DNA from: Olivibacter sp. XZL3
Lineage (GTDB): Bacteria; Bacteroidota; Bacteroidia; Sphingobacteriales; Sphingobacteriaceae
Assembly: GCF_004368405.1 (NCBI RefSeq)
Contig: NZ_SBJH01000042.1
Span: 186,001-250,000, forward strand
Length of the DNA stretch: 64,000 bases
Direction: 5' to 3'
Made by a program: the position numbers and the translations under genes
In this document: positions 1 to 64,000 of the stretch, one piece after another
How positions within the stretch are numbered: the stretch's first letter is position 1
Layout of the letters: each line of letters begins with the position of its first letter
The notes under the pieces: model-generated
Seen by the model: the letters and a program-made list of their open reading frames with translations, nothing else
Database searches by the model: none
Told to the model about the DNA's origin: nothing

Positions 1-1093
1 CACCCTCCTGCAAAGTACCACTCACCTTAGAAACCAAGTGGATTACATGCGAATAAAACTGGGCCTCTTTAAACGATTTGACCTCCACATCCACACAATG
101 CCGACTCAAATCGTTTCTTGCCAAATCGACCAACATCACATGCTCAGCACTTTCTTTAGGATCATTTTTTAGCGCCTCTGCCACACGCAAATCCTCTGCC
201 GTATTTCCTGTTCTTTTGAAAGTACCCGCTATCGGATATATGGATGCTTCTTTTCCCTTGATGGTCAATTGCGCTTCGGGTGACGAACCGAATAATTTAA
301 AATTACCATAGTCGAAATAAAACAGATAGGGAGACGGGTTCACCGACCGTAAGCTTCGGTAAACGTTAAATTCGTCCCCTAAAAATGGACGGCTAAACGC
401 TCGGGAAGGAACGATCTGAAAAACATCTCCTCTAAAAATGTGTTCCTTCGTTTTCTCCACCAAGGCTTTATAGCCTTCATCGGTTTTATTCGAGCTTTCG
501 TCGCCATTCAGTTCAAATTTATACTCAGGGAAATTTTTGTTTTGTATAAGGTACTGAATCTTGCTCAACCCATCCTCCTCAGGCTCACCACAATAGTGCT
601 CAAACACATAAAGCTCATTACGAAAGTGATCAATGGCAATTACATAGCGATAGACATGATACTGCAGAAAAGGAATATTCCGCGCCTCGTCTACGGGCGT
701 TTCCAAGGTTATATCTTCAAAATGAGCTACGGTATCAAAAGTGAAATACCCGAATAGTCCGTTCGTGATAAACTTAAACTCCTCCGGTTTATCGGCCTTA
801 AAAGACTGACGGAATTGGGACACTTCCTCTCTTAAATTTATACTATCGGCGGGTTTACTGGATTTTTGTCCATCAGGAAAATACACTTCCAGTTGATTTT
901 CGTTGAGACTGATCCCCGCAATAGGCGAACAACAAACATAACTCATACTATTTTCGCGACTATGGTAATCAGAACTCTCCAACAGCAGACTATTCGGAAA
1001 CACATCCCTTAATCTTAAATATATACTAACCGGCGTGGTTGTGTCTGCCAATAATTTTTTAAATCTCGTTCGTAATTGATATGTGTCCGTCAT
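1..1093 (-). CDS. trpE: Anthranilate synthase component I (partial, 3' end beyond window)
   Basis: This is the first 364 codons of TrpE, which makes anthranilate from chorismate with the glutamine amidotransferase subunit, the first step of tryptophan synthesis. Seen: the N-terminal LLES motif near residue 40 (the family's tryptophan feedback site), then the chorismate-binding domain with FQIVPSRAFSRPF, NPSPYLFYFDY, GSSPEAQL, YPIAGTFKRTG and LVDLARNDLSRHC in the usual order. The reading frame runs off the left edge while still in the catalytic domain. The start ATG at 1093-1091 follows an intact attenuator (1126-1258). In this phylum trpE usually heads the trp operon, so more trp genes are expected to the left. 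Confidence 0.95.
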   Translation of the reverse strand, partial: MTDTYQLRTRFKKLLADTTTPVSIYLRLRDVFPNSLLLESSDYHSRENSMSYVCCSPIAGISLNENQLEVYFPDGQKSSKPADSINLREEVSQFRQSFKADKPEEFKFITNGLFGYFTFDTVAHFEDITLETPVDEARNIPFLQYHVYRYVIAIDHFRNELYVFEHYCGEPEEDGLSKIQYLIQNKNFPEYKFELNGDESSNKTDEGYKALVEKTKEHIFRGDVFQIVPSRAFSRPFLGDEFNVYRSLRSVNPSPYLFYFDYGNFKLFGSSPEAQLTIKGKEASIYPIAGTFKRTGNTAEDLRVAEALKNDPKESAEHVMLVDLARNDLSRHCVDVEVKSFKEAQFYSHVIHLVSKVSGTLQEG

Positions 1094-1125
1094 TATTTAT
1101 TAACCTTTTTGTAATCGTTAAGCAT

Positions 1126-1155
1126 AAAAAAACCCGACGTTATGCGCGTCGGGTT
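1126..1155 (-). terminator. trp attenuator terminator hairpin
   Basis: Read on the minus strand, AACCCGACG (1155-1147) pairs perfectly with CGTCGGGTT (1139-1131) around a 7-base loop and runs into seven T (1132-1126). It lies between the leader peptide and trpE, so it ends transcription before the structural gene when the antiterminator does not form. Confidence 0.9.
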
Positions 1156-1224
1156 ATAAGTTTAAGGCTTTGGTTGATCAATCTATGCCATTATATGTGC
1201 TCCCGGCGCTGTTCTTAACAGGCC
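1144..1224 (-). promoter_or_regulatory. trp attenuator: pause hairpin and antiterminator segments
   Basis: On the minus strand GGCCTGTT (1224-1217) pairs with AACAG-C-GCC (1213-1205) to form a hairpin whose 5' arm overlaps the third Trp codon. The segment GCGCCGGG (1209-1202) can instead pair with CCCG-AC-GCGC (1153-1144), which is the 5' arm of the terminator. A ribosome stalled on the Trp codons would cover the first arm and free the second segment to form this antiterminator. The three alternative pairings are seen in the sequence. The mechanism follows classical trp attenuation. Confidence 0.8.
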
Positions 1225-1258
1225 ACCACCAGTTGCGTATAGTAGTATTGATCGTCAT
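1178..1258 (-). CDS. trpL: trp operon leader peptide, 26 residues with WWW
   Basis: A short open frame, ATG at 1258-1256 to TGA at 1180-1178, encodes a 26-residue peptide with RNWWWP near its middle: three consecutive TGG codons at 1231-1223. It sits between a Bacteroidota-type promoter and a hairpin/terminator set upstream of trpE, so its role as a tryptophan-sensing leader peptide is well supported. Its start codon lies only eight bases after the -7 element, so the transcript has almost no 5' untranslated region. There is no homologous protein to recognise; the call rests on layout. Confidence 0.88.
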   Translation of the reverse strand: MTINTTIRNWWWPVKNSAGSTYNGID

Positions 1259-1265
1259 GATGAAG

Positions 1266-1296
1266 CAAACCTAATATAAAATTTTAATATTTCAAA
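1266..1296 (-). promoter_or_regulatory. trp promoter, Bacteroidota -33/-7 type
   Basis: On the minus strand TTTG (1296-1293), a 19-base AT-rich spacer and TAGGTTTG (1273-1266) match the Bacteroidota consensus TTTG-N19-TAnnTTTG exactly. Transcription should start near 1259-1262, at the leader ATG. Confidence 0.8.
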
Positions 1297-1333
1297 TTTT
1301 TATTCCAAAGTTAACACAAAATCAGTCAAGCGC

Positions 1334-1786
1334 TTAGATTCCCCAGAAAGAGATGAACCCCTTTCCTACCGCCATCTGGATAGCTATAAGTATCACAACG
1401 AGTGCAATGGTGTAAAACACGACAATGGCCTTATGTTTCGCAGATGATTCAATCGCTTTCTTAGATTTGGAGTGCCCAACGGTAATCAAAACAATCGCTA
1501 TCACCATCATGCTGATGTGCTCAACTGTCCAATACCTCAAATTAGCCGTTTTCATAACGGTGCTCATATCATTAAAGCTAACCATCGAACTCATTGTATA
1601 CAAAGCCAGGCCCACCAATAATTGAATGTGTGCGGAAATCAAGGTAAATAGATTCAATTTACGGTTGCCTTCGGTGTATGATTTTCTTCCTGTTAATCCG
1701 CTTATTGCTGAAATGATTGCTAATATTAACAATAGAAGAACCACATAACGTAGTCCTGAATGAAAATGTTTAAGTCCTGTATACAT
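1334..1786 (-). CDS. Small four-helix membrane protein (cytochrome b-like family)
   Basis: A 150-residue integral membrane protein with four predicted helices at about residues 13-32, 46-64, 88-106 and 119-139, with short charged loops (GRKSYTEGNRK, SKSKKAIESSAKHK). His residues lie in or near the helices (HFHSGLR at the N terminus, AHIQ, VEHISMM), a layout that led similar Bacteroidota proteins to be labelled cytochrome B. Haem binding is not shown here. It stands alone between the trp leader and the outer-membrane protein gene on the same strand. The function is unknown. Confidence 0.7.
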   Translation of the reverse strand: MYTGLKHFHSGLRYVVLLLLILAIISAISGLTGRKSYTEGNRKLNLFTLISAHIQLLVGLALYTMSSMVSFNDMSTVMKTANLRYWTVEHISMMVIAIVLITVGHSKSKKAIESSAKHKAIVVFYTIALVVILIAIQMAVGKGFISFWGI

Positions 1787-1824
1787 GTTGTTTAGTTTTT
1801 ATCCTCGGACAAAAATACATCTTT

Positions 1825-4305
1825 TTATTGCATTTCACCTGCGCCTGGAAAATCCTCTGAATTTTCTTCTTTTCGTTGCTCCTGATCTTGACCGGGATTC
1901 CGTGTGCCAAAGCGATAAGAGAAGGTCAACATCGCTCGAGGCCCTCTCATGAAATTACGCTCAAATTCACTAAAAAACTGTGCGGTTGTGCGGGTACCTC
2001 CAAAACGGGCCTTGTTAAAGATATTCTGTACGTTCAACATGATACTGCCCTTATCTTCCAATACAGACAGCTTGAGCCCCGCATCAGCGAAGAACATACT
2101 CCTAGACGTTCCCTGAGCCATCACACGTGGGGCCATATAATTCGCTCTTACTTGCGCTGTTAATCCTTTAGTGATCCTTCCGTTCCCCGTCAGGTTCGCA
2201 TCCCAGTTGAATCCGCTATTCGGATCGACACCATATTCTTCGCTCCCGCTGAACGACTGGTAGTTACCATTGAAGTTAGCCATAAAGTCGATATTTGGGT
2301 TCAATGTAAATTGCGAAATCAATTCAATGCCGGATGCGCGATTTTGACTGATATTACGGAATGTCGAATAGGTCACATTGGTTCCTGCGGCGGCTGAGTC
2401 AACGATCATTTCCACGACATCGTTCGTGATCCGATGATATATAGAAGACGTTAGATTCACCTTTCCCCACTGCTTGCTATAGGCTAGCTCCAAAGAGTGG
2501 ATATCTTCCGGTCGCAAATTCGGGTTTCCCTGCCGATAATTAACAGGGTCGGAAATATCCAGGAAAGGATTTACTTGCCAGCCTCTGGGCCTGTTTACAC
2601 GACGTGTATAACTTAATTGTAAGGAAGATCCTTCGGTTAACTCTTGCGTCAAATATATACTTGGATAAACACGGAAATAGTCGAGGCGGCCCCGCGTTGA
2701 TCGGTCTTCCGGGGCGACATTCGGATCGTAAGAAAGGTATTCGGTATTTAAATACGCTTGTTCAGCCCTTAACCCAACCTGATACCCGAATTTCTCAGTC
2801 AACTTATTCTGATAATTGCCATACAGCGCATGGACAATGTCATCCATATTAAAATCATTTGTCAAATCGTAATCCCGCTCGTATAACCCATTCGAGGTAT
2901 TTAAGGCATCCGACAATTGTTGCTCGTCGCTATAGCGGAGCGTTGTCCTATAACCTGCTTCGAGCTTTTGCTCTTTACTGAAAGGAAGCACATAATCTAC
3001 TTGGATATTAACATTTTTACCGTCTTCATAGGTGTCGTTAATACGACCGGGGTCGATCACAATAGATGGGTGGGTAGCCGTTTGCTCAAAGGTTTGTATA
3101 CCATCTTCCTTGCTTCTCCCGTAAGAGACGTTAGCGGTTAACTCTTCTCCTTCCCGTTTAAATTCCCGCTTAAAATCGAAGTTTACTTCATAACCCGTAT
3201 CGTCTTCGTTCTGGTTGGTGTACCGCGGACTGGTTCCGATTACGGAACCTAGCGAATCGTAATAGGTATAGAAAAGGTCTTCTCTACGCATATTGTCCCG
3301 TAAATTTAAGTTGGCAGAAAGTCCTAAGGTCGTTTTCTCCGTTGCAAAAAAATCGGCGCCTAAACGAACGGTATGGCTATTTCCCGTTCTGCCGTTATCG
3401 CTGGTATTATATACCCGGCTCCCATCATTGTACGTATTGTTATTAAAACCACTTCCCGGATTGTTTCTTCTTCTATAGTTATAGCTTCCGAAGTAATTAA
3501 ACTTGGAGTCGCGGTAGTTAAGGTCGAGCCCACCATTGTAATTGTTAAAAGAGCCGCCGCCCACACGCGCCATTCCATTGAATCCGGTACGGATATTTTT
3601 CTTTAGAATAATATTGACAATCCCTCCCTGTCCTTCCGGATCGTACTTGGAAGAAGGATTCGTCATCACTTCAATGCGCTGTATCGAATTTGCCGGTAAG
3701 GATTCTAACAAATTGTTGATATTACTGCCCGCTAGAGCCGACTGCTTTCCGTCGATCAAAATCCGAACATTGGTAGAACCTCGTAAACCTACATTCCCAT
3801 CCATGTCTACCGAAAGCGAAGGAACATTCGCTAACAACTCAGAAGCATTCCCGCCTGCGCTCACGATACTCTGTTCGGGATTAAACACCTTTCGATCGAT
3901 TCCCATTTGCATCGCAGGGGGGGTACCCTCGATCACCACTTCCCTAAGCATGGTGCTGGCAGAAGGACTTAGCTTGATGTTTCCCATCGCAACCGACTGT
4001 CCGCCATTTATACGAACTGACCGTTTTTCATAGGCATCATAGCCTACAAAGCTTACCCGTAGCATAAAAGTGCCAGCGGAAATTCCCGAAAAAGAAAACC
4101 GGCCTTGTTCATCGGTCTGTCCGCCTTTTACTGCTTGGTTCGTTTGCTGGTTCAGTAGCGTTACGCTCGCAAAATCGATCGGCTCATTCGTTACTGAGTC
4201 GACCACAACACCACTTATCTTTGCGTTGTCTTGCGCGTACAGGATGAGGGGACCTAGGCATAAGGTTAAGAAAAACACAATATTTCTTGCACATTGTAAC
4301 TTCAT
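1825..4305 (-). CDS. TonB-receptor-like outer membrane beta-barrel protein
   Basis: An 826-residue outer-membrane protein in the order signal peptide (residues 1-25, ending LILYAQ), carboxypeptidase-regulatory-like beta-sandwich (about 30-105, ISGVVVDSVTNEPIDFASV), plug-like domain (about 120-235, with LLANVPSLSVDMDGNVGLRG and PSSKYDPEGQGGIVNIILKK) and a long beta-barrel of the OMP_b-brl_3 type ending in aromatic-rich strands. The last 25 residues are acidic and Gln-rich, beyond the barrel. I chose ATG 4305 because the signal peptide begins there; an in-frame ATG at 4362 would add 19 residues with no signal features. There is no SusD partner beside it, so it is not a polysaccharide locus. The substrate is unknown. 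Confidence 0.88.
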   Translation of the reverse strand: MKLQCARNIVFFLTLCLGPLILYAQDNAKISGVVVDSVTNEPIDFASVTLLNQQTNQAVKGGQTDEQGRFSFSGISAGTFMLRVSFVGYDAYEKRSVRINGGQSVAMGNIKLSPSASTMLREVVIEGTPPAMQMGIDRKVFNPEQSIVSAGGNASELLANVPSLSVDMDGNVGLRGSTNVRILIDGKQSALAGSNINNLLESLPANSIQRIEVMTNPSSKYDPEGQGGIVNIILKKNIRTGFNGMARVGGGSFNNYNGGLDLNYRDSKFNYFGSYNYRRRNNPGSGFNNNTYNDGSRVYNTSDNGRTGNSHTVRLGADFFATEKTTLGLSANLNLRDNMRREDLFYTYYDSLGSVIGTSPRYTNQNEDDTGYEVNFDFKREFKREGEELTANVSYGRSKEDGIQTFEQTATHPSIVIDPGRINDTYEDGKNVNIQVDYVLPFSKEQKLEAGYRTTLRYSDEQQLSDALNTSNGLYERDYDLTNDFNMDDIVHALYGNYQNKLTEKFGYQVGLRAEQAYLNTEYLSYDPNVAPEDRSTRGRLDYFRVYPSIYLTQELTEGSSLQLSYTRRVNRPRGWQVNPFLDISDPVNYRQGNPNLRPEDIHSLELAYSKQWGKVNLTSSIYHRITNDVVEMIVDSAAAGTNVTYSTFRNISQNRASGIELISQFTLNPNIDFMANFNGNYQSFSGSEEYGVDPNSGFNWDANLTGNGRITKGLTAQVRANYMAPRVMAQGTSRSMFFADAGLKLSVLEDKGSIMLNVQNIFNKARFGGTRTTAQFFSEFERNFMRGPRAMLTFSYRFGTRNPGQDQEQRKEENSEDFPGAGEMQ

Positions 4306-4620
4306 TTGATCAATCTGTTTAGTTTTAGCTTTATCTGACGTCGTCAAAATTAACATTATCAATTAGTCTAAGACCTGTTTTTCAACAATAAGATTAACCC
4401 GTAACACCATTATTACAGTATATTTGTGGTAGCCCGGCGGCAGACCCTCCCAGAAATTCATATAGATATTTCACTTAGCAGCACCGGAACGGGTCAAGGT
4501 ACTTCGCTCGCTAAGTAATAAAGAAATAGCGAAGGGGGAAGCAGGCGCCAAAGGATTAAGTAAGGGGAAATGGGGCGGACAAGCCGGAAAAAGTAGCCGC
4601 ACGCTTAAGCAGGGGCCAAG
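4306..4620. other. Intergenic region with structured, repeat-like segment
   Basis: There is no gene in these 315 bases. The part next to the barrel-protein gene is AT-rich and should hold its promoter. A plus-strand -7-like TATATTTG lies at 4419-4426. From about 4430 to 4620 the sequence becomes GC- and purine-rich, with two overlapping possible helices: ACTTAGC (4473-4479) with GCTAAGT (4510-4516), and CTTCGCT (4502-4508) with AGCGAAG (4528-4534). These are either alternative or a pseudoknot. The segment shares blocks with the intergenic region near 37,323, so it may be an interspersed repeat. Confidence 0.5.
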
Positions 4621-4911
4621 CTATTCGATACTAACGGTCAGTCCTTCTTCCTTTAAGATTTTTCTATAAACATCCACCTCTGTATAAGTGCCTTCCAGCA
4701 CAGCGCACTTTCCTTCATTGTGCACTTTCCACGCTATTTTTTCAGCTTGATTTTCGCTGTAATCCAAATATTTCATCAAGCAATAAATCACATGGTCGAA
4801 TGTATTTATCTCGTCATTCCACAAGATCAATCGATGATACTCTTTAGTTCCTGCCAGAATTTCTTCCAGTGTAAAGGTTTCCTCTTGTACCTGCGTTTCA
4901 GCCATCTTCAT
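4621..4911 (-). CDS. clpS: ATP-dependent Clp protease adaptor ClpS
   Basis: A 96-residue protein of the family's usual size. ClpS binds the N-terminal domain of ClpA/ClpC and delivers N-degron substrates to the Clp protease in the cytoplasm. Seen: a flexible acidic N-terminal tail (about 1-22), then the compact core with LILWNDEINTFDHVIYCL, where NDEINTFDHV corresponds to the family's conserved substrate-pocket segment, followed by AEKIAWKVHNEGKCAVLEGTY, which matches the conserved helix and His-x-x-Gly strand. A second in-frame ATG two codons in could also be used. It is a single gene and its upstream 348 bases are non-coding. Confidence 0.93.
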   Translation of the reverse strand: MKMAETQVQEETFTLEEILAGTKEYHRLILWNDEINTFDHVIYCLMKYLDYSENQAEKIAWKVHNEGKCAVLEGTYTEVDVYRKILKEEGLTVSIE

Positions 4912-5259
4912 CTTTCGAGCGCTATCTTCATTTCAATTTGTTCGCTGAAAAGCCCTATTAGAAATAGGCGATTCTGCTACGTAAATTATTCTAAATTAAC
5001 TATGTGGATTCGTTTCGCAAAGCTAGACAAAGTTCGCCTGATATGCAAAAAATTCCTTTCAAAGCCTTAGGCCTACCTTCAATTCGCGATAAATGGCCTG
5101 CAATGCAACGCTTGTAGAAGACTTAGCAGCAAGCTATCAGATACGCTTTTCGGATATAGACCCATAAAAGGAAAAAGCTTCTATAAAGCGGCCAATAATT
5201 GGCGAAAAAAAATAACTTTGCGGTGTTAGAATGAAAAGAATATCCTCAAAATTTAAAAA
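4912..5259. promoter_or_regulatory. Divergent intergenic region between clpS and purD
   Basis: These 348 bases hold no gene that I can support. The only clear signal is a plus-strand -7 element TAACTTTG (5213-5220), which would start the purD transcript about 35 bases before its ATG. No good -33 element is placed at the right distance. The clpS-side promoter is not obvious. Confidence 0.5.
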
Positions 5260-6540
5260 ATGAATATTTTATTGATTGGTTCCGGGGGAAGAGAAAGTGC
5301 TTTTGCGTATAAGATTTCTCAAAGCCCATTGGCCTCCCAACTATTTATTGCCCCAGGAAACGCAGGAACTGGCGCCTATGGAAAGAACATAGACATAAAA
5401 GCTACCGATTTTGAAGCGTTGGGCTCATTTGCATTGGAGCATCATATCGAGCTTGTAGTGGTTGGCCCTGAGGAACCTTTGGTGAAAGGCATTCATGATT
5501 TCTTTTTGGAGAATGAGCAGTTACGAAATATTCCCGTAATTGGGCCGACAGCGGAAGGAGCTCAGCTAGAAGGGAGTAAAGACTTCTCAAAGCAATTCAT
5601 GCAACGCCATGGAATTCCTACTGCCGCTTCGCGCTCCTTTACAAAAGACACCTTAGAGGAAGGGCTGCAGTATTTGGAAACCCGATCGCTGCCCATCGTT
5701 TTAAAAGCCGACGGTTTAGCCGCCGGAAAGGGCGTATTAATCTGCTCGGACCTGTCAGAAGCAAAAGCAGAACTCCGTGCTATGTTGGCCGAAGCGAAAT
5801 TTGGTCAGGCCAGCAACAAGGTCGTTATAGAAGATTTCTTAAAAGGGATCGAATTGTCGGTTTTTGTCTTGACTGACGGTAAGGACTATAAAATTTTACC
5901 GTCAGCGAAAGACTATAAACGCATAGGGGAAGGAGATACGGGACTGAACACTGGAGGAATGGGATCTGTTTCACCGGTCCCTTTTGCCGATGCGGCTTTT
6001 TTAAGTAAAGTCGAAAATCAAATCATTAAGCCTACCATTGATGGCCTAAGAAAAGATAACATTCATTATAAAGGTTTCATTTTTATAGGATTAATGAACG
6101 ATAACGGTAATCCGTCTGTAGTAGAATACAACGTGCGGATGGGCGATCCGGAAACGGAGAGTGTCCTCATACGTATAGAAAGTGATTTTGTTGATTTGCT
6201 GTTGGGAGTGGCAGAAGAAAACTTGGCATCCAAAACCTTTCATGTGTCGGAAAAAACCGCCGCTACTGTCATGCTCGTGTCGGGCGGCTATCCCGGCAAA
6301 TACGAAAACGGCAAAGTAATCAGCGGACTCGAAAACGTGAAAGAATCTTTGCTTTTTCACGCCGGCACGGCACTTATTAACGAAGAAGTCCAAACCGCCG
6401 GAGGCAGGGTGTTAGCGGTAACCGCCCTAAAAGATAATTTACTGGAAGCACTTCAACAAGCTACCGCCGATGCCGGACGAATTTATTTCGAAGGAAAAAA
6501 CTTCAGACGGGATATAGGCTTTGATCTTATAAACTATTAA
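5260..6540 (+). CDS. purD: Phosphoribosylamine-glycine ligase (GARS)
   Basis: A 426-residue ATP-grasp enzyme that joins glycine to 5-phosphoribosylamine in the second step of purine synthesis. Seen: the N-terminal nucleotide-fold glycine motif IGSGGRESAF (about 6-15), VVGPEEPLV (about 67-75), the ATP-grasp core with PIVLKADGLAAGKGVLI (about 145-161), GLNTGGMGSVSPVPFAD, and VVEYNVRMGDPETE, which supplies metal-binding residues. The length matches the family. It is a monocistronic-looking gene; the hairpin at 6550-6578 follows its stop by ten bases. Confidence 0.96.
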   Translation: MNILLIGSGGRESAFAYKISQSPLASQLFIAPGNAGTGAYGKNIDIKATDFEALGSFALEHHIELVVVGPEEPLVKGIHDFFLENEQLRNIPVIGPTAEGAQLEGSKDFSKQFMQRHGIPTAASRSFTKDTLEEGLQYLETRSLPIVLKADGLAAGKGVLICSDLSEAKAELRAMLAEAKFGQASNKVVIEDFLKGIELSVFVLTDGKDYKILPSAKDYKRIGEGDTGLNTGGMGSVSPVPFADAAFLSKVENQIIKPTIDGLRKDNIHYKGFIFIGLMNDNGNPSVVEYNVRMGDPETESVLIRIESDFVDLLLGVAEENLASKTFHVSEKTAATVMLVSGGYPGKYENGKVISGLENVKESLLFHAGTALINEEVQTAGGRVLAVTALKDNLLEALQQATADAGRIYFEGKNFRRDIGFDLINY

Positions 6541-6549
6541 CGAAATATG

Positions 6550-6578
6550 CAGGTGCAATGCGAATGCTATTGCACTTG
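6550..6578 (+). terminator. Hairpin after purD
   Basis: CAGGTGCAAT (6550-6559) pairs with ATTGCACTTG (6569-6578), ten pairs with one wobble and a 9-base loop. Only a weak T content follows, so it may be a weak terminator or an mRNA-protecting 3' hairpin. Confidence 0.5.
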
Positions 6579-6759
6579 TATACACACCCACCCACCGCAC
6601 AGACTCCCTGTTCATTTTGTTCATTATCGATTCTATTCTAAGCACTTAGAAAAGGATTGGGTATTATTGCAACAACGAACCGTCGTTAACCGGCATCATT
6701 CAGTTGACAAGGGTTTTCTTATGAGCCATAAGAGTAACCTGTTTAAACCCTAAAAAAAA

Positions 6760-8289
6760 ATGAACATGAAGACACACTTTTTCAAAATCCTGTCCTTATC
6801 ATTTCTTTTCTCGGTGCTGTTTATACGGTGTGAAAAGCCAGCACCTGAACCTGAAAGCCAAATCGATGAAGAAGCTTTGCATACGGTCACCCTCAAACTC
6901 AAAGGGTTTACCAAGCGCATCACACCCCTTGCCGATCAATCCGCGATGAACTCCTCAAGGCTAATGACGACATCATCGTCAAATCGCATGTCCACGTCCG
7001 CATCAGAATCGGGGCCTGAAGAACAGCACCTTTATTTCTGGTCGTTTAACAACGACGATCTGGTACCGGAAATAGCCGTTGGGAGCGCAGCGCCCTCTCT
7101 AAGCTTTCAAGCGGTAGATACTTCGCCCAGCTTCACGGCAGGCTTCGGCCTGAGCCCCTATCCCGCAGGAAAAGCCCTCAGTTTACGCGGCTTACAAGCC
7201 TTAGTCATCACGATGCCGCTAAGCGGGGTAAGCCAAATAACGACACTCGCTTTTGACGTTGCAAGCTCGGGCACGGGGCCAAAAAACTTTAGGATCTATT
7301 CGTCAACAGACGATGGCACTACCTATCGCCCGCTGTCTGAAGATAATCAATTTTCTAACACCAAAGACAACACCAGAAACAGTTATGAGTTTGATCTATC
7401 CCAGCTTGGTGCCGTTCAGGCGGAGCGTCTAACAATCAAAATTGAACCTTTCGAAGGGGAAAGAGGTGAGGCGAACGACTATGATCAGAATAGAGGAACC
7501 TTTAAGCTCGATAACTTCCGGCTTTCTGGACTTTATAATGCAGAACATGCCGAGGAGCCGACGGATGACATCAGTAAAATTCAGTATTTTATCTTTAACG
7601 CAAACGACCATACATTCGCAGCCCAGGGCAATACCACATTTGATCCTTCAACCGATGGGATCGACTTGTCCTTTAAGCTACCCCGAGGCACCTATTATGG
7701 ATTTATTACATCCAATGTATCCAAAGCAGCGTTAGTGCTACCGCCAAGGATCGCACAGGCATCAGATCTTTATATTTCCAATAGCTTCGCCAATCATCAG
7801 GCACTAATTTTCGGCGCTCAAATCCCACACCTTGAGATCGATAATCACATCGAAGTTGACGCCGTACTGAAACGATATTTTAGTGAAATACGCTTCGAAT
7901 TTACGGACGGATATGATTTGTCTGAAGTACACAAGATTCGTATTAGTCCGGAGCACGAAGACTTCCTTTACGCTCCTTTCAACGCGCAGACAACGGAAAG
8001 ACAAGCGGCCTCAACCTTGGTGTTGCATCCCTCTTTTGACAGCAGCAACAAAAGCCTCAGTTTCCATCAGTTCATCGGTGATGTAAGCGACCCGGTACAT
8101 ATAGGCTATGTAGTGGATGTTTATAACGAAAATGACGAATTGTTAAGAACCTTTACCGTAACCGCATCCATAAAAAACAATGTCCAGCTATTGTTTAAAG
8201 GTGAACTCTTAACAGATGTGGACAGGAATAATCAGTTTCAAATCGAATGGAACCAGTTGTGGGATGAATCCTTAACGCAGACGTTTTAA
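6760..8289 (+). CDS. Secreted lipoprotein with jelly-roll-like and fimbrillin-like regions
   Basis: A 509-residue protein with a lipoprotein signal (FLFSVLFIRCEKP, lipidated Cys near residue 25) followed by a low-complexity Ser/Glu linker to about residue 88. Residues about 90-240 begin LYFWSFNNDDLVP and end TFKLDNFRLSGL, a beta-sandwich pattern often found in secreted Bacteroidota proteins, with FNNDDL at its start and KLDNFR near its end. The C-terminal half (about 250-500, with IQYFIFNANDHTF, YYGFITSN and repeated hydrophobic beta strands) resembles FimA/Mfa-type fimbrillin domains. That is an inference from pattern only. It probably sits on the cell surface. No neighbouring fimbrial assembly genes are present. 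Confidence 0.6.
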   Translation: MNMKTHFFKILSLSFLFSVLFIRCEKPAPEPESQIDEEALHTVTLKLKGFTKRITPLADQSAMNSSRLMTTSSSNRMSTSASESGPEEQHLYFWSFNNDDLVPEIAVGSAAPSLSFQAVDTSPSFTAGFGLSPYPAGKALSLRGLQALVITMPLSGVSQITTLAFDVASSGTGPKNFRIYSSTDDGTTYRPLSEDNQFSNTKDNTRNSYEFDLSQLGAVQAERLTIKIEPFEGERGEANDYDQNRGTFKLDNFRLSGLYNAEHAEEPTDDISKIQYFIFNANDHTFAAQGNTTFDPSTDGIDLSFKLPRGTYYGFITSNVSKAALVLPPRIAQASDLYISNSFANHQALIFGAQIPHLEIDNHIEVDAVLKRYFSEIRFEFTDGYDLSEVHKIRISPEHEDFLYAPFNAQTTERQAASTLVLHPSFDSSNKSLSFHQFIGDVSDPVHIGYVVDVYNENDELLRTFTVTASIKNNVQLLFKGELLTDVDRNNQFQIEWNQLWDESLTQTF

Positions 8290-8296
8290 AATATCA

Positions 8297-8352
8297 CTTG
8301 GCGGTCATATCGAGTGCATCGAATCGGGATACGGTCGATATGGCGCGCCAAG
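8297..8352. terminator. Bidirectional hairpin between convergent genes
   Basis: CTTGGCG-GT-CATATCG (8297-8312) pairs with CGATATG-GCG-CGCCAAG (8336-8352), two perfect 7-bp stems separated by a small internal loop. It lies between the lipoprotein gene and the convergent methyltransferase gene and can serve both. Confidence 0.65.
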
Positions 8353-8386
8353 AAAATGACTTGTTAACCAGCCACTGAAAATCCCA

Positions 8387-9100
8387 TTATAGCATCAAAA
8401 AGATCGCCGGTTTTTTATGAAGATCCACCTTCTTCTTTCGCCAATTTTCCACCGTATCACTACTTATCCATTCATCAGATCCGGTGATATTACAGGCAAT
8501 GCACAGACGCGTTTTGGGGGTACAGACTCTTAACACTTCTTCGAGCAGTTGATTGTTACGGAATGGCGTTTCCATAAATAATTGCGTTTGCCCAGCCTTT
8601 TGCGCTGTATGTTCCAGTTCTTTGATTTTTTTTGCTCGAGCGACCTTATCGATAGGCAGATAGCCATGGAAGGAAAACGTTTGACCATTGAATCCCGAAG
8701 CCATCAATGCCAATATCATAGAGTTAGGGCCTACTAAGGGCCTTACTTTAATTCCCAGCTTATGCGCCTGGGCAACGATGTCTGCACCGGGATCAGCAAT
8801 ACCGGGGCAACCAGCTTCGCTCATTAACCCGACGTCTTCTCCCTTCAACAATGCTTTAAAAAAATGATCTTTATGATAGTCATCCCGCGCATGCTTACCA
8901 TAGTCGTGTATAATCAAGTCTTGTTGAGGTATCTTCAATCCCGCTTGTTTTAAAAATTTACGGGCCGTCTTTTCATTTTCAACGATATACTCTTTGATTG
9001 AATTGATGGTCTCAGAAAAGAAAGCGGTGAATGATCCCGCCGCCGCGTGATCTGATAATGGTACCGGTAATAGATACAACGTTCCTTTAGACATATACAA
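8387..9100 (-). CDS. RsmI-like SAM-dependent methyltransferase
   Basis: A 237-residue protein of the tetrapyrrole-methylase fold, the family that includes RsmI, which 2'-O-methylates C1402 of 16S rRNA. Seen: GTLYLLPVPLSDH at the N terminus, GEDVGLMSEAGCPGIADPGADIVAQAH (about 88-114), VGPNSMILALMASGF, and FMETPFRNNQLLEE, all conserved positions of this fold. It is shorter and has a more divergent N terminus than standard RsmI (about 280 residues). In Bacteroidota such a paralogue often exists beside a true RsmI, so the rRNA target is uncertain. It is divergent from the alkyltransferase-like gene, 58 bases away. Confidence 0.8.
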   Translation of the reverse strand: MYMSKGTLYLLPVPLSDHAAAGSFTAFFSETINSIKEYIVENEKTARKFLKQAGLKIPQQDLIIHDYGKHARDDYHKDHFFKALLKGEDVGLMSEAGCPGIADPGADIVAQAHKLGIKVRPLVGPNSMILALMASGFNGQTFSFHGYLPIDKVARAKKIKELEHTAQKAGQTQLFMETPFRNNQLLEEVLRVCTPKTRLCIACNITGSDEWISSDTVENWRKKKVDLHKKPAIFLML

Positions 9101-9158
9101 AGATGCATTTTTTGAAAGGGAAAATCACTATTTTAGCAAAAACCACGTTAGAAACAAG

Positions 9159-9491
9159 GTGAAGGAATTAAACTTTTACGAAAGCGTTTATGCCATAGTT
9201 AGACAGATTCCGGCAGGAAGAGTTACCTCTTATGGTGCCATTGCCAGAGCCCTCGGTCGCGACGGCGCTGCGCGTATGGTTGGCTATGCCATGGGAAATG
9301 CAGGCAAGGCCAATCCGCCGGTGCCTGCTCATCGTGTACTGAACAGTAAAGGTCAACTGAGTGCTAAAGCAGCCTTCGGCCATCCGACACTTATGCAACA
9401 GCTTTTGGAAAATGAAGGCATCGCCGTAAAGCACGACCGCGTCGTTAATTTTCAATCTGTTTACTGGGATCCCTTAACAGAATTATCCTAA
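9159..9491 (+). CDS. MGMT-family alkyltransferase-like protein (ATL)
   Basis: A 110-residue protein matching the C-terminal DNA-binding domain of O6-alkylguanine-DNA alkyltransferases. Seen: IPAGRVTSYGAIARALG, with the helix-turn-helix Tyr at 25, ARMVGYAM with Arg39 as the family's nucleotide-flipping arginine finger, and PVPAHRVLNSKG, where Ala57 stands in the place of the alkyl-acceptor Cys of PCHRV. It therefore cannot accept alkyl groups and fits ATL proteins, which bind alkylated bases and hand them to nucleotide excision repair. The start is a GTG at 9159; no ATG lies at a sensible place. Confidence 0.88.
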   Translation: MKELNFYESVYAIVRQIPAGRVTSYGAIARALGRDGAARMVGYAMGNAGKANPPVPAHRVLNSKGQLSAKAAFGHPTLMQQLLENEGIAVKHDRVVNFQSVYWDPLTELS

Positions 9492-9514
9492 CGCTCACCA
9501 CAAGCTTAACATAA

Positions 9515-9561
9515 AAGGAGGCTATCTAAAGCCAAAATAACGACTTCCAGACAGCCTCCTT
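9515..9561 (-). terminator. Terminator of the RND efflux operon
   Basis: AAGGAGGCT-A-TCT (9515-9527) pairs with AGA-C-AGCCTCCTT (9549-9561), twelve pairs with one mismatch. Read on the minus strand it follows the outer-membrane factor gene by 18 bases and is followed by TTTTAT. Confidence 0.7.
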
Positions 9562-9578
9562 ATCCATAAAAAAAAACA

Positions 9579-11030
9579 CTAATTCCATCCGCCGCCCAAA
9601 GCCCGATAGATCTGAACCATCGCACTCATTTGCTGCATTTTGGTCTCAACTAACTCGAATTTTGACTCCAAGGCATCACGCTGCGTCAGCAATACTTCCA
9701 TGTAATCGGCCCTTGCCGACTTAAAAAGACTGTTAGAAATGCCAATCGATTGTGATAGCGCTTCCACCTGCTTCGCTTTTAACTCGTAGCTTTTTTCCAA
9801 GTTGTTTATCTTAGCTAACTGGTTAGCTACCTCAACGTACGCGTTTAAGATCGTCCGTTCGTAATTGTAAACCGCCTGAATTTGCTTCGCGTTGGCATTG
9901 TAATAGGTTGCTTTTATTGCATTCCGATTGATTAAAGGCGCTGTCAGATCACCCCCGAGCGAATAAAGCAGCGACTTGGGCGTCTTTATCAGATAAGCCG
10001 GATCAAAGGCTTGGTAGCCAATTGCGGCAGAGATTCCCAAAGAGGGATAGAATCTGGCCTTTGCCACCTTTACGTCGAGTTTTGCAGCCGCCAAGTCCAG
10101 TTCCGCTTGCTTGATGTCCGGACGGTTTGCCAGCAGTTGAGTTGGAATACCGGTATGCACAGCTTCGGGTATCAAATCTTCAAAATTTTTGCTGCTCCGC
10201 TGAATAGGCTGTGGATACCGGCCTAACAAGAAATTTATACGGTTCTCCGTTTCGGTAATCCGCTGCTGAATTGTGTACTGAAGACTTTTTGTGTTTAGCA
10301 CTTCGGCCTCAAATCGGCGCACAGCCAATTCGGTAAGCTGGGCAGCCGCCTTTTGCATTTTCACGATTTTTAAGGCATTGCTTTGGATTTCTATGTTTTT
10401 CTTCACAATATCTAGCTGATTATCAAGCGCTAGCAATTCGTAATAGCCGCTGGCCACTTCAGCAATTAAGTTCGTAATAACGAAGTTCCTACCCTCTACC
10501 GTCGATAAATATCGACTGACAGCCGCTTTCTTGGCGTTGTGCAGTTTTTTCCATATATCCGCCTCCCAAGTAGCGTAAGCCGCTACAAGATAATCGGGCA
10601 GCGGTTCGGGCATTTCTCTTCCAGGTTTAATATCCGTGTTCGATTCCATCGCCCCTATGTTGGTATAGCGGGCGACCTTATCGATACCTGCGGAACCTTT
10701 CAAACCGACAAAAGGCAAGTATTCCCCTTTCTTTTCACGGATTTCGTTCCTTGAAATTTCGATTTCCTGCAAGGTGATATTCAATTCCTGATTATTGTGC
10801 AATGCTGTATCAATCAGCGCATCTAGATAAGGATCGGTAAAATATTCCTTCCAGGTGAGCTTTGCCGTATTAAGCGTATCCTGCGAGTCGTTATAACGCG
10901 CAGGTGTTTCTGTATTTGCTTCACGCTGAACTAAAGAAGGTGTTTTACATCCTGTATATGTTATTAGTACCAGGCAGCCCGCTATAACATATACATATTT
11001 ATATTTACTAATTAGCTTACTCATTTTCAT
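9579..11030 (-). CDS. TolC/OprM-type outer membrane efflux lipoprotein
   Basis: A 483-residue outer-membrane channel of the NodT/OprM type, third gene of an RND efflux operon. Seen: a signal with lipobox ITYTGC (Cys at 28), LTWKEYFTDPYLDALIDTAL (typical opening of the family), and two repeats of long amphipathic helices, with IRAEV-like AKARFYPSLGISAAIGYQ and LGGDLTAPLINRNAIKATYYNANAKQIQAVYNYERTIL marking the second repeat. Its start overlaps the end of the pump gene by 14 bases, so the two are translationally coupled. It exports what the pump captures; the substrate is unknown. Confidence 0.9.
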   Translation of the reverse strand: MKMSKLISKYKYVYVIAGCLVLITYTGCKTPSLVQREANTETPARYNDSQDTLNTAKLTWKEYFTDPYLDALIDTALHNNQELNITLQEIEISRNEIREKKGEYLPFVGLKGSAGIDKVARYTNIGAMESNTDIKPGREMPEPLPDYLVAAYATWEADIWKKLHNAKKAAVSRYLSTVEGRNFVITNLIAEVASGYYELLALDNQLDIVKKNIEIQSNALKIVKMQKAAAQLTELAVRRFEAEVLNTKSLQYTIQQRITETENRINFLLGRYPQPIQRSSKNFEDLIPEAVHTGIPTQLLANRPDIKQAELDLAAAKLDVKVAKARFYPSLGISAAIGYQAFDPAYLIKTPKSLLYSLGGDLTAPLINRNAIKATYYNANAKQIQAVYNYERTILNAYVEVANQLAKINNLEKSYELKAKQVEALSQSIGISNSLFKSARADYMEVLLTQRDALESKFELVETKMQQMSAMVQIYRALGGGWN

Positions 11031-14000
11031 CAGTATTATCGAATTTATCTATCTGATGTACAAACTCATCAGATAATGAGATCTCATCTTCATCCTTAAT
11101 CAGTTTTCTTCCGCTGGCAAGGGAACCGAAAATATAGTATAGTCCCGGAACTATAATTACGCCGAAAACAGTACCGAATAACATACCCCCCATCGCGGAT
11201 GCGCCAATGGTCCTGTTACCGATTGCGCCGGCACCTGTTGCAATGATCAATGGAATTAATCCCGCAATGAAGGCAAACGACGTCATAAGGATTGGACGGA
11301 AACGCACCTTAGCTCCTTCAATAGCTGCTTCGAGTATCGTGGCACCTTCACGGTGTTTGAGTACCGCAAACTCCACGATCAGCACCGCGTTCTTTCCGAG
11401 TAGCCCCACGAGCATAATAAGACCGATTTGCGCATAGATATCGTTTTGAAGCCCCATTAACTTAAGTAATAAGAACGAACCGAATACCCCAACAGGCAGC
11501 GAGCATACTACCGCAAGCGGTATAATAAAGCTCTCATATTGTGCTGCAAGCACGAAATACACAAATGCGAGTACAATCAAGAATATATAGAGAGATTCAT
11601 TCCCTCTATTAGCCTCGTCATAGGAAAGGCCCTCCCATGCAATATCATAGCCGTTAGGAAGTGATTTTTTCGCTACTTCACGAATGGCCTGAATGGCATC
11701 TGCGGTAGTAAAGCCTGCTGCAGGCAGCCCTCTGATAGCTGCAGAGTTATACATATTATACCGGGTGATCTCATTCGGCCCTTGAGACTTTTTAAGCTTC
11801 ATGAATGCCGAATAAGGCACCATTTCACCATGATCGTTCTTGACAAAAAGGTTCAGTACGTCAGAAGGCAATCTTCTGTATTTAGGATCTGATTGAACAT
11901 ATACTTTAAAGAAACGTCCAAACTTAATGAAACCCTGCTCATAGGTACTACCTATCATAATATCCAGGTTTTCCATTGCTTTACCAATAGAAACTCCCTT
12001 TTGCATGGCTAAATTGTTGTCAATTTCCAGCTCATATTGAGGGTAGTTTGCCGCAAAAAAGGTAAATAAGCCGGTGAGCTCTTTACGTTTACTCAAATCA
12101 TCAAGGAACTGTTTGTTCACTTTATCAAAGTCCTGATAATCAGTAGTCGTATTTTTATCTAACAAACGCAGTGAGAAACCACCGGATGAACCGAAGCCCG
12201 GAATGGCGGGCGGTTCAAAGAACTCGATGATCGCCCCTAATCCTTTAGATTTCTCTTCCAGCTCTTCCATGATCTCGGTAACCGAGTGTTCCCGTTCATG
12301 CCATGATTTAAGGTTAATCATACAGGTACCGGCATTAGATCCCCTACCTTCTGTCATAATCTCATAACCGGCCAGAGATGATACCGACTCTACCCCTTCT
12401 AATTCTTCACAAATTTTTTGAAGTCTTCGCGACACCTGGTTAGTAGTTTCCAGCGTAGACCCCGGAGGTGTTTGGATAATCCCATAAATAGTGCCCTGAT
12501 CTTCACTGGGGATGAAACCTGCGGGAAGTATCTGGCTTTCAAAGAAGATACCCGCACAAAACGCCGCTAATATGGCAAACGTTAGTACTCTTCTGCTTAC
12601 TATGGATTTTAACACTCCAACATATTTACCGGTAAGTTTATCAAAACCACGGTTAAAGCTGTCTAGTGCTTTACTAAACATATTCGGCTTTACATGTTCT
12701 GCATGGTGATTTTTTAACAACATGGCGCACAGTACCGGCGTAAGGGTAAGTGCGATAATGGCCGAAATCACAATTGAACTCGCCATAGTAATAGAGAACT
12801 GTCTATAAAAGGTGCCTACAGGGCCGGTCATGAATGATATGGGTAAGAATACCGATACCATCACGGCAGTAATCGCTATAATGGCACCACTGATTTCACC
12901 CAACACTCTTTTAACAGCCTGATAAGGCGTCATCGTAGGAAACTCATCAAACTTGGCGTGAACGGCTTCCACCACGACGATGGCGTCATCCACCACAATA
13001 CCTATGGCTAGTACAAGGGCGAACAATGTGACCAGGTTAATGGATAACCCGAAGAACTGTATGACAAAGAACGCCCCTATGAGCGACACCGGTACGGCTA
13101 ATATGGGAATAAGGGTAGATCTCCAGTCGCCGAGGAAAACGAACACAACAATCGCTACCAAGATAAACGCGTCCCTTAGCGTATGAATAACCTGTTCTAT
13201 AGAGGCGTCAAGGAACTGAGAAACGTCATAACTAATTTTGTAATCCAAGCCCGGAGGAAAAGTTTTCTTCATCTCCGTAAGTTTATCTTTTACAGCAGCG
13301 ATTACATCACTCGCGTTACTACCATAGTTTTGGTTTAAGAGTATGGAAGCCGAAGGGTGGCCATCGAGATTAGAGTAAATATCGAAGAACTCACTTCCTA
13401 ACTCTACTTTACCTATATCTCGCAGACGAATACGTTCGCCATCCGCATTGGCACGAATAATTATATTTTCATATTCAGAAGGTTCACTATACCGACCCTT
13501 ATACGTTAAGACGTACTCTAATGACTGCGCTTCGATACCCGAACTCTGCCCGATACGCCCTGGACGACCAACAATACTTTGTTCGGCCATGGCGTTCATC
13601 ACCTCGTCAACAGACACGTGGTAAGCTCTCATACGGTCGGGGTTCAGCCAAACGCGCATGGCATAGGTTCTACTGCCTAATATCTGAGATCTTGCCACCC
13701 CTTTAATGCGGTTGATTTCAGGGATCATTTTTACGTTGGCATAGTTATAAAGGAATTTTTCATCCATGTTTTTGCCGGTTGCGTACAGGTTCACGTACAT
13801 CAACATACTCGGCTGGATGGGGGTAACAACGACCCCTTCACGCTGAACCAACTCGGGCAAGAGGGGCATAACCTGGTCGACCCTGGTCTTTACTCTGACT
13901 ACTGCTTGGTCGGGATCGGTACCCGGTTCAAAAATAATTCTTAGGGTAGCTTCGCCGGCACTGGTCGCATCGGTAGCTATATAACGCATGTCCTGAACGC

Positions 14001-14211
14001 CATTAATAGCGTTCTCTAAGGTAATCAGTGTCGACTTTACCAATACGTCTGCACTGGACCCCGGGTAAGCTATAAAAACATTTACGGTTGTTGGCGCAAT
14101 CTGGGGGAATTGCGATATGGGTAACTGCTTGATTGCTAACGAACCCACAAATACGATCATGATGGATATGACGATCGCAAATACAGGCCTATGTATGAAT
14201 TTATTAAACAT
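11017..14211 (-). CDS. RND efflux pump, HAE1 (AcrB/MexB-like) inner membrane subunit
   Basis: A 1064-residue proton-driven multidrug transporter of the usual HAE1 length. Seen: MFNKFIHRPVFAIVISIMIVF (TM1), NVFIAYPGSSADVL, the TM4 aspartate pair in GIVVDDAIVVVEAV (about residue 405), FRPILMTSFAFIAGLIPL, and LLGKNAVLIVEFA, which carries the conserved TM10 lysine. Two large periplasmic loops follow TM1 and TM7 as expected. It is the middle gene of an adaptor-pump-channel operon (23-base gap upstream, 14-base overlap downstream). No regulator lies next to the operon, so the control is not visible here. Confidence 0.96.
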   Translation of the reverse strand: MFNKFIHRPVFAIVISIMIVFVGSLAIKQLPISQFPQIAPTTVNVFIAYPGSSADVLVKSTLITLENAINGVQDMRYIATDATSAGEATLRIIFEPGTDPDQAVVRVKTRVDQVMPLLPELVQREGVVVTPIQPSMLMYVNLYATGKNMDEKFLYNYANVKMIPEINRIKGVARSQILGSRTYAMRVWLNPDRMRAYHVSVDEVMNAMAEQSIVGRPGRIGQSSGIEAQSLEYVLTYKGRYSEPSEYENIIIRANADGERIRLRDIGKVELGSEFFDIYSNLDGHPSASILLNQNYGSNASDVIAAVKDKLTEMKKTFPPGLDYKISYDVSQFLDASIEQVIHTLRDAFILVAIVVFVFLGDWRSTLIPILAVPVSLIGAFFVIQFFGLSINLVTLFALVLAIGIVVDDAIVVVEAVHAKFDEFPTMTPYQAVKRVLGEISGAIIAITAVMVSVFLPISFMTGPVGTFYRQFSITMASSIVISAIIALTLTPVLCAMLLKNHHAEHVKPNMFSKALDSFNRGFDKLTGKYVGVLKSIVSRRVLTFAILAAFCAGIFFESQILPAGFIPSEDQGTIYGIIQTPPGSTLETTNQVSRRLQKICEELEGVESVSSLAGYEIMTEGRGSNAGTCMINLKSWHEREHSVTEIMEELEEKSKGLGAIIEFFEPPAIPGFGSSGGFSLRLLDKNTTTDYQDFDKVNKQFLDDLSKRKELTGLFTFFAANYPQYELEIDNNLAMQKGVSIGKAMENLDIMIGSTYEQGFIKFGRFFKVYVQSDPKYRRLPSDVLNLFVKNDHGEMVPYSAFMKLKKSQGPNEITRYNMYNSAAIRGLPAAGFTTADAIQAIREVAKKSLPNGYDIAWEGLSYDEANRGNESLYIFLIVLAFVYFVLAAQYESFIIPLAVVCSLPVGVFGSFLLLKLMGLQNDIYAQIGLIMLVGLLGKNAVLIVEFAVLKHREGATILEAAIEGAKVRFRPILMTSFAFIAGLIPLIIATGAGAIGNRTIGASAMGGMLFGTVFGVIIVPGLYYIFGSLASGRKLIKDEDEISLSDEFVHQIDKFDNTDENE

Positions 14212-14234
14212 TTGATCTTTTTTAAGTTATTCCA

Positions 14235-15317
14235 TTATTCTGCATACAGCTCCAAATGCGATATAACATGTTTCGGACTTTCTAGTTTGTACTCAATTTT
14301 CTCGTTTTCTTTAACAAGACGAATACCTTCCAGAAGGATCTTATCATTTACCGATAGACCCGATTCAATAATAAAGATATGTGGCAGCTCGGCTGCTATT
14401 TTAATCTCTCTCGATTGTATCTTATCCTCTTTATCCAGCACATAAACATATTTTTTTTCAAGCACTTCGAAAGTAGCTTTCTGCGGAATGATCATGGCGT
14501 TTTTGAATGGTGTTTCCATTTGAATGTTACCGGTTTCCCCATGTCTCAACAGTCCCTTAGGATTAGGAAAGGTTGCCCTGAAAGCAATGTTTCCGGTTTC
14601 ATTGTTAAAGTCGGCCTCGATCGTCTCCACCCTACCGGGATAGTCAAATAACTGGTTATTAGCCATTAGTAAATCAACCTTCGTTAGACTATCCTTTTTA
14701 AGGTTCGCTTTATAATCTAGATATTCAGCTTCGGGCACATTGTAATACACCCACATCTTACTATTATCGGAAAGCTCGGTTAGTAAGTCGCCTTCATCAA
14801 CCAAACTTCCTTGCCGTACATGGAAGCGATCGATAATTCCATCAAAAGGAGCCCTGATTTCCGTAAATTGCAAGTGCACTTTTCTTAAGGCCAGTTCGGC
14901 TTTGGCCTTATCAAACTTAGCTTTCGCCATCGCAAGTTCATTGGGAGCCACAATATTACTGTCGGCCAAACTTTTTGTGTTTTGGTACTCTATCGAAGCG
15001 AAATCAGCTTCGGCCTGCGCTTTTTGCAGCTCCGCTTCGTATAGCTTGGGCATGATCTGGAATAAGAGTTGGCCTTCTTTCACAAACTGGCCTTCATCTA
15101 CAAAAATCTTCTGCAGATAGCCCCGTTCTTGGGCTCGGAGTTCTATGTGGCGTATGGAGCGGATTTGACACACATAGTCTTTCGTGATAGCGGTGTCCAT
15201 TTTAATGGGACTGGTCACGACAAATTTAGTTTGCTCTTCCTTTTCTTCTTTTTTTGATTGACAGCTTGAATGGCATAATACGGCACCCAAGCCCATGAGC
15301 ATGAAAATTCTCTTCAT
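14235..15317 (-). CDS. RND efflux membrane fusion protein (AcrA-like)
   Basis: A 360-residue periplasmic adaptor, first gene of the efflux operon. Seen: lipoprotein signal with CHSSC (Cys near 19), the split lipoyl domain (IELRAQERGYLQKIFVDEGQFVKEGQLLFQI, about 56-87, and IRAPFDGIIDRFHVRQGSLVDEGDLL, about 154-179) flanking a coiled-coil hairpin (about 90-150), then beta-barrel and membrane-proximal regions (VETIEADFNNETGNIAFRATFPN, LRHGETGNIQM). The order adaptor, pump, channel on one strand is the standard arrangement. Confidence 0.94.
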   Translation of the reverse strand: MKRIFMLMGLGAVLCHSSCQSKKEEKEEQTKFVVTSPIKMDTAITKDYVCQIRSIRHIELRAQERGYLQKIFVDEGQFVKEGQLLFQIMPKLYEAELQKAQAEADFASIEYQNTKSLADSNIVAPNELAMAKAKFDKAKAELALRKVHLQFTEIRAPFDGIIDRFHVRQGSLVDEGDLLTELSDNSKMWVYYNVPEAEYLDYKANLKKDSLTKVDLLMANNQLFDYPGRVETIEADFNNETGNIAFRATFPNPKGLLRHGETGNIQMETPFKNAMIIPQKATFEVLEKKYVYVLDKEDKIQSREIKIAAELPHIFIIESGLSVNDKILLEGIRLVKENEKIEYKLESPKHVISHLELYAE

Positions 15318-15479
15318 AATAATTTTGCTTACTGAAGCAATATGATTTCTAATACTATTTGAAATTTGTGTACGAGAACATTTCCGGTTTATGCGAAGCG
15401 CAAACCCCTGGAATGTTTATTTAAGAAGTAGAAATGACGGAATAGCAAGGTTAGGCCTTTTCCGTTCACAAGAGACGAA

Positions 15480-15893
15480 TCAAATCCGAATAACCCTAAA
15501 TAGGAGATAGGAACGGGATAAAGAATAAGAAAAATGCGCGCAAAACGCAGCGCTATGCTTAATCTGGAGGAAAAGATAGGCAGACTTCAGGGCATAAAAA
15601 AAATCAGTAAAGTAATTACTGATTTCTACATATTTTCTCGAAGAAACCGATTCATCTTCTTCCTCATTGTCGGCAGGCCGTTCTCTCTCGGCGATGTTCA
15701 CACTGTGGATTGGAGCCGGTTTAAAAACCAGTCTAGCCATATGCGCTGCATCTATAGAGGCCGCCTCCTTCAGCGCTGAAACTTTTACCAGCGTATGCGG
15801 TGTGCCATGCTGAGGCACATTCGCGTGCACTTGATGGTATCTACTGACGAAGAGCAGACATAGCGATAAAAAAAACCTGACGAACCATTTCAT
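15480..15893 (-). CDS. Hypothetical small exported protein
   Basis: A 137-residue frame with an N-terminal signal-like segment (residues 1-24, ending QVHA). It contains an acidic stretch NEEEDESVSS near residue 78 and a C-terminal aromatic and basic half. I do not recognise a family. Small exported proteins of this style are common in Bacteroidota, which supports it being real, and no other frame competes on either strand. The 162 bases upstream, towards the efflux operon, show nothing else. Confidence 0.5.
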   Translation of the reverse strand: MKWFVRFFLSLCLLFVSRYHQVHANVPQHGTPHTLVKVSALKEAASIDAAHMARLVFKPAPIHSVNIAERERPADNEEEDESVSSRKYVEISNYFTDFFYALKSAYLFLQIKHSAAFCAHFSYSLSRSYLLFRVIRI

Positions 15894-16041
15894 GATCTGC
15901 CGTCAAAAGTATATAAAGTTAACCACACGAGCAACAGTGAATTGTTAAATATTAGTTACATGAACGGTTATTGCTTTCGCTAATGCTACGTTGAGCAAGT
16001 AAACAAGGAGCGGAGCCGGAGATCCCGGCTCCGTCAACCTC

Positions 16042-16671
16042 TTACCTCGCCATTAAGCTAACGGCTTCACTCCAATCGCTCACCCCTTTTCCGTTGCGGG
16101 CCCGTACACGTACGCGGCAAACAACTCCTGGAATCAATGGAGCGATGATGTTGTTGCGGGACGAGGTAGTAGATAGAATGTCGCCCCATAATATATCACC
16201 ATTATCGTCCACTTCGGTGGAAAAACAATACTCGTACTCCCAAGCCCTTTTTACTGGGTCAAAATCAAAACGGATCTGTCCACTCTGCGTTGTGTCACTC
16301 AATCTAAGTCTTTCGGGTATGGCAGGAACCGTTAAAGAAGACGCGAGTGATTTCACCGAAAAGCCGGAACTTAAAATAATATGTAACGCTCCGTCAGCGA
16401 CAGCATCGACATAAAATGCTAATTGTCTAAGTCCCTTCTCCAGTGCCTGACGACTCACGTTTTTTTCGCTGGTATTTAATGGGCTGCCCTTTCGGGTAAC
16501 GGCCAGTTTCGCACGGTAATCATCTAGAAGCGCCTGTATATCCGTCAAGGCCGGAACGGGCGTCTCAAAGTTTGGATTATCTGTCATGGCCGTAATTACC
16601 GTTGTTCCTAAAGTCGCCATGGCATCGTCTGCTATTTTACTAAAACCTAAAGAGATATATCTATTTTGCAT
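16042..16671 (-). CDS. Fibronectin type III domain protein, hypothetical
   Basis: A 209-residue protein without a signal peptide. Residues about 1-110 are helical (TDIQALLDDYRAKLAV, RQALEKGLRQLAFYVDAVADGALHIILSSGF). Residues about 118-209 form a fibronectin-III-like sandwich with GQIRFDFDPVKRAWEYEYCFS and VCRVRVRARNGKGVSDWSEAVSLMAR, the last being the family's signature final strands. Similar proteins occur in Sphingobacteriaceae; the function is not known. Its start is preceded on the minus strand by a tandem low-complexity repeat (16678-16706) also found before ffh. Confidence 0.75.
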   Translation of the reverse strand: MQNRYISLGFSKIADDAMATLGTTVITAMTDNPNFETPVPALTDIQALLDDYRAKLAVTRKGSPLNTSEKNVSRQALEKGLRQLAFYVDAVADGALHIILSSGFSVKSLASSLTVPAIPERLRLSDTTQSGQIRFDFDPVKRAWEYEYCFSTEVDDNGDILWGDILSTTSSRNNIIAPLIPGVVCRVRVRARNGKGVSDWSEAVSLMAR

Positions 16672-16677
16672 GATTTA

Positions 16678-16706
16678 AAAAGTAAAAATTCAAAAGTAAA
16701 AATTCA
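16678..16706 (-). repeat. Tandem AAAAGTAAAAATTC repeat before the FN3 gene
   Basis: Two adjoining copies of a 14-base A-rich unit, AAAAGTAAAAATTC. An 18-base part (16680-16697) recurs exactly, in reverse complement, at 60452-60469, directly upstream of ffh. In both places the same strand sequence lies just before a start codon. Confidence 0.8.
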
Positions 16707-16902
16707 AAACCCCGAAGGGCTCATTGATGCCTTAAAGAACTAAATAAGACATCAATAATTAAAAGGCCTGTTACCTATAGCGCATTTAAGTCGGCTTGCC
16801 TGGATGCTTTCTTTTTGTTATCATTTACTTATTCTTGTTAAAGTCCACCAACCGCTGATGAACAGAACAAAATTGAGCAGAACCGGAAAATGCCATGTCC
16901 GA

Positions 16903-16947
16903 TTTTGACGCTTTTGTCGTTTTTGTCGTTTTTTGACGCTTTTGTCG
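16903..16947 (+). repeat. Direct repeat TTTTGACGCTTTTGTCG bordering the 21-bp array
   Basis: Two identical 17-base copies at 16903-16919 and 16931-16947, with another TTTTGTCG (16921-16928) between them. They lie about 50 bases before the 21-bp periodic array. The same TTTTACGC-type words recur at the right end of the array (17511-17519). Confidence 0.85.
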
Positions 16948-16995
16948 CCTTATATAAAAGCGATAAACCATTTAAGGATCATTAATTCGAATAAG

Positions 16996-17520
16996 GTTGC
17001 ATTAAAGACAAACAATTGTAAGCTAATTCCAATTGACATTGACATAAAGACATACGACTTTAAAGCAAAGGCGATGAGATTGAGATCAAAGCCAACCGGA
17101 ATTGACACGAAGTCGACCGGAAATGAAGTTACGTTGACCGACATTAATATCACTTTTAACAACTTTAGGGCAAAGTCGCACTACTTAGTGCTAACTCCCA
17201 ACGGGTTTAAGCTATCTCCAATTGGGTTTATAACCAAACCTGTCGACTTTACTATGAACCCGATTGACGACGGCGCAAAGGCGTTTCACTTTTTAATAAA
17301 TCAGTACGGATTCAAGGTCATGCCGTTCGGGATAGCACTTAAGTCGATCATCTTTAAGTTCACGTCCATGGCTTTTATGATAAAGCCCTTTGGCAATGAT
17401 ATAAAGTCATACGTAAGTATAATATCGCCTGACAGGTTAAGATTAAAGTCAATAGGCTTCGCCATGAAGCCAATGGAATCTGTGACAAAGCCGACCGTCT
17501 TTGCTCTCGTTTTTACGCTT
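16996..17520. repeat. 25-unit degenerate 21-bp tandem array
   Basis: Sequence divides without a single insertion or deletion into 25 units of 21 bases. The consensus is roughly TTTAAGNTAAAGCCNATNGGN, with AAG(C/T)C in the middle of most units. Units are strongly diverged from one another, yet the spacing is exact. The plus strand reads as heptapeptides of the form F-x-x-K-P-x-G, and the minus strand also stays open over long stretches and reads as P-x-G/D-F-x-x-K, because the unit contains an imperfect palindrome (GGNTTTA...TAAAGCC). The central Lys codon is AAG in 13 of 14 cases, which points to constraint on DNA rather than protein. It is not a CRISPR: there are no spacers. Confidence 0.85.
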
Positions 17521-17536
17521 TTTTTTACGAGAGCAA
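17501..17536. repeat. 10-bp inverted repeat closing the array
   Basis: TTGCTCTCGT (17501-17510) and ACGAGAGCAA (17527-17536) are perfect inverted copies around a T-rich 16-base loop. They overlap the last array unit and mark its right border. A second hairpin, AGGCCA (17543-17548) with TGGCCT (17563-17568), follows and could stop transcription from the small gene at 17618-17896. Confidence 0.7.
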
Positions 17537-17617
17537 TAAGAAAGGCCACGAGCGTTTGCCCATGGCCTATCAAGAAATCTTTTTACATCGGAGCAATCCC
17601 ATTGCTCATTTACCCAT

Positions 17618-17896
17618 CTAATTTCGGTTAATCTTCAGAAAAGCAGCTATTTTTGATACAGGCGTATCGAGGTATTCTGCAACATGATATACCGTTACGG
17701 GCTGCTGCTTTTCCAAAGCATACATATCGCGGATCAACTGCATATGGCGTTGGCATGTACGCATGCTTTTGCCTAAGATCAGCTGCAAATCCGCGGTAAA
17801 AACAGATAATCGACGTAAATTCACTTCCATATCTTCCATTTTTGCTATCACAAATTTACCAGCTACCGTAGGCTTAAACAAGCAAAAAAGCAACAA
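17618..17896 (-). CDS. Small conserved-type protein, possible DNA-binding
   Basis: A 92-residue protein. The core VNLRRLSVFTADLQLILGKSMRTCQRHMQLIRDMY (about 25-60) followed by VTVYHVAEYLDTPVSKIAAFLKIN resembles small Bacteroidota proteins with two short helical segments that look like helix-turn-helix units (GKSxRTCQR, then a VAEYL helix). I cannot name a family. The downstream end faces the 21-bp array and the upstream side has a 12-bp inverted repeat at 17955-17992 that could be its operator. It is alone on its strand. The first ATG is used; a later Met at about residue 20 (MEDMEV) is a possible alternative start. Confidence 0.6.
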   Translation of the reverse strand: MLLFCLFKPTVAGKFVIAKMEDMEVNLRRLSVFTADLQLILGKSMRTCQRHMQLIRDMYALEKQQPVTVYHVAEYLDTPVSKIAAFLKINRN

Positions 17897-18345
17897 AATA
17901 TGGCTTTTATTGAATTTTTATCAAATTCTAAATGCACGTTCTACACGCATTTCAATTTTCATAACGCTTGTTTACATACTCGTTATGAAAATGTTAAAGC
18001 TTTTGTAACAAAAGGAAGGGTAGGGGAAATAGAAAAAACCGGTAAGTTGTTTCCTTTTCAGTTACTTTAGTTCATATACAATCGCCATTTAGATCGAGAT
18101 CGCCATTTAGATCGAATAAGTAAATACCCCTAATTAAAGGTTTGAGATCGAATGCAAGACGCCGTATATATCTTTACATAGCTAAGCAAGAGCGTATAGT
18201 GCCTCGGCTGTAAGAATGCTATAGAATAAAAACCTCCATTACTTTAAGGGTTTACTTCAAAATAAAAATAGGCAAAGCAAAAATCGCACAATTTCCTGCA
18301 ATATTAAATAGAAAAGCGGCCTATCCTCGGGATGTGGGTATAAAT
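17897..18345. other. AT-rich intergenic region with inverted and direct repeats
   Basis: There is no gene in these 449 bases. It holds a perfect inverted repeat ATTTTCATAACG (17955-17966) / CGTTATGAAAAT (17981-17992), and a 17-base direct repeat ATCGCCATTTAGATCGA at 18081-18097 and 18099-18115. The remainder shows nothing recognisable. Confidence 0.7.
17955..17992. promoter_or_regulatory. 12-bp inverted repeat, candidate operator
   Basis: ATTTTCATAACG and CGTTATGAAAAT are perfect inverted copies 14 bases apart, starting about 58 bases upstream of the small gene at 17618-17896. The size and place fit a dimeric regulator's operator. This is an inference. Confidence 0.45.
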
Positions 18346-18758
18346 TTAACCATCAAATAATTTCAGCTGCGCCATTTCTATAATCTGCTTATGCTCGTAA
18401 AAAGGATTATCAAGCCATTTATAGAGGCCGATTTTCACAAAGAGGTTCAATCCGATAAATGAAACCAGATTTGATATAGGAAAGACTTGATTTGCACGGT
18501 ACACTGCCTATCCCCAGATGATTCATAATGCCCATGGTGCTCCTAAGACCCTGACTGATATCACGGACGGAACCGGCTCCGCCTATATGGCAAAATAACA
18601 TCGACACAAAATATGTCCCGCTGTTGATACCCTTGCTATACTTATCGCTACCATGCTTTTTTACCAACCTGTCGAATTTTTCCCTCGGAAAATATGACAA
18701 TAACTGACTGAATAAACTTATATTTATTCATCAATTGTTTTATCTTTATGGCATTCAT
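18346..18758 (-). pseudogene. IS4-family transposase remnant with internal deletion
   Basis: Three pieces of an IS4-type (DUF4372-style) transposase lie in order on the minus strand. ATG 18758 opens a short N-terminal piece (MNKYKFIQS). A shifted frame then gives SYFPREKFDRLVKKHGSDKYSKGI and MLFCHIGGAGSVRDISQGLRSTMG. A further frame, ending at TAA 18348-18346, gives the C-terminal end (LVSFIGLNLFVKIGLYKWLD and EMAQLKLFDG). Most of the catalytic middle of a roughly 380-residue protein is missing, so the copy is dead. A hairpin ACGGCT-TTTT-AGCCGT (18819-18834) lies upstream. I could not identify the terminal inverted repeats. Confidence 0.75.
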
Positions 18759-18959
18759 GCTATCCGCATAGCGAATGGTACCATCGGAGCTTATGTTTGA
18801 ATTAGAGACTCAAAACTTACGGCTTTTTAGCCGTACCTCCACCTTTTTCCTTAATTATTTTTCAGCGTTTTGGACGCTCGTGAGGTTTTTTTAAATTCTT
18901 TCAACTATTTTCCAATGCGTCATACAATATAGCACTTTATTTCTTGTGATAATATTTGC

Positions 18960-19997
18960 TTATTTCAAGCCCCTATACCAATAGAAAAACGCTTCTGGAT
19001 TGGTCTTTTTTAACTTGTTCAATTTATTAAAGGCTTGGTCTTCAATTAGCCAATCCTTAATCTCCAACGGATTTTTGAACCGTTCGATTTCCTCATTTTC
19101 TTTGTTCAATAATGAAGTCAGATAGGCAACTTTAGCCGATGCTGTTATGGCTTCTTCGATTGAAAAACGGTCAATAATGAAATTCGTGAAGTTCTTAATA
19201 CCCAATTGTAAGTGTTTGAACTCATCGGACTTCATATCTCTTTCTGCTATGATATAGCAAGTTTGCCAAGTGTCTTTCAGTACCTCATCGGCATTTAGGT
19301 TTAATTTTCGATAACCTATTTCTTCATTTACCACACTTGAATAGCTGTCTTTTACTACATTAAGATTAGTTATTTGGTCAAACAAGAAACCTATATCATA
19401 CAACTGTTTTATAATTTCGACAGGACGATTTTTTGAATACAATATGCCTGTGGTTTTGGGTGCGAAGGCCGTTAACTTATCTCCCAAAATAGCCTCGAAT
19501 GTCGGCAATACAACTGTAGTGTCTTTGCCCGATGTCGCTAACCAACTATGTTTTATCGAATATTCTTTTGTTTCAGGATAAGGATTGGACGTATATAACA
19601 AATCCAATAATATTGGTTCTTCGTGACCATCTACCACGCTTTTGTAGAACATTTTAAAATGTCCGATAGGTGCATCAGGCGTATGTCTTCGGTCGTTATC
19701 ATCTTCCCAGCGGATAAATATTTCTAATTGGCTTATCTTCTCTAAAATCTCCTTGATTTTATCCTCCGGTTCTTCTGTAATGATGTCAATGTCTATAGAA
19801 AACCGCTTAGGTGTTTCCGTTGCTAAAAGTAAAGCCGTACCTCCTTTAAACACGAAGTTCAGATTGTTCAATTGCAGCTGCTCCAAAAGGGTCAATGCAT
19901 ATATTACTTTCTCAATCAGTTTCGGGTCAATGCGTTTTCCTAACTTATTTCGTAAGTCGGTAATCCATTCAACCGTATAGGACTTTGTATCTATCAT
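18960..19997 (-). CDS. AbiEii/AbiGii-family nucleotidyltransferase toxin
   Basis: A 345-residue protein of the AbiEii family, the toxin of type IV toxin-antitoxin and abortive-infection systems. Seen: FKGGTALLLATETPKRFSIDIDI (residues 50-72), matching the nucleotidyltransferase G(G/S)-x10-D-x-D motif with D69 and D71, a later acidic strand ILLDLLY (about 129-135), and LPTFEAILGDKLTAF (164-178), matching the conserved catalytic-Lys motif (K174). Family members transfer nucleotides to RNA acceptors such as tRNA. The gene lies 28 bases after the antitoxin gene on the same strand, the usual order. The pair has lower GC than the flanks, in keeping with transfer. Confidence 0.9.
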   Translation of the reverse strand: MIDTKSYTVEWITDLRNKLGKRIDPKLIEKVIYALTLLEQLQLNNLNFVFKGGTALLLATETPKRFSIDIDIITEEPEDKIKEILEKISQLEIFIRWEDDNDRRHTPDAPIGHFKMFYKSVVDGHEEPILLDLLYTSNPYPETKEYSIKHSWLATSGKDTTVVLPTFEAILGDKLTAFAPKTTGILYSKNRPVEIIKQLYDIGFLFDQITNLNVVKDSYSSVVNEEIGYRKLNLNADEVLKDTWQTCYIIAERDMKSDEFKHLQLGIKNFTNFIIDRFSIEEAITASAKVAYLTSLLNKENEEIERFKNPLEIKDWLIEDQAFNKLNKLKKTNPEAFFYWYRGLK

Positions 19998-20025
19998 AAT
20001 TTACATAATATTGGCATAAATAAAA

Positions 20026-20751
20026 TTATTTTGCCAAACTTATGTTTATTAGTTCGTCAATTTCTCGTTCTCTGTTTCTTCGTACAGCATATCTACGCAT
20101 TTTCAACTCATTTAGAGTGTATTTCTGCATTACACTCCTCATAATAAATTCCTTCTCATTTTGCTGTGCCGAAAAAAGTGTTGTATCAATTAACATATCC
20201 ACTAATAGTTTTTCCAATGCAGGGATAACTATTTTGTCTATTTCTATTAAGGGGGACTCTGAAACCATATTCTTCACAATATAAACTTCATCTTGATTAT
20301 GAATATATCGGTCAAATATTTCTTCATCAGGATTAAAGAAAACATTTTTATTAATTTCTGTCAGAAAGGCAAATACAGATTCGGAAGCATCTTTCTCGAC
20401 TTCCACGACGGTATAATGCTTAAAAGGTTGATGACGCATAAAATCATTCAACCACACGGTATCCCAAACACAAAAACTGATATAGGGAAATTCCCGCTTG
20501 ACCTTATTGAATGTTCTTTTTAGCGAGGTTGAAATATTAGGCTGAAAAGGCTTGTGTCCATCCAGTTCATAAATTCCTCTGGAGGGAGCGTTTATAACCC
20601 CTTCTTTTTTCAGCTTGGACAGATACATATTAATGGTATTGTCAGACCAATCAGGAAAATCCTTTTTGATTGAACCAACAAGTTTCTGCTTGGAAAGTCT
20701 CTCGTTCTCCTTGAAATAACGACTAATATGTTTTTCTAACGCTTCTACCAA
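20026..20751 (-). CDS. AbiEi-like antitoxin (winged-helix N terminus)
   Basis: A 241-residue partner of the AbiEii toxin. The N-terminal about 70 residues form a winged helix (SKQKLVGSIKKDFPDWSDNTINMYLSKLKKEGVINAPSRGIYEL), which in AbiEi proteins binds the promoter for autoregulation. The rest (about 75-241) is an alpha/beta region with FCVWDTVWLNDFMRHQPFKHYTVVEVEKDASESVFAFL that fits the antitoxin domain of a divergent AbiEi branch (DUF6577-like). It is co-transcribed with the toxin gene at 18960-19997. The identification rests on position and on this domain pattern; the exact subfamily is uncertain. Confidence 0.8.
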   Translation of the reverse strand: MVEALEKHISRYFKENERLSKQKLVGSIKKDFPDWSDNTINMYLSKLKKEGVINAPSRGIYELDGHKPFQPNISTSLKRTFNKVKREFPYISFCVWDTVWLNDFMRHQPFKHYTVVEVEKDASESVFAFLTEINKNVFFNPDEEIFDRYIHNQDEVYIVKNMVSESPLIEIDKIVIPALEKLLVDMLIDTTLFSAQQNEKEFIMRSVMQKYTLNELKMRRYAVRRNREREIDELINISLAK

Positions 20752-20984
20752 AATCTATTTTACGGTAAAAATACTATTATTTCGTATAACTTCGGCACAA
20801 AATTTATTTTTTTGTCAGAGTTATATCTTTGCGTCATACCGTTGAAAAGAACATAAAATATTCACTCCAAAAGAAAAAAACAGAAAAAAAAGAAAGCCTT
20901 TCCGCTAATGGGTATAAGATAACGAAGCACTATAAGTCCCGAAGGGTGGCGAAGCCATTATGCGTGCGAAGTTATCGTTATCCT
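20752..20984. other. Intergenic region upstream of the AbiE pair
   Basis: An AT-rich stretch that should hold the minus-strand AbiE promoter and operator. On the plus strand a -7-like TATCTTTG lies at 20824-20831 without a good -33 box and leads into no supportable gene. From about 20918 to 20984 there is an imperfect, GC-richer hairpin region (GATAACGAAGCAC near its left end, CGTTATC near its right) directly after the rteC remnant, possibly its terminator. Confidence 0.4.
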
Positions 20985-21864
20985 TTATTTTTGCTTCCCT
21001 TTTTGTTTGTTTTTGACACCTTTATAATCTTTATCCATATATTCTTCCAAAGAAGATTTCAGTTGATCTAAAAATGCGGTTCGGGAACCTGCTCGGTATT
21101 TCATTCGATGGAAAGAATTATGCAGATCTCCTAAAGTAATCTGGAATTATTTTTCTAAAACAAAACTGACTTTCATATTCCTATTTTACCATAGGAAAGA
21201 GAACCCATTTGCATAAAGTGCATAAATCAGTTCTATCAGGGCATTTTTGGTATTCGTCCAAAGGATACCCTCAGATGAGATACCGCTTGCAGAAAGAGAG
21301 CCTGCTATTTCATCATTGTTGATTCTTTGGAGTATGTAGGTATAGAGTACTCATTGGCAATTATCCGAACCACTTTGTTATCATAGTAAGTTGAAAACAG
21401 CGAATCAATCTCAAAAACGAAACTATTCAAACCGTCGTGTAAATTGATGTTGCCCAAACTAAAATAGGTTTCATCATGGTCTGTTCTTCCTGAACGGTAG
21501 TATCTGTAGAAATCAGAATTGTAGATACGCTCCCTGTATTCCCGTTTCAATTTCTGTAATTGTTCTGAAAAACAACTTGTGTACATTTTTCCTCCGTCAA
21601 CGGGGCACCCGTCTGAATACGAAATATCTTATTGTGGTAAATGAGTTTGGAGAGGATGTACGGCATAATGTTACTGAAGAAATTGATTTCCTCCCAATGG
21701 TTTTTGAAGCCTTGCTTTATAATATCCTCCCTTACCAATCATAAGTATTCTTGCAGGTATATGGTCATTTGGTATGCTTCATCAATCTCATTGAGAGAAG
21801 CGAGCGAAAGAGCTTTTTCTTTTCGCTGTATCTCTGAAATAATATGATTTAATGAGGATGTCAT
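20985..21864 (-). pseudogene. rteC: rteC-like regulator, inactivated
   Basis: RteC is the regulator that controls excision genes in CTnDOT-type conjugative transposons. The reading runs from ATG 21864 (NHIISEIQRKEKALSLASLNEIDEAYQMTIYLQEYL), meets an in-frame TGA, continues as LVREDIIKQGFKNHWEEINFFSNIMPYILSKL, shifts frame near 21,587 into LKREYRERIYNSDFYRYYRSGRTDHDETYFSLGNINLHDG, and shifts again near 21,347. A later block gives HNSFHRMKYRAGSRTAFLDQLKSSLEEYMDKDYKGV up to TAA 20987-20985. At least three lesions show that it is dead. No tra, mob or integrase genes of the same element remain in the window. Confidence 0.8.
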
Positions 21865-21907
21865 TTCAGTTGGTTTATTTAATATACTTCTTTTCTAAAA
21901 TACTATT

Positions 21908-23068
21908 TCACGGTTTTAAAAACCGAGATAAACCACCTATAAACAATGATGAAACGACCAATAGCACAAACGCCATCCTTAGATTGAAATATTCTGATAG
22001 GATGCCAATTAAAGGTGGACTAAACAGAAAGCCTATAAATCCAATGGTCAAAACAGATGCAATTCCCGAAGCTGGAGCCATTCTCTTGGTTTTACTTGCA
22101 ACACCTGCTATAAGCGGAACCATTGAGGAAATACCCAATCCAACCAACCCAAAGCCAATACAACTGACTGTAAGACTTGGGTAAATGATTGCACTCAATG
22201 TTCCCGAAAAAATCAGACAGGCGTTTATCAGAATAAGATTTCTAATGCCATATTTACCCAACAGAAAATTATTTGCAAACCTACCTACGGTCATCATCGC
22301 CATAAAAATAGAATAGCCAATCCCGATATTGTCATTTGCATTATATACCTCTTTCTGAAAGTAAACCACACTCCAATCGTACATTGCACTTTCACAAATC
22401 ATTGCAAAAAATGCAATCACTCCAAGTATAATAAGTGATTTTTCAGGTATGGCAAATGCCTTTCCTACCCGCTCTATTTCGGGTTTGTAAAAAAGATGCC
22501 GTTTAGATATAAGGATTGCAGTTATTCCCAAAGAAGCGATAATAGTAAATTGTGCTACGGTCGATATTCCGCTTTTGATTAACAGCGTTCCGACAGATGC
22601 TCCTATAAAACCTGCCACGCTCCAAATACCGTGAAAAAAGGGCAATAAAGGTTTATTTATCTTTTGCTCCGCAAGTGTTCCTTGTGTATTCATAGATACA
22701 TTTACGGCACTGTAAAACAGCCCCGACAGGAAAAGGCTGACTGCAAGCTGTATCGTGGTATTGCTCAAACCTATTGCTACCAATATGATATGGTATAAAA
22801 CCAATCCCCAAACGGCAACTGACTTACTTGAATATTTCCTGACAAACCACCCCGAAACGGCTAATGAAATCCATAACCCCACAGGCATAGCAAACAATAC
22901 ACTGCCTAACTGCCCGTCCGTAAGATTTAGTTTCTGCTGAATATCGGCTACTCTCGAAGTCCAAGTCGTGAAGCTCAATCCCAATAGAAAGAATACAATC
23001 CCAACCGCAATATTCTGATTGTTGAAAACATATTTTTTAGGCTCTTTATTCATAGCGCTCATCATCAT
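21908..23068 (-). CDS. MFS transporter
   Basis: A 386-residue major facilitator transporter with about twelve membrane helices. Seen: TTWTSRVADIQQKLNLTDGQLGSVLFAMPVGLWISLAVSGWFVRKYSSK, which carries the cytoplasmic loop between helices 2 and 3, and a second half starting near residue 205 (KSLIILGVIAFFAMICESAMYDWSVVYF). It resembles small MFS proteins of unknown substrate rather than drug exporters of known type. Its start region overlaps the end of the aldo-keto reductase gene by 23 bases, so both form one operon. An in-frame ATG at 23053 (MNKEPKK) is an alternative start. Confidence 0.88.
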   Translation of the reverse strand: MMMSAMNKEPKKYVFNNQNIAVGIVFFLLGLSFTTWTSRVADIQQKLNLTDGQLGSVLFAMPVGLWISLAVSGWFVRKYSSKSVAVWGLVLYHIILVAIGLSNTTIQLAVSLFLSGLFYSAVNVSMNTQGTLAEQKINKPLLPFFHGIWSVAGFIGASVGTLLIKSGISTVAQFTIIASLGITAILISKRHLFYKPEIERVGKAFAIPEKSLIILGVIAFFAMICESAMYDWSVVYFQKEVYNANDNIGIGYSIFMAMMTVGRFANNFLLGKYGIRNLILINACLIFSGTLSAIIYPSLTVSCIGFGLVGLGISSMVPLIAGVASKTKRMAPASGIASVLTIGFIGFLFSPPLIGILSEYFNLRMAFVLLVVSSLFIGGLSRFLKP

Positions 23069-24137
23069 TTTGCGGAAGTATCTCGGCTACATTTGATTTT
23101 ATACCGTTTATGGTTGTGCCTGCCTGCAAAAGGTCTGCTGTGCCATTCAGTAAGTTATGTGGAAACGGCAGTTCGGGAACAGACAGCTTGTTTAGGGATT
23201 GCAGTTCTTCAACGGATAATAATAATTCCGACGCTTTGATATTTTGCTTCAACTGCTCCAATGTCCTTGCTCCGAGCAAGGTCGAGGTAACTCCCTTTTG
23301 GTGCATTACCCACGCAATGGCAACAGCCGATACAGGAACATTTCTGTTTTTTGCGATGGTTGCTAATTGTTCGATTATCTGATAGGTTTTTTCGGGAAGC
23401 TCGGGGCTTATTCTGCTTTCGTTCCTGCCACTTAATTGCTGACCTTTGTTTTCCCTTGTGTACTTTCCGCTCAAAATTCCCTCTTTCAATGGCGACCAAG
23501 GCATAACCCCCAATCCCATATCCAAAGCCATAGGGATTAACTCGTTTTCTACCGACCTTTCCAAAAGAGAGTATTCTAATTGCAAACCGATAAATGCCGA
23601 CCAACCCCTGAATTTGGCGAGCATTTGAGCTTCTGTGATTTTCCATGCAGGGGTATCGGAAATAGCGATATACCTTATTTTTCCTGCACTTACCAAATCC
23701 TGTAAGGCTGAAAGCGTTTCTTCTATCGGGGTATGGGGGTCAAAAGCGTGAAGCCAATAGAGGTCTATGTAATCTGTCTGCAACCTGCGTAAAGAATGTT
23801 CCAACGATTGGATAATACTTTTTCTACCCGCCCCGCCACCATTGGCATCATAAGGATACATATTGCCCCAAAACTTTGTGGAAATAACCAAAGCATCCCT
23901 GCGGACGGTTTTACTTGCCAAAAAATCCCCAATGATTTTTTCCGAATGTCCTTTGGTGTAGATATTTGCCGTATCTATCACGTTTCCACCATTTTCTATA
24001 TATTCGCTCAATATCCCGTGAGCATCCGTAGGATTAGCTCCCCAACCCCAATCTTCGCCAAAAGTCATTGTTCCCAATGTTAAGGGGCTGACACGTAAGC
24101 CCGATTTTCCCAATGTCCTGTAATCTGATAAACCCAT
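23046..24137 (-). CDS. Aldo/keto reductase
   Basis: A 363-residue NADPH-dependent oxidoreductase of the aldo/keto reductase superfamily. Seen: LGKSGLRVSPLTLGTMTFGEDWGWG at the N terminus, the catalytic set in VIDTANIYTKGHSE (Asp, Tyr), VISTKFWG (Lys) and DLYWLHAFDPHTPIEET (His), and the C-terminal cofactor segment GVTSTLLGARTLEQLKQN. I chose ATG 24137 (MGLSDYRTLG); an upstream ATG at 24233 would add 32 unlikely residues. The gene is divergent from an AraC regulator 135 bases away, which probably controls it and the MFS gene behind it. Confidence 0.93.
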   Translation of the reverse strand: MGLSDYRTLGKSGLRVSPLTLGTMTFGEDWGWGANPTDAHGILSEYIENGGNVIDTANIYTKGHSEKIIGDFLASKTVRRDALVISTKFWGNMYPYDANGGGAGRKSIIQSLEHSLRRLQTDYIDLYWLHAFDPHTPIEETLSALQDLVSAGKIRYIAISDTPAWKITEAQMLAKFRGWSAFIGLQLEYSLLERSVENELIPMALDMGLGVMPWSPLKEGILSGKYTRENKGQQLSGRNESRISPELPEKTYQIIEQLATIAKNRNVPVSAVAIAWVMHQKGVTSTLLGARTLEQLKQNIKASELLLSVEELQSLNKLSVPELPFPHNLLNGTADLLQAGTTINGIKSNVAEILPQNDDERYE

Positions 24138-24272
24138 AACAATTATTTTATAAATCTTTAACGGAACAAAATTAGTGAGGGCAATCGGGGGAAAATGTCC
24201 GCAATCAAACGAAGTATATCGAAAATCAATCAATAATTAGTTTGGTGCTAATAGGTTTTGTAAATTAACACA

Positions 24273-25184
24273 ATGAAAAACAGTAACGATATAGCGGATT
24301 TTTATAAAGCAAAAAACTTGAATGTTCCTGCTTATTTTCAGTGGGGAACAGGGCATTTTGACGTAATGGAAGTTGATACGCTAAAGAAAAGGAATAAAGC
24401 TATTTCGTTGCTTGCATTTACACGGAAAAGCCTGTACAAAATAAAATTGGTGCAGGGTAAATGCAAATGCCATTATGCGGACAAGACTATCGAAATCGAA
24501 AAATATGCATTGGTTTTTATCAATCCGATGATACCTTTTCTTCTTGAAGAAACGGAAGAACCGATAAAGGAATACTTCTGTATATTCAATGATGACTTCT
24601 TCAGCAATTTCGGAAATGTTAAGGATTACCCCGTTTTTCAAAATCATCAGGAAAACGTATTTAGTTTATCGGAAGAAAACTATCGGGAATTTGAAGCTAT
24701 TTTGGATAATATGAAAGGGGAACTTTCTTCTGATTATGAGTACAGGTTTGATGCTATCCGTAATATGGTGTATGAACTTATCCATAAAGCAATAAAAATG
24801 AATGGCATTCAACCCAAAACGACTAAAAGAAATGGGGCTGATAACCGAATAACTTTACTTTTTGAGGAACTGTTGGCTTTGCAGTTTCCGTTGCACTCCA
24901 CTTCCGACAGCGTTAAACTCAAGAAACCCAAAGACTTTGCCGAACAGCTTTCGGTATCCATTAACCATCTGAATAAATCGGTTAAACACATCCGCAACAA
25001 AACTACTTCGGAAATCATTACCAACAGAATATTGCAGGAAGCCAAAATATTGCTTAAAGTCACGGATTGGTCGGTTTCTGAAATTGCTTATTCTTTAGGC
25101 TATGAAACTCCGTCAAGGTTTATCTATACTTTCCGCAAAAATATAGGTGTATCGCCATTGGCATACCGGAATGAAAACACATAA
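24273..25184 (+). CDS. AraC-family transcriptional regulator
   Basis: A 303-residue regulator. Residues about 20-120 form an N-terminal cupin-like sensor region (FQWGTGHFDVMEVDTLKKRNKAISLLAFTRKSLYKI). Residues about 200-300 are the double helix-turn-helix: PKDFAEQLSVSINHLNKSVKHIRNKTTSEIITNRILQEAKILL, then WSVSEIAYSLGYETPSRFIYTFRKNIGVSPLAYR, the classical AraC signature. Divergent placement next to the aldo/keto reductase and MFS genes suggests that it regulates them in response to an unknown compound. Confidence 0.92.
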   Translation: MKNSNDIADFYKAKNLNVPAYFQWGTGHFDVMEVDTLKKRNKAISLLAFTRKSLYKIKLVQGKCKCHYADKTIEIEKYALVFINPMIPFLLEETEEPIKEYFCIFNDDFFSNFGNVKDYPVFQNHQENVFSLSEENYREFEAILDNMKGELSSDYEYRFDAIRNMVYELIHKAIKMNGIQPKTTKRNGADNRITLLFEELLALQFPLHSTSDSVKLKKPKDFAEQLSVSINHLNKSVKHIRNKTTSEIITNRILQEAKILLKVTDWSVSEIAYSLGYETPSRFIYTFRKNIGVSPLAYRNENT

Positions 25185-25307
25185 ACCAACACCGCTTCCG
25201 ATTACAAATTTCGATAAAACTATTTGACAAACAGCTATTTACAAACACGACAATGAACGCCAAATAGTGCCACTGAATGCCATCTTGATTAAGTTCACAC
25301 AAGGAGA

Positions 25308-25469
25308 GCCGTTATTGGTTCGATATTCCCCGAAAAATTAGCGTTTGACGGAACAACGTATCGAACCACCCGAATGAATGTCATCGCAAACCATATCTTC
25401 CAGATAAACACCGGATTATCCCAAAATAAAAACAGGAGAAACGATTATTTAATCATTTCTCCTGTGTAG
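25308..25469 (+). pseudogene. C-terminal remnant of a serine recombinase
   Basis: A short open frame reads VIGSIFPEKLAFDGTTYRTT then RMNVIANHIFQI, and ends at TAG 25467-25469. The FPEKL-x-FDG-x-x-YRTTR-x-N pattern is what I remember from the last part of large serine recombinases of Bacteroidota. Upstream the frame is closed by TAA, so only the tail remains. Its stop codon directly touches the 3' end of the tRNA-Arg gene (25470) on the other strand. The last 15 codons run through the tRNA terminator hairpin and are probably not ancestral. Recognised from memory of the family, not by search. Confidence 0.45.
25432..25465 (-). terminator. Terminator of tRNA-Arg
   Basis: ACAGGAGAAACGATT (25432-25446) and AATCATTTCTCCTGT (25451-25465) pair over 15 positions with one mismatch and a 4-base loop. 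Read on the minus strand the hairpin follows the tRNA by four bases and ends in TTTTTATTTT. Confidence 0.88.
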
Positions 25470-25541
25470 TAGCCCCGACGGGAATCGAACCCATATCTAA
25501 AGTTTAGGAAACTTCTATTCTATCCGTTGAACTACAGGGCC
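25470..25541 (-). tRNA. tRNA-Arg (anticodon CCT)
   Basis: A 72-base cloverleaf on the minus strand: acceptor GGCCCTG/CGGGGCT with discriminator A, D arm around AGTTCAACGGATAGAAT, anticodon stem GAAGT/ACTTT with loop TTCCTAA giving anticodon CCT (reads AGG), and T arm ATGGG-TTCGATT-CCCGT. CCA is not encoded. Its 3' end faces the accessory island, as is common for integration targets. Confidence 0.95.
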
Positions 25542-25705
25542 AATTTGGAAGGCAAACTTAGACAAATTTCCAATTATATGCAATTAACAAAGGAAATAGC
25601 TGTTTTTTCACCGATATTTCATATTACAATATCACAACACTGTAAATATAGTTTTTATTTATAAGGCCATAACAAAATAAGATACTTTAACCTATTAGAA
25701 AGCTT

Positions 25706-25713
25706 TATCTTTG
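25706..25713 (+). promoter_or_regulatory. -7 promoter element of the peroxiredoxin operon
   Basis: TATCTTTG matches TAnnTTTG exactly, 28 bases before the peroxiredoxin ATG. The -33 side (CTTTAA near 25,685) is only a weak match. Confidence 0.6.
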
Positions 25714-25741
25714 TGACATCAAAAACGAAAAAACATTTAAT

Positions 25742-26380
25742 ATGAGCTTAGTAGGTAAAAAATTCCCGAACATTACTGTTGACGCCATGGATCACATGGG
25801 CGATGATTTAAGAATTAACGTATTAGAAGAAGCTACTAAAAAAGGAAAAAAAGTATTATTATTCTGGTATCCAAAGGATTTCACTTTCGTTTGCCCTACC
25901 GAATTACATGCTTTCCAGGAGGCATTACCTGAGTTTGAAAAAAGAAACACGATTGTAATCGGTGCATCTTGCGATACCAATGAGGTACATTTCGCGTGGT
26001 TAAACACTTCGAAAGATAATGGCGGTATTGAAGGAGTAACGTACCCAATTTTAGCAGATACAACACGCAATTTAGCAAATGTGTTGGGTATTCTTGATAT
26101 TCAAAAAGCAGCTTACGACGAAGAATTGGATTCATTGATCATCGAAGGTTCTAACGTTACCTTCCGCGCTACTTATTTAGTAGATGAGGATGGCAAAGTG
26201 TTCCACGAAAGCGTAAATGATATGCCTCTCGGCCGTAATGTAAAAGAATACTTACGCTTGATTGATGCTTATGCTCACGTTCAGAAATTTGGAGAAGTAT
26301 GCCCTGCTAACTGGGAAGAAGGAAAGCAAGCGATGAACGCAAACCGCGAAGGTGTAGCAAGCTACTTATCCGCAAACTAA
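25742..26380 (+). CDS. Peroxiredoxin (AhpC/TSA family)
   Basis: A 212-residue thiol peroxidase that reduces hydrogen peroxide and organic peroxides in the cytoplasm. Seen: FWYPKDFTFVCPTEL, with the peroxidatic Cys at 51 in the conserved PxxxTxxC setting, and FGEVCPANW near residue 187 as the resolving Cys, so it is a typical 2-Cys enzyme. The GASCDTNEVHFAW segment and length fit the AhpC branch. It heads an operon with a thioredoxin-like gene 7 bases downstream, the likely electron donor. Codon use is strongly AT-ended, as in highly expressed genes of such hosts. Confidence 0.95.
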   Translation: MSLVGKKFPNITVDAMDHMGDDLRINVLEEATKKGKKVLLFWYPKDFTFVCPTELHAFQEALPEFEKRNTIVIGASCDTNEVHFAWLNTSKDNGGIEGVTYPILADTTRNLANVLGILDIQKAAYDEELDSLIIEGSNVTFRATYLVDEDGKVFHESVNDMPLGRNVKEYLRLIDAYAHVQKFGEVCPANWEEGKQAMNANREGVASYLSAN

Positions 26381-26387
26381 TATAGAT

Positions 26388-26702
26388 ATGTTACAAGAAT
26401 TAGAACAAGATAATTTAGTGGATATCGTCAACCAAAACGATGTAGTGTTAGTTCAATACGCTGCAACATGGTGCGGTAACTGCAAGATTATGAAACCAAA
26501 ATTTAAAAAACTGGCTTCAGAAAACGAAAACGTTCCGTTTGTCATTGTAGACGCCGAGAAATTGCCGGAATCAAGAAAACTTGCAAATGTGACCAATTTA
26601 CCAACATTTGCAGCGTTCAAGGGAGGTAAATTGCTCAGTCAAGTGCAAACGAACAAACTGGATGCCTTAACGCAATTAGTAAATGAAGTTACCAATAATT
26701 AA
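26388..26702 (+). CDS. Thioredoxin-family protein
   Basis: A 104-residue thioredoxin-fold protein with the active site WCGNCKIMKP (Cys at 29 and 32) and the cis-proline strand TNLPTFAAFKGGK. The CGNC motif differs from the classical CGPC. It follows the peroxiredoxin gene by 7 bases and overlaps the next gene by 20 bases, so it most likely reduces that peroxiredoxin or acts in the same response. Confidence 0.93.
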   Translation: MLQELEQDNLVDIVNQNDVVLVQYAATWCGNCKIMKPKFKKLASENENVPFVIVDAEKLPESRKLANVTNLPTFAAFKGGKLLSQVQTNKLDALTQLVNEVTNN

Positions 26703-26943
26703 GCATTTAACTCAGTTCATTGAGGAGAACGACGAAGACTTTGTGATTGAAGCAATTGAAACGCTTGAATCCCTTACAGAAGTTCCCTCACTGAAAGATG
26801 AAGAGTTAGACGTTATAGGTGAGCTAATTTCAAACATGTATGGCGCTGTTGAAGTCAATAAATTGGTTCAAGAGCAAGGCATGGATAAAAAAGAAGCCCT
26901 CAACACGTTCATGAAACGCGTGTTGGGCTCTATAGACAAATAG
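26683..26943 (+). CDS. Small conserved protein (DUF6952-like)
   Basis: An 86-residue acidic helical protein (MKLPIIKHLTQFIEENDEDF, VIGELISNMYGAVEVNKLV, QGMDKKEALNTFMKRVLGSIDK). Similar small proteins follow peroxiredoxin/thioredoxin pairs in Bacteroidota, and I believe the family is DUF6952; its function is not known. The ATG overlaps the thioredoxin gene by 20 bases, so translation is coupled. The position suggests a role in peroxide handling. Confidence 0.75.
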   Translation: MKLPIIKHLTQFIEENDEDFVIEAIETLESLTEVPSLKDEELDVIGELISNMYGAVEVNKLVQEQGMDKKEALNTFMKRVLGSIDK

Positions 26944-26966
26944 CATTTCATCGGCTAACGCAAAAG

Positions 26967-26996
26967 AAAAGCGGCATCTATACGGTGCCGCTTTTT
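26967..26996 (+). terminator. Terminator of the peroxiredoxin operon
   Basis: AAAAGCGGCA (26967-26976) pairs with TGCCGCTTTT (26986-26995) around a 9-base loop, ending in a T run, 24 bases after the last stop codon. Confidence 0.92.
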
Positions 26997-27251
26997 CTGT
27001 TTAGGCCCTTTGGGCATTGAAGGATCTCAATAACACTCAGTATACCAGACTTTTCCACAAAAGCATGTTGAAAACCTATTTTCCTGTTGAAAACTAATTT
27101 ACATGAACGACTAAATTTTCGTAAATTTACTAGAGTTAAAGGTTAATGCTTTAAGTCGCTTTTTATACAGCTCATAGTATTTTTTATCACGCAGTGATGT
27201 GTCATTTAGTTAAGCCAACTTAAAGAACAAGATTTTTTTAATTGTTAATTT
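26997..27251. other. AT-rich non-coding region, candidate replication origin
   Basis: These 255 bases hold no gene. They contain TTTTCCACA at 27051-27059 and TGTTGAAAA at 27066-27074 and 27085-27093 (the latter two 19 bases apart), all close to the DnaA box TTATCCACA or its reverse complement. An AT-rich stretch with AAATTTTCGTAAATTTAC at 27113-27130 follows. Genes to the left are mostly on the minus strand and genes to the right mostly on the plus strand. dnaA is not adjacent. This is a candidate only. Confidence 0.4.
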
Positions 27252-27290
27252 ACAAAGACCGCCGAGCGAACACCGCTCGGCGGTCTTTGT
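27252..27290. terminator. 17-bp perfect inverted repeat before threonine aldolase
   Basis: ACAAAGACCGCCGAGCG (27252-27268) and CGCTCGGCGGTCTTTGT (27274-27290) pair perfectly with a 5-base loop. It looks like a strong terminator, yet no gene ends just before it on either strand except the operon at 26943, which has its own. The right arm contains the -33 box of the next promoter. Confidence 0.7.
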
Positions 27291-27315
27291 GTTACGACAC
27301 ATTTACTTACCTTTG
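27286..27315 (+). promoter_or_regulatory. Promoter of threonine aldolase gene
   Basis: TTTG (27286-27289), an 18-base spacer and TACCTTTG (27308-27315) match the Bacteroidota consensus, 23 bases before the chosen ATG. Confidence 0.75.
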
Positions 27316-27337
27316 GACTAAAAAAACGAATCTACAG

Positions 27338-28360
27338 ATGAAATCATTGGCAAGCGACAATTATGCAGGAGCTGTCCCGGAAGTTATGCACGCTCTTCAA
27401 CGTGAGAATGAAGCCCACGCTACGGCGTACGGAAATGACACCACGACAGCGCATCTCAAACAACTATTACAATCGCTCACGAACCGTCAATTTCACTTGC
27501 ATTTAGCTTTTAATGGTACCGGTGCAAACGTATTAGCGTTGAGCACACTCGTAAAACCCTATCAAGCGATACTCTGTGCCGAAACCGCTCATATATATGT
27601 CGACGAATCAACGGCTCCCGAAACGCTTAGCGGCTGTCGACTCATCCCCCTTCCAATAAACGATGCAGGAAAGCTGGATCCGGCAACAATAAGACGGGCA
27701 GTCAAACGCCGTGGTGACTTGCATCACCCGCAAATAACAGTATTGAGCATCACACAGCCCACCGAGTATGGAACCTTATACACCTTAGCCGAGCTACAGG
27801 CTATTCGACAGGTCGCAAAGGAAAACGACCTTTTATTGCATATCGATGGTTCACGCCTGTTTACAGCACTGACGGCCCTGGGATGTGAATTGAAAGACAT
27901 TGTCGAGGCCAGCGGCGTGGACGCCCTGTCTTTAGGCGGCACCAAATCGGGCATGCTTTACGGAGAAGCCGTGCTGATTTTCAATGAAGCTGTTCACGAC
28001 AGTGCATTCTACCACAAACGAAGTATGCAGCTAGCTTCCAAAAGCCGCTTTATTGCGGCTCAATTCTTAGCGCTATTGCATGAAAATACATATAAAAAGT
28101 ATGCGGAAATCGTTTTGCAACGAACACAGCGGTTGGCCGAAGTGCTAAAGAAATATCCCTCGGTTACCATTACTAAGCCGGTAGAGGTAAATGCTATATT
28201 CGCCAAATTTCCGGCCGACTGGATCAGGCCTCTACAGGAAACCTTGCTTTTTTATGTTTGGGACGAGTCTAACCATGAAGTCCGACTGATGTGTTCTTTC
28301 GATACAAGTGAAGAAGAAATCGATTTGTTTGACAGAAAGCTGGCCGAGCTCTCAAGGTAG
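27338..28360 (+). CDS. ltaE: Low-specificity L-threonine aldolase-like PLP enzyme
   Basis: A 340-residue PLP-dependent enzyme of the beta-eliminating lyase/threonine aldolase family, which splits L-threonine or L-allo-threonine to glycine and acetaldehyde. Seen: SDNYAGAVPEVMHALQRENE at the N terminus, LHIDGSRLFTAL, where the Asp contacts the PLP ring, and LSLGGTKSGMLYGEAV, with the PLP-binding Lys. I chose ATG 27338 because the promoter and a 17-bp hairpin lie in the longer upstream reading frame that begins at 27242. It is monocistronic or joined to mutL 30 bases downstream. Confidence 0.9.
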   Translation: MKSLASDNYAGAVPEVMHALQRENEAHATAYGNDTTTAHLKQLLQSLTNRQFHLHLAFNGTGANVLALSTLVKPYQAILCAETAHIYVDESTAPETLSGCRLIPLPINDAGKLDPATIRRAVKRRGDLHHPQITVLSITQPTEYGTLYTLAELQAIRQVAKENDLLLHIDGSRLFTALTALGCELKDIVEASGVDALSLGGTKSGMLYGEAVLIFNEAVHDSAFYHKRSMQLASKSRFIAAQFLALLHENTYKKYAEIVLQRTQRLAEVLKKYPSVTITKPVEVNAIFAKFPADWIRPLQETLLFYVWDESNHEVRLMCSFDTSEEEIDLFDRKLAELSR

Positions 28361-28376
28361 TCTCATATCTAATTTG

Positions 28377-28384
28377 TAAATTCG
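28377..28384 (+). promoter_or_regulatory. -7 element immediately before mutL
   Basis: TAAATTCG, a one-base variant of TAnnTTTG, ends six bases before the mutL ATG; the full layout TAAATTCG-CAGGGT-ATG leaves almost no 5' untranslated region. A near-identical layout precedes lpxH. Confidence 0.5.
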
Positions 28385-28390
28385 CAGGGT

Positions 28391-30253
28391 ATGTCAGATA
28401 TCATTCAATTACTACCGGATGCAGTAGCCAATCAGATTGCGGCGGGAGAGGTAGTACAACGTCCGGCATCGGCAGTAAAGGAGCTGATCGAGAACGCGAT
28501 TGACGCGGGTGCGGATAAAATACAATTAATTATTAAAGATGCGGGGAAATCACTCATTCAAGTGATAGATAACGGTTGTGGCATGAGCATCACCGATGCG
28601 CGCCTTTGCTTTGAACGCCACGCCACTTCAAAGCTCAGAAAGGCCGAAGATCTCTTTGCTATCCGCACCATGGGCTTCCGTGGCGAAGCAATGGCTTCTA
28701 TTGCTGCTATTGCGCATGTGGAGCTTAAAACGAGGCGGCATGAGGACGAACTGGGAACCTGCATTGTGATTGAAGGTTCGGAAATAGTGAGCCAAGACCC
28801 GATCGCCGCTCCGGCCGGAACCAGCATCAGCGTTAAAAATCTGTTTTTTAATACGCCTGCACGTCGTAATTTCCTCAAAAGTAATCCAGTCGAAACGCGT
28901 CATATTATTGAAGAATTTCAACGTATCGCGTTAGCTCATCCTAAAATCTTTTTTAGCCTACACAGCGATGGTAACGAAATTTTCCGTCTTCCTTCGGAAG
29001 GGCTGAAGCAACGTATCATACACATTTTCGGCAACAACTATAATCAACGCTTAGTACCGGTCGAAGAGTCGACTACCATCATCAATTTAAATGGCTTCAT
29101 CGGGAAGCCGGAATATGCAAAAAAAACACGCGGCGAGCAGTATTTCTTCGTCAATAATCGCTTCATTAAGGATCCATACCTTAATCACGCCGTATTGAAT
29201 GCCTATGAGGAGATCCTCGCTGCCGACAGTTACCCGCTGTATGTCTTATTCATAGAGATCGACCCTTCGCAGATCGATATCAACGTTCATCCCACCAAAA
29301 CAGAAATTAAGTACCAAGATGAGCGGTCGGTATATGCGATTATTCGCTCTGCAGTTAAGCGTTCCTTGGGAAAATACAATATCACGCCTAGTTTAGATTT
29401 CGATCAAGAGACCGGCTTCAGTCACATGATCTCGCAGAAGAAAACGGAAGACATTGTTCCCCCGACCATTTCCTTCAATCCGCAATTCAACCCTTTTGAC
29501 ACAGGTTCCCAACAAAAGGAACGGCAAGACAATTATTCGCGTTCTTTTGATAAAAAAAGTGGCATCCCTCAAAATTGGGATACACTTTATCAGATTTCGG
29601 AAAAAACAAGCCATCAACAGTTAAGCATCGACTCCCGGGATACGAACGACACCACTATCGTTGAAAATGCACAGGAGAAACCGGCGGGAAAACTCATCTT
29701 TCAGATACATAACCGTTTTATTTTATCTCAAATACGCTCGGGCTTTATTTTGATCGACCAGCAAGCAGCGCATGAGCGGATTCTGTTTGAACGTTTTTTA
29801 CAGCAATTGGAAACGCATCAGGGTGCCAGTCAACAAAGTCTTTTCCCGCAAACAGTGGATTTAAGTACCGGCGATTTTGAACTGATAAGGGATCTATTAC
29901 CCGATATTCAGGCATTAGGATTCCAGATTAGGCCCTTCGGAAGAAGCACCTTTATTGTAGAGGGTATTCCGGCTGATTTGGGAAGCGGACTGAGCGAGTC
30001 GCAAGTACTCGAGCAGCTATTGGAGGCCTACAAGAACAACCAATCCAGCTTTAAATTAACTAAACGGGAAAACCTGGCAAGAAGTTTAGCCCGCAATGCG
30101 TCTATAAAGAGTGGTACCATACTGGGCATCGACGAAATGAACGACATCATCGACAAACTTTTTGCCTGTTCAACGCCTAATGTCTCCTTGAGTGGTAAAC
30201 CCATAATTATTACCTTTACCCTCAAGGAACTGTTAGAAAAATTTGAAAAATAG
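28391..30253 (+). CDS. mutL: DNA mismatch repair protein MutL
   Basis: A 620-residue GHKL ATPase that links mismatch recognition by MutS to strand removal. Seen: IAAGEVVQRPASAVKELIENAIDAGA, DNGCGM and GFRGEAMASIAA in the N-terminal ATPase domain (1-330), a variable linker (about 330-430) and a C-terminal dimerisation domain. Near residue 454 it has IDQQAAHERILFE, which keeps the spacing of the endonuclease motif DQHA-x2-E-x4-E but with Gln for His; the CPHGRP metal site reads NVSLSGKP. Nicking activity is therefore uncertain. Confidence 0.96.
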   Translation: MSDIIQLLPDAVANQIAAGEVVQRPASAVKELIENAIDAGADKIQLIIKDAGKSLIQVIDNGCGMSITDARLCFERHATSKLRKAEDLFAIRTMGFRGEAMASIAAIAHVELKTRRHEDELGTCIVIEGSEIVSQDPIAAPAGTSISVKNLFFNTPARRNFLKSNPVETRHIIEEFQRIALAHPKIFFSLHSDGNEIFRLPSEGLKQRIIHIFGNNYNQRLVPVEESTTIINLNGFIGKPEYAKKTRGEQYFFVNNRFIKDPYLNHAVLNAYEEILAADSYPLYVLFIEIDPSQIDINVHPTKTEIKYQDERSVYAIIRSAVKRSLGKYNITPSLDFDQETGFSHMISQKKTEDIVPPTISFNPQFNPFDTGSQQKERQDNYSRSFDKKSGIPQNWDTLYQISEKTSHQQLSIDSRDTNDTTIVENAQEKPAGKLIFQIHNRFILSQIRSGFILIDQQAAHERILFERFLQQLETHQGASQQSLFPQTVDLSTGDFELIRDLLPDIQALGFQIRPFGRSTFIVEGIPADLGSGLSESQVLEQLLEAYKNNQSSFKLTKRENLARSLARNASIKSGTILGIDEMNDIIDKLFACSTPNVSLSGKPIIITFTLKELLEKFEK

Positions 30254-30261
30254 ACCAAAGC

Positions 30262-31017
30262 ATGTTTAATAACTCATCCTCTCAATTTGGTGGGATTCCA
30301 CCCGTAGTAAAAAACTTACTGATTGCAAACATCATATGCTTTATAGGTGCCAATTTTGTTTTTCGATACGCATATACGATCTTTCCTGTTTACTACTTTG
30401 ATTCGCCCATGTTCCATTGGTGGCAACCTATCACCTACATGTTCATGCATGGGAATATCAACGCGGGAGGCATCATGCATATCCTGTTTAATATGTTTGC
30501 CCTGTATATGTTCGGACCGATATTAGAACGAATCATGGGCTCCAAGCGATTCGTATACTTTTACCTTATTACCGGATTAGGCGCTTTAGCTTTGCAATTT
30601 GGCGTTCAGGCTTTTGAGGTCTTTAATATTACCGGCTCCGTCTCCGCAAAAAGCGTATTGGACTTTAATTTTGAAACGGGAATGGTTTCAAGCAAAATCG
30701 ATGGCATTGCAAAATCCAGCTTTGACACGCTTGCCTCCATCTACTTTACACCCATGGTAGGAGCGTCCGGAGCCATTTTCGGCCTGCTTGTTGCCTTCGG
30801 CTACCTGTTCCCCAACACCGAATTATATTTGATGTTTATCCCTATTCCCATTAAAGCTAAAATATTTATCCCTATTTATATTATATTGGAATTATTTTTG
30901 GGTGTGTCAAAATTCTCCGGCGACTCAGTAGCTCATTTTGCCCATTTGGGTGGAGCCCTATTTGGCTTTATTCTCATCAAGGTCTGGGGAATAAAGCGCC
31001 CGGGATTTTGGGGGTAA
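30262..31017 (+). CDS. Rhomboid family intramembrane serine protease
   Basis: A 251-residue membrane protein of the rhomboid family with six or so helices. Seen: HWWQPITYMFMHGN followed by MHILFNMFALYMFG (the H-x-x-x-N oxyanion helix), the catalytic GASGAIFGLL (Ser169) and AHFAHLGGALFGF (His228). All three key elements are present, so it should be active, cutting membrane proteins within the bilayer. An insertion of about 45 residues lies between helix 3 and the GASG helix. It is followed 34 bases later by a second rhomboid gene, an arrangement next to mutL that is common in this phylum. Confidence 0.92.
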   Translation: MFNNSSSQFGGIPPVVKNLLIANIICFIGANFVFRYAYTIFPVYYFDSPMFHWWQPITYMFMHGNINAGGIMHILFNMFALYMFGPILERIMGSKRFVYFYLITGLGALALQFGVQAFEVFNITGSVSAKSVLDFNFETGMVSSKIDGIAKSSFDTLASIYFTPMVGASGAIFGLLVAFGYLFPNTELYLMFIPIPIKAKIFIPIYIILELFLGVSKFSGDSVAHFAHLGGALFGFILIKVWGIKRPGFWG

Positions 31018-31051
31018 ACTTAACACAAAACAGCAACGAGATAGTAAATTT

Positions 31052-31903
31052 ATGAAGAGATCATTTTTCGGCGAACTTTATTATAAAGCATTCCAATCGG
31101 GAAATACGCTTAACCTGTTTATAGCGATTAATACGATTGTTTTCATCGTAATGGGATTTTTTTCGGTGGTTGATTTCTTCGCAAAAACTCCTATAAGTTC
31201 TTTTCTGATTGAGCAATTGTCGTTACCGGCCAACTTAAACAAACTTTTGTATAGGCCGTGGTCTATTGCAACGTATATGTTCACCCAAGTGGATTTTTTC
31301 CACTTTTTATTCAATATGCTTTGGCTCTATTGGATTGGACTTATCTTTTTAGACTTTCTTAACACCAGACAATTTATTTTCACTTATTTAGCCGGCGGTC
31401 TCGTTGGCGGTGCTTTATTTCTGGTACTCTATAACCTGGTCCCTTCATTAGGGGCGGGCTTCGCGGTACTCGTAGGATCTTCGGGCGCTGTATATGCGAT
31501 CGTCGTAGCCACGGCAACGCTTACACCGGATTACACCATCCGTCTATTGTTTTTTGGGAATGTCCGTTTGAAATACCTGGCAGTAGCCTTTATCGTCCTG
31601 AACCTTTTGGGCTTAGGTGGTGGTAATCTAGGCGGAAATCTGGCCCACTTGGGAGGAGGCCTCTTAGGATTCGTTTATATACTGCAACTTCGTAAAGGAA
31701 ACGATTGGAGCAAAATCCTTCAAGCTAAAAAGAAAAAGCTTCGCGTGATTAAAAACGATGCTCCTAGTAAAAACAAAGCTACTTTTACCAATCAGGAGTA
31801 CATCGACAGCATCTTGGATAAGATCTCCCAATCCGGCTATAGCAGTTTGAGCAAAGCAGAAAAGGAAGCGTTATTTAATGCCGGCAAGCAAGATCAAGAC
31901 TGA
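31052..31903 (+). CDS. Second rhomboid family protease
   Basis: A 283-residue rhomboid protein. Seen: RPWSIATYMFTQVDFFHFLFNMLWLYWIG, VLVGSSGAVYAIVVATATL (catalytic Ser in GSSG) and NLGGNLAHLGGGLLGFVY (catalytic His). A hydrophilic C-terminal tail of about 60 residues follows (KKKKLRVIKNDAPSKNK, then YIDSILDKISQSGYSSLSKAEKEALF, an end motif frequent in Bacteroidota rhomboids). It is a divergent paralogue of the preceding gene and probably has different substrates. Confidence 0.92.
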   Translation: MKRSFFGELYYKAFQSGNTLNLFIAINTIVFIVMGFFSVVDFFAKTPISSFLIEQLSLPANLNKLLYRPWSIATYMFTQVDFFHFLFNMLWLYWIGLIFLDFLNTRQFIFTYLAGGLVGGALFLVLYNLVPSLGAGFAVLVGSSGAVYAIVVATATLTPDYTIRLLFFGNVRLKYLAVAFIVLNLLGLGGGNLGGNLAHLGGGLLGFVYILQLRKGNDWSKILQAKKKKLRVIKNDAPSKNKATFTNQEYIDSILDKISQSGYSSLSKAEKEALFNAGKQDQD

Positions 31904-31912
31904 GTTTTATTC

Positions 31913-33049
31913 ATGGCCGCAAAGAAAAGAAAAGGAAAAACAAAAAGAAGCCTTGGCAAGGTCCTGCTACTTAGTGTGAATGGCTTATTTATGCTGTTCC
32001 TTTGTCTGAGTTACTTAGCGCCTTATGTCGACCCTCAAAAGTTTTGGCCATTTGCTTTTTTCGGTTTAGGCTACCCCATTTTCCTATGCGCAAATTTCCT
32101 TTTTATTTTATTTTGGCTGTTGAAGAAGTCGAAACTTTTTTTTCTTTCGCTCCTTTGCATTCTCTGTGGATATGTCCCTTTGAAAAAACACGTCGGCTTT
32201 CATAGCAGCCCTGGCGATGCGGCCGTTAAGCATCCCGACAGCGCCAACATCCGGGTGCTAACTTACAATGTGCACTTGTTTCGCGAAGACGACCAAGACA
32301 TGCAACCGAAAACGAAGGCAGCTGTTACCGAGCTGATCCACAGCGTTTCGCCCGATATTGTCTGTATGCAGGAGTTCTATACACGCAAAAAAGGAAAATA
32401 CAACAACAAACGCGACATGGCTCCGGCTTTGGGACTTCCTTACAGCTACTTTCATCCTGTAATTGAAAACGAATATGAGGCTTACGGCCTCATCATTTTG
32501 TCGCGCTACCCCATAAAAAATGCGGGAGTCATCCCCAATTATCGAGGTAAACGGACATTAAACAGAGCTATATATGCCGACATCATTAAAGACGGCAGGG
32601 CGTTCCGCGTATATAATATCCACCTCCAATCAATTGGCTTCCAACCGCAAGACTACGCCTTCGTGAAAGACGTAAAAAACCGAAGCTTTGAGAAAGACAA
32701 CGTTGCTTCCACAAGAAGGATCGGTTCAAGACTAAAAAACGCCTTTTCCGAACGGAGTATTCAAGCGAAACACCTAAAAGAAGAAATCAACCGTTGCCGC
32801 AAACCGGTAATTATAACGGGCGACTTTAACGATACGCCGCTATCTTTTGCCGTACATACAGTGGCCAACGACCTAAATAATAGCTTCGAGAAAAAGGGCA
32901 CCGGTTGGGGCATTACTTACAACGGTGAATTCCCGAACTTCCAGATAGATTACATCCTTTCCTCCAAGGCTTTTGAAGTTATGCGGTACCAAGTTCTTAA
33001 AAAGCAGCTTTCCGACCATTATGCTGTTTGGAGCGACCTGAAGCTGTAG
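31913..33049 (+). CDS. Membrane-anchored endonuclease/exonuclease/phosphatase family protein
   Basis: A 378-residue protein with two or three N-terminal membrane helices (about 15-100) and a C-terminal EEP domain (about 110-378). Seen: IRVLTYNVHLFRED, VCMQEFYTRKKGKY (metal-binding Glu), YGLIILSRYPI, VIITGDFNDTPLS (Asp and Asn), FQIDYILSSKAF and SDHYAVWSDL (catalytic His). The catalytic residues are all present. The helices place the domain outside the cytoplasm, so it may act on lipid head groups or extracellular phosphoesters rather than on DNA repair substrates. It starts ten bases after the second rhomboid gene and belongs to the same operon. Confidence 0.88.
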   Translation: MAAKKRKGKTKRSLGKVLLLSVNGLFMLFLCLSYLAPYVDPQKFWPFAFFGLGYPIFLCANFLFILFWLLKKSKLFFLSLLCILCGYVPLKKHVGFHSSPGDAAVKHPDSANIRVLTYNVHLFREDDQDMQPKTKAAVTELIHSVSPDIVCMQEFYTRKKGKYNNKRDMAPALGLPYSYFHPVIENEYEAYGLIILSRYPIKNAGVIPNYRGKRTLNRAIYADIIKDGRAFRVYNIHLQSIGFQPQDYAFVKDVKNRSFEKDNVASTRRIGSRLKNAFSERSIQAKHLKEEINRCRKPVIITGDFNDTPLSFAVHTVANDLNNSFEKKGTGWGITYNGEFPNFQIDYILSSKAFEVMRYQVLKKQLSDHYAVWSDLKL

Positions 33050-33194
33050 CGTCAGCAGACTGTCTTCTTGTGTTCCTTTCTCTGATGTCCACGCTAAAAA
33101 TAGCAAGGAATGAAAGGAAATTATTAAATTCGCAAATTCACTTAATAGGGTGCCGCTGGCGACCTATTATTACACTCCTTAAAAAGCAAAACGA

Positions 33195-34658
33195 ATGAGC
33201 AGCAATTTAGTCATTTATAATACGCTTAGCCGAAAGAAAGAGATCTTTGAGCCCATTAATCCGCCAATGGTAGGCTTATACGTATGTGGCCCTACCGTTT
33301 ATAGTGACGTACATTTAGGCAATTGCCGCACATTCGTATCTTTTGACCTGATATACCGCTATCTGTTGTATCTTGGGTATAAAGTGCGTTACGTAAGGAA
33401 CATTACGGATGCAGGCCATTTAGAAGGTGATCGAGATGAGGGAGATGACAAATTTGCAAAAAAAGCGAAGCTCGAGCAGCTAGAACCTATGGAAATTGTT
33501 CAAAAGTACACCATTGGCTTTCATGATGTGCTTCGTTTGTTCAACACACTTCCGCCAAGCATTGAGCCCACCGCCACCGGCCATATCGCTGAACAGATTG
33601 AGATGGTAAAGCAAATCATCAACAATGGCTATGCATATGAAGTAAACGGCACCGTGTATTTTGATGTGGAGAAATACAGTAAAAGCAATGACTACACGAT
33701 CCTCACCAATCGTCAATTAGAAGACATGTTGAATAACACGCGCGAGCTCGGCGGTCAGGACGAAAAACGCGGACGATTGGATTTTGCCTTGTGGATCAAA
33801 GCCAAACCGGAACACATCATGCGCTGGCCGTCTCCTTGGGGAATTGGCTTTCCCGGTTGGCATATCGAGTGTTCTGCTATGAGCAATAAATATTTAGGCC
33901 ATCAATTTGATATACATGGAGGCGGTATGGATTTGGCGGCGACCCATCATACCAACGAAATTGCGCAGTCGCAAGCTTGCAATCATACCAATCCGGCGAA
34001 ATATTGGATGCATACAAATATGCTGACGGTTAACGGAGCCCGCATGTCTAAATCAGCCGGCAATGGATTTCTTCCAAGAGAACTGTTCACTGGCGATCAT
34101 CCACTGCTAAATCGAGGCTATTCGCCTATGTCCGTACGCTTTTTCATGCTGCAGGCCCATTATAGAAGTACGCTCGATTTTTCGAATGACGCGCTGGAGG
34201 CCTCGGATAAAGGTTACCGCCGCTTGATGAATGCCATCGCCTTACTGCCAAAACTGAAACCTTCAGCTACTTCAGAAGTCGACCTTGAAGAAATCAAGCA
34301 ACGCTGCATAATGGCCATGAATGACGACTTCAACAGCCCGGTATTAATTGCCGAATTGTTTGAAGTAGTGCGAATTATCAACAGCGTGTATGACAATAAA
34401 ACTAAGATTGACGCAAAAGGCCTGAATGAACTCCAAACGCTGATAAACGACTTCGTCTTTAACATCCTTGGTCTAAAAGACGAGCATATCGAAAACAATG
34501 GCGATTTAGAGAAGCTAATGGAGTTCATCATTAAATTAAGGCAAGAGGCTAAAGCCGCCAAAGATTACGCTACGTCGGACTTAATCCGTAATGGCTTACA
34601 AGAAATGGGATTTCAGCTAAAGGATAGTAAGGAAGGCACTATTTGGAGCAAATCATAG
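33195..34658 (+). CDS. cysS: Cysteine-tRNA ligase
   Basis: A 487-residue class I aminoacyl-tRNA synthetase. Seen: [25 protein letters not shown], which carries the first zinc ligand Cys and the HIGH-like [21 protein letters not shown] and [21 protein letters not shown] with further zinc ligands, and [12 protein letters not shown] as the KMSKS loop. The C-terminal helical domain (about 340-487) is present. The length fits the family. It is preceded by 145 non-coding bases and overlaps nothing essential; the next gene's signal peptide starts 62 bases after its stop. Confidence 0.97.
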
Positions 34659-34720
34659 TGAAGAAAAGTTTTGGCATCAATTTGGTAAAGGTAGAAGCCT
34701 TAAATTCATTTAATAGTATA

Positions 34721-35587
34721 ATGTTTAGATTTGTTTTAGTTGCCTTATATATTATTGCCTTTTCAGGCAGCCCAACCTGGGCTCAACAGGAGCCAGATCA
34801 ACAGATAAACCAATTAGTTTCTGCTGAGTATAACATGGCCGTTTTGGCCACCAATAAAGGCCTTTTTACAGCTTACCAAAACTATAGCGACGAGAACTCG
34901 GTGTTTTTTACGCCGGCCCCAATACCCGCCTCTATCTATTTGAAAAATAGGCCACAGATTCCAGATATAATCACTTGGAAACCTGTTTACGCCAAAGTCG
35001 CAAAGAGCGATGAGTGGGGCTTTACCACTGGCCCTGTTTCTTGGCAAAGTGTAGGCTCTAAAAAGAAATATGGTGAGTATTTTTGCTTGTGGAAAAGGGA
35101 CCGTAAGGGCGAATGGAAAATCGCTTACCGTGCGATCAGTGAGCATGGCGCGCCTACGGCACATGTAAAAGCCATTCTGGAGAGTCCGGAGGACAATAGA
35201 TACAGAAAATCGCGCTCAAAAGCGCGATTAAAACAACGGCAGGACATCATTCTGAGTACGGACCAGCTATTTTCTACCATACTGAAAGCAGATAACCAAA
35301 CAGCGTTTAAAGAGTTTCTAACCGATGAAGCAAGAATCTATATCCCAGGCTACACGCCAGTCATCGGCATAGATAAGATCCGTTCCTTTTTAAACAAACA
35401 GGATTTTCATATTGAAAGCACCGGAAGCGAAGTGGACCGCGCCTATAGTGGAGAACTCGCCTACAGCCAAGGCGAGGCGACCATCAGACAGGGAGATAAA
35501 ATAATAGAATGCTATTATATCCGCGCTTGGGAGCTGCAAGAAGATTCGATGTGGAAGGTTACCGTAGATATGTATTTTGAGAAATAA
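34721..35587 (+). CDS. Secreted protein with two NTF2-like (SnoaL/DUF4440-type) domains
   Basis: A 288-residue exported protein. The signal peptide is MFRFVLVALYIIAFSGSPTWAQ. Two regions of similar build follow: about 30-150 (NMAVLATNKGLFTAYQNYSDEN to YFCLWKRDRKGEWKIAYRAISEHG) and about 175-288 (STDQLFSTILKADNQTAFKEFLTDEARIYIPG to YYIRAWELQEDSMWKVTVDMYFEK), each ending in the Trp-rich W-K strand typical of NTF2-like folds. Such domains bind small ligands or act as simple hydrolases; no role can be assigned. I chose ATG 34721 for the signal peptide; the frame stays open upstream into cysS. Confidence 0.75.
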   Translation: MFRFVLVALYIIAFSGSPTWAQQEPDQQINQLVSAEYNMAVLATNKGLFTAYQNYSDENSVFFTPAPIPASIYLKNRPQIPDIITWKPVYAKVAKSDEWGFTTGPVSWQSVGSKKKYGEYFCLWKRDRKGEWKIAYRAISEHGAPTAHVKAILESPEDNRYRKSRSKARLKQRQDIILSTDQLFSTILKADNQTAFKEFLTDEARIYIPGYTPVIGIDKIRSFLNKQDFHIESTGSEVDRAYSGELAYSQGEATIRQGDKIIECYYIRAWELQEDSMWKVTVDMYFEK

Positions 35588-35606
35588 TCGCCACAAAATG
35601 GGTATA

Positions 35607-35645
35607 AAAGGAAAGGGGCATTGCAGTGCAATGCCCCTTTCCTTT
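35607..35645. terminator. Bidirectional terminator between convergent genes
   Basis: AAAGGAAAGGGGCATTGCA (35607-35625) and its perfect inverted copy (35627-35645) are separated by a single G, a 19-bp palindrome flanked by A and T runs. It serves the NTF2-like gene and surA. Confidence 0.92.
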
Positions 35646-35664
35646 TATCTTGTTTTAAACAATA

Positions 35665-37059
35665 TTACTCTTTAATATTTGCCTGCACATTGTCTACCTC
35701 ACTATCCCGAACCCAACTTTTTAATTCCGCGCAGGTGTTAAATTCATCATCAATCCTAATATAGGTGGTTTTCCGGCGCTCTTCAAACCATTCACTAACG
35801 ACTCGGTTCAGTTTATCCTCTTCCGCCAGCTCTTTGATTTTTGCGTAATCCTGTTCCAAGGAAGCCTTATGTGGCTCGGTGCGCGATTTAAGGTATAAAA
35901 AGCGATAGCCTTCCTTTTTGGTCTGTGGATCTGAAAAAGCAAAAGGCCTGGAATATTCGCCGGCTTTCAACGTATCAATGGCCGAGAAATCGGCTGCGTC
36001 GAGCTGATCTACGGGGATGTAAGTTGTACGAGTCTGCTGATTCATTGCATTCAGCATCATGCCTCCATTGTATTTAGTCATCTCATCGCCCGAGTATAAA
36101 GCGGCTGCCGTAGAAAAAGGCATCTTATTTTCCTTTACCTGCGTATAGATGCTGTCGATTTGCTTTTTAGCGCGTTCCAGACTCTGCTCACTCGGTTTTA
36201 ACCCTATTAAGATATGCCTTGCTCTTACCTGTTCGCCCCGACGCTCAAGAACCTGTAAAAAGTGAAATCCAAACTCCGATTCGAACACTTTAGAAATTTC
36301 TCCCGGTTTTAACCTGAAAGCAACCGATGTAAACTCCTTTACCATACTGCTTCGGTCGAAAAAGCCTAAATCACCTCCCGAGGAAGCCGACCCGGGATCC
36401 TGTGAATAGAGCCTGGCCATCGTACCAAAGTCATCTCCTGCCTTGATACCCATCCGCAGGGACTCAGCCCTGTCGTAAAAAGGTTGCTTCTCCTCCTTTG
36501 TCAACTTCGGAAATACCACTATCTCACCAACCTCCACTTCTGTATTGTAGTTCGGCAGACTATCGGCAGGGATTTTTTCAAAATACCGCTTTACTTCCAA
36601 AGGTGTAATTCCGGTCTTTTCAGTAATTTTCGCCTGCATCTTTTGGGCTATCAATTGTTCTTTGACTGCAGGCCTCATCTCTTCTTTATATTGAAGTAAT
36701 GAGCGATTCAGGAATTTCTCCAACTGCTCCTGTCCGCCTGCCTGACGCGTCATATATCGCAAGCGGTTGTTAATGTTGTCGTCTACCTCGTCCTCACTCA
36801 CCTCAATCGAGTCTATAGCCGCTTGCTGCGTCAAGAGCTTATTTGTTAATAATTGCTCTAAAATCATACATTTGACATCAGGATCAGCACGGTTACCTTC
36901 AGAAAGATACTGAGCATATTGCATCTCAATATCCGATTGGAGAATAATATTTCCACCTACAACGGCCGCAACTTTATCAATTACCTGTACGTCCTGAGCT
37001 TTTAGGCTCCCGGTACAAGCCATGATGATAAAGGTCAACAAACCAGCGAACTTCTTCAT
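35665..37059 (-). CDS. surA: SurA-like periplasmic peptidyl-prolyl isomerase
   Basis: A 464-residue periplasmic chaperone/isomerase. Seen: signal peptide (1-21, ending SLKAQ), a SurA N-terminal domain (IDKVAAVVGGNIILQSDIEMQYAQYL, then EDEVDDNINNRLRYMTRQ), and two PpiC parvulin domains (about 180-275, DFGTMARLYSQDPGSASSGGDLGFFDRSSMVKEF, and about 280-385, VRARHILIGL and YSGDEMTKYNGGMM). It probably helps outer-membrane barrel proteins fold, like E. coli SurA. Single gene on the minus strand. Confidence 0.9.
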   Translation of the reverse strand: MKKFAGLLTFIIMACTGSLKAQDVQVIDKVAAVVGGNIILQSDIEMQYAQYLSEGNRADPDVKCMILEQLLTNKLLTQQAAIDSIEVSEDEVDDNINNRLRYMTRQAGGQEQLEKFLNRSLLQYKEEMRPAVKEQLIAQKMQAKITEKTGITPLEVKRYFEKIPADSLPNYNTEVEVGEIVVFPKLTKEEKQPFYDRAESLRMGIKAGDDFGTMARLYSQDPGSASSGGDLGFFDRSSMVKEFTSVAFRLKPGEISKVFESEFGFHFLQVLERRGEQVRARHILIGLKPSEQSLERAKKQIDSIYTQVKENKMPFSTAAALYSGDEMTKYNGGMMLNAMNQQTRTTYIPVDQLDAADFSAIDTLKAGEYSRPFAFSDPQTKKEGYRFLYLKSRTEPHKASLEQDYAKIKELAEEDKLNRVVSEWFEERRKTTYIRIDDEFNTCAELKSWVRDSEVDNVQANIKE

Positions 37060-37683
37060 TTGTTAAATTCTATATTTAATACTAAGCAGTTTTAATAGCT
37101 TGCTAAGTTACACAAATCCATTACACTCTATTTCATATTTAACGAAATTTAACAAGAAAATGGACAAAATCTTCCACTCGTCGATAGCGACAGCAATACA
37201 GCATGTATAATACACCGCCATAATACACTATGTTGATGGTCTTAAAAAAAGGTTTTTATTATTCAGCTTTTTCTTGATTTGCTGCTCGTTGCCTCGGTCT
37301 CCTCCAAGGCCATTTAAGCACGCCGGAACGGTTTTGCAAGGGACTTCAGCGCGACGGGAATGACGGCCTTCTAGGATGAGCGTAAAGAAAATTCAGTTAG
37401 AAGGGCAGGAAAAAACGTTCTGCGAAAAAGCGAAGGGAAGGAATTGAGAACAGGCGCGGCTCCACAGAACGGTGTACAGGGAACTGAATTTTTAGCGAGA
37501 ACTAGACTGCCTTGATTTTTGGTTCTTTTCATCTAAGGAAAAGAACAAATAAAACATGATTAATAAAAACTTTCCTTTAACATAACCCCTATTGTATGTC
37601 AAAGTGAGACCCTGAGTAGAATCTGATGTTTGCAAAAACATAAACATTTTCGTTATGTTTGGGACATTAAGCATCTTAAAAGA
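37060..37683. other. Long intergenic region with a probable interspersed repeat
   Basis: These 624 bases hold no gene that I can support. The part near surA is AT-rich and should contain its promoter. From about 37,310 to 37,560 the GC rises, and the sequence has the feel of an interspersed non-coding repeat of this phylum: CCGGAACGG (37323-37331), CAAGGGACTTC (37337-37347), AGCGAAGGG (37429-37437), AGGCGC (37452-37457), and an end GGTTCTTTTCATC-TAAGGAAAAGAACAA. The first four blocks recur in the same order near 4484-4548. Confidence 0.5.
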
Positions 37684-38382
37684 ATGAATACTTTACCTTC
37701 TGAAAAGCAAAGTTACTTAGCATTTTTAAAGCAATTTCCCTTATTTATCTTATTGCTACTTTGCTTCCAAGCCATTGGTGTTTTGTACTCACTTATTTAT
37801 TCGCAAGCCGAGCTGTTTTTGTGGGTAAACCGCTTGCACCACGATATGGCCGATGAGGTCTTTATGGTTATTACCGACTTGGGGGACTGGCCGGTAACCC
37901 TCGCTATTGCTATCGTTTTTCTCTTTATCAATTGGCGAAATTCGCTTTTACTGATCGCGACCATGCTTTACACGGGCTTTTTTACCCAGTTAATTAAAAT
38001 GGTGGTAAAACACCCCCGTCCGGCGATTTACTTCGAACATAGCGATCCCATTTACACCATTAAAGATTACGTTTTAGAAAACTCACTCAGTTTTCCATCT
38101 GGCCATACGACTTGTGTCTTTTCGCTCGCCATCACACTTTCGTACATCTTTGTAAAACAAAGGCGTCAACCTTGGCTCTTCCTATTTGCACTTATGGTCG
38201 CCCTGTCTCGCGTGTATCTCTCTCAGCACTTTTTTAAAGATCTTTTAGCCGGCTCCTTAATCGGCACTTTCTTCGCACTGCATCTCATTTGGCTATTCGA
38301 GCGCTCGAAATGGTTTCATACCGAAAGCATCAACAGTAACCTGCTGGATTTCTTAAAGAAAGGTAAAAAACCCGTTTCATAG
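37684..38382 (+). CDS. PAP2-family membrane phosphatase
   Basis: A 232-residue integral membrane protein of the type 2 phosphatidic acid phosphatase family. All three signature parts are visible: MVVKHPRPAIYFE (K-x6-RP), SFPSGHTT (PSGH) and ALSRVYLSQHFFKDLLAG (SR-x5-H). About six helices surround them. Substrates in this family include undecaprenyl pyrophosphate, phosphatidylglycerol phosphate and lipid A 1-phosphate; which applies cannot be told. I chose ATG 37684 (MNTLPSEKQ); the longer frame from 37630 adds residues without pattern. Confidence 0.9.
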   Translation: MNTLPSEKQSYLAFLKQFPLFILLLLCFQAIGVLYSLIYSQAELFLWVNRLHHDMADEVFMVITDLGDWPVTLAIAIVFLFINWRNSLLLIATMLYTGFFTQLIKMVVKHPRPAIYFEHSDPIYTIKDYVLENSLSFPSGHTTCVFSLAITLSYIFVKQRRQPWLFLFALMVALSRVYLSQHFFKDLLAGSLIGTFFALHLIWLFERSKWFHTESINSNLLDFLKKGKKPVS

Positions 38383-38456
38383 ACACAATTCGCTTTTTAA
38401 GTTTGCATCTCGGTGTAGATTCTTCTATTTTCGTTGGGGCTTACCACAATCGTACC

Positions 38457-38954
38457 ATGACGCAGCTAAATACTAGAAATCCTTTTGCTTTACGTTACTT
38501 AATGGATGACACGATCTTCGATTTTGAGGTCGATTCGGCACAGGAAGGCGTGCTAGCGTCCGATCCAACACAGCCTTTTAGTTTCATGGGAATGAATAAA
38601 AGCCGTATTCTCTATTTGATAGAAAATGCGGAGGAAAGCTATTTCTCTCCATCGGCATTAGACGCGTTTACCAAAACCTTACACGCCCTACGGCTTTCTG
38701 TGGACGATGTGGCTGTGCTGAATCTTGCTCAGATAGAACGAAAGCTTAATTTGGACGAAATCGTTTCCTTTTTCAACCCCCAAAAAATTATTTTCGCCGG
38801 AGCTTCCCCTGTTAAAATGGGGCTCACCGACCTGGAGGTCAACCGCGCATCCATGCAACAAGCGGTCCAGCTGTTGTACACCTATTCTTTTGAAGAGATG
38901 TTGACGGACACAAATAAAAAGAAAGCCTTCTGGCAGGCCGTAAAGGCTTTCTAA
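38457..38954 (+). CDS. Conserved-type hypothetical protein upstream of rdgB
   Basis: A 165-residue cytoplasmic protein (MTQLNTRNPFALRYLMDDTIFDFEVDS, SFMGMNKSRILYLIENAEESYFSPSALDAF, DVAVLNLAQIERKLNLDEIVSFFNPQKIIFAG). The alpha/beta pattern is regular. I believe that this type of protein stands before rdgB in related genomes, but I cannot name a family or function. It lies between the PAP2 gene and rdgB (38 bases before rdgB) and is likely co-transcribed. ATG 38457 fits better than the open frame from 38403. Confidence 0.65.
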   Translation: MTQLNTRNPFALRYLMDDTIFDFEVDSAQEGVLASDPTQPFSFMGMNKSRILYLIENAEESYFSPSALDAFTKTLHALRLSVDDVAVLNLAQIERKLNLDEIVSFFNPQKIIFAGASPVKMGLTDLEVNRASMQQAVQLLYTYSFEEMLTDTNKKKAFWQAVKAF

Positions 38955-38992
38955 AAGCAATTAGAAATCACAACACTAAACACTCGGACGAT

Positions 38993-39568
38993 ATGGAACA
39001 ACTGGTATTCGCAACGAACAATAAACATAAACTGGAAGAAGTTCAGGCGATGGTAAAAGATTTTTTTTCCATCCAATCGTTAGCTGACATACAATGTGAT
39101 GTGGACATCCCGGAAACGGCAGATACTTTTGAAGGCAACGCTTCTCTTAAAAGTCAATATATTTTAGAACATTATAACCGCAACTGCTTTGCCGACGATT
39201 CGGGTCTGGAGGTAGAAGCCTTAAACGGTGAGCCGGGAGTCTATTCTGCCCGTTACAGCGGATCGAGGGATATGGAAAAGAACATCGACCTGCTATTATC
39301 CAAATTAGCGACAGAAACCCATCGTAAAGCCCAGTTCCGGACGGTTGTTTCCTTACGGTTAGATGGCGAACATCACTTTTTTGAGGGCATTGTTAGCGGT
39401 ACCATCACCGTAGACAGAACAGGAGCGGGTGGATTTGGCTACGATCCGATCTTTAGGCCGGACGGTTACAGCAAGACTTTCGCTGAAATGTCTGCCAATG
39501 AAAAAAACCAAATTAGTCATCGAGCCATTGCTATACAGAAATTAGTTACTTTTCTAAAGAATCGTTAA
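38993..39568 (+). CDS. rdgB: Non-canonical purine NTP pyrophosphatase (XTP/dITP diphosphatase)
   Basis: A 191-residue house-cleaning enzyme that hydrolyses dITP, ITP and XTP to monophosphates, keeping damaged purines out of DNA. Seen: LVFATNNKHKLEEVQAM (substrate-binding ATNN-x3-K-x2-E, residues 4-18), FADDSGLEVEALNGEPGVYSARY (catalytic Asp and metal site), and GFGYDPIFRPDGYSKTFAEMSANEKNQISHRAIA. The length matches the family. Confidence 0.95.
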   Translation: MEQLVFATNNKHKLEEVQAMVKDFFSIQSLADIQCDVDIPETADTFEGNASLKSQYILEHYNRNCFADDSGLEVEALNGEPGVYSARYSGSRDMEKNIDLLLSKLATETHRKAQFRTVVSLRLDGEHHFFEGIVSGTITVDRTGAGGFGYDPIFRPDGYSKTFAEMSANEKNQISHRAIAIQKLVTFLKNR

Positions 39569-39579
39569 ACATTTGCCCT

Positions 39580-42069
39580 ATGTTTCGTAAACAGCTAAAG
39601 TTCCTTTTCACTATTGCTTTGATTGCGTCGCTGACTTGCTCCTTACGGGCGCAGAACGCATCGTCCAATAATGCAGCAGCCATCAAATTGCGCATCCAAA
39701 AATTAAACACCTTGGGCAGTGTGCTTTATTTTGCAGCACATCCGGACGATGAAAACACGCGTTTGATCGCTTGGCTAGCAAATGAACGGCTTTATCGGAC
39801 CGGCTATTTATCCTTGACGCGCGGAGATGGCGGACAGAACCTCATCGGTACAGAACAAGCGGAGGAACTCGGCTTAGTACGGACACAGGAACTTCTTGCA
39901 GCAAGAAAAGACGACGGAGGCGAGCAGCTTTTCTCTACGGCCAACGACTTTGGCTTTTCAAAAACCTTCGATGAAACATTCCAGATATGGGGTAAAGAAA
40001 AAATTCTGGCAGATGCCGTTTGGGTTATCCGAAATTTTCAGCCCGACGTGATCATCACCCGGTTTCCGGGCGATCCCAGGGCAGGCCATGGTCACCACCA
40101 AGCCTCTTCATTGATAGCCCAAGAGGCGTTTAAGGCCGCCGCAGATCCGACGCGATTTCCTGAACAGCTCAAATATGTTAAACCTTGGAAAGCAACAAGG
40201 ATTCTTTGGAATACGTACAATTTTGGCAGCGCGAATACCATTGAGGAGGGGCAGTTTCGCGAGGACTTAGGCCAATATAATCCCTTTATCGGCCGAACTT
40301 ATGGCGAAATTGCCGCGATTAGCCGAACGAATCACAAAAGTCAGGGTTTCGGTTCTACTCCACAACGAGGCGAGATGTATGAATATTTTGAGACTTTGGG
40401 TGGCACTCCGCCACAAAAAGACTTATTTGACGGTATTAATACAAGCTGGTCGAGAATCGGCACCTCGAACAAAGTGCAAGAACTGATCGATGTGCTGACG
40501 AAGGATTTTGATCTGGCCCATCCCGAGTATTCCATTAAAGTGCTTGCAGAATTACTTAACGAATTGGAAAAACTGGAAAGCAGTTATTGGACTACGCAGA
40601 AAATAAAAGAGGTTAAAGACCTGATTTTAGACTGTGCCGGTATTTGGATTACCTGCCTGGCGAATGATCAGAAATATGCTACAGGCGAAACGGTCCATGT
40701 AAACACCAATGTGGTGGTACAAAAGCCAGGCTTATCCGTTTCGCTCCTTGGCCTAAGAAACGCAGACGGGACAAATGCAAACTTAACAGGTACCATAAAC
40801 CTCGCCTATAACGAGCTGAAACAAATAGAAACTTCGTTCGAAGCGAAAAAAATAACACAGCCCTACTGGCTTGCTTCTCCTCATCAATTGGGGGCCTTTG
40901 CCGTAAACAACCAGCAGTTGATCGGTAAACCAGAGGCCGACGATTTACCGCATCTAATCGCCACACTCGAAATCGAAGGAAAAAGTATAAGCTATGCGCT
41001 CCCTATCACTTACTCGTATAACGATCCGGTACGGGGAGAAATAAATAATCCGCTTATTATCGCGCCGCCTTTGACCATTAATCTCAATCAGAAGGCTGTT
41101 ATTTTTAATGGGAATGAACCAAAGCAACTTGAACTTTCTTTCGTTTCAAATGGCAGTCAGATCAGCGCCAATATCAGGCCGATACTTCCCGAGGGATGGA
41201 AGATGGAGCCCTCATCCTTCACGGTCGACCTGAACCAAAAAGATGATGAGCTCACTAGATCGGTAATGATTTATCCCGCTTCGATTTCATCCACGGACGA
41301 TTCCATCAATTTCAGTCTTGAATATAAAAACGGCCAAAAGGATATCGCGAAATCTATCCGAACAATCCGCTACGATCATATTCCTCAAATTACTTGGTTC
41401 CCAACCGCGAGTGCCCGCTTGAGTAAAATTGAAACAGGCGTATCAGCCAAGCGCATCGGCTATCTGCCTGGGGCGGGTGATTTGGTTGCGCAATCGCTAC
41501 GCGAAATAGGCTTGCAGGTCGACATACTGTCGGAAAACGACATTATGCATCACGATCTTGCTCAGTATGACGCGATCATTACCGGCATTCGAATTTACAA
41601 CGTAAACGATCGTATCCGTTATATACAATCTAAACTAATGGACTATGTAAAAAATGGAGGCACGCTGGTTGAGCAATATAATGTTAGTGGCGGATTAAAA
41701 GTAACACAAATTGGCCCGTATCCTTTTACCATTACACGCGAAAGGGTAACCAATGAAGATGCTCCGGTTACCTTTGCATTGCCCGAACATCCGGTGCTAA
41801 ATTATCCAAACAAAATAACAGCAGCCGACTTTGACGGCTGGATCCAAGAACGTGGCTTATATTTTGCCTCCAATGCCGATAAACGCTATGCGCTGCCTTT
41901 AACGATGAACGATCCGAAAGAACCGTTAAGCAACGGCTCGCTCTTGGTTGCTAATTACGGAAAGGGCAAATATGTATACACCTCCCTCGCTTTTTTCAGA
42001 GAATTACCCGCCGGGGTGCCGGGGGCTTATAGATTATTTGTAAATTTGCTAGCAAAAGAAAACAACTAA
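39580..42069 (+). CDS. PIG-L/LmbE-family deacetylase, exported, multidomain
   Basis: An 829-residue secreted protein. Signal peptide 1-24 (SLTCSLRAQ). Residues about 38-300 form a PIG-L/LmbE metal-dependent N-deacetylase domain with YFAAHPDDENTRLIAWLA (zinc-binding AHPDDE) and GDPRAGHGHHQASS (third zinc His). The middle (about 340-610) is beta-rich. The C-terminal part (about 620-829) looks like a glutamine-amidotransferase/ThuA-like flavodoxin fold (YDAIITGIRIYNV, LMDYVKNGGTLVEQYN). The family deacetylates amino-sugar conjugates; an export signal suggests a role on external sugars. It is followed by two tiny membrane proteins and a sodium symporter, which suggests an uptake partner. Confidence 0.82.
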   Translation: MFRKQLKFLFTIALIASLTCSLRAQNASSNNAAAIKLRIQKLNTLGSVLYFAAHPDDENTRLIAWLANERLYRTGYLSLTRGDGGQNLIGTEQAEELGLVRTQELLAARKDDGGEQLFSTANDFGFSKTFDETFQIWGKEKILADAVWVIRNFQPDVIITRFPGDPRAGHGHHQASSLIAQEAFKAAADPTRFPEQLKYVKPWKATRILWNTYNFGSANTIEEGQFREDLGQYNPFIGRTYGEIAAISRTNHKSQGFGSTPQRGEMYEYFETLGGTPPQKDLFDGINTSWSRIGTSNKVQELIDVLTKDFDLAHPEYSIKVLAELLNELEKLESSYWTTQKIKEVKDLILDCAGIWITCLANDQKYATGETVHVNTNVVVQKPGLSVSLLGLRNADGTNANLTGTINLAYNELKQIETSFEAKKITQPYWLASPHQLGAFAVNNQQLIGKPEADDLPHLIATLEIEGKSISYALPITYSYNDPVRGEINNPLIIAPPLTINLNQKAVIFNGNEPKQLELSFVSNGSQISANIRPILPEGWKMEPSSFTVDLNQKDDELTRSVMIYPASISSTDDSINFSLEYKNGQKDIAKSIRTIRYDHIPQITWFPTASARLSKIETGVSAKRIGYLPGAGDLVAQSLREIGLQVDILSENDIMHHDLAQYDAIITGIRIYNVNDRIRYIQSKLMDYVKNGGTLVEQYNVSGGLKVTQIGPYPFTITRERVTNEDAPVTFALPEHPVLNYPNKITAADFDGWIQERGLYFASNADKRYALPLTMNDPKEPLSNGSLLVANYGKGKYVYTSLAFFRELPAGVPGAYRLFVNLLAKENN

Positions 42070-42073
42070 AAAC

Positions 42074-42268
42074 ATGGAAAATCAAGAAAAAAAAATCAAC
42101 ACAGACTCTTTATTTTATCTTATCGGTGCTTTTTTCGGCGCTTTAACTGGCGGCTATTGCGCTGAATCTTTTTGGGGTACCGTAGGCGGATTGGTTATCG
42201 GTCTGTTCTTCGCTATGTTTTTCTTAAATGTTTTGGTAAAACGCAAAAGTGAGGAAGAACCTGCCTAA
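42074..42268 (+). CDS. Small two-helix membrane protein
   Basis: A 64-residue protein with two helices joined by a short turn (SLFYLIGAFFGALTGGYCAESF, then TVGGLVIGLFFAMFFLNVLV) and a charged tail. The Gly-rich hairpin recalls AtpZ/AtpI-type or glycine-zipper proteins, but no family can be assigned. It starts four bases after the deacetylase gene's stop and its end overlaps the next small frame. Confidence 0.6.
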   Translation: MENQEKKINTDSLFYLIGAFFGALTGGYCAESFWGTVGGLVIGLFFAMFFLNVLVKRKSEEEPA

Positions 42269-42383
42269 AGATAAAGGCCTCCCCCCCTTTGTAAATAGCT
42301 GGACTCAATTTTACTGGTTAGTATTGATGTGGCTATTTGTGTTGATCCTATTGTTTTACTTATTCAAAATAACGTTTGAATGA
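42249..42383 (+). CDS. 44-residue single-helix membrane protein before the symporter gene
   Basis: A short frame with GTG start at 42249 and TGA at 42381-42383 encodes 44 residues: a polar start (RKNLPKDKGLPPFVNSWTQF) and one strong membrane helix (YWLVLMWLFVLILLFYLF). It overlaps the preceding small gene by 20 bases, and its stop overlaps the symporter's ATG in an ATGA, the classical coupling layout. I recall similar tiny proteins ahead of sodium:solute symporters in Bacteroidota. It may be an accessory subunit. Confidence 0.6.
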   Translation: MRKNLPKDKGLPPFVNSWTQFYWLVLMWLFVLILLFYLFKITFE

Positions 42384-44074
42384 GTGTAGTGGACTGGATT
42401 GTTCTTTTCGGCACACTACTGCTGATTGTCAGTTACGGCATATATAAAAGCCGTGGTAGTAACAATATTGACGGCTATCTCCTGGGAAATAAATCGTTAC
42501 CCTGGTATCATATAGGATTCTCTGTGATGGCGACGCAAGCCAGTGCCATCACCTTCCTATCCGCACCAGGCCTTGCCTACAGCTCGGGCATGAGCTTTGC
42601 TCAGTTTTATTTTGGCGTACCGCTTGCCATGATCGTGCTCAGCATCACCTTTGTTCCGATGTTCCATCGAATGCGGGTTTTCACGGCTTATGAATATCTT
42701 GAAAAAAGGTTCGACGTAAAAACGCGCGTTTTTACAGCCTTTTTGTTCCTGATACAGCGAGGCGTATCGACGGGAATCACGATTTATGCCCCTTCTGTTA
42801 TCCTTTCGAGCATTTTACAGATCGACGCTACTTATACCACGCTATTTATTGGTTGCTTGGTTGTGCTATATACCGTTTGGGGCGGAACAAAAGCCGTTTC
42901 GTACACGCAACTCCTGCAAATGGGCATCATCTTTTTCGGTCTGCTGACTGCAGGCGTGATGGTTGTCCATTTGTTACCGGCCGAAATAGGCTTGGTAAAA
43001 GCCTTACATATTGCCGGGAAATCCGGCCGAGCAAACGCGATCGATTTCTCTTTCGATTGGAATAACCAATACACCGTCTGGAGTGGCCTTATTGGCGGCT
43101 TCTTCCTGCAATTGTCCTATTTCGGCACTGATCAAAGTCAAGTCGGCCGCTATTTAACGGGCTCTTCGATTCGAGATAGTCGCCTAGGCTTATTGATGAA
43201 CGGACTCATTAAAGTGCCTCTTCAGTTTTTAATATTAATGATTGGCATCCTCGTTTTTGCCTATTATCAGTACAATCAACCGCCGATTTTTTTCAATAAA
43301 TTAGAGTTGAATAAAATTGAGAAAAGTACTTATCAGGATGAACTGCAAAAGATCAAAGATCAATTCAATACGGTTTTTCAGGAGAAGCACCGTTTAATCA
43401 GCAAGCTTAACACCGCCTTGGATCAAGAGGCGGATCGCGAAATTGACGAAATTAGAGCAGATCTTCATATCGCTAATAAAAAAACGGCGGCAATCAGGGA
43501 CGAGTTAACGGGGCTGATGCAAAAAAATGATCCAAAGGCAGACACCAACGACAATAACTATATCTTCCTGAATTTTGTTACCGAGAAACTGCCTAAGGGA
43601 CTCATCGGCCTACTGATTGCAATTATCTTTTTAGCCTCTATGGGGTCGACCGCCAGTGCACTTAATTCCTTGGCCTCTACTTCCGTCATCGACATTTATA
43701 AACGGTTTATCCATAAAGAAGGTAGTGCAAGCAATTATCTAAACGTATCGCGGTTAATGACATTCTTTTGGGGCATATTTTCTATTATCATCGCTTTATA
43801 TGCAAGCCGACTTGGTAATCTATTAGAAGCGGTCAATATATTAGGATCCCTATTTTATGGTACCATCTTAGGGATATTTATTGTAGCTTTCTATATCAAG
43901 CGCGCTAAAGGTACTGCTACCTTTATAGCAGCCATTCTCGCCGAGATATTGGTAATTATTTGCTGGAAGGTAGACGTGATGGCTTTCTTATGGCTTAATT
44001 TAGTAGGTTGTATACTGGTTGTTTTCTTTGCGATGTTGATCCAAGCGATGTTTCCTGCTATCCAGAGAAGATAA
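42380..44074 (+). CDS. Sodium:solute symporter family protein
   Basis: A 564-residue transporter of the SSS family with about thirteen helices. Seen: GYLLGNKSLPWYHIGFSVMATQASAITFLSAPGLAYSSGMSF, with the conserved sodium-site helix 1, and SMGSTASALNSLASTSVIDIYKRF, whose Ser/Thr residues form the second sodium site. A charged coiled-coil insertion of about 85 residues (roughly 310-395, LELNKIEKSTYQDELQKIKDQ onward) sits between two helices, which is unusual in the wider SSS family. The gene is coupled to the 44-residue protein and follows the PIG-L deacetylase, so it may import the released sugar or acid. Confidence 0.9.
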   Translation: MSVVDWIVLFGTLLLIVSYGIYKSRGSNNIDGYLLGNKSLPWYHIGFSVMATQASAITFLSAPGLAYSSGMSFAQFYFGVPLAMIVLSITFVPMFHRMRVFTAYEYLEKRFDVKTRVFTAFLFLIQRGVSTGITIYAPSVILSSILQIDATYTTLFIGCLVVLYTVWGGTKAVSYTQLLQMGIIFFGLLTAGVMVVHLLPAEIGLVKALHIAGKSGRANAIDFSFDWNNQYTVWSGLIGGFFLQLSYFGTDQSQVGRYLTGSSIRDSRLGLLMNGLIKVPLQFLILMIGILVFAYYQYNQPPIFFNKLELNKIEKSTYQDELQKIKDQFNTVFQEKHRLISKLNTALDQEADREIDEIRADLHIANKKTAAIRDELTGLMQKNDPKADTNDNNYIFLNFVTEKLPKGLIGLLIAIIFLASMGSTASALNSLASTSVIDIYKRFIHKEGSASNYLNVSRLMTFFWGIFSIIIALYASRLGNLLEAVNILGSLFYGTILGIFIVAFYIKRAKGTATFIAAILAEILVIICWKVDVMAFLWLNLVGCILVVFFAMLIQAMFPAIQRR

Positions 44075-44650
44075 CTAACTTACCGTAGCCTTTACCAAAT
44101 AAGGCAGCATTTCCTTCTGGAAGGACACAAAATATTTCCGGACGTCGGCAACGCTTACAGCGGTAAACGCGAAGGAAAAGACGATGCTCTTGCTCGATTT
44201 AATCAAAAACACCAAGCTTTCTTTCGGTATATTCGGATCGATGATATGACTTTCATTGAACGAATTAATAAGCAAGTTTTCCAAATCGTCCGAAAGCGTC
44301 TTTAAATATTCTTGGGCATTGGCCGATTCTCGTATAAAATCCCAACCGATAAATTCGTTGCAGATGGTATAGGTTAATCGGCTTACCTTCAAAATTAGAT
44401 TGCTCAAGTAGGTCTCTTGATCGGTCGCTGTGCTCGGATTGTGTATAAGCTCTTCCACTCCCACACGGATATAATCCATCAGGATCGCATGCAAGACCAT
44501 CTCTTTACTGTCGAAATACTTGTAAATGGTAGCTTTGGCAATTTTGGCCTTTTTCGCTATCTCATTGACACTAGTTTTGTTGTAACCGTAACGCCTGAAG
44601 AGATCCTTTGCCGACCGTTTGATACTTTCTTTTATTTTATCTGCTTCCAT
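44075..44650 (-). CDS. TetR-family transcriptional regulator
   Basis: A 191-residue repressor-type protein. The N-terminal helix-turn-helix is clear: IKRSAKDLFRRYGYNKTSVNEIAKKAKIAKATIYKYFDSKEMVLHAIL (about 9-56). The C-terminal ligand domain (about 60-191) is helical and not recognisable further. It is convergent with the symporter gene, whose stop it abuts, so it is not an obvious regulator of that operon. Its target and ligand are unknown. Confidence 0.9.
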   Translation of the reverse strand: MEADKIKESIKRSAKDLFRRYGYNKTSVNEIAKKAKIAKATIYKYFDSKEMVLHAILMDYIRVGVEELIHNPSTATDQETYLSNLILKVSRLTYTICNEFIGWDFIRESANAQEYLKTLSDDLENLLINSFNESHIIDPNIPKESLVFLIKSSKSIVFSFAFTAVSVADVRKYFVSFQKEMLPYLVKATVS

Positions 44651-44752
44651 TTAATTAATTCTGATATCATAACGTATCCGCTACAGGAATCTACTACAAC
44701 AAAACCAGTATCGTCAACGTCTACAGCTCATTCAGTACAAGAACCCCCTGCT

Positions 44753-45802
44753 CTAAATCGTCTCGGTTTCAAATTGCCTTAAAAACCGTATATCATTTTC
44801 AGAAAACAAGCGTAGGTCTTTGATTTCGTATTTTAAATTCGTGATTCGTTCGATTCCCATCCCGAAAGCAAAACCGGTATATTTCTTCGCGTCAATCTTG
44901 CTATTCTCTAAAACATTCGGATCCACCATACCGCAGCCCAAAATCTCCACCCAACCGGTGTACTTGCACATGTTACAGCCCGCTCCTTTACAAATGGTAC
45001 AGGAAATATCCATTTCTGCAGATGGTTCGGTAAAAGGGAAATATGAGGGACGGAAGCGAACCTTGGTTCCATCGCCAAAAAGCTCCTGAACGAAGTGATA
45101 CAAGGTTTGCTTTAGGTCGGCAAAAGAAACCCCTTCATCGATATACAAACCCTCTACTTGATGAAAGAAACAATGAGCCCGCGCAGATATAGCTTCATTT
45201 CTGTAAACCCGACCCGGCATAATGGCACGGAAAGGCGGTGTTCCGCTTTCCATCATACGCACTTGCACAGATGAAGTATGCGTACGAAGTGCAATATCAT
45301 TGCCGGGCTGTTTCCTGATAAAAAAGGTGTCCTGCATATCTCTTGCGGGGTGTTCTTCCGGAAAGTTAAGCGCCGAAAAGTTATGCCAATCGTCTTCGAT
45401 CTCGGGCCCCTCAGCAACAATAAAACCCAATTTTTTGAAAATCTCCACAATTTCTTTTCGCACCAGCGATAAAGGGTGCCGCGTTCCTATCTCAAAGCCG
45501 GGCCCCGGCAAAGTAAGATCCTGCTCCTTCGACGGCTTCGAAGCGGGCGTATCTGAGCCGAACAAATCCTTGGCCTCCGCATATTTTGCTTCTGCGGTCT
45601 GCTTAAGCTGGTTCAATACTTTTCCCAGTGACCGCTTCTCCTCATTGGAAACACTTTTAAATTCTTCGAATAGATTTTTAATAAGGCCTTTAGCTACCAA
45701 AAATCTTAAGCGATAGTCCTCCACCTCTTGCTGAGACTGAGGGGTCCAATTATTTATTTCTTCTGTATATTGAACTATTTTCTCTTGTATGCTCATTTTC
45801 AA
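44753..45802 (-). CDS. pheS: Phenylalanine-tRNA ligase alpha subunit
   Basis: A 349-residue class II synthetase subunit that charges tRNA-Phe as an alpha2-beta2 complex with PheT. Seen: the N-terminal coiled-coil (about 1-90), HPLSLVRKEIVEIFKKLGF, NFSALNFPEEHPARDMQDTFFI (motif 1 region), LRTHTSSVQVRMM, GRVYRNEAISARAHCFFHQVEGLYI (motif 2) and YTGFAFGMGIERITNLKY (motif 3). A Cys-rich insert, SCTICKGAGCNMCKYTGWVEILGCGM, takes the place of the usual GCGMVHP lead-in and could bind zinc. pheT is not in the window. A -7 element TAAGTTTG lies upstream at 45851-45844. Confidence 0.96.
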   Translation of the reverse strand: MKMSIQEKIVQYTEEINNWTPQSQQEVEDYRLRFLVAKGLIKNLFEEFKSVSNEEKRSLGKVLNQLKQTAEAKYAEAKDLFGSDTPASKPSKEQDLTLPGPGFEIGTRHPLSLVRKEIVEIFKKLGFIVAEGPEIEDDWHNFSALNFPEEHPARDMQDTFFIRKQPGNDIALRTHTSSVQVRMMESGTPPFRAIMPGRVYRNEAISARAHCFFHQVEGLYIDEGVSFADLKQTLYHFVQELFGDGTKVRFRPSYFPFTEPSAEMDISCTICKGAGCNMCKYTGWVEILGCGMVDPNVLENSKIDAKKYTGFAFGMGIERITNLKYEIKDLRLFSENDIRFLRQFETETI

Positions 45803-45843
45803 ATTCTTCTAAAACAAAAGCCGCACTGCCAGTCGGTTTTCTG

Positions 45844-45851
45844 CAAACTTA
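45844..45851 (-). promoter_or_regulatory. -7 promoter element of pheS
   Basis: On the minus strand TAAGTTTG is an exact TAnnTTTG match, about 42 bases before the pheS ATG. The -33 side is not clear. Confidence 0.55.
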
Positions 45852-45930
45852 GATAAAATGCTTGACATTCAGAACACCGGCATGGCAGGTCTACAGATAG
45901 CCGCACCGGTGCTTCCGCCATCCCATGAAT

Positions 45931-47121
45931 CTATTTAATCACGCCCAAGAGCTTCCCTACTTTTGTGAATGCAGCAATTGCTTTATCCAAGTGTTCCTGA
46001 TTATGGGCAGCAGACAATTGTACCCGGATCCTGGCCTTTTCTTTTGGCACCACCGGATAATAAAATCCGATAACGTAGATACCTTCATCCAACATTTTAG
46101 CAGCGAACTCTTGCGCCAATTTAGCGTCATAAAGCATAACGGGAACAATCGGATGGAACCCGGGCTTGACGTCAAACCCGGCCTCTGCCATCTTCTCCCT
46201 GAAGTATTTCGTATTGTACTCGAGCTTGTCGCGCAATTCAGTCGTTTCGCTCAGCATATCCAGCACAGCAATAGAAGCTCCAGTAATAGCAGGGGCTAAG
46301 GTGTTCGAAAACAAATATGGTCTGGAGCGCTGCCGAAGCATATCGATAATTTCCTTTCTACCGGAAGTAAAACCTCCAGAAGCTCCGCCCAGGGCCTTTC
46401 CTAAGGTTCCGGTAATGATATCGATCCGATCCATTACCCCAAAGTGCTCGTGGGTACCCCGTCCGGTTTTTCCAATAAAGCCTGTACAATGCGATTCATC
46501 GATCATCACCAAGGCTTCATATTGATCGGCTAAATCACATATTTTATCCAAAGGCGCAACAACACCGTCCATAGAGAAAGCGCCATCGGTCACAATAATA
46601 CGGTGTCTGGCATCTTTTGCCGCAATTAACTGCTTCTCTAAATCTGCCATGTCCGCGTTCTTGTACCGAAAACGCTGCGCCTTACATAAGCGAACACCGT
46701 CTATAATAGATGCATGGTTCAACTCGTCCGAAATAATAGCATCTTCCGCACCAAATAGCGGTTCAAAAACGCCCCCATTTGCGTCGAAGGCGGCCGCGTA
46801 CAATATAGTGTCCTCCGTGCCTAAAAATTTCGATATCTTCGATTCAAGCTCTTTATGTATATCCTGTGTTCCGCAAATGAAACGTACCGAAGACATACCG
46901 TAACCGCGCGTGTCTATTGCATCTTTTGCTGCTTCAATCACCTTTGGATGAGAAGAAAGGCCGAGGTAGTTATTCGCACAGAAGTTGATAACCTCTTTGC
47001 CCCCGCTTACTTTTATATCGGCACCTTGCGGTGTGGTAATAATGCGTTCCCGTTTATATAAACCAGCCTCTTCTATTTCGGCTAATTCTTTTTGCAATAC
47101 AGGTTGAAGTGTTTTATACAT
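45931..47121 (-). CDS. kbl: Glycine C-acetyltransferase (2-amino-3-ketobutyrate CoA ligase)
   Basis: A 396-residue PLP enzyme of the alpha-oxoamine synthase family that converts 2-amino-3-ketobutyrate and CoA to glycine and acetyl-CoA, the second step of threonine breakdown. Seen: [66 protein letters not shown], and [20 protein letters not shown] with the PLP Lys. The length is typical for Kbl. A threonine dehydrogenase gene is not in the window. Confidence 0.93.
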
Positions 47122-47278
47122 AAATTCAGTGATTTGCGGTAAAAATACAGATTTAATGATAAAAGCTGAAAAGATGATACAAAAAGACCGCCTCCCGAAC
47201 GTTATGATTCACATCGCTCAAATAAATTAAGCGCTGTATAAAAATCAACTCCGGTTCAAAAATGTCGCGCATTTTCTA

Positions 47279-47286
47279 TAAGTTTG
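47279..47286 (+). promoter_or_regulatory. -7 element immediately before xseA
   Basis: TAAGTTTG is an exact TAnnTTTG match and ends three bases before the chosen xseA ATG (47290). If used, the transcript starts at or next to the start codon. Confidence 0.5.
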
Positions 47287-47289
47287 GGT

Positions 47290-48837
47290 ATGCCCGAAAT
47301 AATCGCAGATAAAACTATCTTTTCATTGGCAGAAGTAGCTCGCAGCATTCAAAAGACGATTGCCGACCGCTATAAAAGCCTGTATTGGATAAAGGCTGAG
47401 ATGAATAAGCTCAATCACTATTCCCATTCAGGTCATTGCTATCCCGAACTTCTTGAGAAGAAGGAAGGTCGGGTCGTTGCAGAGATCCGGGCAACATTAT
47501 GGAAAAGCGATTATGAACGCATCAACCAACGCTTTATCGAAATCATCAAAGAACCGTTAAAGAATGGGATCAACATTCTGATGCAGGCATCGATCAGCTA
47601 CGACCCTATACATGGTTTGAGCCTACATATTGTAGACATCGACCCTTCCTATTCCCTGGGCGAGTTGGAACGAGAAAAACAGGCCAGTATTGCCACGCTG
47701 AAAGAGCAAGGCCTTTTTGAAGCGAACAAGCTATTGCCTTTTCCCTTACTGCCTAAGCGCATGGCCATCATTTCGGTCGAAACAAGTAAGGGCTTAGCAG
47801 ATTTTTTAAAGATTATCGACAATAACCCTTTCGGTTATCGTTTCGAATATCAGTTATTTCCAGCCCTTTTACAGGGCGAAAAATCAATAACTTCTATTAT
47901 CGATCAGTTAGCGAGCATCCGTTTGCATCTTCAACGATTTGATGTAGTCGCCATTATAAGAGGAGGAGGAGGGGAAGTGGGTTTAAGTTCTTACAACAAC
48001 GTATTATTGGCGACAGCCATTGCCACCTTTCCCATCCCGGTAATCACCGGTATTGGCCATGCCACTAATGAGACCGTTTCTGAAATGGTCGCCTACAAAA
48101 ATTCCATTACGCCCAGTGCATTGGCCGACTACCTTTTGCAGCATTTCCACAATTTTGCGCGCCCCGTCGCCTATGCAGAACAGGTATTACGATTGAAAAC
48201 GAGGCAGGTTCTTGACAATCAGCAGCAAGCGTTAAATAACGCCATCAAGTATTTTAGAATGGCGAGCCTGACTATGCTCCGAGAAAACAAACATCAATTA
48301 GCTGAGTTGCGCAGTCGCACACTTCAACAAAGCAAATACCGATTAATGCAGGAAAGGGGCTCTTTTCAGCACCTAAAAAATCAATTATCTACCCAATCAA
48401 CGCGCGTTTTGTTGGAAAGCCAACAGCGCATAGCCTTTTTAGGGCAGCGATTGAAGCGCGAAAACCTCCATTTAAACAAGCGCTACAGGCAAACCCTCCA
48501 GCAAATCAAAGATCTGCTAATACGGCAAAGTCATCAGATCGCCAAAAAGCAGCATGTAGCCCTGGCAACACTACAGAAAAACCTTACACCTGCTACCGAC
48601 AAATCGCTACAAGAAGCGGCAAAATTACTGGAGAACCAAGAACGCCACTTATCGATACTCGATCCGCAACAAGTATTAAAAAGAGGGTATAGCATCACGC
48701 TTTTGAACGGTAAAGCTGTTAAGGATGCCGGAAACGTCGTTGCCGGAGACCAGGTGAAAACGATCTTGGCTATTGGAGAAATTGAAAGTCGCGTTACTTT
48801 TGTAAAAGAAAACGAAGAAAGCACGGAACATGAATAA
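47290..48837 (+). CDS. xseA: Exodeoxyribonuclease VII large subunit
   Basis: A 515-residue subunit of the exonuclease that degrades single-stranded DNA. Seen: an N-terminal OB fold (about 1-105, SLAEVARSIQKTIADRYKSLYWIKAEM, GHCYPELLEKKEGRV), the catalytic domain with MAIISVETSKGLADFLKII, VVAIIRGGGGEVGLSSYNN and PVITGIGHATNETVSEMVAY, then a long coiled coil (about 300-450) and a C-terminal segment with RGYSITLLNGKAV. The ATG at 47290 is preferred over a TTG two codons earlier, which lies inside a -7 promoter box. Overlaps xseB by 8 bases. Confidence 0.94.
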   Translation: MPEIIADKTIFSLAEVARSIQKTIADRYKSLYWIKAEMNKLNHYSHSGHCYPELLEKKEGRVVAEIRATLWKSDYERINQRFIEIIKEPLKNGINILMQASISYDPIHGLSLHIVDIDPSYSLGELEREKQASIATLKEQGLFEANKLLPFPLLPKRMAIISVETSKGLADFLKIIDNNPFGYRFEYQLFPALLQGEKSITSIIDQLASIRLHLQRFDVVAIIRGGGGEVGLSSYNNVLLATAIATFPIPVITGIGHATNETVSEMVAYKNSITPSALADYLLQHFHNFARPVAYAEQVLRLKTRQVLDNQQQALNNAIKYFRMASLTMLRENKHQLAELRSRTLQQSKYRLMQERGSFQHLKNQLSTQSTRVLLESQQRIAFLGQRLKRENLHLNKRYRQTLQQIKDLLIRQSHQIAKKQHVALATLQKNLTPATDKSLQEAAKLLENQERHLSILDPQQVLKRGYSITLLNGKAVKDAGNVVAGDQVKTILAIGEIESRVTFVKENEESTEHE

Positions 48838-49048
48838 TCAAATAAGCTATACCTCGGCGTTTGAAGAACTTCAAACCATCGTAGAGGAAATTGAGGACGG
48901 AGAAATCAGCGTAGACGAACTGTCTGCCAAAGTGAAGCGAGCCGCCCTGTTAATTAAAATTTGCAAGGCTAAACTTAGCGAAACGGAATCGGACGTGAAC
49001 AAAATCCTGGAGGACCTCGACAATGAGAGCTTAAAGGAAGATGAATAG
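48830..49048 (+). CDS. xseB: Exodeoxyribonuclease VII small subunit
   Basis: A 72-residue all-helical partner of XseA; several copies bind the coiled coil of the large subunit. Seen: SYTSAFEELQTIVEEIEDGEISVDELSAKVKRAALLIKICKAKL, the family pattern. The start overlaps xseA by 8 bases, so translation is coupled. Confidence 0.93.
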   Translation: MNNQISYTSAFEELQTIVEEIEDGEISVDELSAKVKRAALLIKICKAKLSETESDVNKILEDLDNESLKEDE

Positions 49049-49070
49049 GAAAAACATCATCTGCATTATA

Positions 49071-49940
49071 ATGAAATCCATGAAGAGAATTACACTACTT
49101 ACCCTAATTCTGTGCTATGGTTTCTTAGTTACCTCAAAAGCACAAACGGAGACAGAGGAGACGACCCTTTGGGAAATTAGCGGAAAAGATCTTTCCGAGC
49201 CGTCCTACTTGTTCGGTACCTTTCACCTTTTATGCCCGGAAGACCTCATTCTTACCGCCAATGTGAAGGAAAAGTTCGAAGCGAGCAAGCAGTTATACCT
49301 TGAGATCGATTTTTCGGATCCGAATATAGGTCCGAAAATGATGCAGCACATGCAGATGCGGGACACGACTTTTCACGATTTATACGATAGTGCAACCTAT
49401 CAGCAGCTCAGCGATAGTTTAGAGAAAAACGCACATCTTCGTTTAGAGATGCTTAACAAAACAAAGCCTTTCGCTTTATACTCCCTCGTCATGATTGGCA
49501 CGCTCGATTGCCAGCCCGCCAGTTGGGAACTCAAACTAGTAGAAATGGCGAAAACGGGCGGCATACCAATAAGTGGCTTAGAGACCGTAGCCGAGCAAGC
49601 TGCCATCTTCGATACGATTCCTTACAAGACACAGGCCGAACAGTTGAAAGGAATGATTCTCAACCCGGATAGTACAAGGCGGGAAATAAGGGATATCATC
49701 GACTTATATAAACATCAAAAGCTCACTGCGATGAACGAGCGGATCACTTCAGACCCTTTGATGGAAGCTTATCTCGATTTAATGCTATACAACAGAAATG
49801 CTAACTGGATTGCCGTCATCGGGGAACAAGCAAAGCTAAAACCCACCTTCTTCGCCTTTGGCGCAGGCCACCTGGCCGGAGAAAAAGGCGTCATCAATCT
49901 CTTAAGGAAGCAAGGTTATACCGTAAAGCCGATTCACTAG
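49071..49940 (+). CDS. TraB/GumN-family exported protein
   Basis: A 289-residue exported protein. Signal peptide MKSMKRITLLTLILCYGFLVTSKAQ, then the TraB/GumN fold: LWEISGKDLSEPSYLFGTFHLLCPED (the GTxH motif), QLYLEIDFSD (conserved Glu), and FFAFGAGHLAGEKGVINLLRKQGYTVKPI at the end (GxGHLxGxxG-x-x-x-L). The family resembles the Tiki metalloproteases, and the key Glu/His residues are present, but no bacterial role is settled. I chose ATG 49071 for the signal peptide; the frame is open from 49041. Downstream of xseB by 22 bases. Confidence 0.88.
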   Translation: MKSMKRITLLTLILCYGFLVTSKAQTETEETTLWEISGKDLSEPSYLFGTFHLLCPEDLILTANVKEKFEASKQLYLEIDFSDPNIGPKMMQHMQMRDTTFHDLYDSATYQQLSDSLEKNAHLRLEMLNKTKPFALYSLVMIGTLDCQPASWELKLVEMAKTGGIPISGLETVAEQAAIFDTIPYKTQAEQLKGMILNPDSTRREIRDIIDLYKHQKLTAMNERITSDPLMEAYLDLMLYNRNANWIAVIGEQAKLKPTFFAFGAGHLAGEKGVINLLRKQGYTVKPIH

Positions 49941-49948
49941 TAAAACAG

Positions 49949-49999
49949 AAAAGGCTGTCGCCTATGTTTGCCTTCAACAAACATAGGTGACAGCCTTTT
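49949..49999. terminator. Bidirectional terminator between convergent genes
   Basis: AAAAGGCTGTCGCCTATGTT (from 49949) pairs with AACATAGGTGACAGCCTTTT (to 49999); with the flanking bases there are 22 positions, one mismatch and a 7-base loop, with A and T runs at the ends. Confidence 0.93.
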
Positions 50000-50025
50000 C
50001 CTTATCAACCTTTTCTTAGTCTAAA

Positions 50026-52176
50026 CTAATTACGTTCTTCATAAGCAATGCCCATGTTCTGGAACATAAAGGACCATTTATCGGCTTGCTCTTGAATAAT
50101 CATTGCGGTTGGCTTGCCTGCCCCGTGGCCGGCCTTCGTTTCTATCCGGATTAACACCGGATTCTCTCCTTTATGATACGCTTGTAAACGTGCCGCAAAT
50201 TTAAAGCTATGTGCGGGAACTACGCGATCGTCGTGATCTGCTGTCGTCACCATCGTTGCCGGATACTCAACACCTTCTTTTAAGGCATGGTAAGGCGAAT
50301 ACTGGTACAAGTAATTAAACATTTCTTTATTGTCGTCCGCCGTACCGTAATCATAAGCCCATCCTGCACCTGCCGTAAACTTATGGTAACGTAACATATC
50401 CAGAACGCCTACTGCGGGGAAAGCCACCTTAAACAAATCAGGGCGTTGCGTCATGGCCGCACCTACCAACAAACCTCCGTTAGATCCTCCTGAGATTGCC
50501 AATTTCTCTTTAGAAGTATAATTTTCGCTGATAAGGTATTCAGCGGCGGCAATAAAATCGTCAAATACGTTTTGCTTCTGCAATTTTGTTCCGGCAAGAT
50601 GCCATTTTTCACCGTATTCGCCACCACCACGTAAGTTGGCTACAGCATAAACACCGCCCTGTTCCAACAATAAAACAGTCGATACGCTAAATGAGGGTGT
50701 TAAACTGACATTGAATCCACCGTAGCCATACAGCATCGTGGGGTTATTTCCGTCGAGCACAACACCTTTTTTATAGGTGATGATCATCGGAACTTTGGTA
50801 CCATCTTTAGAACTGTAAAACACCTGCTTTGATTCATATTCGTCAGGATTAAACAGCACGTCGGGCTTTTTATAGACTTCCGATTTACCGGAAGCAATGT
50901 CGTACTTAAAAATAGTTGGTGGATAGATGTAAGAGGTAAATGAGTAATAAAGCTCGGTTTCATTTTCTTTTGCGCCGAACCCGTTCGCCGTACCTACGCC
51001 GGGCAATTCGATTACGCGCTCTTCTTTACCTTGACGATCAAATTGTTTTACAAGGGAAGTAGCGTCTTTTAGGTAATTGGCAAATAATTTACCGCCGCCG
51101 GTTCTAATATTCAAAACATTGTCTGTTTCAGGGATCAAATCCTTCCAGTTGGCCGGTTTCGGATCGCTGGTATTTGTGGTCACCACTTTATAATTAGGTG
51201 CATTCAGGTTTGTGTAGATAAACAGGGTGTCGCCTACATTATCTATCACACTATGCTCCTTTTCAAAGTTATCGACCACCTGAACGATTTTAGCATCGGG
51301 CTTACTTAAGTCCTGAATATACAATTCATTGCCGCTGGTTGTGTTCGCCGCTGAAATCACCAAATAACGTTCGTCTTCTGTTAAATAAGCTCCGATATAG
51401 CGCCTGGGCGTACTTTCGCCGCCAAAGACCAGTTTATCCGACTCCTGAGGCGTACCCAATTTATGGAAGTACAGCTTGTGATATTGTGTTAGTCCGGAAA
51501 GGGCACTTCCTTCCTTTGGCTTGTCATAGCTGCTATAGTAAAATCCTTCATTACCTTTCCAAGCCAACCCCGAAAACTTGACGTCAACAAGGGTGTCACC
51601 TACCACTGATTTATCTTCCGCTTTCCAAACAATTACTTTACGCCAATCAGAACCACCTTCTGAAATCTGATAAGCCACCAAACTGCCATCTTTGCTAAAG
51701 TTGATTCCCGCCAGTGAGGTGGTACCGTCCGTAGAAAATTTATTGGGATCGAGGAAAACTTCACTTTCTCCTCCTTCTTTCTCACGATAAATCACCGACT
51801 GGTTTTGAAGCCCATCGTTTTTCGAGTAATACGTGTAATTACCTTCTTTGAATGGCGCCGATATTTTCTCGTAATTCCACAGTTTTTCCAACCGCTGCTT
51901 CATGGCATCCCTAAATGGAATCTGCGAAAGGTAATCGTTCGTTACCTCATTCTCTGCCACCACCCATTCTTTGGTATCAGCCGCCGTGTCGTTTTCCAAC
52001 CACCGATAAGGGTCGGGAACTTTGGTACCAAAATGGTCATCAACGACGTCTATCGTTTTCGTTGTGGGGTAAGGTTTCAATTTCATACTCGCTGCCGGTT
52101 CAATAGTTTTCTGGTTGTTTTTGCAAGCCGCCAAAGAGATAGCGCATAGCAACAAACCTGAGTAAGTTTTTAACAT
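50026..52176 (-). CDS. Prolyl oligopeptidase family serine peptidase (S9A), lipoprotein
   Basis: A 716-residue periplasmic or surface peptidase that cuts short peptides after proline. Seen: lipoprotein signal MLKTYSGLLLCAISLAACKNN (Cys at 18), the N-terminal DPYRWLEND motif, a seven-bladed propeller (about 90-440), and the C-terminal alpha/beta-hydrolase with MLYGYGGFNVSLTPSF, the nucleophile GGSNGGLLVGA, TTADHDDRVVPAHS (Asp) and TKAGHGAGKPT (His). All three catalytic residues are present. ATG 52176 gives the signal peptide; an upstream ATG at 52236 adds 20 residues. Confidence 0.95.
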   Translation of the reverse strand: MLKTYSGLLLCAISLAACKNNQKTIEPAASMKLKPYPTTKTIDVVDDHFGTKVPDPYRWLENDTAADTKEWVVAENEVTNDYLSQIPFRDAMKQRLEKLWNYEKISAPFKEGNYTYYSKNDGLQNQSVIYREKEGGESEVFLDPNKFSTDGTTSLAGINFSKDGSLVAYQISEGGSDWRKVIVWKAEDKSVVGDTLVDVKFSGLAWKGNEGFYYSSYDKPKEGSALSGLTQYHKLYFHKLGTPQESDKLVFGGESTPRRYIGAYLTEDERYLVISAANTTSGNELYIQDLSKPDAKIVQVVDNFEKEHSVIDNVGDTLFIYTNLNAPNYKVVTTNTSDPKPANWKDLIPETDNVLNIRTGGGKLFANYLKDATSLVKQFDRQGKEERVIELPGVGTANGFGAKENETELYYSFTSYIYPPTIFKYDIASGKSEVYKKPDVLFNPDEYESKQVFYSSKDGTKVPMIITYKKGVVLDGNNPTMLYGYGGFNVSLTPSFSVSTVLLLEQGGVYAVANLRGGGEYGEKWHLAGTKLQKQNVFDDFIAAAEYLISENYTSKEKLAISGGSNGGLLVGAAMTQRPDLFKVAFPAVGVLDMLRYHKFTAGAGWAYDYGTADDNKEMFNYLYQYSPYHALKEGVEYPATMVTTADHDDRVVPAHSFKFAARLQAYHKGENPVLIRIETKAGHGAGKPTAMIIQEQADKWSFMFQNMGIAYEERN

Positions 52177-52378
52177 AGTGAACAAAATAAAGTTTACATT
52201 GTGAATATGCTCCAATATTACAAATAAAAAAAGCAAAAAAGCAGCTTCTTCCCGGCTATATGCTAGAGAAAGCGTTTTTTTTCCTGCAAGTTCGTTTCCT
52301 TTCCTTATTTTTACCCTAAAATCTTTCGGTTTGCTTTGGAATAATCCTCAAACCAACCCTTATATTTAGAATTTATAC

Positions 52379-55051
52379 ATGAACGCCTTTCCTTCTCACA
52401 CTAAAACGATTTGTCTGCTACTGCCTTTTATGCTGCTCCATCTTTTTTCCTTCGGCCAATCTTATGAATTGAACCGAGGGTGGAGATTAAAAAACCACAA
52501 GGAAGTGATACAGCATGGCGAAAAGCTTTCTGACCCTTCGCTGGCACTTCAAGACTGGAAACCAGCCACTGTTCCCGGAACGGTGTTAACAAGCATGCTG
52601 AACAACAAAGAAGTCCCGGATCCCTTCTTTGGCATGAACAACAATAAGATACCGGACATCTATTCCATAGGCAAAGACTATTACACCTACTGGTTTGTGA
52701 ATGATTTTAACGAGGCTGCCCCCACTGGCGAGCAGCAGGTTTGGCTTAACTTCAGGGGAATCAACTACAGCTGCGAAATATTTCTCAATGGCAAAAAAGT
52801 GAATACCGAGCCGTTCAAAGGAATGTATATCCGTAAGCGCTTCAATATCACCAAGCTGTTGGCAGCAAACGGCAAGAATCGCCTAGCCGTAATTGTGTAC
52901 CCCCCGGACGTAGTAGGTGATCCCAATGGTGGACAAGGGGGCGACGGCACTATTGCTCGAAACGTAGGCCTGCAATACACAGCGGGCTGGGATTGGATCA
53001 AACCAATCCGCGACAGGAACACTGGTATCTGGGATAAAGTGACTATTGAAAAAACGGGTGCTGTTTCCATCCAAGATCCTCATATTGTCACAGTGGTTCC
53101 GGGAAAAAGAGAAACTACAGGCCCACAGGAACCTGCCATCATCAAGGTTTCAGCCACGTTATTGAATGCAAGTGACAAAGCGGTTAGCGGAACGCTTCAA
53201 TATAACTTAGACGGCCAGTCTGTTAAACAAACCGTTACGCTCCGGCCTCATGAAGAAAAGGAAGTAGAGTTTGCGGACTTCGCGCTGGCCAATCCTAAGC
53301 TCTGGTGGCCATCCAACTATGGGCAGCCGCATCTTTACCCCGCCGAGCTTAGCTTTTTGCCAAACGGCAGCCATGCAAGCAGTGATAAAAAAGCATTGCA
53401 GGTGGGTGTGCGGGAAATTCAGACTTATTGGAATCCGCATACGCGCAGTCGCGAGGTCGCTGTTAATGGCCAAAAGATCTTTATTAAAGGCGGTAACTGG
53501 ATTATTTCCGATGCTATGCTCCGCTTTACAAAAGAACGCTATGACGCTGAAATCCGCTTTCATCGGGACATGAACCTGAATCTCATCCGAATCTGGGGCG
53601 GTGCGTTGGTAGAACGCCCGGAATTTTATGAAGCGTGCGACCGTTACGGCTTGCTCGTCCTGCAAGATTTTTGGATGTCGGGCGACTGCAACGGGCGATG
53701 GGAAGACCCGCTTAAGAAAGATGATCAATGGACAAGGCGACAATATCCTGATGATCATCCCTTGTTTTTGGAGTCAGCGGCCGATATGGTTAAAATGATC
53801 CGGAACCACCCTTCCCTCGCTTTCTATTGCGGAGGCAATGAAATTACGCCACCCGACGATATTTTGGTACCGCTTCGAGATTCTATTCTGCCAAAACTAG
53901 ACGGAACACGCTGGTTCGTAGATTATTCCAATTCTGACGCCATGTCGCAAAACGACATCGGAGGCAACGGCGACGGCCCTTATGGCATACAGGATATCAA
54001 AACGTTCTGGGTCGATAAAACCTGGCCTTTTAATTCGGAAGTTGGTTCGGTAGGTGTAGGCGACCTGGAATCACTTAAACGGTTCCTACCGACAGAAAAT
54101 CAGGTCGCTCCCTTATTTACCGGATTTAACGACGAAGGAAGAATGCAAGAAACCGTAGATTCCGTTTGGCAATATCACACGTATATAAGTTACGGAGAGC
54201 ATATTGAGCCCTATGGCAAACCCCGCGATCTCGAGGACTTCGCGAACAAAGCACAATTGGTTAATTACGATCAATACAGGGGGCTGATGGAAGGCTTTAG
54301 TTCCCACATGTGGGACTGGTATACCGGCACAATTATTTGGAAAACGCAAAATCCGTGGACGTCTTTACGCGGCCAGATGTATGACTATTACCTTGATCCA
54401 AATGCCTGTCTTTATGGCCTCAGAAGCGGAAGCGAACCCTTACATGCAATGTACAACCCTGTAGATGGCTTTGTATCCATTGTCAACAATCATTTCGAAA
54501 AGCGCAACAACATCATGTTAGTGATTAACGCCTACGATATGCAGGGAAAAGCCAAGCCTATTACACAGGTCTTCTGCTTCATGGAACCTTCCTCTGTCAA
54601 GAAAATTATGTCTATAAAAAAACAGATGGATGAATTGGCAAAGGAAAAAGGGGCATTTTTACGCTTGCAGCTCATGGGTGCCGATAGACAGCTGCTGAGC
54701 GACAATTTTTATTGGTTGCCGGACGCAAAAGGCCAATATAGCGGTTTGAAGGATATGGCGACCTGTAAGCTAGATATACAAAGCCGATCAACGGCGGCTG
54801 GAGAATACACGGTAACACTTCGCAATAATGAGCACGACAAAATCGCCTTTTTCAACCGACTCTCCTTGGTGGATAGCGATAGTAAACAACGGGTACTGCC
54901 AACCTTTTATAGCGACAATTATCTGTCAATACTTCCGGGCGAGCAAAAGACAATCACGATGAGTGTCGACCCTATCCTTATCCAAGGTAAAAAAATAGCG
55001 ATCGAGAATGCCGGTTGGAACGTTGATAAAATGGAAGTTCTCATCCCTTAA
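52379..55051 (+). CDS. Glycoside hydrolase family 2 (beta-mannosidase or exo-beta-glucosaminidase-like)
   Basis: An 890-residue exported glycosidase. Signal peptide to about residue 26 (LFSFGQ). Then the sugar-binding jelly roll (about 30-220, GRGI-like FRGINYSCEIFLNGKKV), an immunoglobulin-like domain (about 230-350), and the TIM barrel with FIKGGNWIISDAMLRFTKERYDAEI, LNLIRIWGGALVERPEFYEACDRYGLLVLQDFWMSGD, LAFYCGGNEITPP (general acid Glu in GNE) and WPFNSEVGSVG (candidate nucleophile Glu). C-terminal beta domains follow. This order fits family 2 beta-mannosidase/CsxA-type enzymes; the sugar is not certain. No SusC/SusD pair lies beside it. Confidence 0.88.
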   Translation: MNAFPSHTKTICLLLPFMLLHLFSFGQSYELNRGWRLKNHKEVIQHGEKLSDPSLALQDWKPATVPGTVLTSMLNNKEVPDPFFGMNNNKIPDIYSIGKDYYTYWFVNDFNEAAPTGEQQVWLNFRGINYSCEIFLNGKKVNTEPFKGMYIRKRFNITKLLAANGKNRLAVIVYPPDVVGDPNGGQGGDGTIARNVGLQYTAGWDWIKPIRDRNTGIWDKVTIEKTGAVSIQDPHIVTVVPGKRETTGPQEPAIIKVSATLLNASDKAVSGTLQYNLDGQSVKQTVTLRPHEEKEVEFADFALANPKLWWPSNYGQPHLYPAELSFLPNGSHASSDKKALQVGVREIQTYWNPHTRSREVAVNGQKIFIKGGNWIISDAMLRFTKERYDAEIRFHRDMNLNLIRIWGGALVERPEFYEACDRYGLLVLQDFWMSGDCNGRWEDPLKKDDQWTRRQYPDDHPLFLESAADMVKMIRNHPSLAFYCGGNEITPPDDILVPLRDSILPKLDGTRWFVDYSNSDAMSQNDIGGNGDGPYGIQDIKTFWVDKTWPFNSEVGSVGVGDLESLKRFLPTENQVAPLFTGFNDEGRMQETVDSVWQYHTYISYGEHIEPYGKPRDLEDFANKAQLVNYDQYRGLMEGFSSHMWDWYTGTIIWKTQNPWTSLRGQMYDYYLDPNACLYGLRSGSEPLHAMYNPVDGFVSIVNNHFEKRNNIMLVINAYDMQGKAKPITQVFCFMEPSSVKKIMSIKKQMDELAKEKGAFLRLQLMGADRQLLSDNFYWLPDAKGQYSGLKDMATCKLDIQSRSTAAGEYTVTLRNNEHDKIAFFNRLSLVDSDSKQRVLPTFYSDNYLSILPGEQKTITMSVDPILIQGKKIAIENAGWNVDKMEVLIP

Positions 55052-55082
55052 GCTTGGCTTTTTAAATAAGCAGGCTTTTGGT

Positions 55083-55090
55083 TACCTTCG
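55083..55090 (+). promoter_or_regulatory. -7 element immediately before lpxH
   Basis: TACCTTCG, a one-base variant of TAnnTTTG, ends five bases before the lpxH ATG. The stretch TTCGCAGGG-ATG is the same as at mutL apart from one base. Confidence 0.5.
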
Positions 55091-55095
55091 CAGGG

Positions 55096-55845
55096 ATGGT
55101 TGAAAAGAAAAAAATATATTTTGCTTCCGACTTTCACTTGGGTGTACCCACCTATGAGAAGAGTCGCGAACGGGAAGCCCGATTGGTTAGGTGGCTCGAC
55201 TCGATTAAAGACGATGCCGCCGAACTTTATCTTGTGGGCGACATCTTCGACTTCTGGTTTGAATACGCTACCGCAGTTCCGAAAGGTTTTGTAAGGTTTT
55301 TAGGGAAATTGGCCGAACTGGCCGACCATGGCACCAGGATCACGTTCTTTAAAGGGAACCATGATATGTGGATGTTTGGCTACCTAGAGCAAGAACTGGG
55401 AGCGAAAATCATAGCTGATGAATTGATTATTGAGCGACAAGGTAAACGCTTCTATCTGCATCACGGCGATGGCTTAGGCCCGGGAGATGCGAAGTACAAG
55501 TTCCTGAAGAAATTCTTTAGAAGCAAATTTTGCCAATGGCTTTTTGCACGGGTCCATCCTAACTTAGGTATCGGCATCGCCCTACGGTGGTCGCAAAACA
55601 GCAGAATCGTCAACAACAAAAAAGAATGGCGCAAAGAAGCCGAGCAAGAGTGGCTGGTTGTCTACTCGAGGGAAGTATTAAAAAAGGAACATTTCGACTA
55701 TTTGGTTTTCGGCCATCGGCACTTACCGCTGGATATTGAGGTGGGACCAAATAGCCGTTATATTAATCTCGGTGAATGGGTGAACTATAATAGCTATGCT
55801 GTTTTTGACGGAACACATTTGGAGCTGAAAACATTCGAAGGTTAA
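55096..55845 (+). CDS. lpxH: UDP-2,3-diacylglucosamine diphosphatase
   Basis: A 249-residue metallophosphoesterase of the LpxH type, which makes lipid X in lipid A synthesis on the inner face of the membrane. Seen in order: FASDFHLGVP, LVGDIFDFWFEY, FFKGNHDMWMFGYLEQELG, YLHHGDGLGPGDAKYKFLKKFFRS and LVFGHRHLPLD, giving the full set of metal-binding Asp, Asn and His residues. The length is usual. ATG 55096 (MVEKKKIYF) is chosen since the upstream six codons of the frame lie in the promoter. Confidence 0.92.
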   Translation: MVEKKKIYFASDFHLGVPTYEKSREREARLVRWLDSIKDDAAELYLVGDIFDFWFEYATAVPKGFVRFLGKLAELADHGTRITFFKGNHDMWMFGYLEQELGAKIIADELIIERQGKRFYLHHGDGLGPGDAKYKFLKKFFRSKFCQWLFARVHPNLGIGIALRWSQNSRIVNNKKEWRKEAEQEWLVVYSREVLKKEHFDYLVFGHRHLPLDIEVGPNSRYINLGEWVNYNSYAVFDGTHLELKTFEG

Positions 55846-55975
55846 CCCCTTTCCGGTCCGACAGTTTGACCCGATTGGGGCACCCTATTTGTTTGTTATT
55901 ACTAATCGCTATTGATTTCTCATCGTATAAATACAGTGCGGCCTTTTTAAACAACGCGAAGAACGAACAACCATA

Positions 55976-57205
55976 ATGAATCCATATCAACATAGTCAAC
56001 GGTGGAAGTTTCTACTTCTGATATTTGCCGCCATTATAGCAACGGCCTCTCTTTGGTATACGAATTTTCTAGTGCAAAACCTGTCGGAAGCGGAACGGAC
56101 AAAGGCATCCGTTTGGGCAATTAGTACACGGAACATGTATGCCATGCCCGATGTGAATGATGAATATATAACTTACATTTATAGCGTTCGCGATAGTTTA
56201 AAAGTTCCCGCAATCATTACAGACTCAAAAGATAGCATCATCTATTATCGCGGACTTGATTCAACAAAAACCTTATATAATATAGGCGGAGAGAACCAGG
56301 GAGCCAATCGGCCAAAATATGATCCTGCATATTTTGAATATCAATTAGCCATTATGAAGGAAAGGCATCCGCCGATAGAGATTGAACTATCGGGAGGCGA
56401 AAAATGGTATGTCTATTACAAAGATTCCCTACTGCTAACACAACTAAGGGTATTCCCTTATGTGCAGCTGACGCTTATTGCCATCTTCCTCGGTATTGCC
56501 TACACCGTGTTCAATAGTATGCGAAAGTCAGAGCAGAATCAGGTATGGGTGGGCTTAGCTAAAGAAACCGCCCATCAGCTGGGTACGCCTATCTCCTCCT
56601 TGATGGCTTGGCTCGAACTTGTGAAGGCCAAGTTCGACGCAGAAGACGATCCACTGCTGACCGAAATGGAAAACGATGTAAAGCGACTCGAAATTGTGGC
56701 CGACCGATTTTCGAAGATAGGCTCCAAACCGGTGCTGGAAAATCACCCCGTTTATCCCGTGGTAAGCAACTTCGTTCGCTATTTCAAAGTACGCACAAGT
56801 GATAAAATCAAGTTTTCAGTTACGGGCGATAAAACCGTGGAAGCGCAATTAAATGTACCGCTGTTTGACTGGGTCATCGAAAACATCCTAAAAAACGCAG
56901 CAAACGCAATTGAATCTGCCGGTGAAATCAATATAATTATAAGCGAAAATATTGCTAAAGAGCAGATATTTATTGATATTAGCGACACCGGAAAGGGTAT
57001 CCCAAGAAATAAATTTGATGCTGTCTTTCAACCGGGATATACAACTCGGAAAAGAGGATGGGGCCTTGGCCTCTCATTAACCAAGCGAATAATTGAAAAT
57101 TATCATAAAGGACAAATTTTTGTAAAGGATTCGGAAGTAGGAAAAGGAACTACCTTTAGAATCATATTAAAAAGCAGTTTAACCTATGAGCCAGCTAAGA
57201 TCTGA
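55976..57205 (+). CDS. Sensor histidine kinase
   Basis: A 409-residue membrane kinase. Two helices (about 12-33 and 160-182) enclose an extracytoplasmic sensor region of about 125 residues with no named domain. The kinase core has GLAKETAHQLGTPISSLMAWLEL (phospho-acceptor His near 200), VIENILKNAANAIESAG (N box), IDISDTGKGIPRNKFDAVFQPGYTTRKRGWGLGLSLTKRII (G boxes). There is no HAMP domain. No response regulator gene is next to it, so it is an orphan in this window; it overlaps the DinB gene by 20 bases. Confidence 0.93.
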   Translation: MNPYQHSQRWKFLLLIFAAIIATASLWYTNFLVQNLSEAERTKASVWAISTRNMYAMPDVNDEYITYIYSVRDSLKVPAIITDSKDSIIYYRGLDSTKTLYNIGGENQGANRPKYDPAYFEYQLAIMKERHPPIEIELSGGEKWYVYYKDSLLLTQLRVFPYVQLTLIAIFLGIAYTVFNSMRKSEQNQVWVGLAKETAHQLGTPISSLMAWLELVKAKFDAEDDPLLTEMENDVKRLEIVADRFSKIGSKPVLENHPVYPVVSNFVRYFKVRTSDKIKFSVTGDKTVEAQLNVPLFDWVIENILKNAANAIESAGEINIIISENIAKEQIFIDISDTGKGIPRNKFDAVFQPGYTTRKRGWGLGLSLTKRIIENYHKGQIFVKDSEVGKGTTFRIILKSSLTYEPAKI

Positions 57206-57704
57206 TGAATACCCGGCCTTTTATGCTACATACATTGATACTGTCTTTGGCGATGTCATGCAGGTGCTTAATGAACAAATAACAAGTTTTCCAGCTTTTT
57301 TAGATGCGGTTCCGGCGGGTAGATCTGAATATGCTTACGCAGAAGGCAAATGGACGATTAAAGAAGTAGTCGGACACGTTTTAGATACCGAACGGATTAT
57401 GGCCTATCGAGCACTGCGTTTTGCCAGAAATGATACCAAAGCGCTACCTGGTTTTGAGCAAGAGGAATTTGTTACGAACGCCCGCTTCAATGAGCGTAGC
57501 TTGCGTTCTCTAGCCGAGGAGTTCGTTTTGTTGAGAAAATCGAATATGGCGCTGTTCAACACGTTTAATGAGACCGAACAGAGCCGGAGAGGCTTAGCGT
57601 CTGACCGTTTAATCAGTGTCCGTGCTTTTTTCTACATCATAGCCGGACATCTGAATCACCATAGAAATATTATTAAGGAGCGGTATTTAGACACGATGGT
57701 TTAA
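57186..57704 (+). CDS. DinB-family protein
   Basis: A 172-residue four-helix-bundle protein of the DinB/YfiT-like superfamily, with a possible metal site from His residues in WTIKEVVGHVLDTERIMAYRALRFARND (near 60), and GHLNHHRNIIKERYL at the C terminus, spaced as in metal-binding members. Such proteins include thiol-dependent transferases of low-molecular-weight thiols. The start overlaps the histidine kinase gene by 20 bases, so the two form one operon. Confidence 0.88.
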   Translation: MSQLRSDEYPAFYATYIDTVFGDVMQVLNEQITSFPAFLDAVPAGRSEYAYAEGKWTIKEVVGHVLDTERIMAYRALRFARNDTKALPGFEQEEFVTNARFNERSLRSLAEEFVLLRKSNMALFNTFNETEQSRRGLASDRLISVRAFFYIIAGHLNHHRNIIKERYLDTMV

Positions 57705-58115
57705 TAAATTCGAAAATAAGTTGCTCTTACAATCCAACAAGATTTTAAAACTATTTAATACCTAAAGTGTTTTTATCATATCAGTAAGGCCAGGTAATGG
57801 TTTTGTGATAAGGTTTAGGTTTTTGGAAACGCCTCGATGTGAAATTGAGGCGTTTCTTTTTTGACTGTTCTGAAAAAAGCCTGCATCGAATATCAGCTCC
57901 AGTTTAAACCCAAACGAAGTCTTGTGGGCTGCCAAAAATTAACCGTTTTAGCTAATGAATGAGGCGTCTTCCGCACCATATTGGATTGAACAACCGTTTG
58001 CACGCTTGTTTTTGTTTAAAATATGGAAATATTTTATTAGCCTTGTAGAAAACATGCTTATTTTTTTATAGTTTCAATCGTCATTCACTAAAAGATACTT
58101 AATCTAATTGTTCAC
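57705..58115. other. Intergenic region upstream of the sugar transporter
   Basis: These 411 bases hold no gene that I can support. A strong terminator lies at 57826-57862, 121 bases after the DinB stop, further away than usual, which leaves room for a short transcript. The rest, towards the transporter, is AT-rich (for example TTTTTGTTTAAAATATGGAA near 58,012) and probably holds its promoter; a weak -7-like TAGCCTTG lies near 58,039. Confidence 0.5.
57826..57862 (+). terminator. Rho-independent terminator after dinB
   Basis: GAAACGCCTC (57826-57835) pairs perfectly with GAGGCGTTTC (57847-57856) around an 11-base loop and is followed by six T. Confidence 0.92.
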
Positions 58116-59390
58116 ATGAATCAACATCCTAATGCCAATAGTATGGGTAAGAGCAGCCTAAACCCAATTGTCATCATCGGCGCTTTGTTCTTTATCTTTG
58201 GGTTTGTAACGTGGCTTAATTCCGTCCTCATCCCTTATCTCAAAATTGCTTGCGAGCTTAATCATTTTCAAGCTTATTTAGTAGCCTTCGCCTTTTACAT
58301 TGCGTATTTTGTAATGGCGCCTTTGTCAACTAGAGTACTGAAAGTGTTCGGCTTTAAGAATGGGATGTCGGTCGGTTTAGGTATTATGGCCGTTGGGGCA
58401 CTACTGTTTATTCCAGCCGCCTTATCCCGCACCTACGCCTTGTTTCTTTTAGGACTTTTCGTTCAAGGATCCGGATTAGCTATTTTGCAAACCGCATCGA
58501 ATCCCTATATCACGATATTGGGACCTGCGGAGAGTGCGGCCAAACGGATCAGTATCATGGGAATATGTAACAAGCTGGCCGGAGGACTCGCTCCTATCGT
58601 ATTAGGCGCCGTCGTATTAAGCAATGCCGATGCCTTGACCGCCCGGATCGAATCCCTGCCTGCGGCAGAGAAAGCCTTAGAATTAAACGAACTTGCTTCG
58701 AGGGTGATTTTCCCTTACTGTTGCATCATCTTGGTTTTAGCTGTACTCGCATTCCTAATTTATCGGTCGAATCTGCCAGAAATCGACACGGATAGAGAAG
58801 ATGAGGTTTCAGGCTCTGCAAATCAGGGAAAAACGAGTTTGTTTCATTTCCCTCATTTGATATTAGGCTTCGTTACTATGTTTCTGTATGTCGGCGTAGA
58901 AGTTATTGCGGGGGATACCATCATCAGTTATGGTGCTGCACAGGGCATTAAACTGGAAGTGGCGAAATATTTCACCATGGGTACGATGTCTTGCATGATT
59001 TTGGGTTACGGACTGGGAATTTTGTTGATCCCAAAATATATTAAGCAAGAAAATGCCATGAAGATATGCGCATTATTGGGATTGGCTTTCAGCTTAGGGG
59101 CGATTTTTACAGACGGCTATTTGTCGGTGGCCTTTATTGCCTTATTAGGCCTGGCAAATTCGTTGGTGTATCCAGCGATCTGGCCATTGGCTATTGTTGG
59201 TCTAGGCAGATTTACGAAAGCTGCTTCCTCTTTGTTGGTTATGGGACTAGCCGGAGGAGCTGTTGTGCCTGTCATTTATGGCGCTTTAGCGGATGCCTGG
59301 AATCCACAGCAAGCGTATTGGATTATGGTGCCTTGCTACCTTGTCATCTGGTATTACGCCTTAGCAGGCCATAAACTCGGAAAAAAATAG
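58116..59390 (+). CDS. Sugar MFS transporter, FucP/GluP type
   Basis: A 424-residue major facilitator of the fucose:H+ symporter (FHS) branch with twelve helices. Seen: IVIIGALFFIFGFVTWLNSVLIPYLKIACELNHFQAYLVAFAFYIAYFVMAPLS, GLFVQGSGLAILQTASNPYITILGPAESAAKRISIMGICNKLAG, both signatures of FucP/glucose-galactose transporters. A long loop at about 195-245 splits the halves. It probably imports a hexose with protons. It is monocistronic, with the family-2 glycosidase a few kb upstream as a possible source of sugars. Confidence 0.92.
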   Translation: MNQHPNANSMGKSSLNPIVIIGALFFIFGFVTWLNSVLIPYLKIACELNHFQAYLVAFAFYIAYFVMAPLSTRVLKVFGFKNGMSVGLGIMAVGALLFIPAALSRTYALFLLGLFVQGSGLAILQTASNPYITILGPAESAAKRISIMGICNKLAGGLAPIVLGAVVLSNADALTARIESLPAAEKALELNELASRVIFPYCCIILVLAVLAFLIYRSNLPEIDTDREDEVSGSANQGKTSLFHFPHLILGFVTMFLYVGVEVIAGDTIISYGAAQGIKLEVAKYFTMGTMSCMILGYGLGILLIPKYIKQENAMKICALLGLAFSLGAIFTDGYLSVAFIALLGLANSLVYPAIWPLAIVGLGRFTKAASSLLVMGLAGGAVVPVIYGALADAWNPQQAYWIMVPCYLVIWYYALAGHKLGKK

Positions 59391-59487
59391 CTACGCCCCG
59401 TTGCGGGAGCATATCATGTAATTGGAATTATTATCTTCGGAGAGAAATTCCGAATTTTAACAAAAGACTATATTATCGCTACACATT

Positions 59488-60339
59488 ATGAAACCAAAAT
59501 TTTTGAGTATTGCGGCCTGTATGCTGCTTATGTCGACCTTTATTTCAGGCAACTCCCGTGCACAGGGACTAAAGCTCCCCGCTGCTAGCAGCAAACAAGT
59601 CATCACACAGGATCTGGGCATCAGCGAGATAACCCTCAGCTATGCAAGGCCCAATGTAAAGGGACGTAAGATCTTTGGCGGCTTAGAGCCTTACGGCACT
59701 GTATGGCGTACAGGTGCTAACAGTGCAACTACCCTTACTTTTAGTGGCGATGTGATTATCAACGGCAAAACAATACCCGCGGGGACCTATGGGCTTTTTA
59801 CTATCCCCGACAAAAGTGAATGGACAATCATTCTGAATAAAAATAGCAAGCAATGGGGTGCTTACGAATACAACGAGGCAGATGATGTTTTACGTTTTCA
59901 GGTGAAGCCCGAGCAGACAAAAAATAAAGTAGAGACCTTTACAATCAGTTTTCCGGAGGTAACCGCTACGGAAGCCAAGCTAGCTATCGCCTGGGAGAAT
60001 ACAGCCGTCAGCTTCCCGATCCAAGTAAATCAGGATGCGGAAATCATGGCATCTATTGAGGAAGCCATGAAGGGTGATAAAAAGCCCTATCTCGCAGCCG
60101 CACAGTACTACCTAAATAACGACAAGGATTTAGATAAAGCACTTGCATGGGCGGACGAAGCGGTGAAGGCAAATCCGGCATTGCCCTATCCTTATTACTG
60201 GAAGGCACAAATACAGTTGAAAAAGGGAGATAAGGCAGGAGCGAAAGCGACCGCAACATTAGGAAAAGAAGCTGCAGAAAAGGCAAAGAGCGACGAGTAC
60301 ATCCGTCTTAACAGCCAAATTATAGAGAAGGCAAAATAA
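59488..60339 (+). CDS. DUF2911 domain protein with C-terminal TPR-like helices
   Basis: A 283-residue exported protein. Signal peptide to about residue 25 (SGNSRAQG). Residues about 30-175 form a DUF2911 beta domain (ISEITLSYARPNVKGRKIFGGLEPYGTVWRTGANSATTLTFSGDVIINGKTIPAGTYGLFTIP is the hallmark). Residues about 190-283 are helical, TPR-like (YLAAAQYYLNNDKDLDKALAWADEAVKANPALPYPYYWKAQIQLKKGDKAGA). DUF2911 proteins are widespread in Bacteroidota, with no known activity. Confidence 0.9.
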   Translation: MKPKFLSIAACMLLMSTFISGNSRAQGLKLPAASSKQVITQDLGISEITLSYARPNVKGRKIFGGLEPYGTVWRTGANSATTLTFSGDVIINGKTIPAGTYGLFTIPDKSEWTIILNKNSKQWGAYEYNEADDVLRFQVKPEQTKNKVETFTISFPEVTATEAKLAIAWENTAVSFPIQVNQDAEIMASIEEAMKGDKKPYLAAAQYYLNNDKDLDKALAWADEAVKANPALPYPYYWKAQIQLKKGDKAGAKATATLGKEAAEKAKSDEYIRLNSQIIEKAK

Positions 60340-60344
60340 TTCTG

Positions 60345-60352
60345 TATCTTTG
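60345..60352 (+). promoter_or_regulatory. -7 promoter element of ffh
   Basis: TATCTTTG matches TAnnTTTG exactly and would give a 5' untranslated region of about 115 bases before ffh. The -33 box is unclear. Confidence 0.5.
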
Positions 60353-60451
60353 TGCCCGTTACTATGTTAAGTAAGTAACAGGCACTTAGAGATCTTTTTA
60401 TCCGTCTTACATAAGGCAAATCGCTTTATCTAGGGCAGGATTTTATTTTTT

Positions 60452-60469
60452 ACTTTTGAATTTTTACTT
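60452..60469 (+). repeat. 18-base element shared with the FN3 gene leader
   Basis: ACTTTTGAATTTTTACTT ends five bases before the ffh ATG at 60475. The same 18 bases stand, in the same orientation to the gene, just upstream of the minus-strand gene that starts at 16671. Confidence 0.8.
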
Positions 60470-60474
60470 AATCT

Positions 60475-61815
60475 ATGTTTGATAGTTTACAGGATAAGTT
60501 AGATAGGGCCTTTAAAGTTCTAAAAGGACAGGGAAATATCACAGAAATTAACGTAGCGGAGACTGTTAAAGAAATTCGCAAAGCCTTATTGGACGCTGAC
60601 GTTAACTATAAAACCGCCAAAGCGTTTACCGATGAAGTAAAGCAAAGAGCTTTAGGTGAAAATGTATTGAGCAGCATTTCGCCAGGGCAATTGCTTACCA
60701 AAATCATGAACGATGAGCTTACCTCGCTCATGGGCGGCACGGCAAGCGACGTGGAACTTGGTAAAAATCCAACGGTCATTTTGATTGCGGGATTGAATGG
60801 TGCGGGTAAGACCACTTTCACCGGCAAATTGGCCAAGTACCTGAAAGAGAAGCGTGGTAAAAAGCCGTTACTGGTAGCAGGCGACGTCTATAGGCCTGCT
60901 GCAATTGATCAATTGGAAGTGCTGGCACAGCAAGTTGATGTGCCGGTTTACACCAACAGAGAGTCTAAAGATCCTATTGCAATCGCTGAAGAGGGTGTGG
61001 CGGAAGCCAAGCGCAGTGGCCAGAATGTGGTTATCGTAGATACGGCAGGTCGCTTGGCGATTGACGAAGCACTCATGAACGAAATCTCGGCGGTTAAAGA
61101 GGCAACGAATCCACATGAAATTTTGTTCGTTGTGGATGCCATGACCGGGCAGGATGCGGTAAATACAGCGAAAGCCTTTAACGACCGTTTGGATTTCACA
61201 GGCGTTGTGCTTACCAAATTAGATGGTGATACCCGGGGCGGGGCGGCGTTATCTATTAAATCCGTTGTAAACAAACCCATTAAGTTTATCGGTACCGGTG
61301 AGAAAATGGATGCGTTGGACGTGTTCCATCCAGACCGGATGGCCTCGCGTATCTTGGGAATGGGCGACGTGGTATCTTTGGTTGAGCGCGCCCAGCAGCA
61401 GTTTGACGAAAAAGAAGCCGCTGCGCTCCAAAAGAAAATCCGCAAGAACAAGTTTGATTTTAACGATTTTATCAGCCAGATCCAACAGATCAAGAAGATG
61501 GGAAATATGAAGGATCTGATGGGCATGATACCCGGTGTTGGAAAGGCAATTAAAGATGTCGAAATTGACGATGATGCTTTTAAACCCATCGAGGCAATTA
61601 TTGGATCAATGACCCCTTTTGAGCGCGAAAATCCAGATGCTATCGATCAAAAAAGACGTATGCGAATTGCCAAAGGATCGGGCACGGACATCAACGATGT
61701 CAATAAGCTGATGAAACAATTCAGCGACATGCGGAAGATGATGAAACAGTTTTCTAATCCATCCGTAGCGGCGAAGATGATGAGAGGCATGCCTCGTACA
61801 CCTTTCGGTAAATAG
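60475..61815 (+). CDS. ffh: Signal recognition particle protein
   Basis: A 446-residue GTPase that binds SRP RNA and signal sequences and delivers ribosomes to FtsY at the membrane. Seen: N domain (1-90), the GTPase with [22 protein letters not shown] (P loop; Asn in place of the common Gln), [29 protein letters not shown] and [16 protein letters not shown], then the Met-rich M domain (about 300-446, [42 protein letters not shown]). Full length. The SRP RNA gene was not found in this window. Confidence 0.97.
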
Positions 61816-61843
61816 GTCGATCGACCACAAAACAGCTTAAATG

Positions 61844-61875
61844 GGCGGTATCTCTTTTACGATACCGCCTTTTTT
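61844..61875 (+). terminator. Rho-independent terminator after ffh
   Basis: GGCGGTATC (61844-61852) pairs perfectly with GATACCGCC (61861-61869) around an 8-base loop, followed by six T. Confidence 0.94.
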
Positions 61876-61916
61876 ATTATATTAGGATTTTCTTAGTTGT
61901 ACTAAACCTAAAAAAT

Positions 61917-63455
61917 ATGTTGATAAAAACCTTTAGCAGCGCAGTTTATGGAATTAAGGCGACTACCATTACCATTGAAGTAAACATATCTTCCGGGACA
62001 CAGTATTTTATTGTGGGATTGCCAGACAGCGCAATTAAAGAAAGTACTTTCCGGGTAGAAAGCGCCTTACATAGCATTGGTTTTAGGATGCCTCGGCAAA
62101 AAATTGTCATTAATATGGCCCCCGCGGATATAAAAAAGGAAGGATCGGCATATGATTTAGCAATGGCTGTAGGAATTTTGGCAGCATCCGGCCAAATTAA
62201 GGGCGATAAACTCGACCAGTACCTTTTGTTGGGCGAATTGTCTCTGGATGGTAGCTTGCAGGCGATAAGAGGCGCGTTGTCTATCGCGCTACAAGCGCAG
62301 CAAGAAGGGTTTAAGGGAATCGTTTTGCCTGCGATTAATGCGCGGGAGGCGGCCGTGGTGGATGATTTGGAAGTATACGGATTCGATAACATAAGGGATG
62401 TTATTGCCTTTGTGAATGAAGAACGCTTGTTCCACCGTGTGTCGGTTGATATGAAACATGAGTTTTTAAATCATGCGAACAATTATGATAACGATTTTGC
62501 CGATGTTCATGGGCAGGAGAACATTAAGCGCGCTTTGGAAATTGCGGCCGCAGGCGGACACAACGTTATCCTAATAGGCCCGCCCGGCGCCGGTAAGACG
62601 ATGCTGGCCAAAAGACTGCCCTCTATATTGCCTCCACTTAGCTTATCGGAGTCATTAGAAACGACCAAGATACATTCAGTAGCAGGAAAAATGCTTGCCT
62701 CGGGCTCCTTGATGACCGTAAGGCCTTTTCGAGCGCCCCACCATACCGTAAGCGACGTTGCTTTAGTGGGCGGCGGAGGAAATCCCCAGCCCGGTGAAAT
62801 ATCATTGGCCCATAACGGGGTATTGTTTCTGGACGAATTACCGGAATTTAAACGGTCTGTTCTGGAAGTGCTGCGACAGCCATTGGAAGAAAGACAGATT
62901 ACTATTTCGCGCGCTAAATTGACAGTGGATTACCCTGCGAGTTTTATGTTAATTGCCTCAATGAATCCTTGCCCCTGTGGCTACTATAATCATCCGGACA
63001 AAGATTGCGTCTGTTCTCCGGGACATGTTCAGCGCTATTTGAGCAAAGTCTCCGGTCCTTTACTCGACCGCATCGATTTACACGTAGAGGTTACGCCTGT
63101 TAATTTCCAGGAATTAACGGTGAAGCAGCATGTCGAATCAAGCAATGCAATTAGAGAGCGGGTCATAACAGCGAGGGAGGTGCAGGAGCGGCGATTTAAG
63201 GGCGAAGACCAAATACATAATAATGCGCAGATGGATACTAAGCGCGTTCGGGAACTATGTAAGATAGATGCAAGCGGACAGGCCCTTCTAAAAACAGCCA
63301 TGGAACGGCTAGGCTTGTCTGCCCGAGCCTACGATCGCATTCTAAAGGTTGCCAGAACCATAGCAGATCTTGACGAATGTCCGGACATCGAGCCGCAACA
63401 TTTGGCGGAGGCTATCCATTTCAGAAGTTTAGATCGTGAAGCTTGGGCGGGATAG
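61917..63455 (+). CDS. comM: YifB/ComM-family Mg chelatase-like AAA ATPase
   Basis: A 512-residue protein with an N-terminal ChlI-type domain (about 20-140, FIVGLPDSAIKESTFRVESAL, ALHSIGFRMPRQKIVINMAPADIKKEGSAYDLAMAVG), a Mg-chelatase-type AAA domain with NVILIGPPGAGKTMLAKRLPSILP (Walker A), GVLFLDELPEF (Walker B) and NPCPCGYYNHPDKDCVCSPGHVQRYLSKVSGPLLDRIDLHVEV, and a C-terminal lid (LSARAYDRILKVARTIADL). In naturally competent bacteria ComM is a branch-migration helicase that aids integration of incoming DNA; the family is widespread, so competence should not be assumed. Confidence 0.94.
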   Translation: MLIKTFSSAVYGIKATTITIEVNISSGTQYFIVGLPDSAIKESTFRVESALHSIGFRMPRQKIVINMAPADIKKEGSAYDLAMAVGILAASGQIKGDKLDQYLLLGELSLDGSLQAIRGALSIALQAQQEGFKGIVLPAINAREAAVVDDLEVYGFDNIRDVIAFVNEERLFHRVSVDMKHEFLNHANNYDNDFADVHGQENIKRALEIAAAGGHNVILIGPPGAGKTMLAKRLPSILPPLSLSESLETTKIHSVAGKMLASGSLMTVRPFRAPHHTVSDVALVGGGGNPQPGEISLAHNGVLFLDELPEFKRSVLEVLRQPLEERQITISRAKLTVDYPASFMLIASMNPCPCGYYNHPDKDCVCSPGHVQRYLSKVSGPLLDRIDLHVEVTPVNFQELTVKQHVESSNAIRERVITAREVQERRFKGEDQIHNNAQMDTKRVRELCKIDASGQALLKTAMERLGLSARAYDRILKVARTIADLDECPDIEPQHLAEAIHFRSLDREAWAG

Positions 63456-63497
63456 GAAATTTGCGAGTTGTCAGTTGCGAGTTTGTGAAGAAAAAAT

Positions 63498-63546
63498 AGA
63501 AAAGCCTTTACTAAAAAAGCCTTCCTAATTAAAGAAAGGCTTTTCT
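63498..63546. terminator. Terminator between convergent comM and tsf
   Basis: AGAAAAGCCTTT (63498-63509) pairs perfectly with AAAGGCTTTTCT (63535-63546). An inner AAAGCCTT copy in the loop can pair with the same right arm, so two alternative hairpins exist. Confidence 0.85.
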
Positions 63547-63611
63547 GAAAATAATTATTGTTGTTGTTTAATTGCCCCCTCGAGCAACGAACAACTGAAA
63601 ATCAACAATGA

Positions 63612-64000
63612 CTATGCGCCTAATTGTACGCGTTTAAATGCAGTTACAGTTAATCCTTTGGAAACACTGTCAAGGAACTGTGCAACGCTTTTTGACCCGT
63701 CTTTCACGAAGTCTTGATTCAATAAAGTAGAATCCTTGTAGAATTTGTTTAATTTACCTTGAGCGATTTTTTCCACCATGTTTTCAGGTTTTCCTTCAGC
63801 ACGGATTTGCTCCTTAGCAATTTCTAATTCACGTTCGATGGTACGTGCGTCAACGCCATCTTTATCAATAGCTACCGGGTTCATAGCTGCAATTTGCATA
63901 GCTACGTCTTTTCCAGCATCCTCAGCTCCTTCAATATCAGCGCTCAAGCCTACTAATACACCTAAACGGTAGTTTCCATGGATATAAGGAACCACTTTAT
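63612..64000 (-). CDS. tsf: Elongation factor Ts (partial, 5' end beyond window)
   Basis: The C-terminal about 129 residues of EF-Ts, which recycles EF-Tu by GDP release. Seen: VVPYIHGNYRLGVLVGLSADIEGAEDAGKDVAMQIAAMNPVAIDKDGV and KLNKFYKDSTLLNQDFVKDGSKSVAQFLD, matching the family's core and C-terminal parts. The frame is still open at the right edge, so the N-terminal UBA and first core subdomain lie outside. In this phylum rpsB usually precedes it, which would be further right. Confidence 0.95.
   Translation of the reverse strand, partial: KVVPYIHGNYRLGVLVGLSADIEGAEDAGKDVAMQIAAMNPVAIDKDGVDARTIERELEIAKEQIRAEGKPENMVEKIAQGKLNKFYKDSTLLNQDFVKDGSKSVAQFLDSVSKGLTVTAFKRVQLGA

Follow-up and report, generated by a model that had tools for sequence, protein, structure and literature searches.

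In Olivibacter sp. XZL3, a sequence resembling the -7 box of Bacteroidetes promoters directly precedes the start codons of mutL, lpxH, xseA and a trp leader peptide. All four lie in a stretch of 64,000 nucleotides (contig NZ_SBJH01000042.1, positions 186,001 to 250,000; hereafter the window). Do these boxes direct transcription that begins at or next to the start codon, and is this layout regular in the organism and its relatives?

Boxes next to start codons in the window

The four boxes, first pointed out in a preliminary description of this DNA, are found in place when read directly from the letters. On the plus strand, the mutL box TAAATTCG (28377–28384) is followed by the spacer CAGGGT, which puts it 6 nt before the ATG at 28391, where mutL (28391–30253) begins. 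The lpxH box TACCTTCG (55083–55090) and the xseA box TAAGTTTG (47279–47286), also on the plus strand, lie 5 nt (spacer CAGGG) and 3 nt (GGT) before the ATG codons of lpxH (55096–55845) and xseA (47290–48837). The gene names are right: MutL and XseA score above the NCBIfam cut-offs (TIGR00585, 537.6 bits, cut-off 180; TIGR00237, 296.5 bits, cut-off 180), and LpxH is the best match for its gene, though below cut-off (PRK05340, 99.5 bits, cut-off 134). The window's MutL is nearest to that of Olivibacter domesticus (87%). These three genes are the sole ORFs of at least 100 amino acids in the window with an ATG 3–7 nt after a box.

The boxes have TTCG at mutL and lpxH, TAAG at xseA and TAGG at the trp leader; a middle-position G is absent from the mutL and lpxH boxes. 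The sequence TAAGTTTG also occurs on the minus strand at 25553–25560, 11 nt ahead of a tRNA-Arg (5′ end at 25541), which suggests that the genome makes use of boxes whose fourth position is G.

The trp leader lies on the minus strand. Its box, TAGGTTTG (1266–1273, read 1273–1266), is followed by the seven bases CTTCATC, and the ATG of the leader peptide (1258–1256) begins at the eighth base, as the preliminary description had it. The peptide MTINTTIRNWWWPVKNSAGSTYNGID (1178–1258) has 26 residues and three Trp codons, and is conserved in two genomes of the same genus (G052 and G037); the box is kept in both. After the peptide comes a terminator-like hairpin, recognized by eye, of AACCCGACG and CGTCGGGTT with a T run (1131–1155, minus strand). 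Further downstream is a TrpE-like ORF, which scores below the full-length cut-off (279.6 versus 517.7 bits) because it is cut by the window edge. With tandem Trp codons (WWW), a terminator-like hairpin and a trp gene downstream, the leader has the features of an attenuator with a near-leaderless peptide, and we regard it as a predicted one. An alternative box upstream, TAACTTTG at 1313–1306, is not conserved: G052 has TAACTTTA in its place, and G037 lacks it. Elsewhere in the genome (contig C93, 211634), trpS also has an abutting box, TATTTTCG, at 7 nt. The Trp-tRNA synthetase gene and the peptide of the Trp attenuator thus have the layout in common.

Excess over chance and conservation

The preliminary description had proposed counting boxes near starts against shuffled sequence. 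We did so in a sample of 690 kb of the 5.36 Mb genome, window included, in which 486 genes were called by an order-5 in-frame Markov model; a codon-only caller (272 genes in 450 kb) missed genes and was dropped. As background, the 60 bases preceding the starts were dinucleotide-shuffled 200 times; d counts the bases that separate box and start codon, and the counts pool boxes ending in TTTG and TTCG. A box at d 3–7 is found in 21 of the 486 genes, versus 2.5 ± 1.5 in the shuffles (shuffle maximum 7; Poisson P about 3e-13), and all 21 genes start with ATG. At d 8–13 the count is at background level (4 versus 2.9). It rises to a leadered peak at d 14–31 (54 versus 8.9), followed by 25 versus 9.9 at d 32–51. 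The distance distribution is therefore bimodal, with background level between the modes, and the earlier suggestion that leaderless placement is regular in Olivibacter sp. XZL3 stands. Net of background, abutting boxes make up about 23% (13–34%) of the consensus-box promoters that lie within 52 nt; longer leaders are outside this denominator, so the true share is lower.

Conservation was followed in 61 genomes of the family Sphingobacteriaceae, with 241 orthologues of five genes. Those examined include mutL in 58 of 60 genomes, gltX in 41 of 61 and 25 of the 28 matched xseA genes; one lpxH (G060, contig edge) and one xseA (G043, no alignment) were left out, and 11 xseA genes are doubtful, having a non-ATG start or one that departs from the aligned start by more than one codon. 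Most consistent is tilS, with a d 3–7 box in 46/59 orthologues from 19/24 genera and none at d 8–13. Such boxes also precede 23/41 gltX orthologues (8/17 genera), 14/25 of xseA (6/12 genera), 24/58 of lpxH (11/24 genera) and 17/58 of mutL (8/22 genera). Because tilS and gltX were picked for their box in the XZL3 genome, their rows from its own genus are not independent. Outside this genus, the fractions are 42/55 for tilS, 19/37 for gltX, 21/54 for lpxH, 10/21 for xseA and 13/54 for mutL.

Individual genes differ in detail. The abutting mutL box is present in Olivibacter, Parapedobacter and the listed Sphingobacterium loci (named records), and is absent from nearly all Mucilaginibacter and Pedobacter loci, with P. 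cryophilus (L073) as an exception. Eight mutL orthologues have boxes at d 8–13, corresponding to leaders of about 3–8 nt, so the gap between the modes is not absolute. The lpxH genes of two genera, g7 and g12 (L115, L121, L125, L127), carry the last-base variant TACTTTTA rather than TACTTTTG, 5–6 nt before the ATG; these variants were not counted among the d 3–7 boxes. Of 102 conserved boxes in the family, 15 have G at a middle position. In 160 kb of G052 and G037, scanned without recourse to annotation, there are 10 ORFs of at least 100 amino acids with a box 3–7 nt before ATG. Six of them represent mutL, xseA and lpxH, each present in the two genomes; the other four are unshared.

Leaderless mRNA uses an AUG start, and other starts are poorly used. 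Consistent with this, ATG is the start in all 124 orthologues with an abutting box, versus 100 of the 117 without, the remaining 17 having TTG or GTG. The Fisher value for this contrast (2.4e-6) is only indicative, since the rows are related, and hence non-independent, and the choice of starts mildly favours ATG. Genus g5 shows this most clearly: in 4/4 of its genomes lpxH starts with TTG and the box lies 15–20 nt upstream.

Sigma-ABfr promoters have a -33 TTG or TTTG about 19–21 nt upstream of the -7 box. Among the 124 conserved cases, 34 (21 of them tilS) have a TTG 18–20 nt ahead of the abutting box, versus about 2 per position elsewhere, and this spacing is close to that of leadered promoters in the XZL3 genome. 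By eye, the mutL, lpxH and xseA boxes of the window have no TTG at 18–20 nt. A Kozak-like A at -3 was tried as a discriminator and rejected (5/21 leaderless versus 26/69 leadered genes, not significant). An A at -6 occurs in 0/21 leaderless and 28/69 leadered genes, a contrast that proves nothing because the box occupies that position in most cases.

The layout extends beyond the family. In 29 genomes of the class Bacteroidia, TAHHTTTG-N4-ATG occurs 2288 times versus 1197 in the reversed control, with an excess in 29/29 genomes; TAHHTTTG-N10-ATG occurs 1145 times versus 1215. Abutting boxes are thus a general feature of the class, and the genes that carry them vary. A tilS gene was matched in 59 of 60 class genomes, XZL3 included. 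Outside the family, only 4 of the 29 tilS orthologues examined have a d 3–7 box, one of them with GTG, so conservation of the tilS box is a family trait. In one genome sample (G016), 7 of 136 genes have a box at d 3–7 and 7 at d 14–31; another genome (G100) has 108 versus 15 pattern matches, which would point to a very high leaderless share, though its 163 kb sample (4 of 108 genes at d 3–7, 13 at d 14–31) is too small to judge this by. Most of 89 genomes outside the class have no N4 excess, as judged by eye from unsummed counts. Three genomes of family f22, outside the class (G158, G162 and G170), show an N4 excess without an N10 excess (G158: N4 30 versus 7, N10 6 versus 3). Abutting boxes may thus also occur outside the class.

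Proposed mechanism and alternatives

In published transcription-start maps, the -7 box lies at -12 to -5, and 4 or 5 nt separate it from the transcription start (PMC6847099, PMC9723704). By this rule, +1 falls on the A of AUG when d is 4, and d 5–7 leaves up to 3 nt. For xseA (d 3), the 4-nt rule puts +1 on the U of AUG, and polymerase would have to initiate only 3 nt past the box. The preliminary description had predicted that, if the boxes are used, transcription begins at or within a few bases of the start codon. The box excess at d 3–7, the conservation, the exclusive use of ATG and, in part of the cases, the TTG spacing agree with a start about 0–3 nt from the ATG. Going by box position only, transcription is predicted to start no more than about 5 nt from the start codons.

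We propose that mutL, lpxH, xseA and the trp leader peptide have promoters for the Bacteroidetes primary sigma factor, with the -7 box fixed 3–7 nt before the ATG. RNA polymerase would start at the A of the AUG or no more than 3 nt ahead of that base, and the ribosome, which in this phylum works without Shine-Dalgarno pairing, would take the 5′-terminal AUG directly. One element would then be both promoter and start-selecting element, in which case CAGGG and the other spacers would be just the bases between box and AUG. That the four are leaderless, with 5′ ends and translation as predicted here from the DNA, is in our judgement highly probable. The genes with abutting boxes include housekeeping genes (tilS, gltX, trpS, mutL, xseA, lpxD, lpxH, ribD, panD, queG and tsaE), and our guess is that the layout is used for steady low-level expression of such enzymes.

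Could the boxes be accidents of a short motif in AT-rich upstream regions? In the window as a whole, TAnnTTyG is hardly enriched (120 matches versus 108 expected), which speaks for chance. The excess at d 3–7 next to background level at d 8–13, the conservation in orthologues and the contrast of N4 with N10 in all 29 class genomes make this explanation very unlikely and refute it for abutting boxes as a class; about 2–3 of the 21 single genes could still be due to chance. The spacer itself had been put forward as an initiation signal of its own, since mutL and lpxH both read TTCGCAGGG before the ATG. However, CAGGG precedes only 2 of 444 ATG-start genes. Among orthologues with the box in place, it is found in 3 of 102, all in the window's own genus, and the mutL spacer is CAACGT in G037 and CAGCAAT in G015, while that of lpxH is CGTCG in G052. 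Genome-wide, TANNTTYGCAGGG occurs 6 times versus 4 for the reversed control. Called genes begin at only two of these six sites, mutL and lpxH; another site (L004) has an ATG with no gene called. Being neither conserved nor recurrent, the signal has next to nothing to recommend it, and the shared CAGGG is a spacer coincidence.

Two further explanations accept the promoters as real. Same-strand genes end 30 nt upstream of mutL and 44 nt upstream of lpxH, so these two may also be transcribed from upstream, and promoters of the upstream genes might even mainly serve them, with the leaderless transcript a minor internal product. We think the latter improbable: upstream sequence diverges across genera while the box alone is kept in relatives, and no same-strand gene was called just upstream of xseA or of most of the 21 genes. 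Alternatively, as start codons are predicted or assigned by homology, the true ones could lie downstream, the ATG at the 5′ end being an upstream AUG only. Yet most orthologues of mutL and lpxH and most close ones of xseA align from residue 1 or a few residues off, the ATG of each of the 124 orthologues with an abutting box is in the homologous frame, and leadered promoters show no enrichment of ATG 3–7 nt after the box (4/72). A downstream start is therefore hardly to be expected, and we retain leaderless initiation from abutting promoters as the preferred reading.

A broader proposal goes further and is doubtful. A defined housekeeping set (tilS foremost, with lpxH, gltX, xseA and mutL) might be kept leaderless by selection in Sphingobacteriaceae, whose ribosomes pay no heed to Shine-Dalgarno sequences, with leaders of about 4–9 nt avoided. 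Genes would then belong to one of two translation classes, forming a translational regulon written in promoter position. If this is true, changes in ribosome composition or in the balance of initiation factors could play the two classes off against each other.

Comparison with known systems

Bacteroidetes do without Shine-Dalgarno pairing, and their leaderless genes have been sought by Pribnow-type models or in RNA data from few species. The distance from box to ATG is a simple, annotation-light way of sorting leaderless from leadered genes and corrects start annotation. It also supplies named, conserved candidates for asking how Shine-Dalgarno-blind ribosomes choose start sites.

The box is the same as that of sigma-ABfr/sigma-A promoters (-33 TTTG, -7 TAnnTTTG), and we assumed an equal geometry from box to transcription start. 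This consensus is in excess here at both distances (21 versus 2.5 at d 3–7, 54 versus 8.9 at d 14–31). Unlike in the sigma-ABfr type, the box in our candidates abuts the start codon. They also differ from TAHHTTTG in that TTCG and a middle G are tolerated in some conserved cases. In F. johnsoniae (PMC6847099), T at -6 and the lack of G at -10/-9 are near-invariant and the -33 element is weak. The mutL and lpxH boxes, with TTCG, depart from the T at -6. The rule of no middle G, derived from F. johnsoniae only, is broken by the xseA and trp boxes.

Leaderless genes of Actinobacteria and Deinococcus-Thermus (PMC3160421) likewise have the promoter box directly before the start, with another, Pribnow-like sigma consensus. 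That survey of 953 bacterial genomes, based on Pribnow-like boxes, detected such genes in 1 of 37 Bacteroidetes/Chlorobi genomes and notes that it probably undercounts in this group.

Published RNA data give minority figures for leaderless mRNAs: 3.7% of 5′ UTRs under 10 nt in Bacteroides thetaiotaomicron (PMC7366714), 5.5% in Flavobacterium psychrophilum (PMC9723704) and, in F. johnsoniae (PMC6847099), about 13%, given that 87% of leaders there exceed 10 nt. The three species share phylum, promoter class and a leaderless minority beside a leadered class with the present case; leaderless mRNAs as a minority in Bacteroidetes are already known. Within the open-licence literature, searched by title and the start of the abstract, we found no report on leaderless genes in Sphingobacteriaceae. 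The share estimated here from sequence, about 23% within 52 nt, is higher than the RNA values of the three species, a loose comparison because long leaders are left out of our figure. Unlike those RNA data, our analysis shows family-wide conservation of gene identity. As far as the literature was searched, the new elements are this gene-specific, family-wide conservation and a share, estimated from sequence, that exceeds those published.
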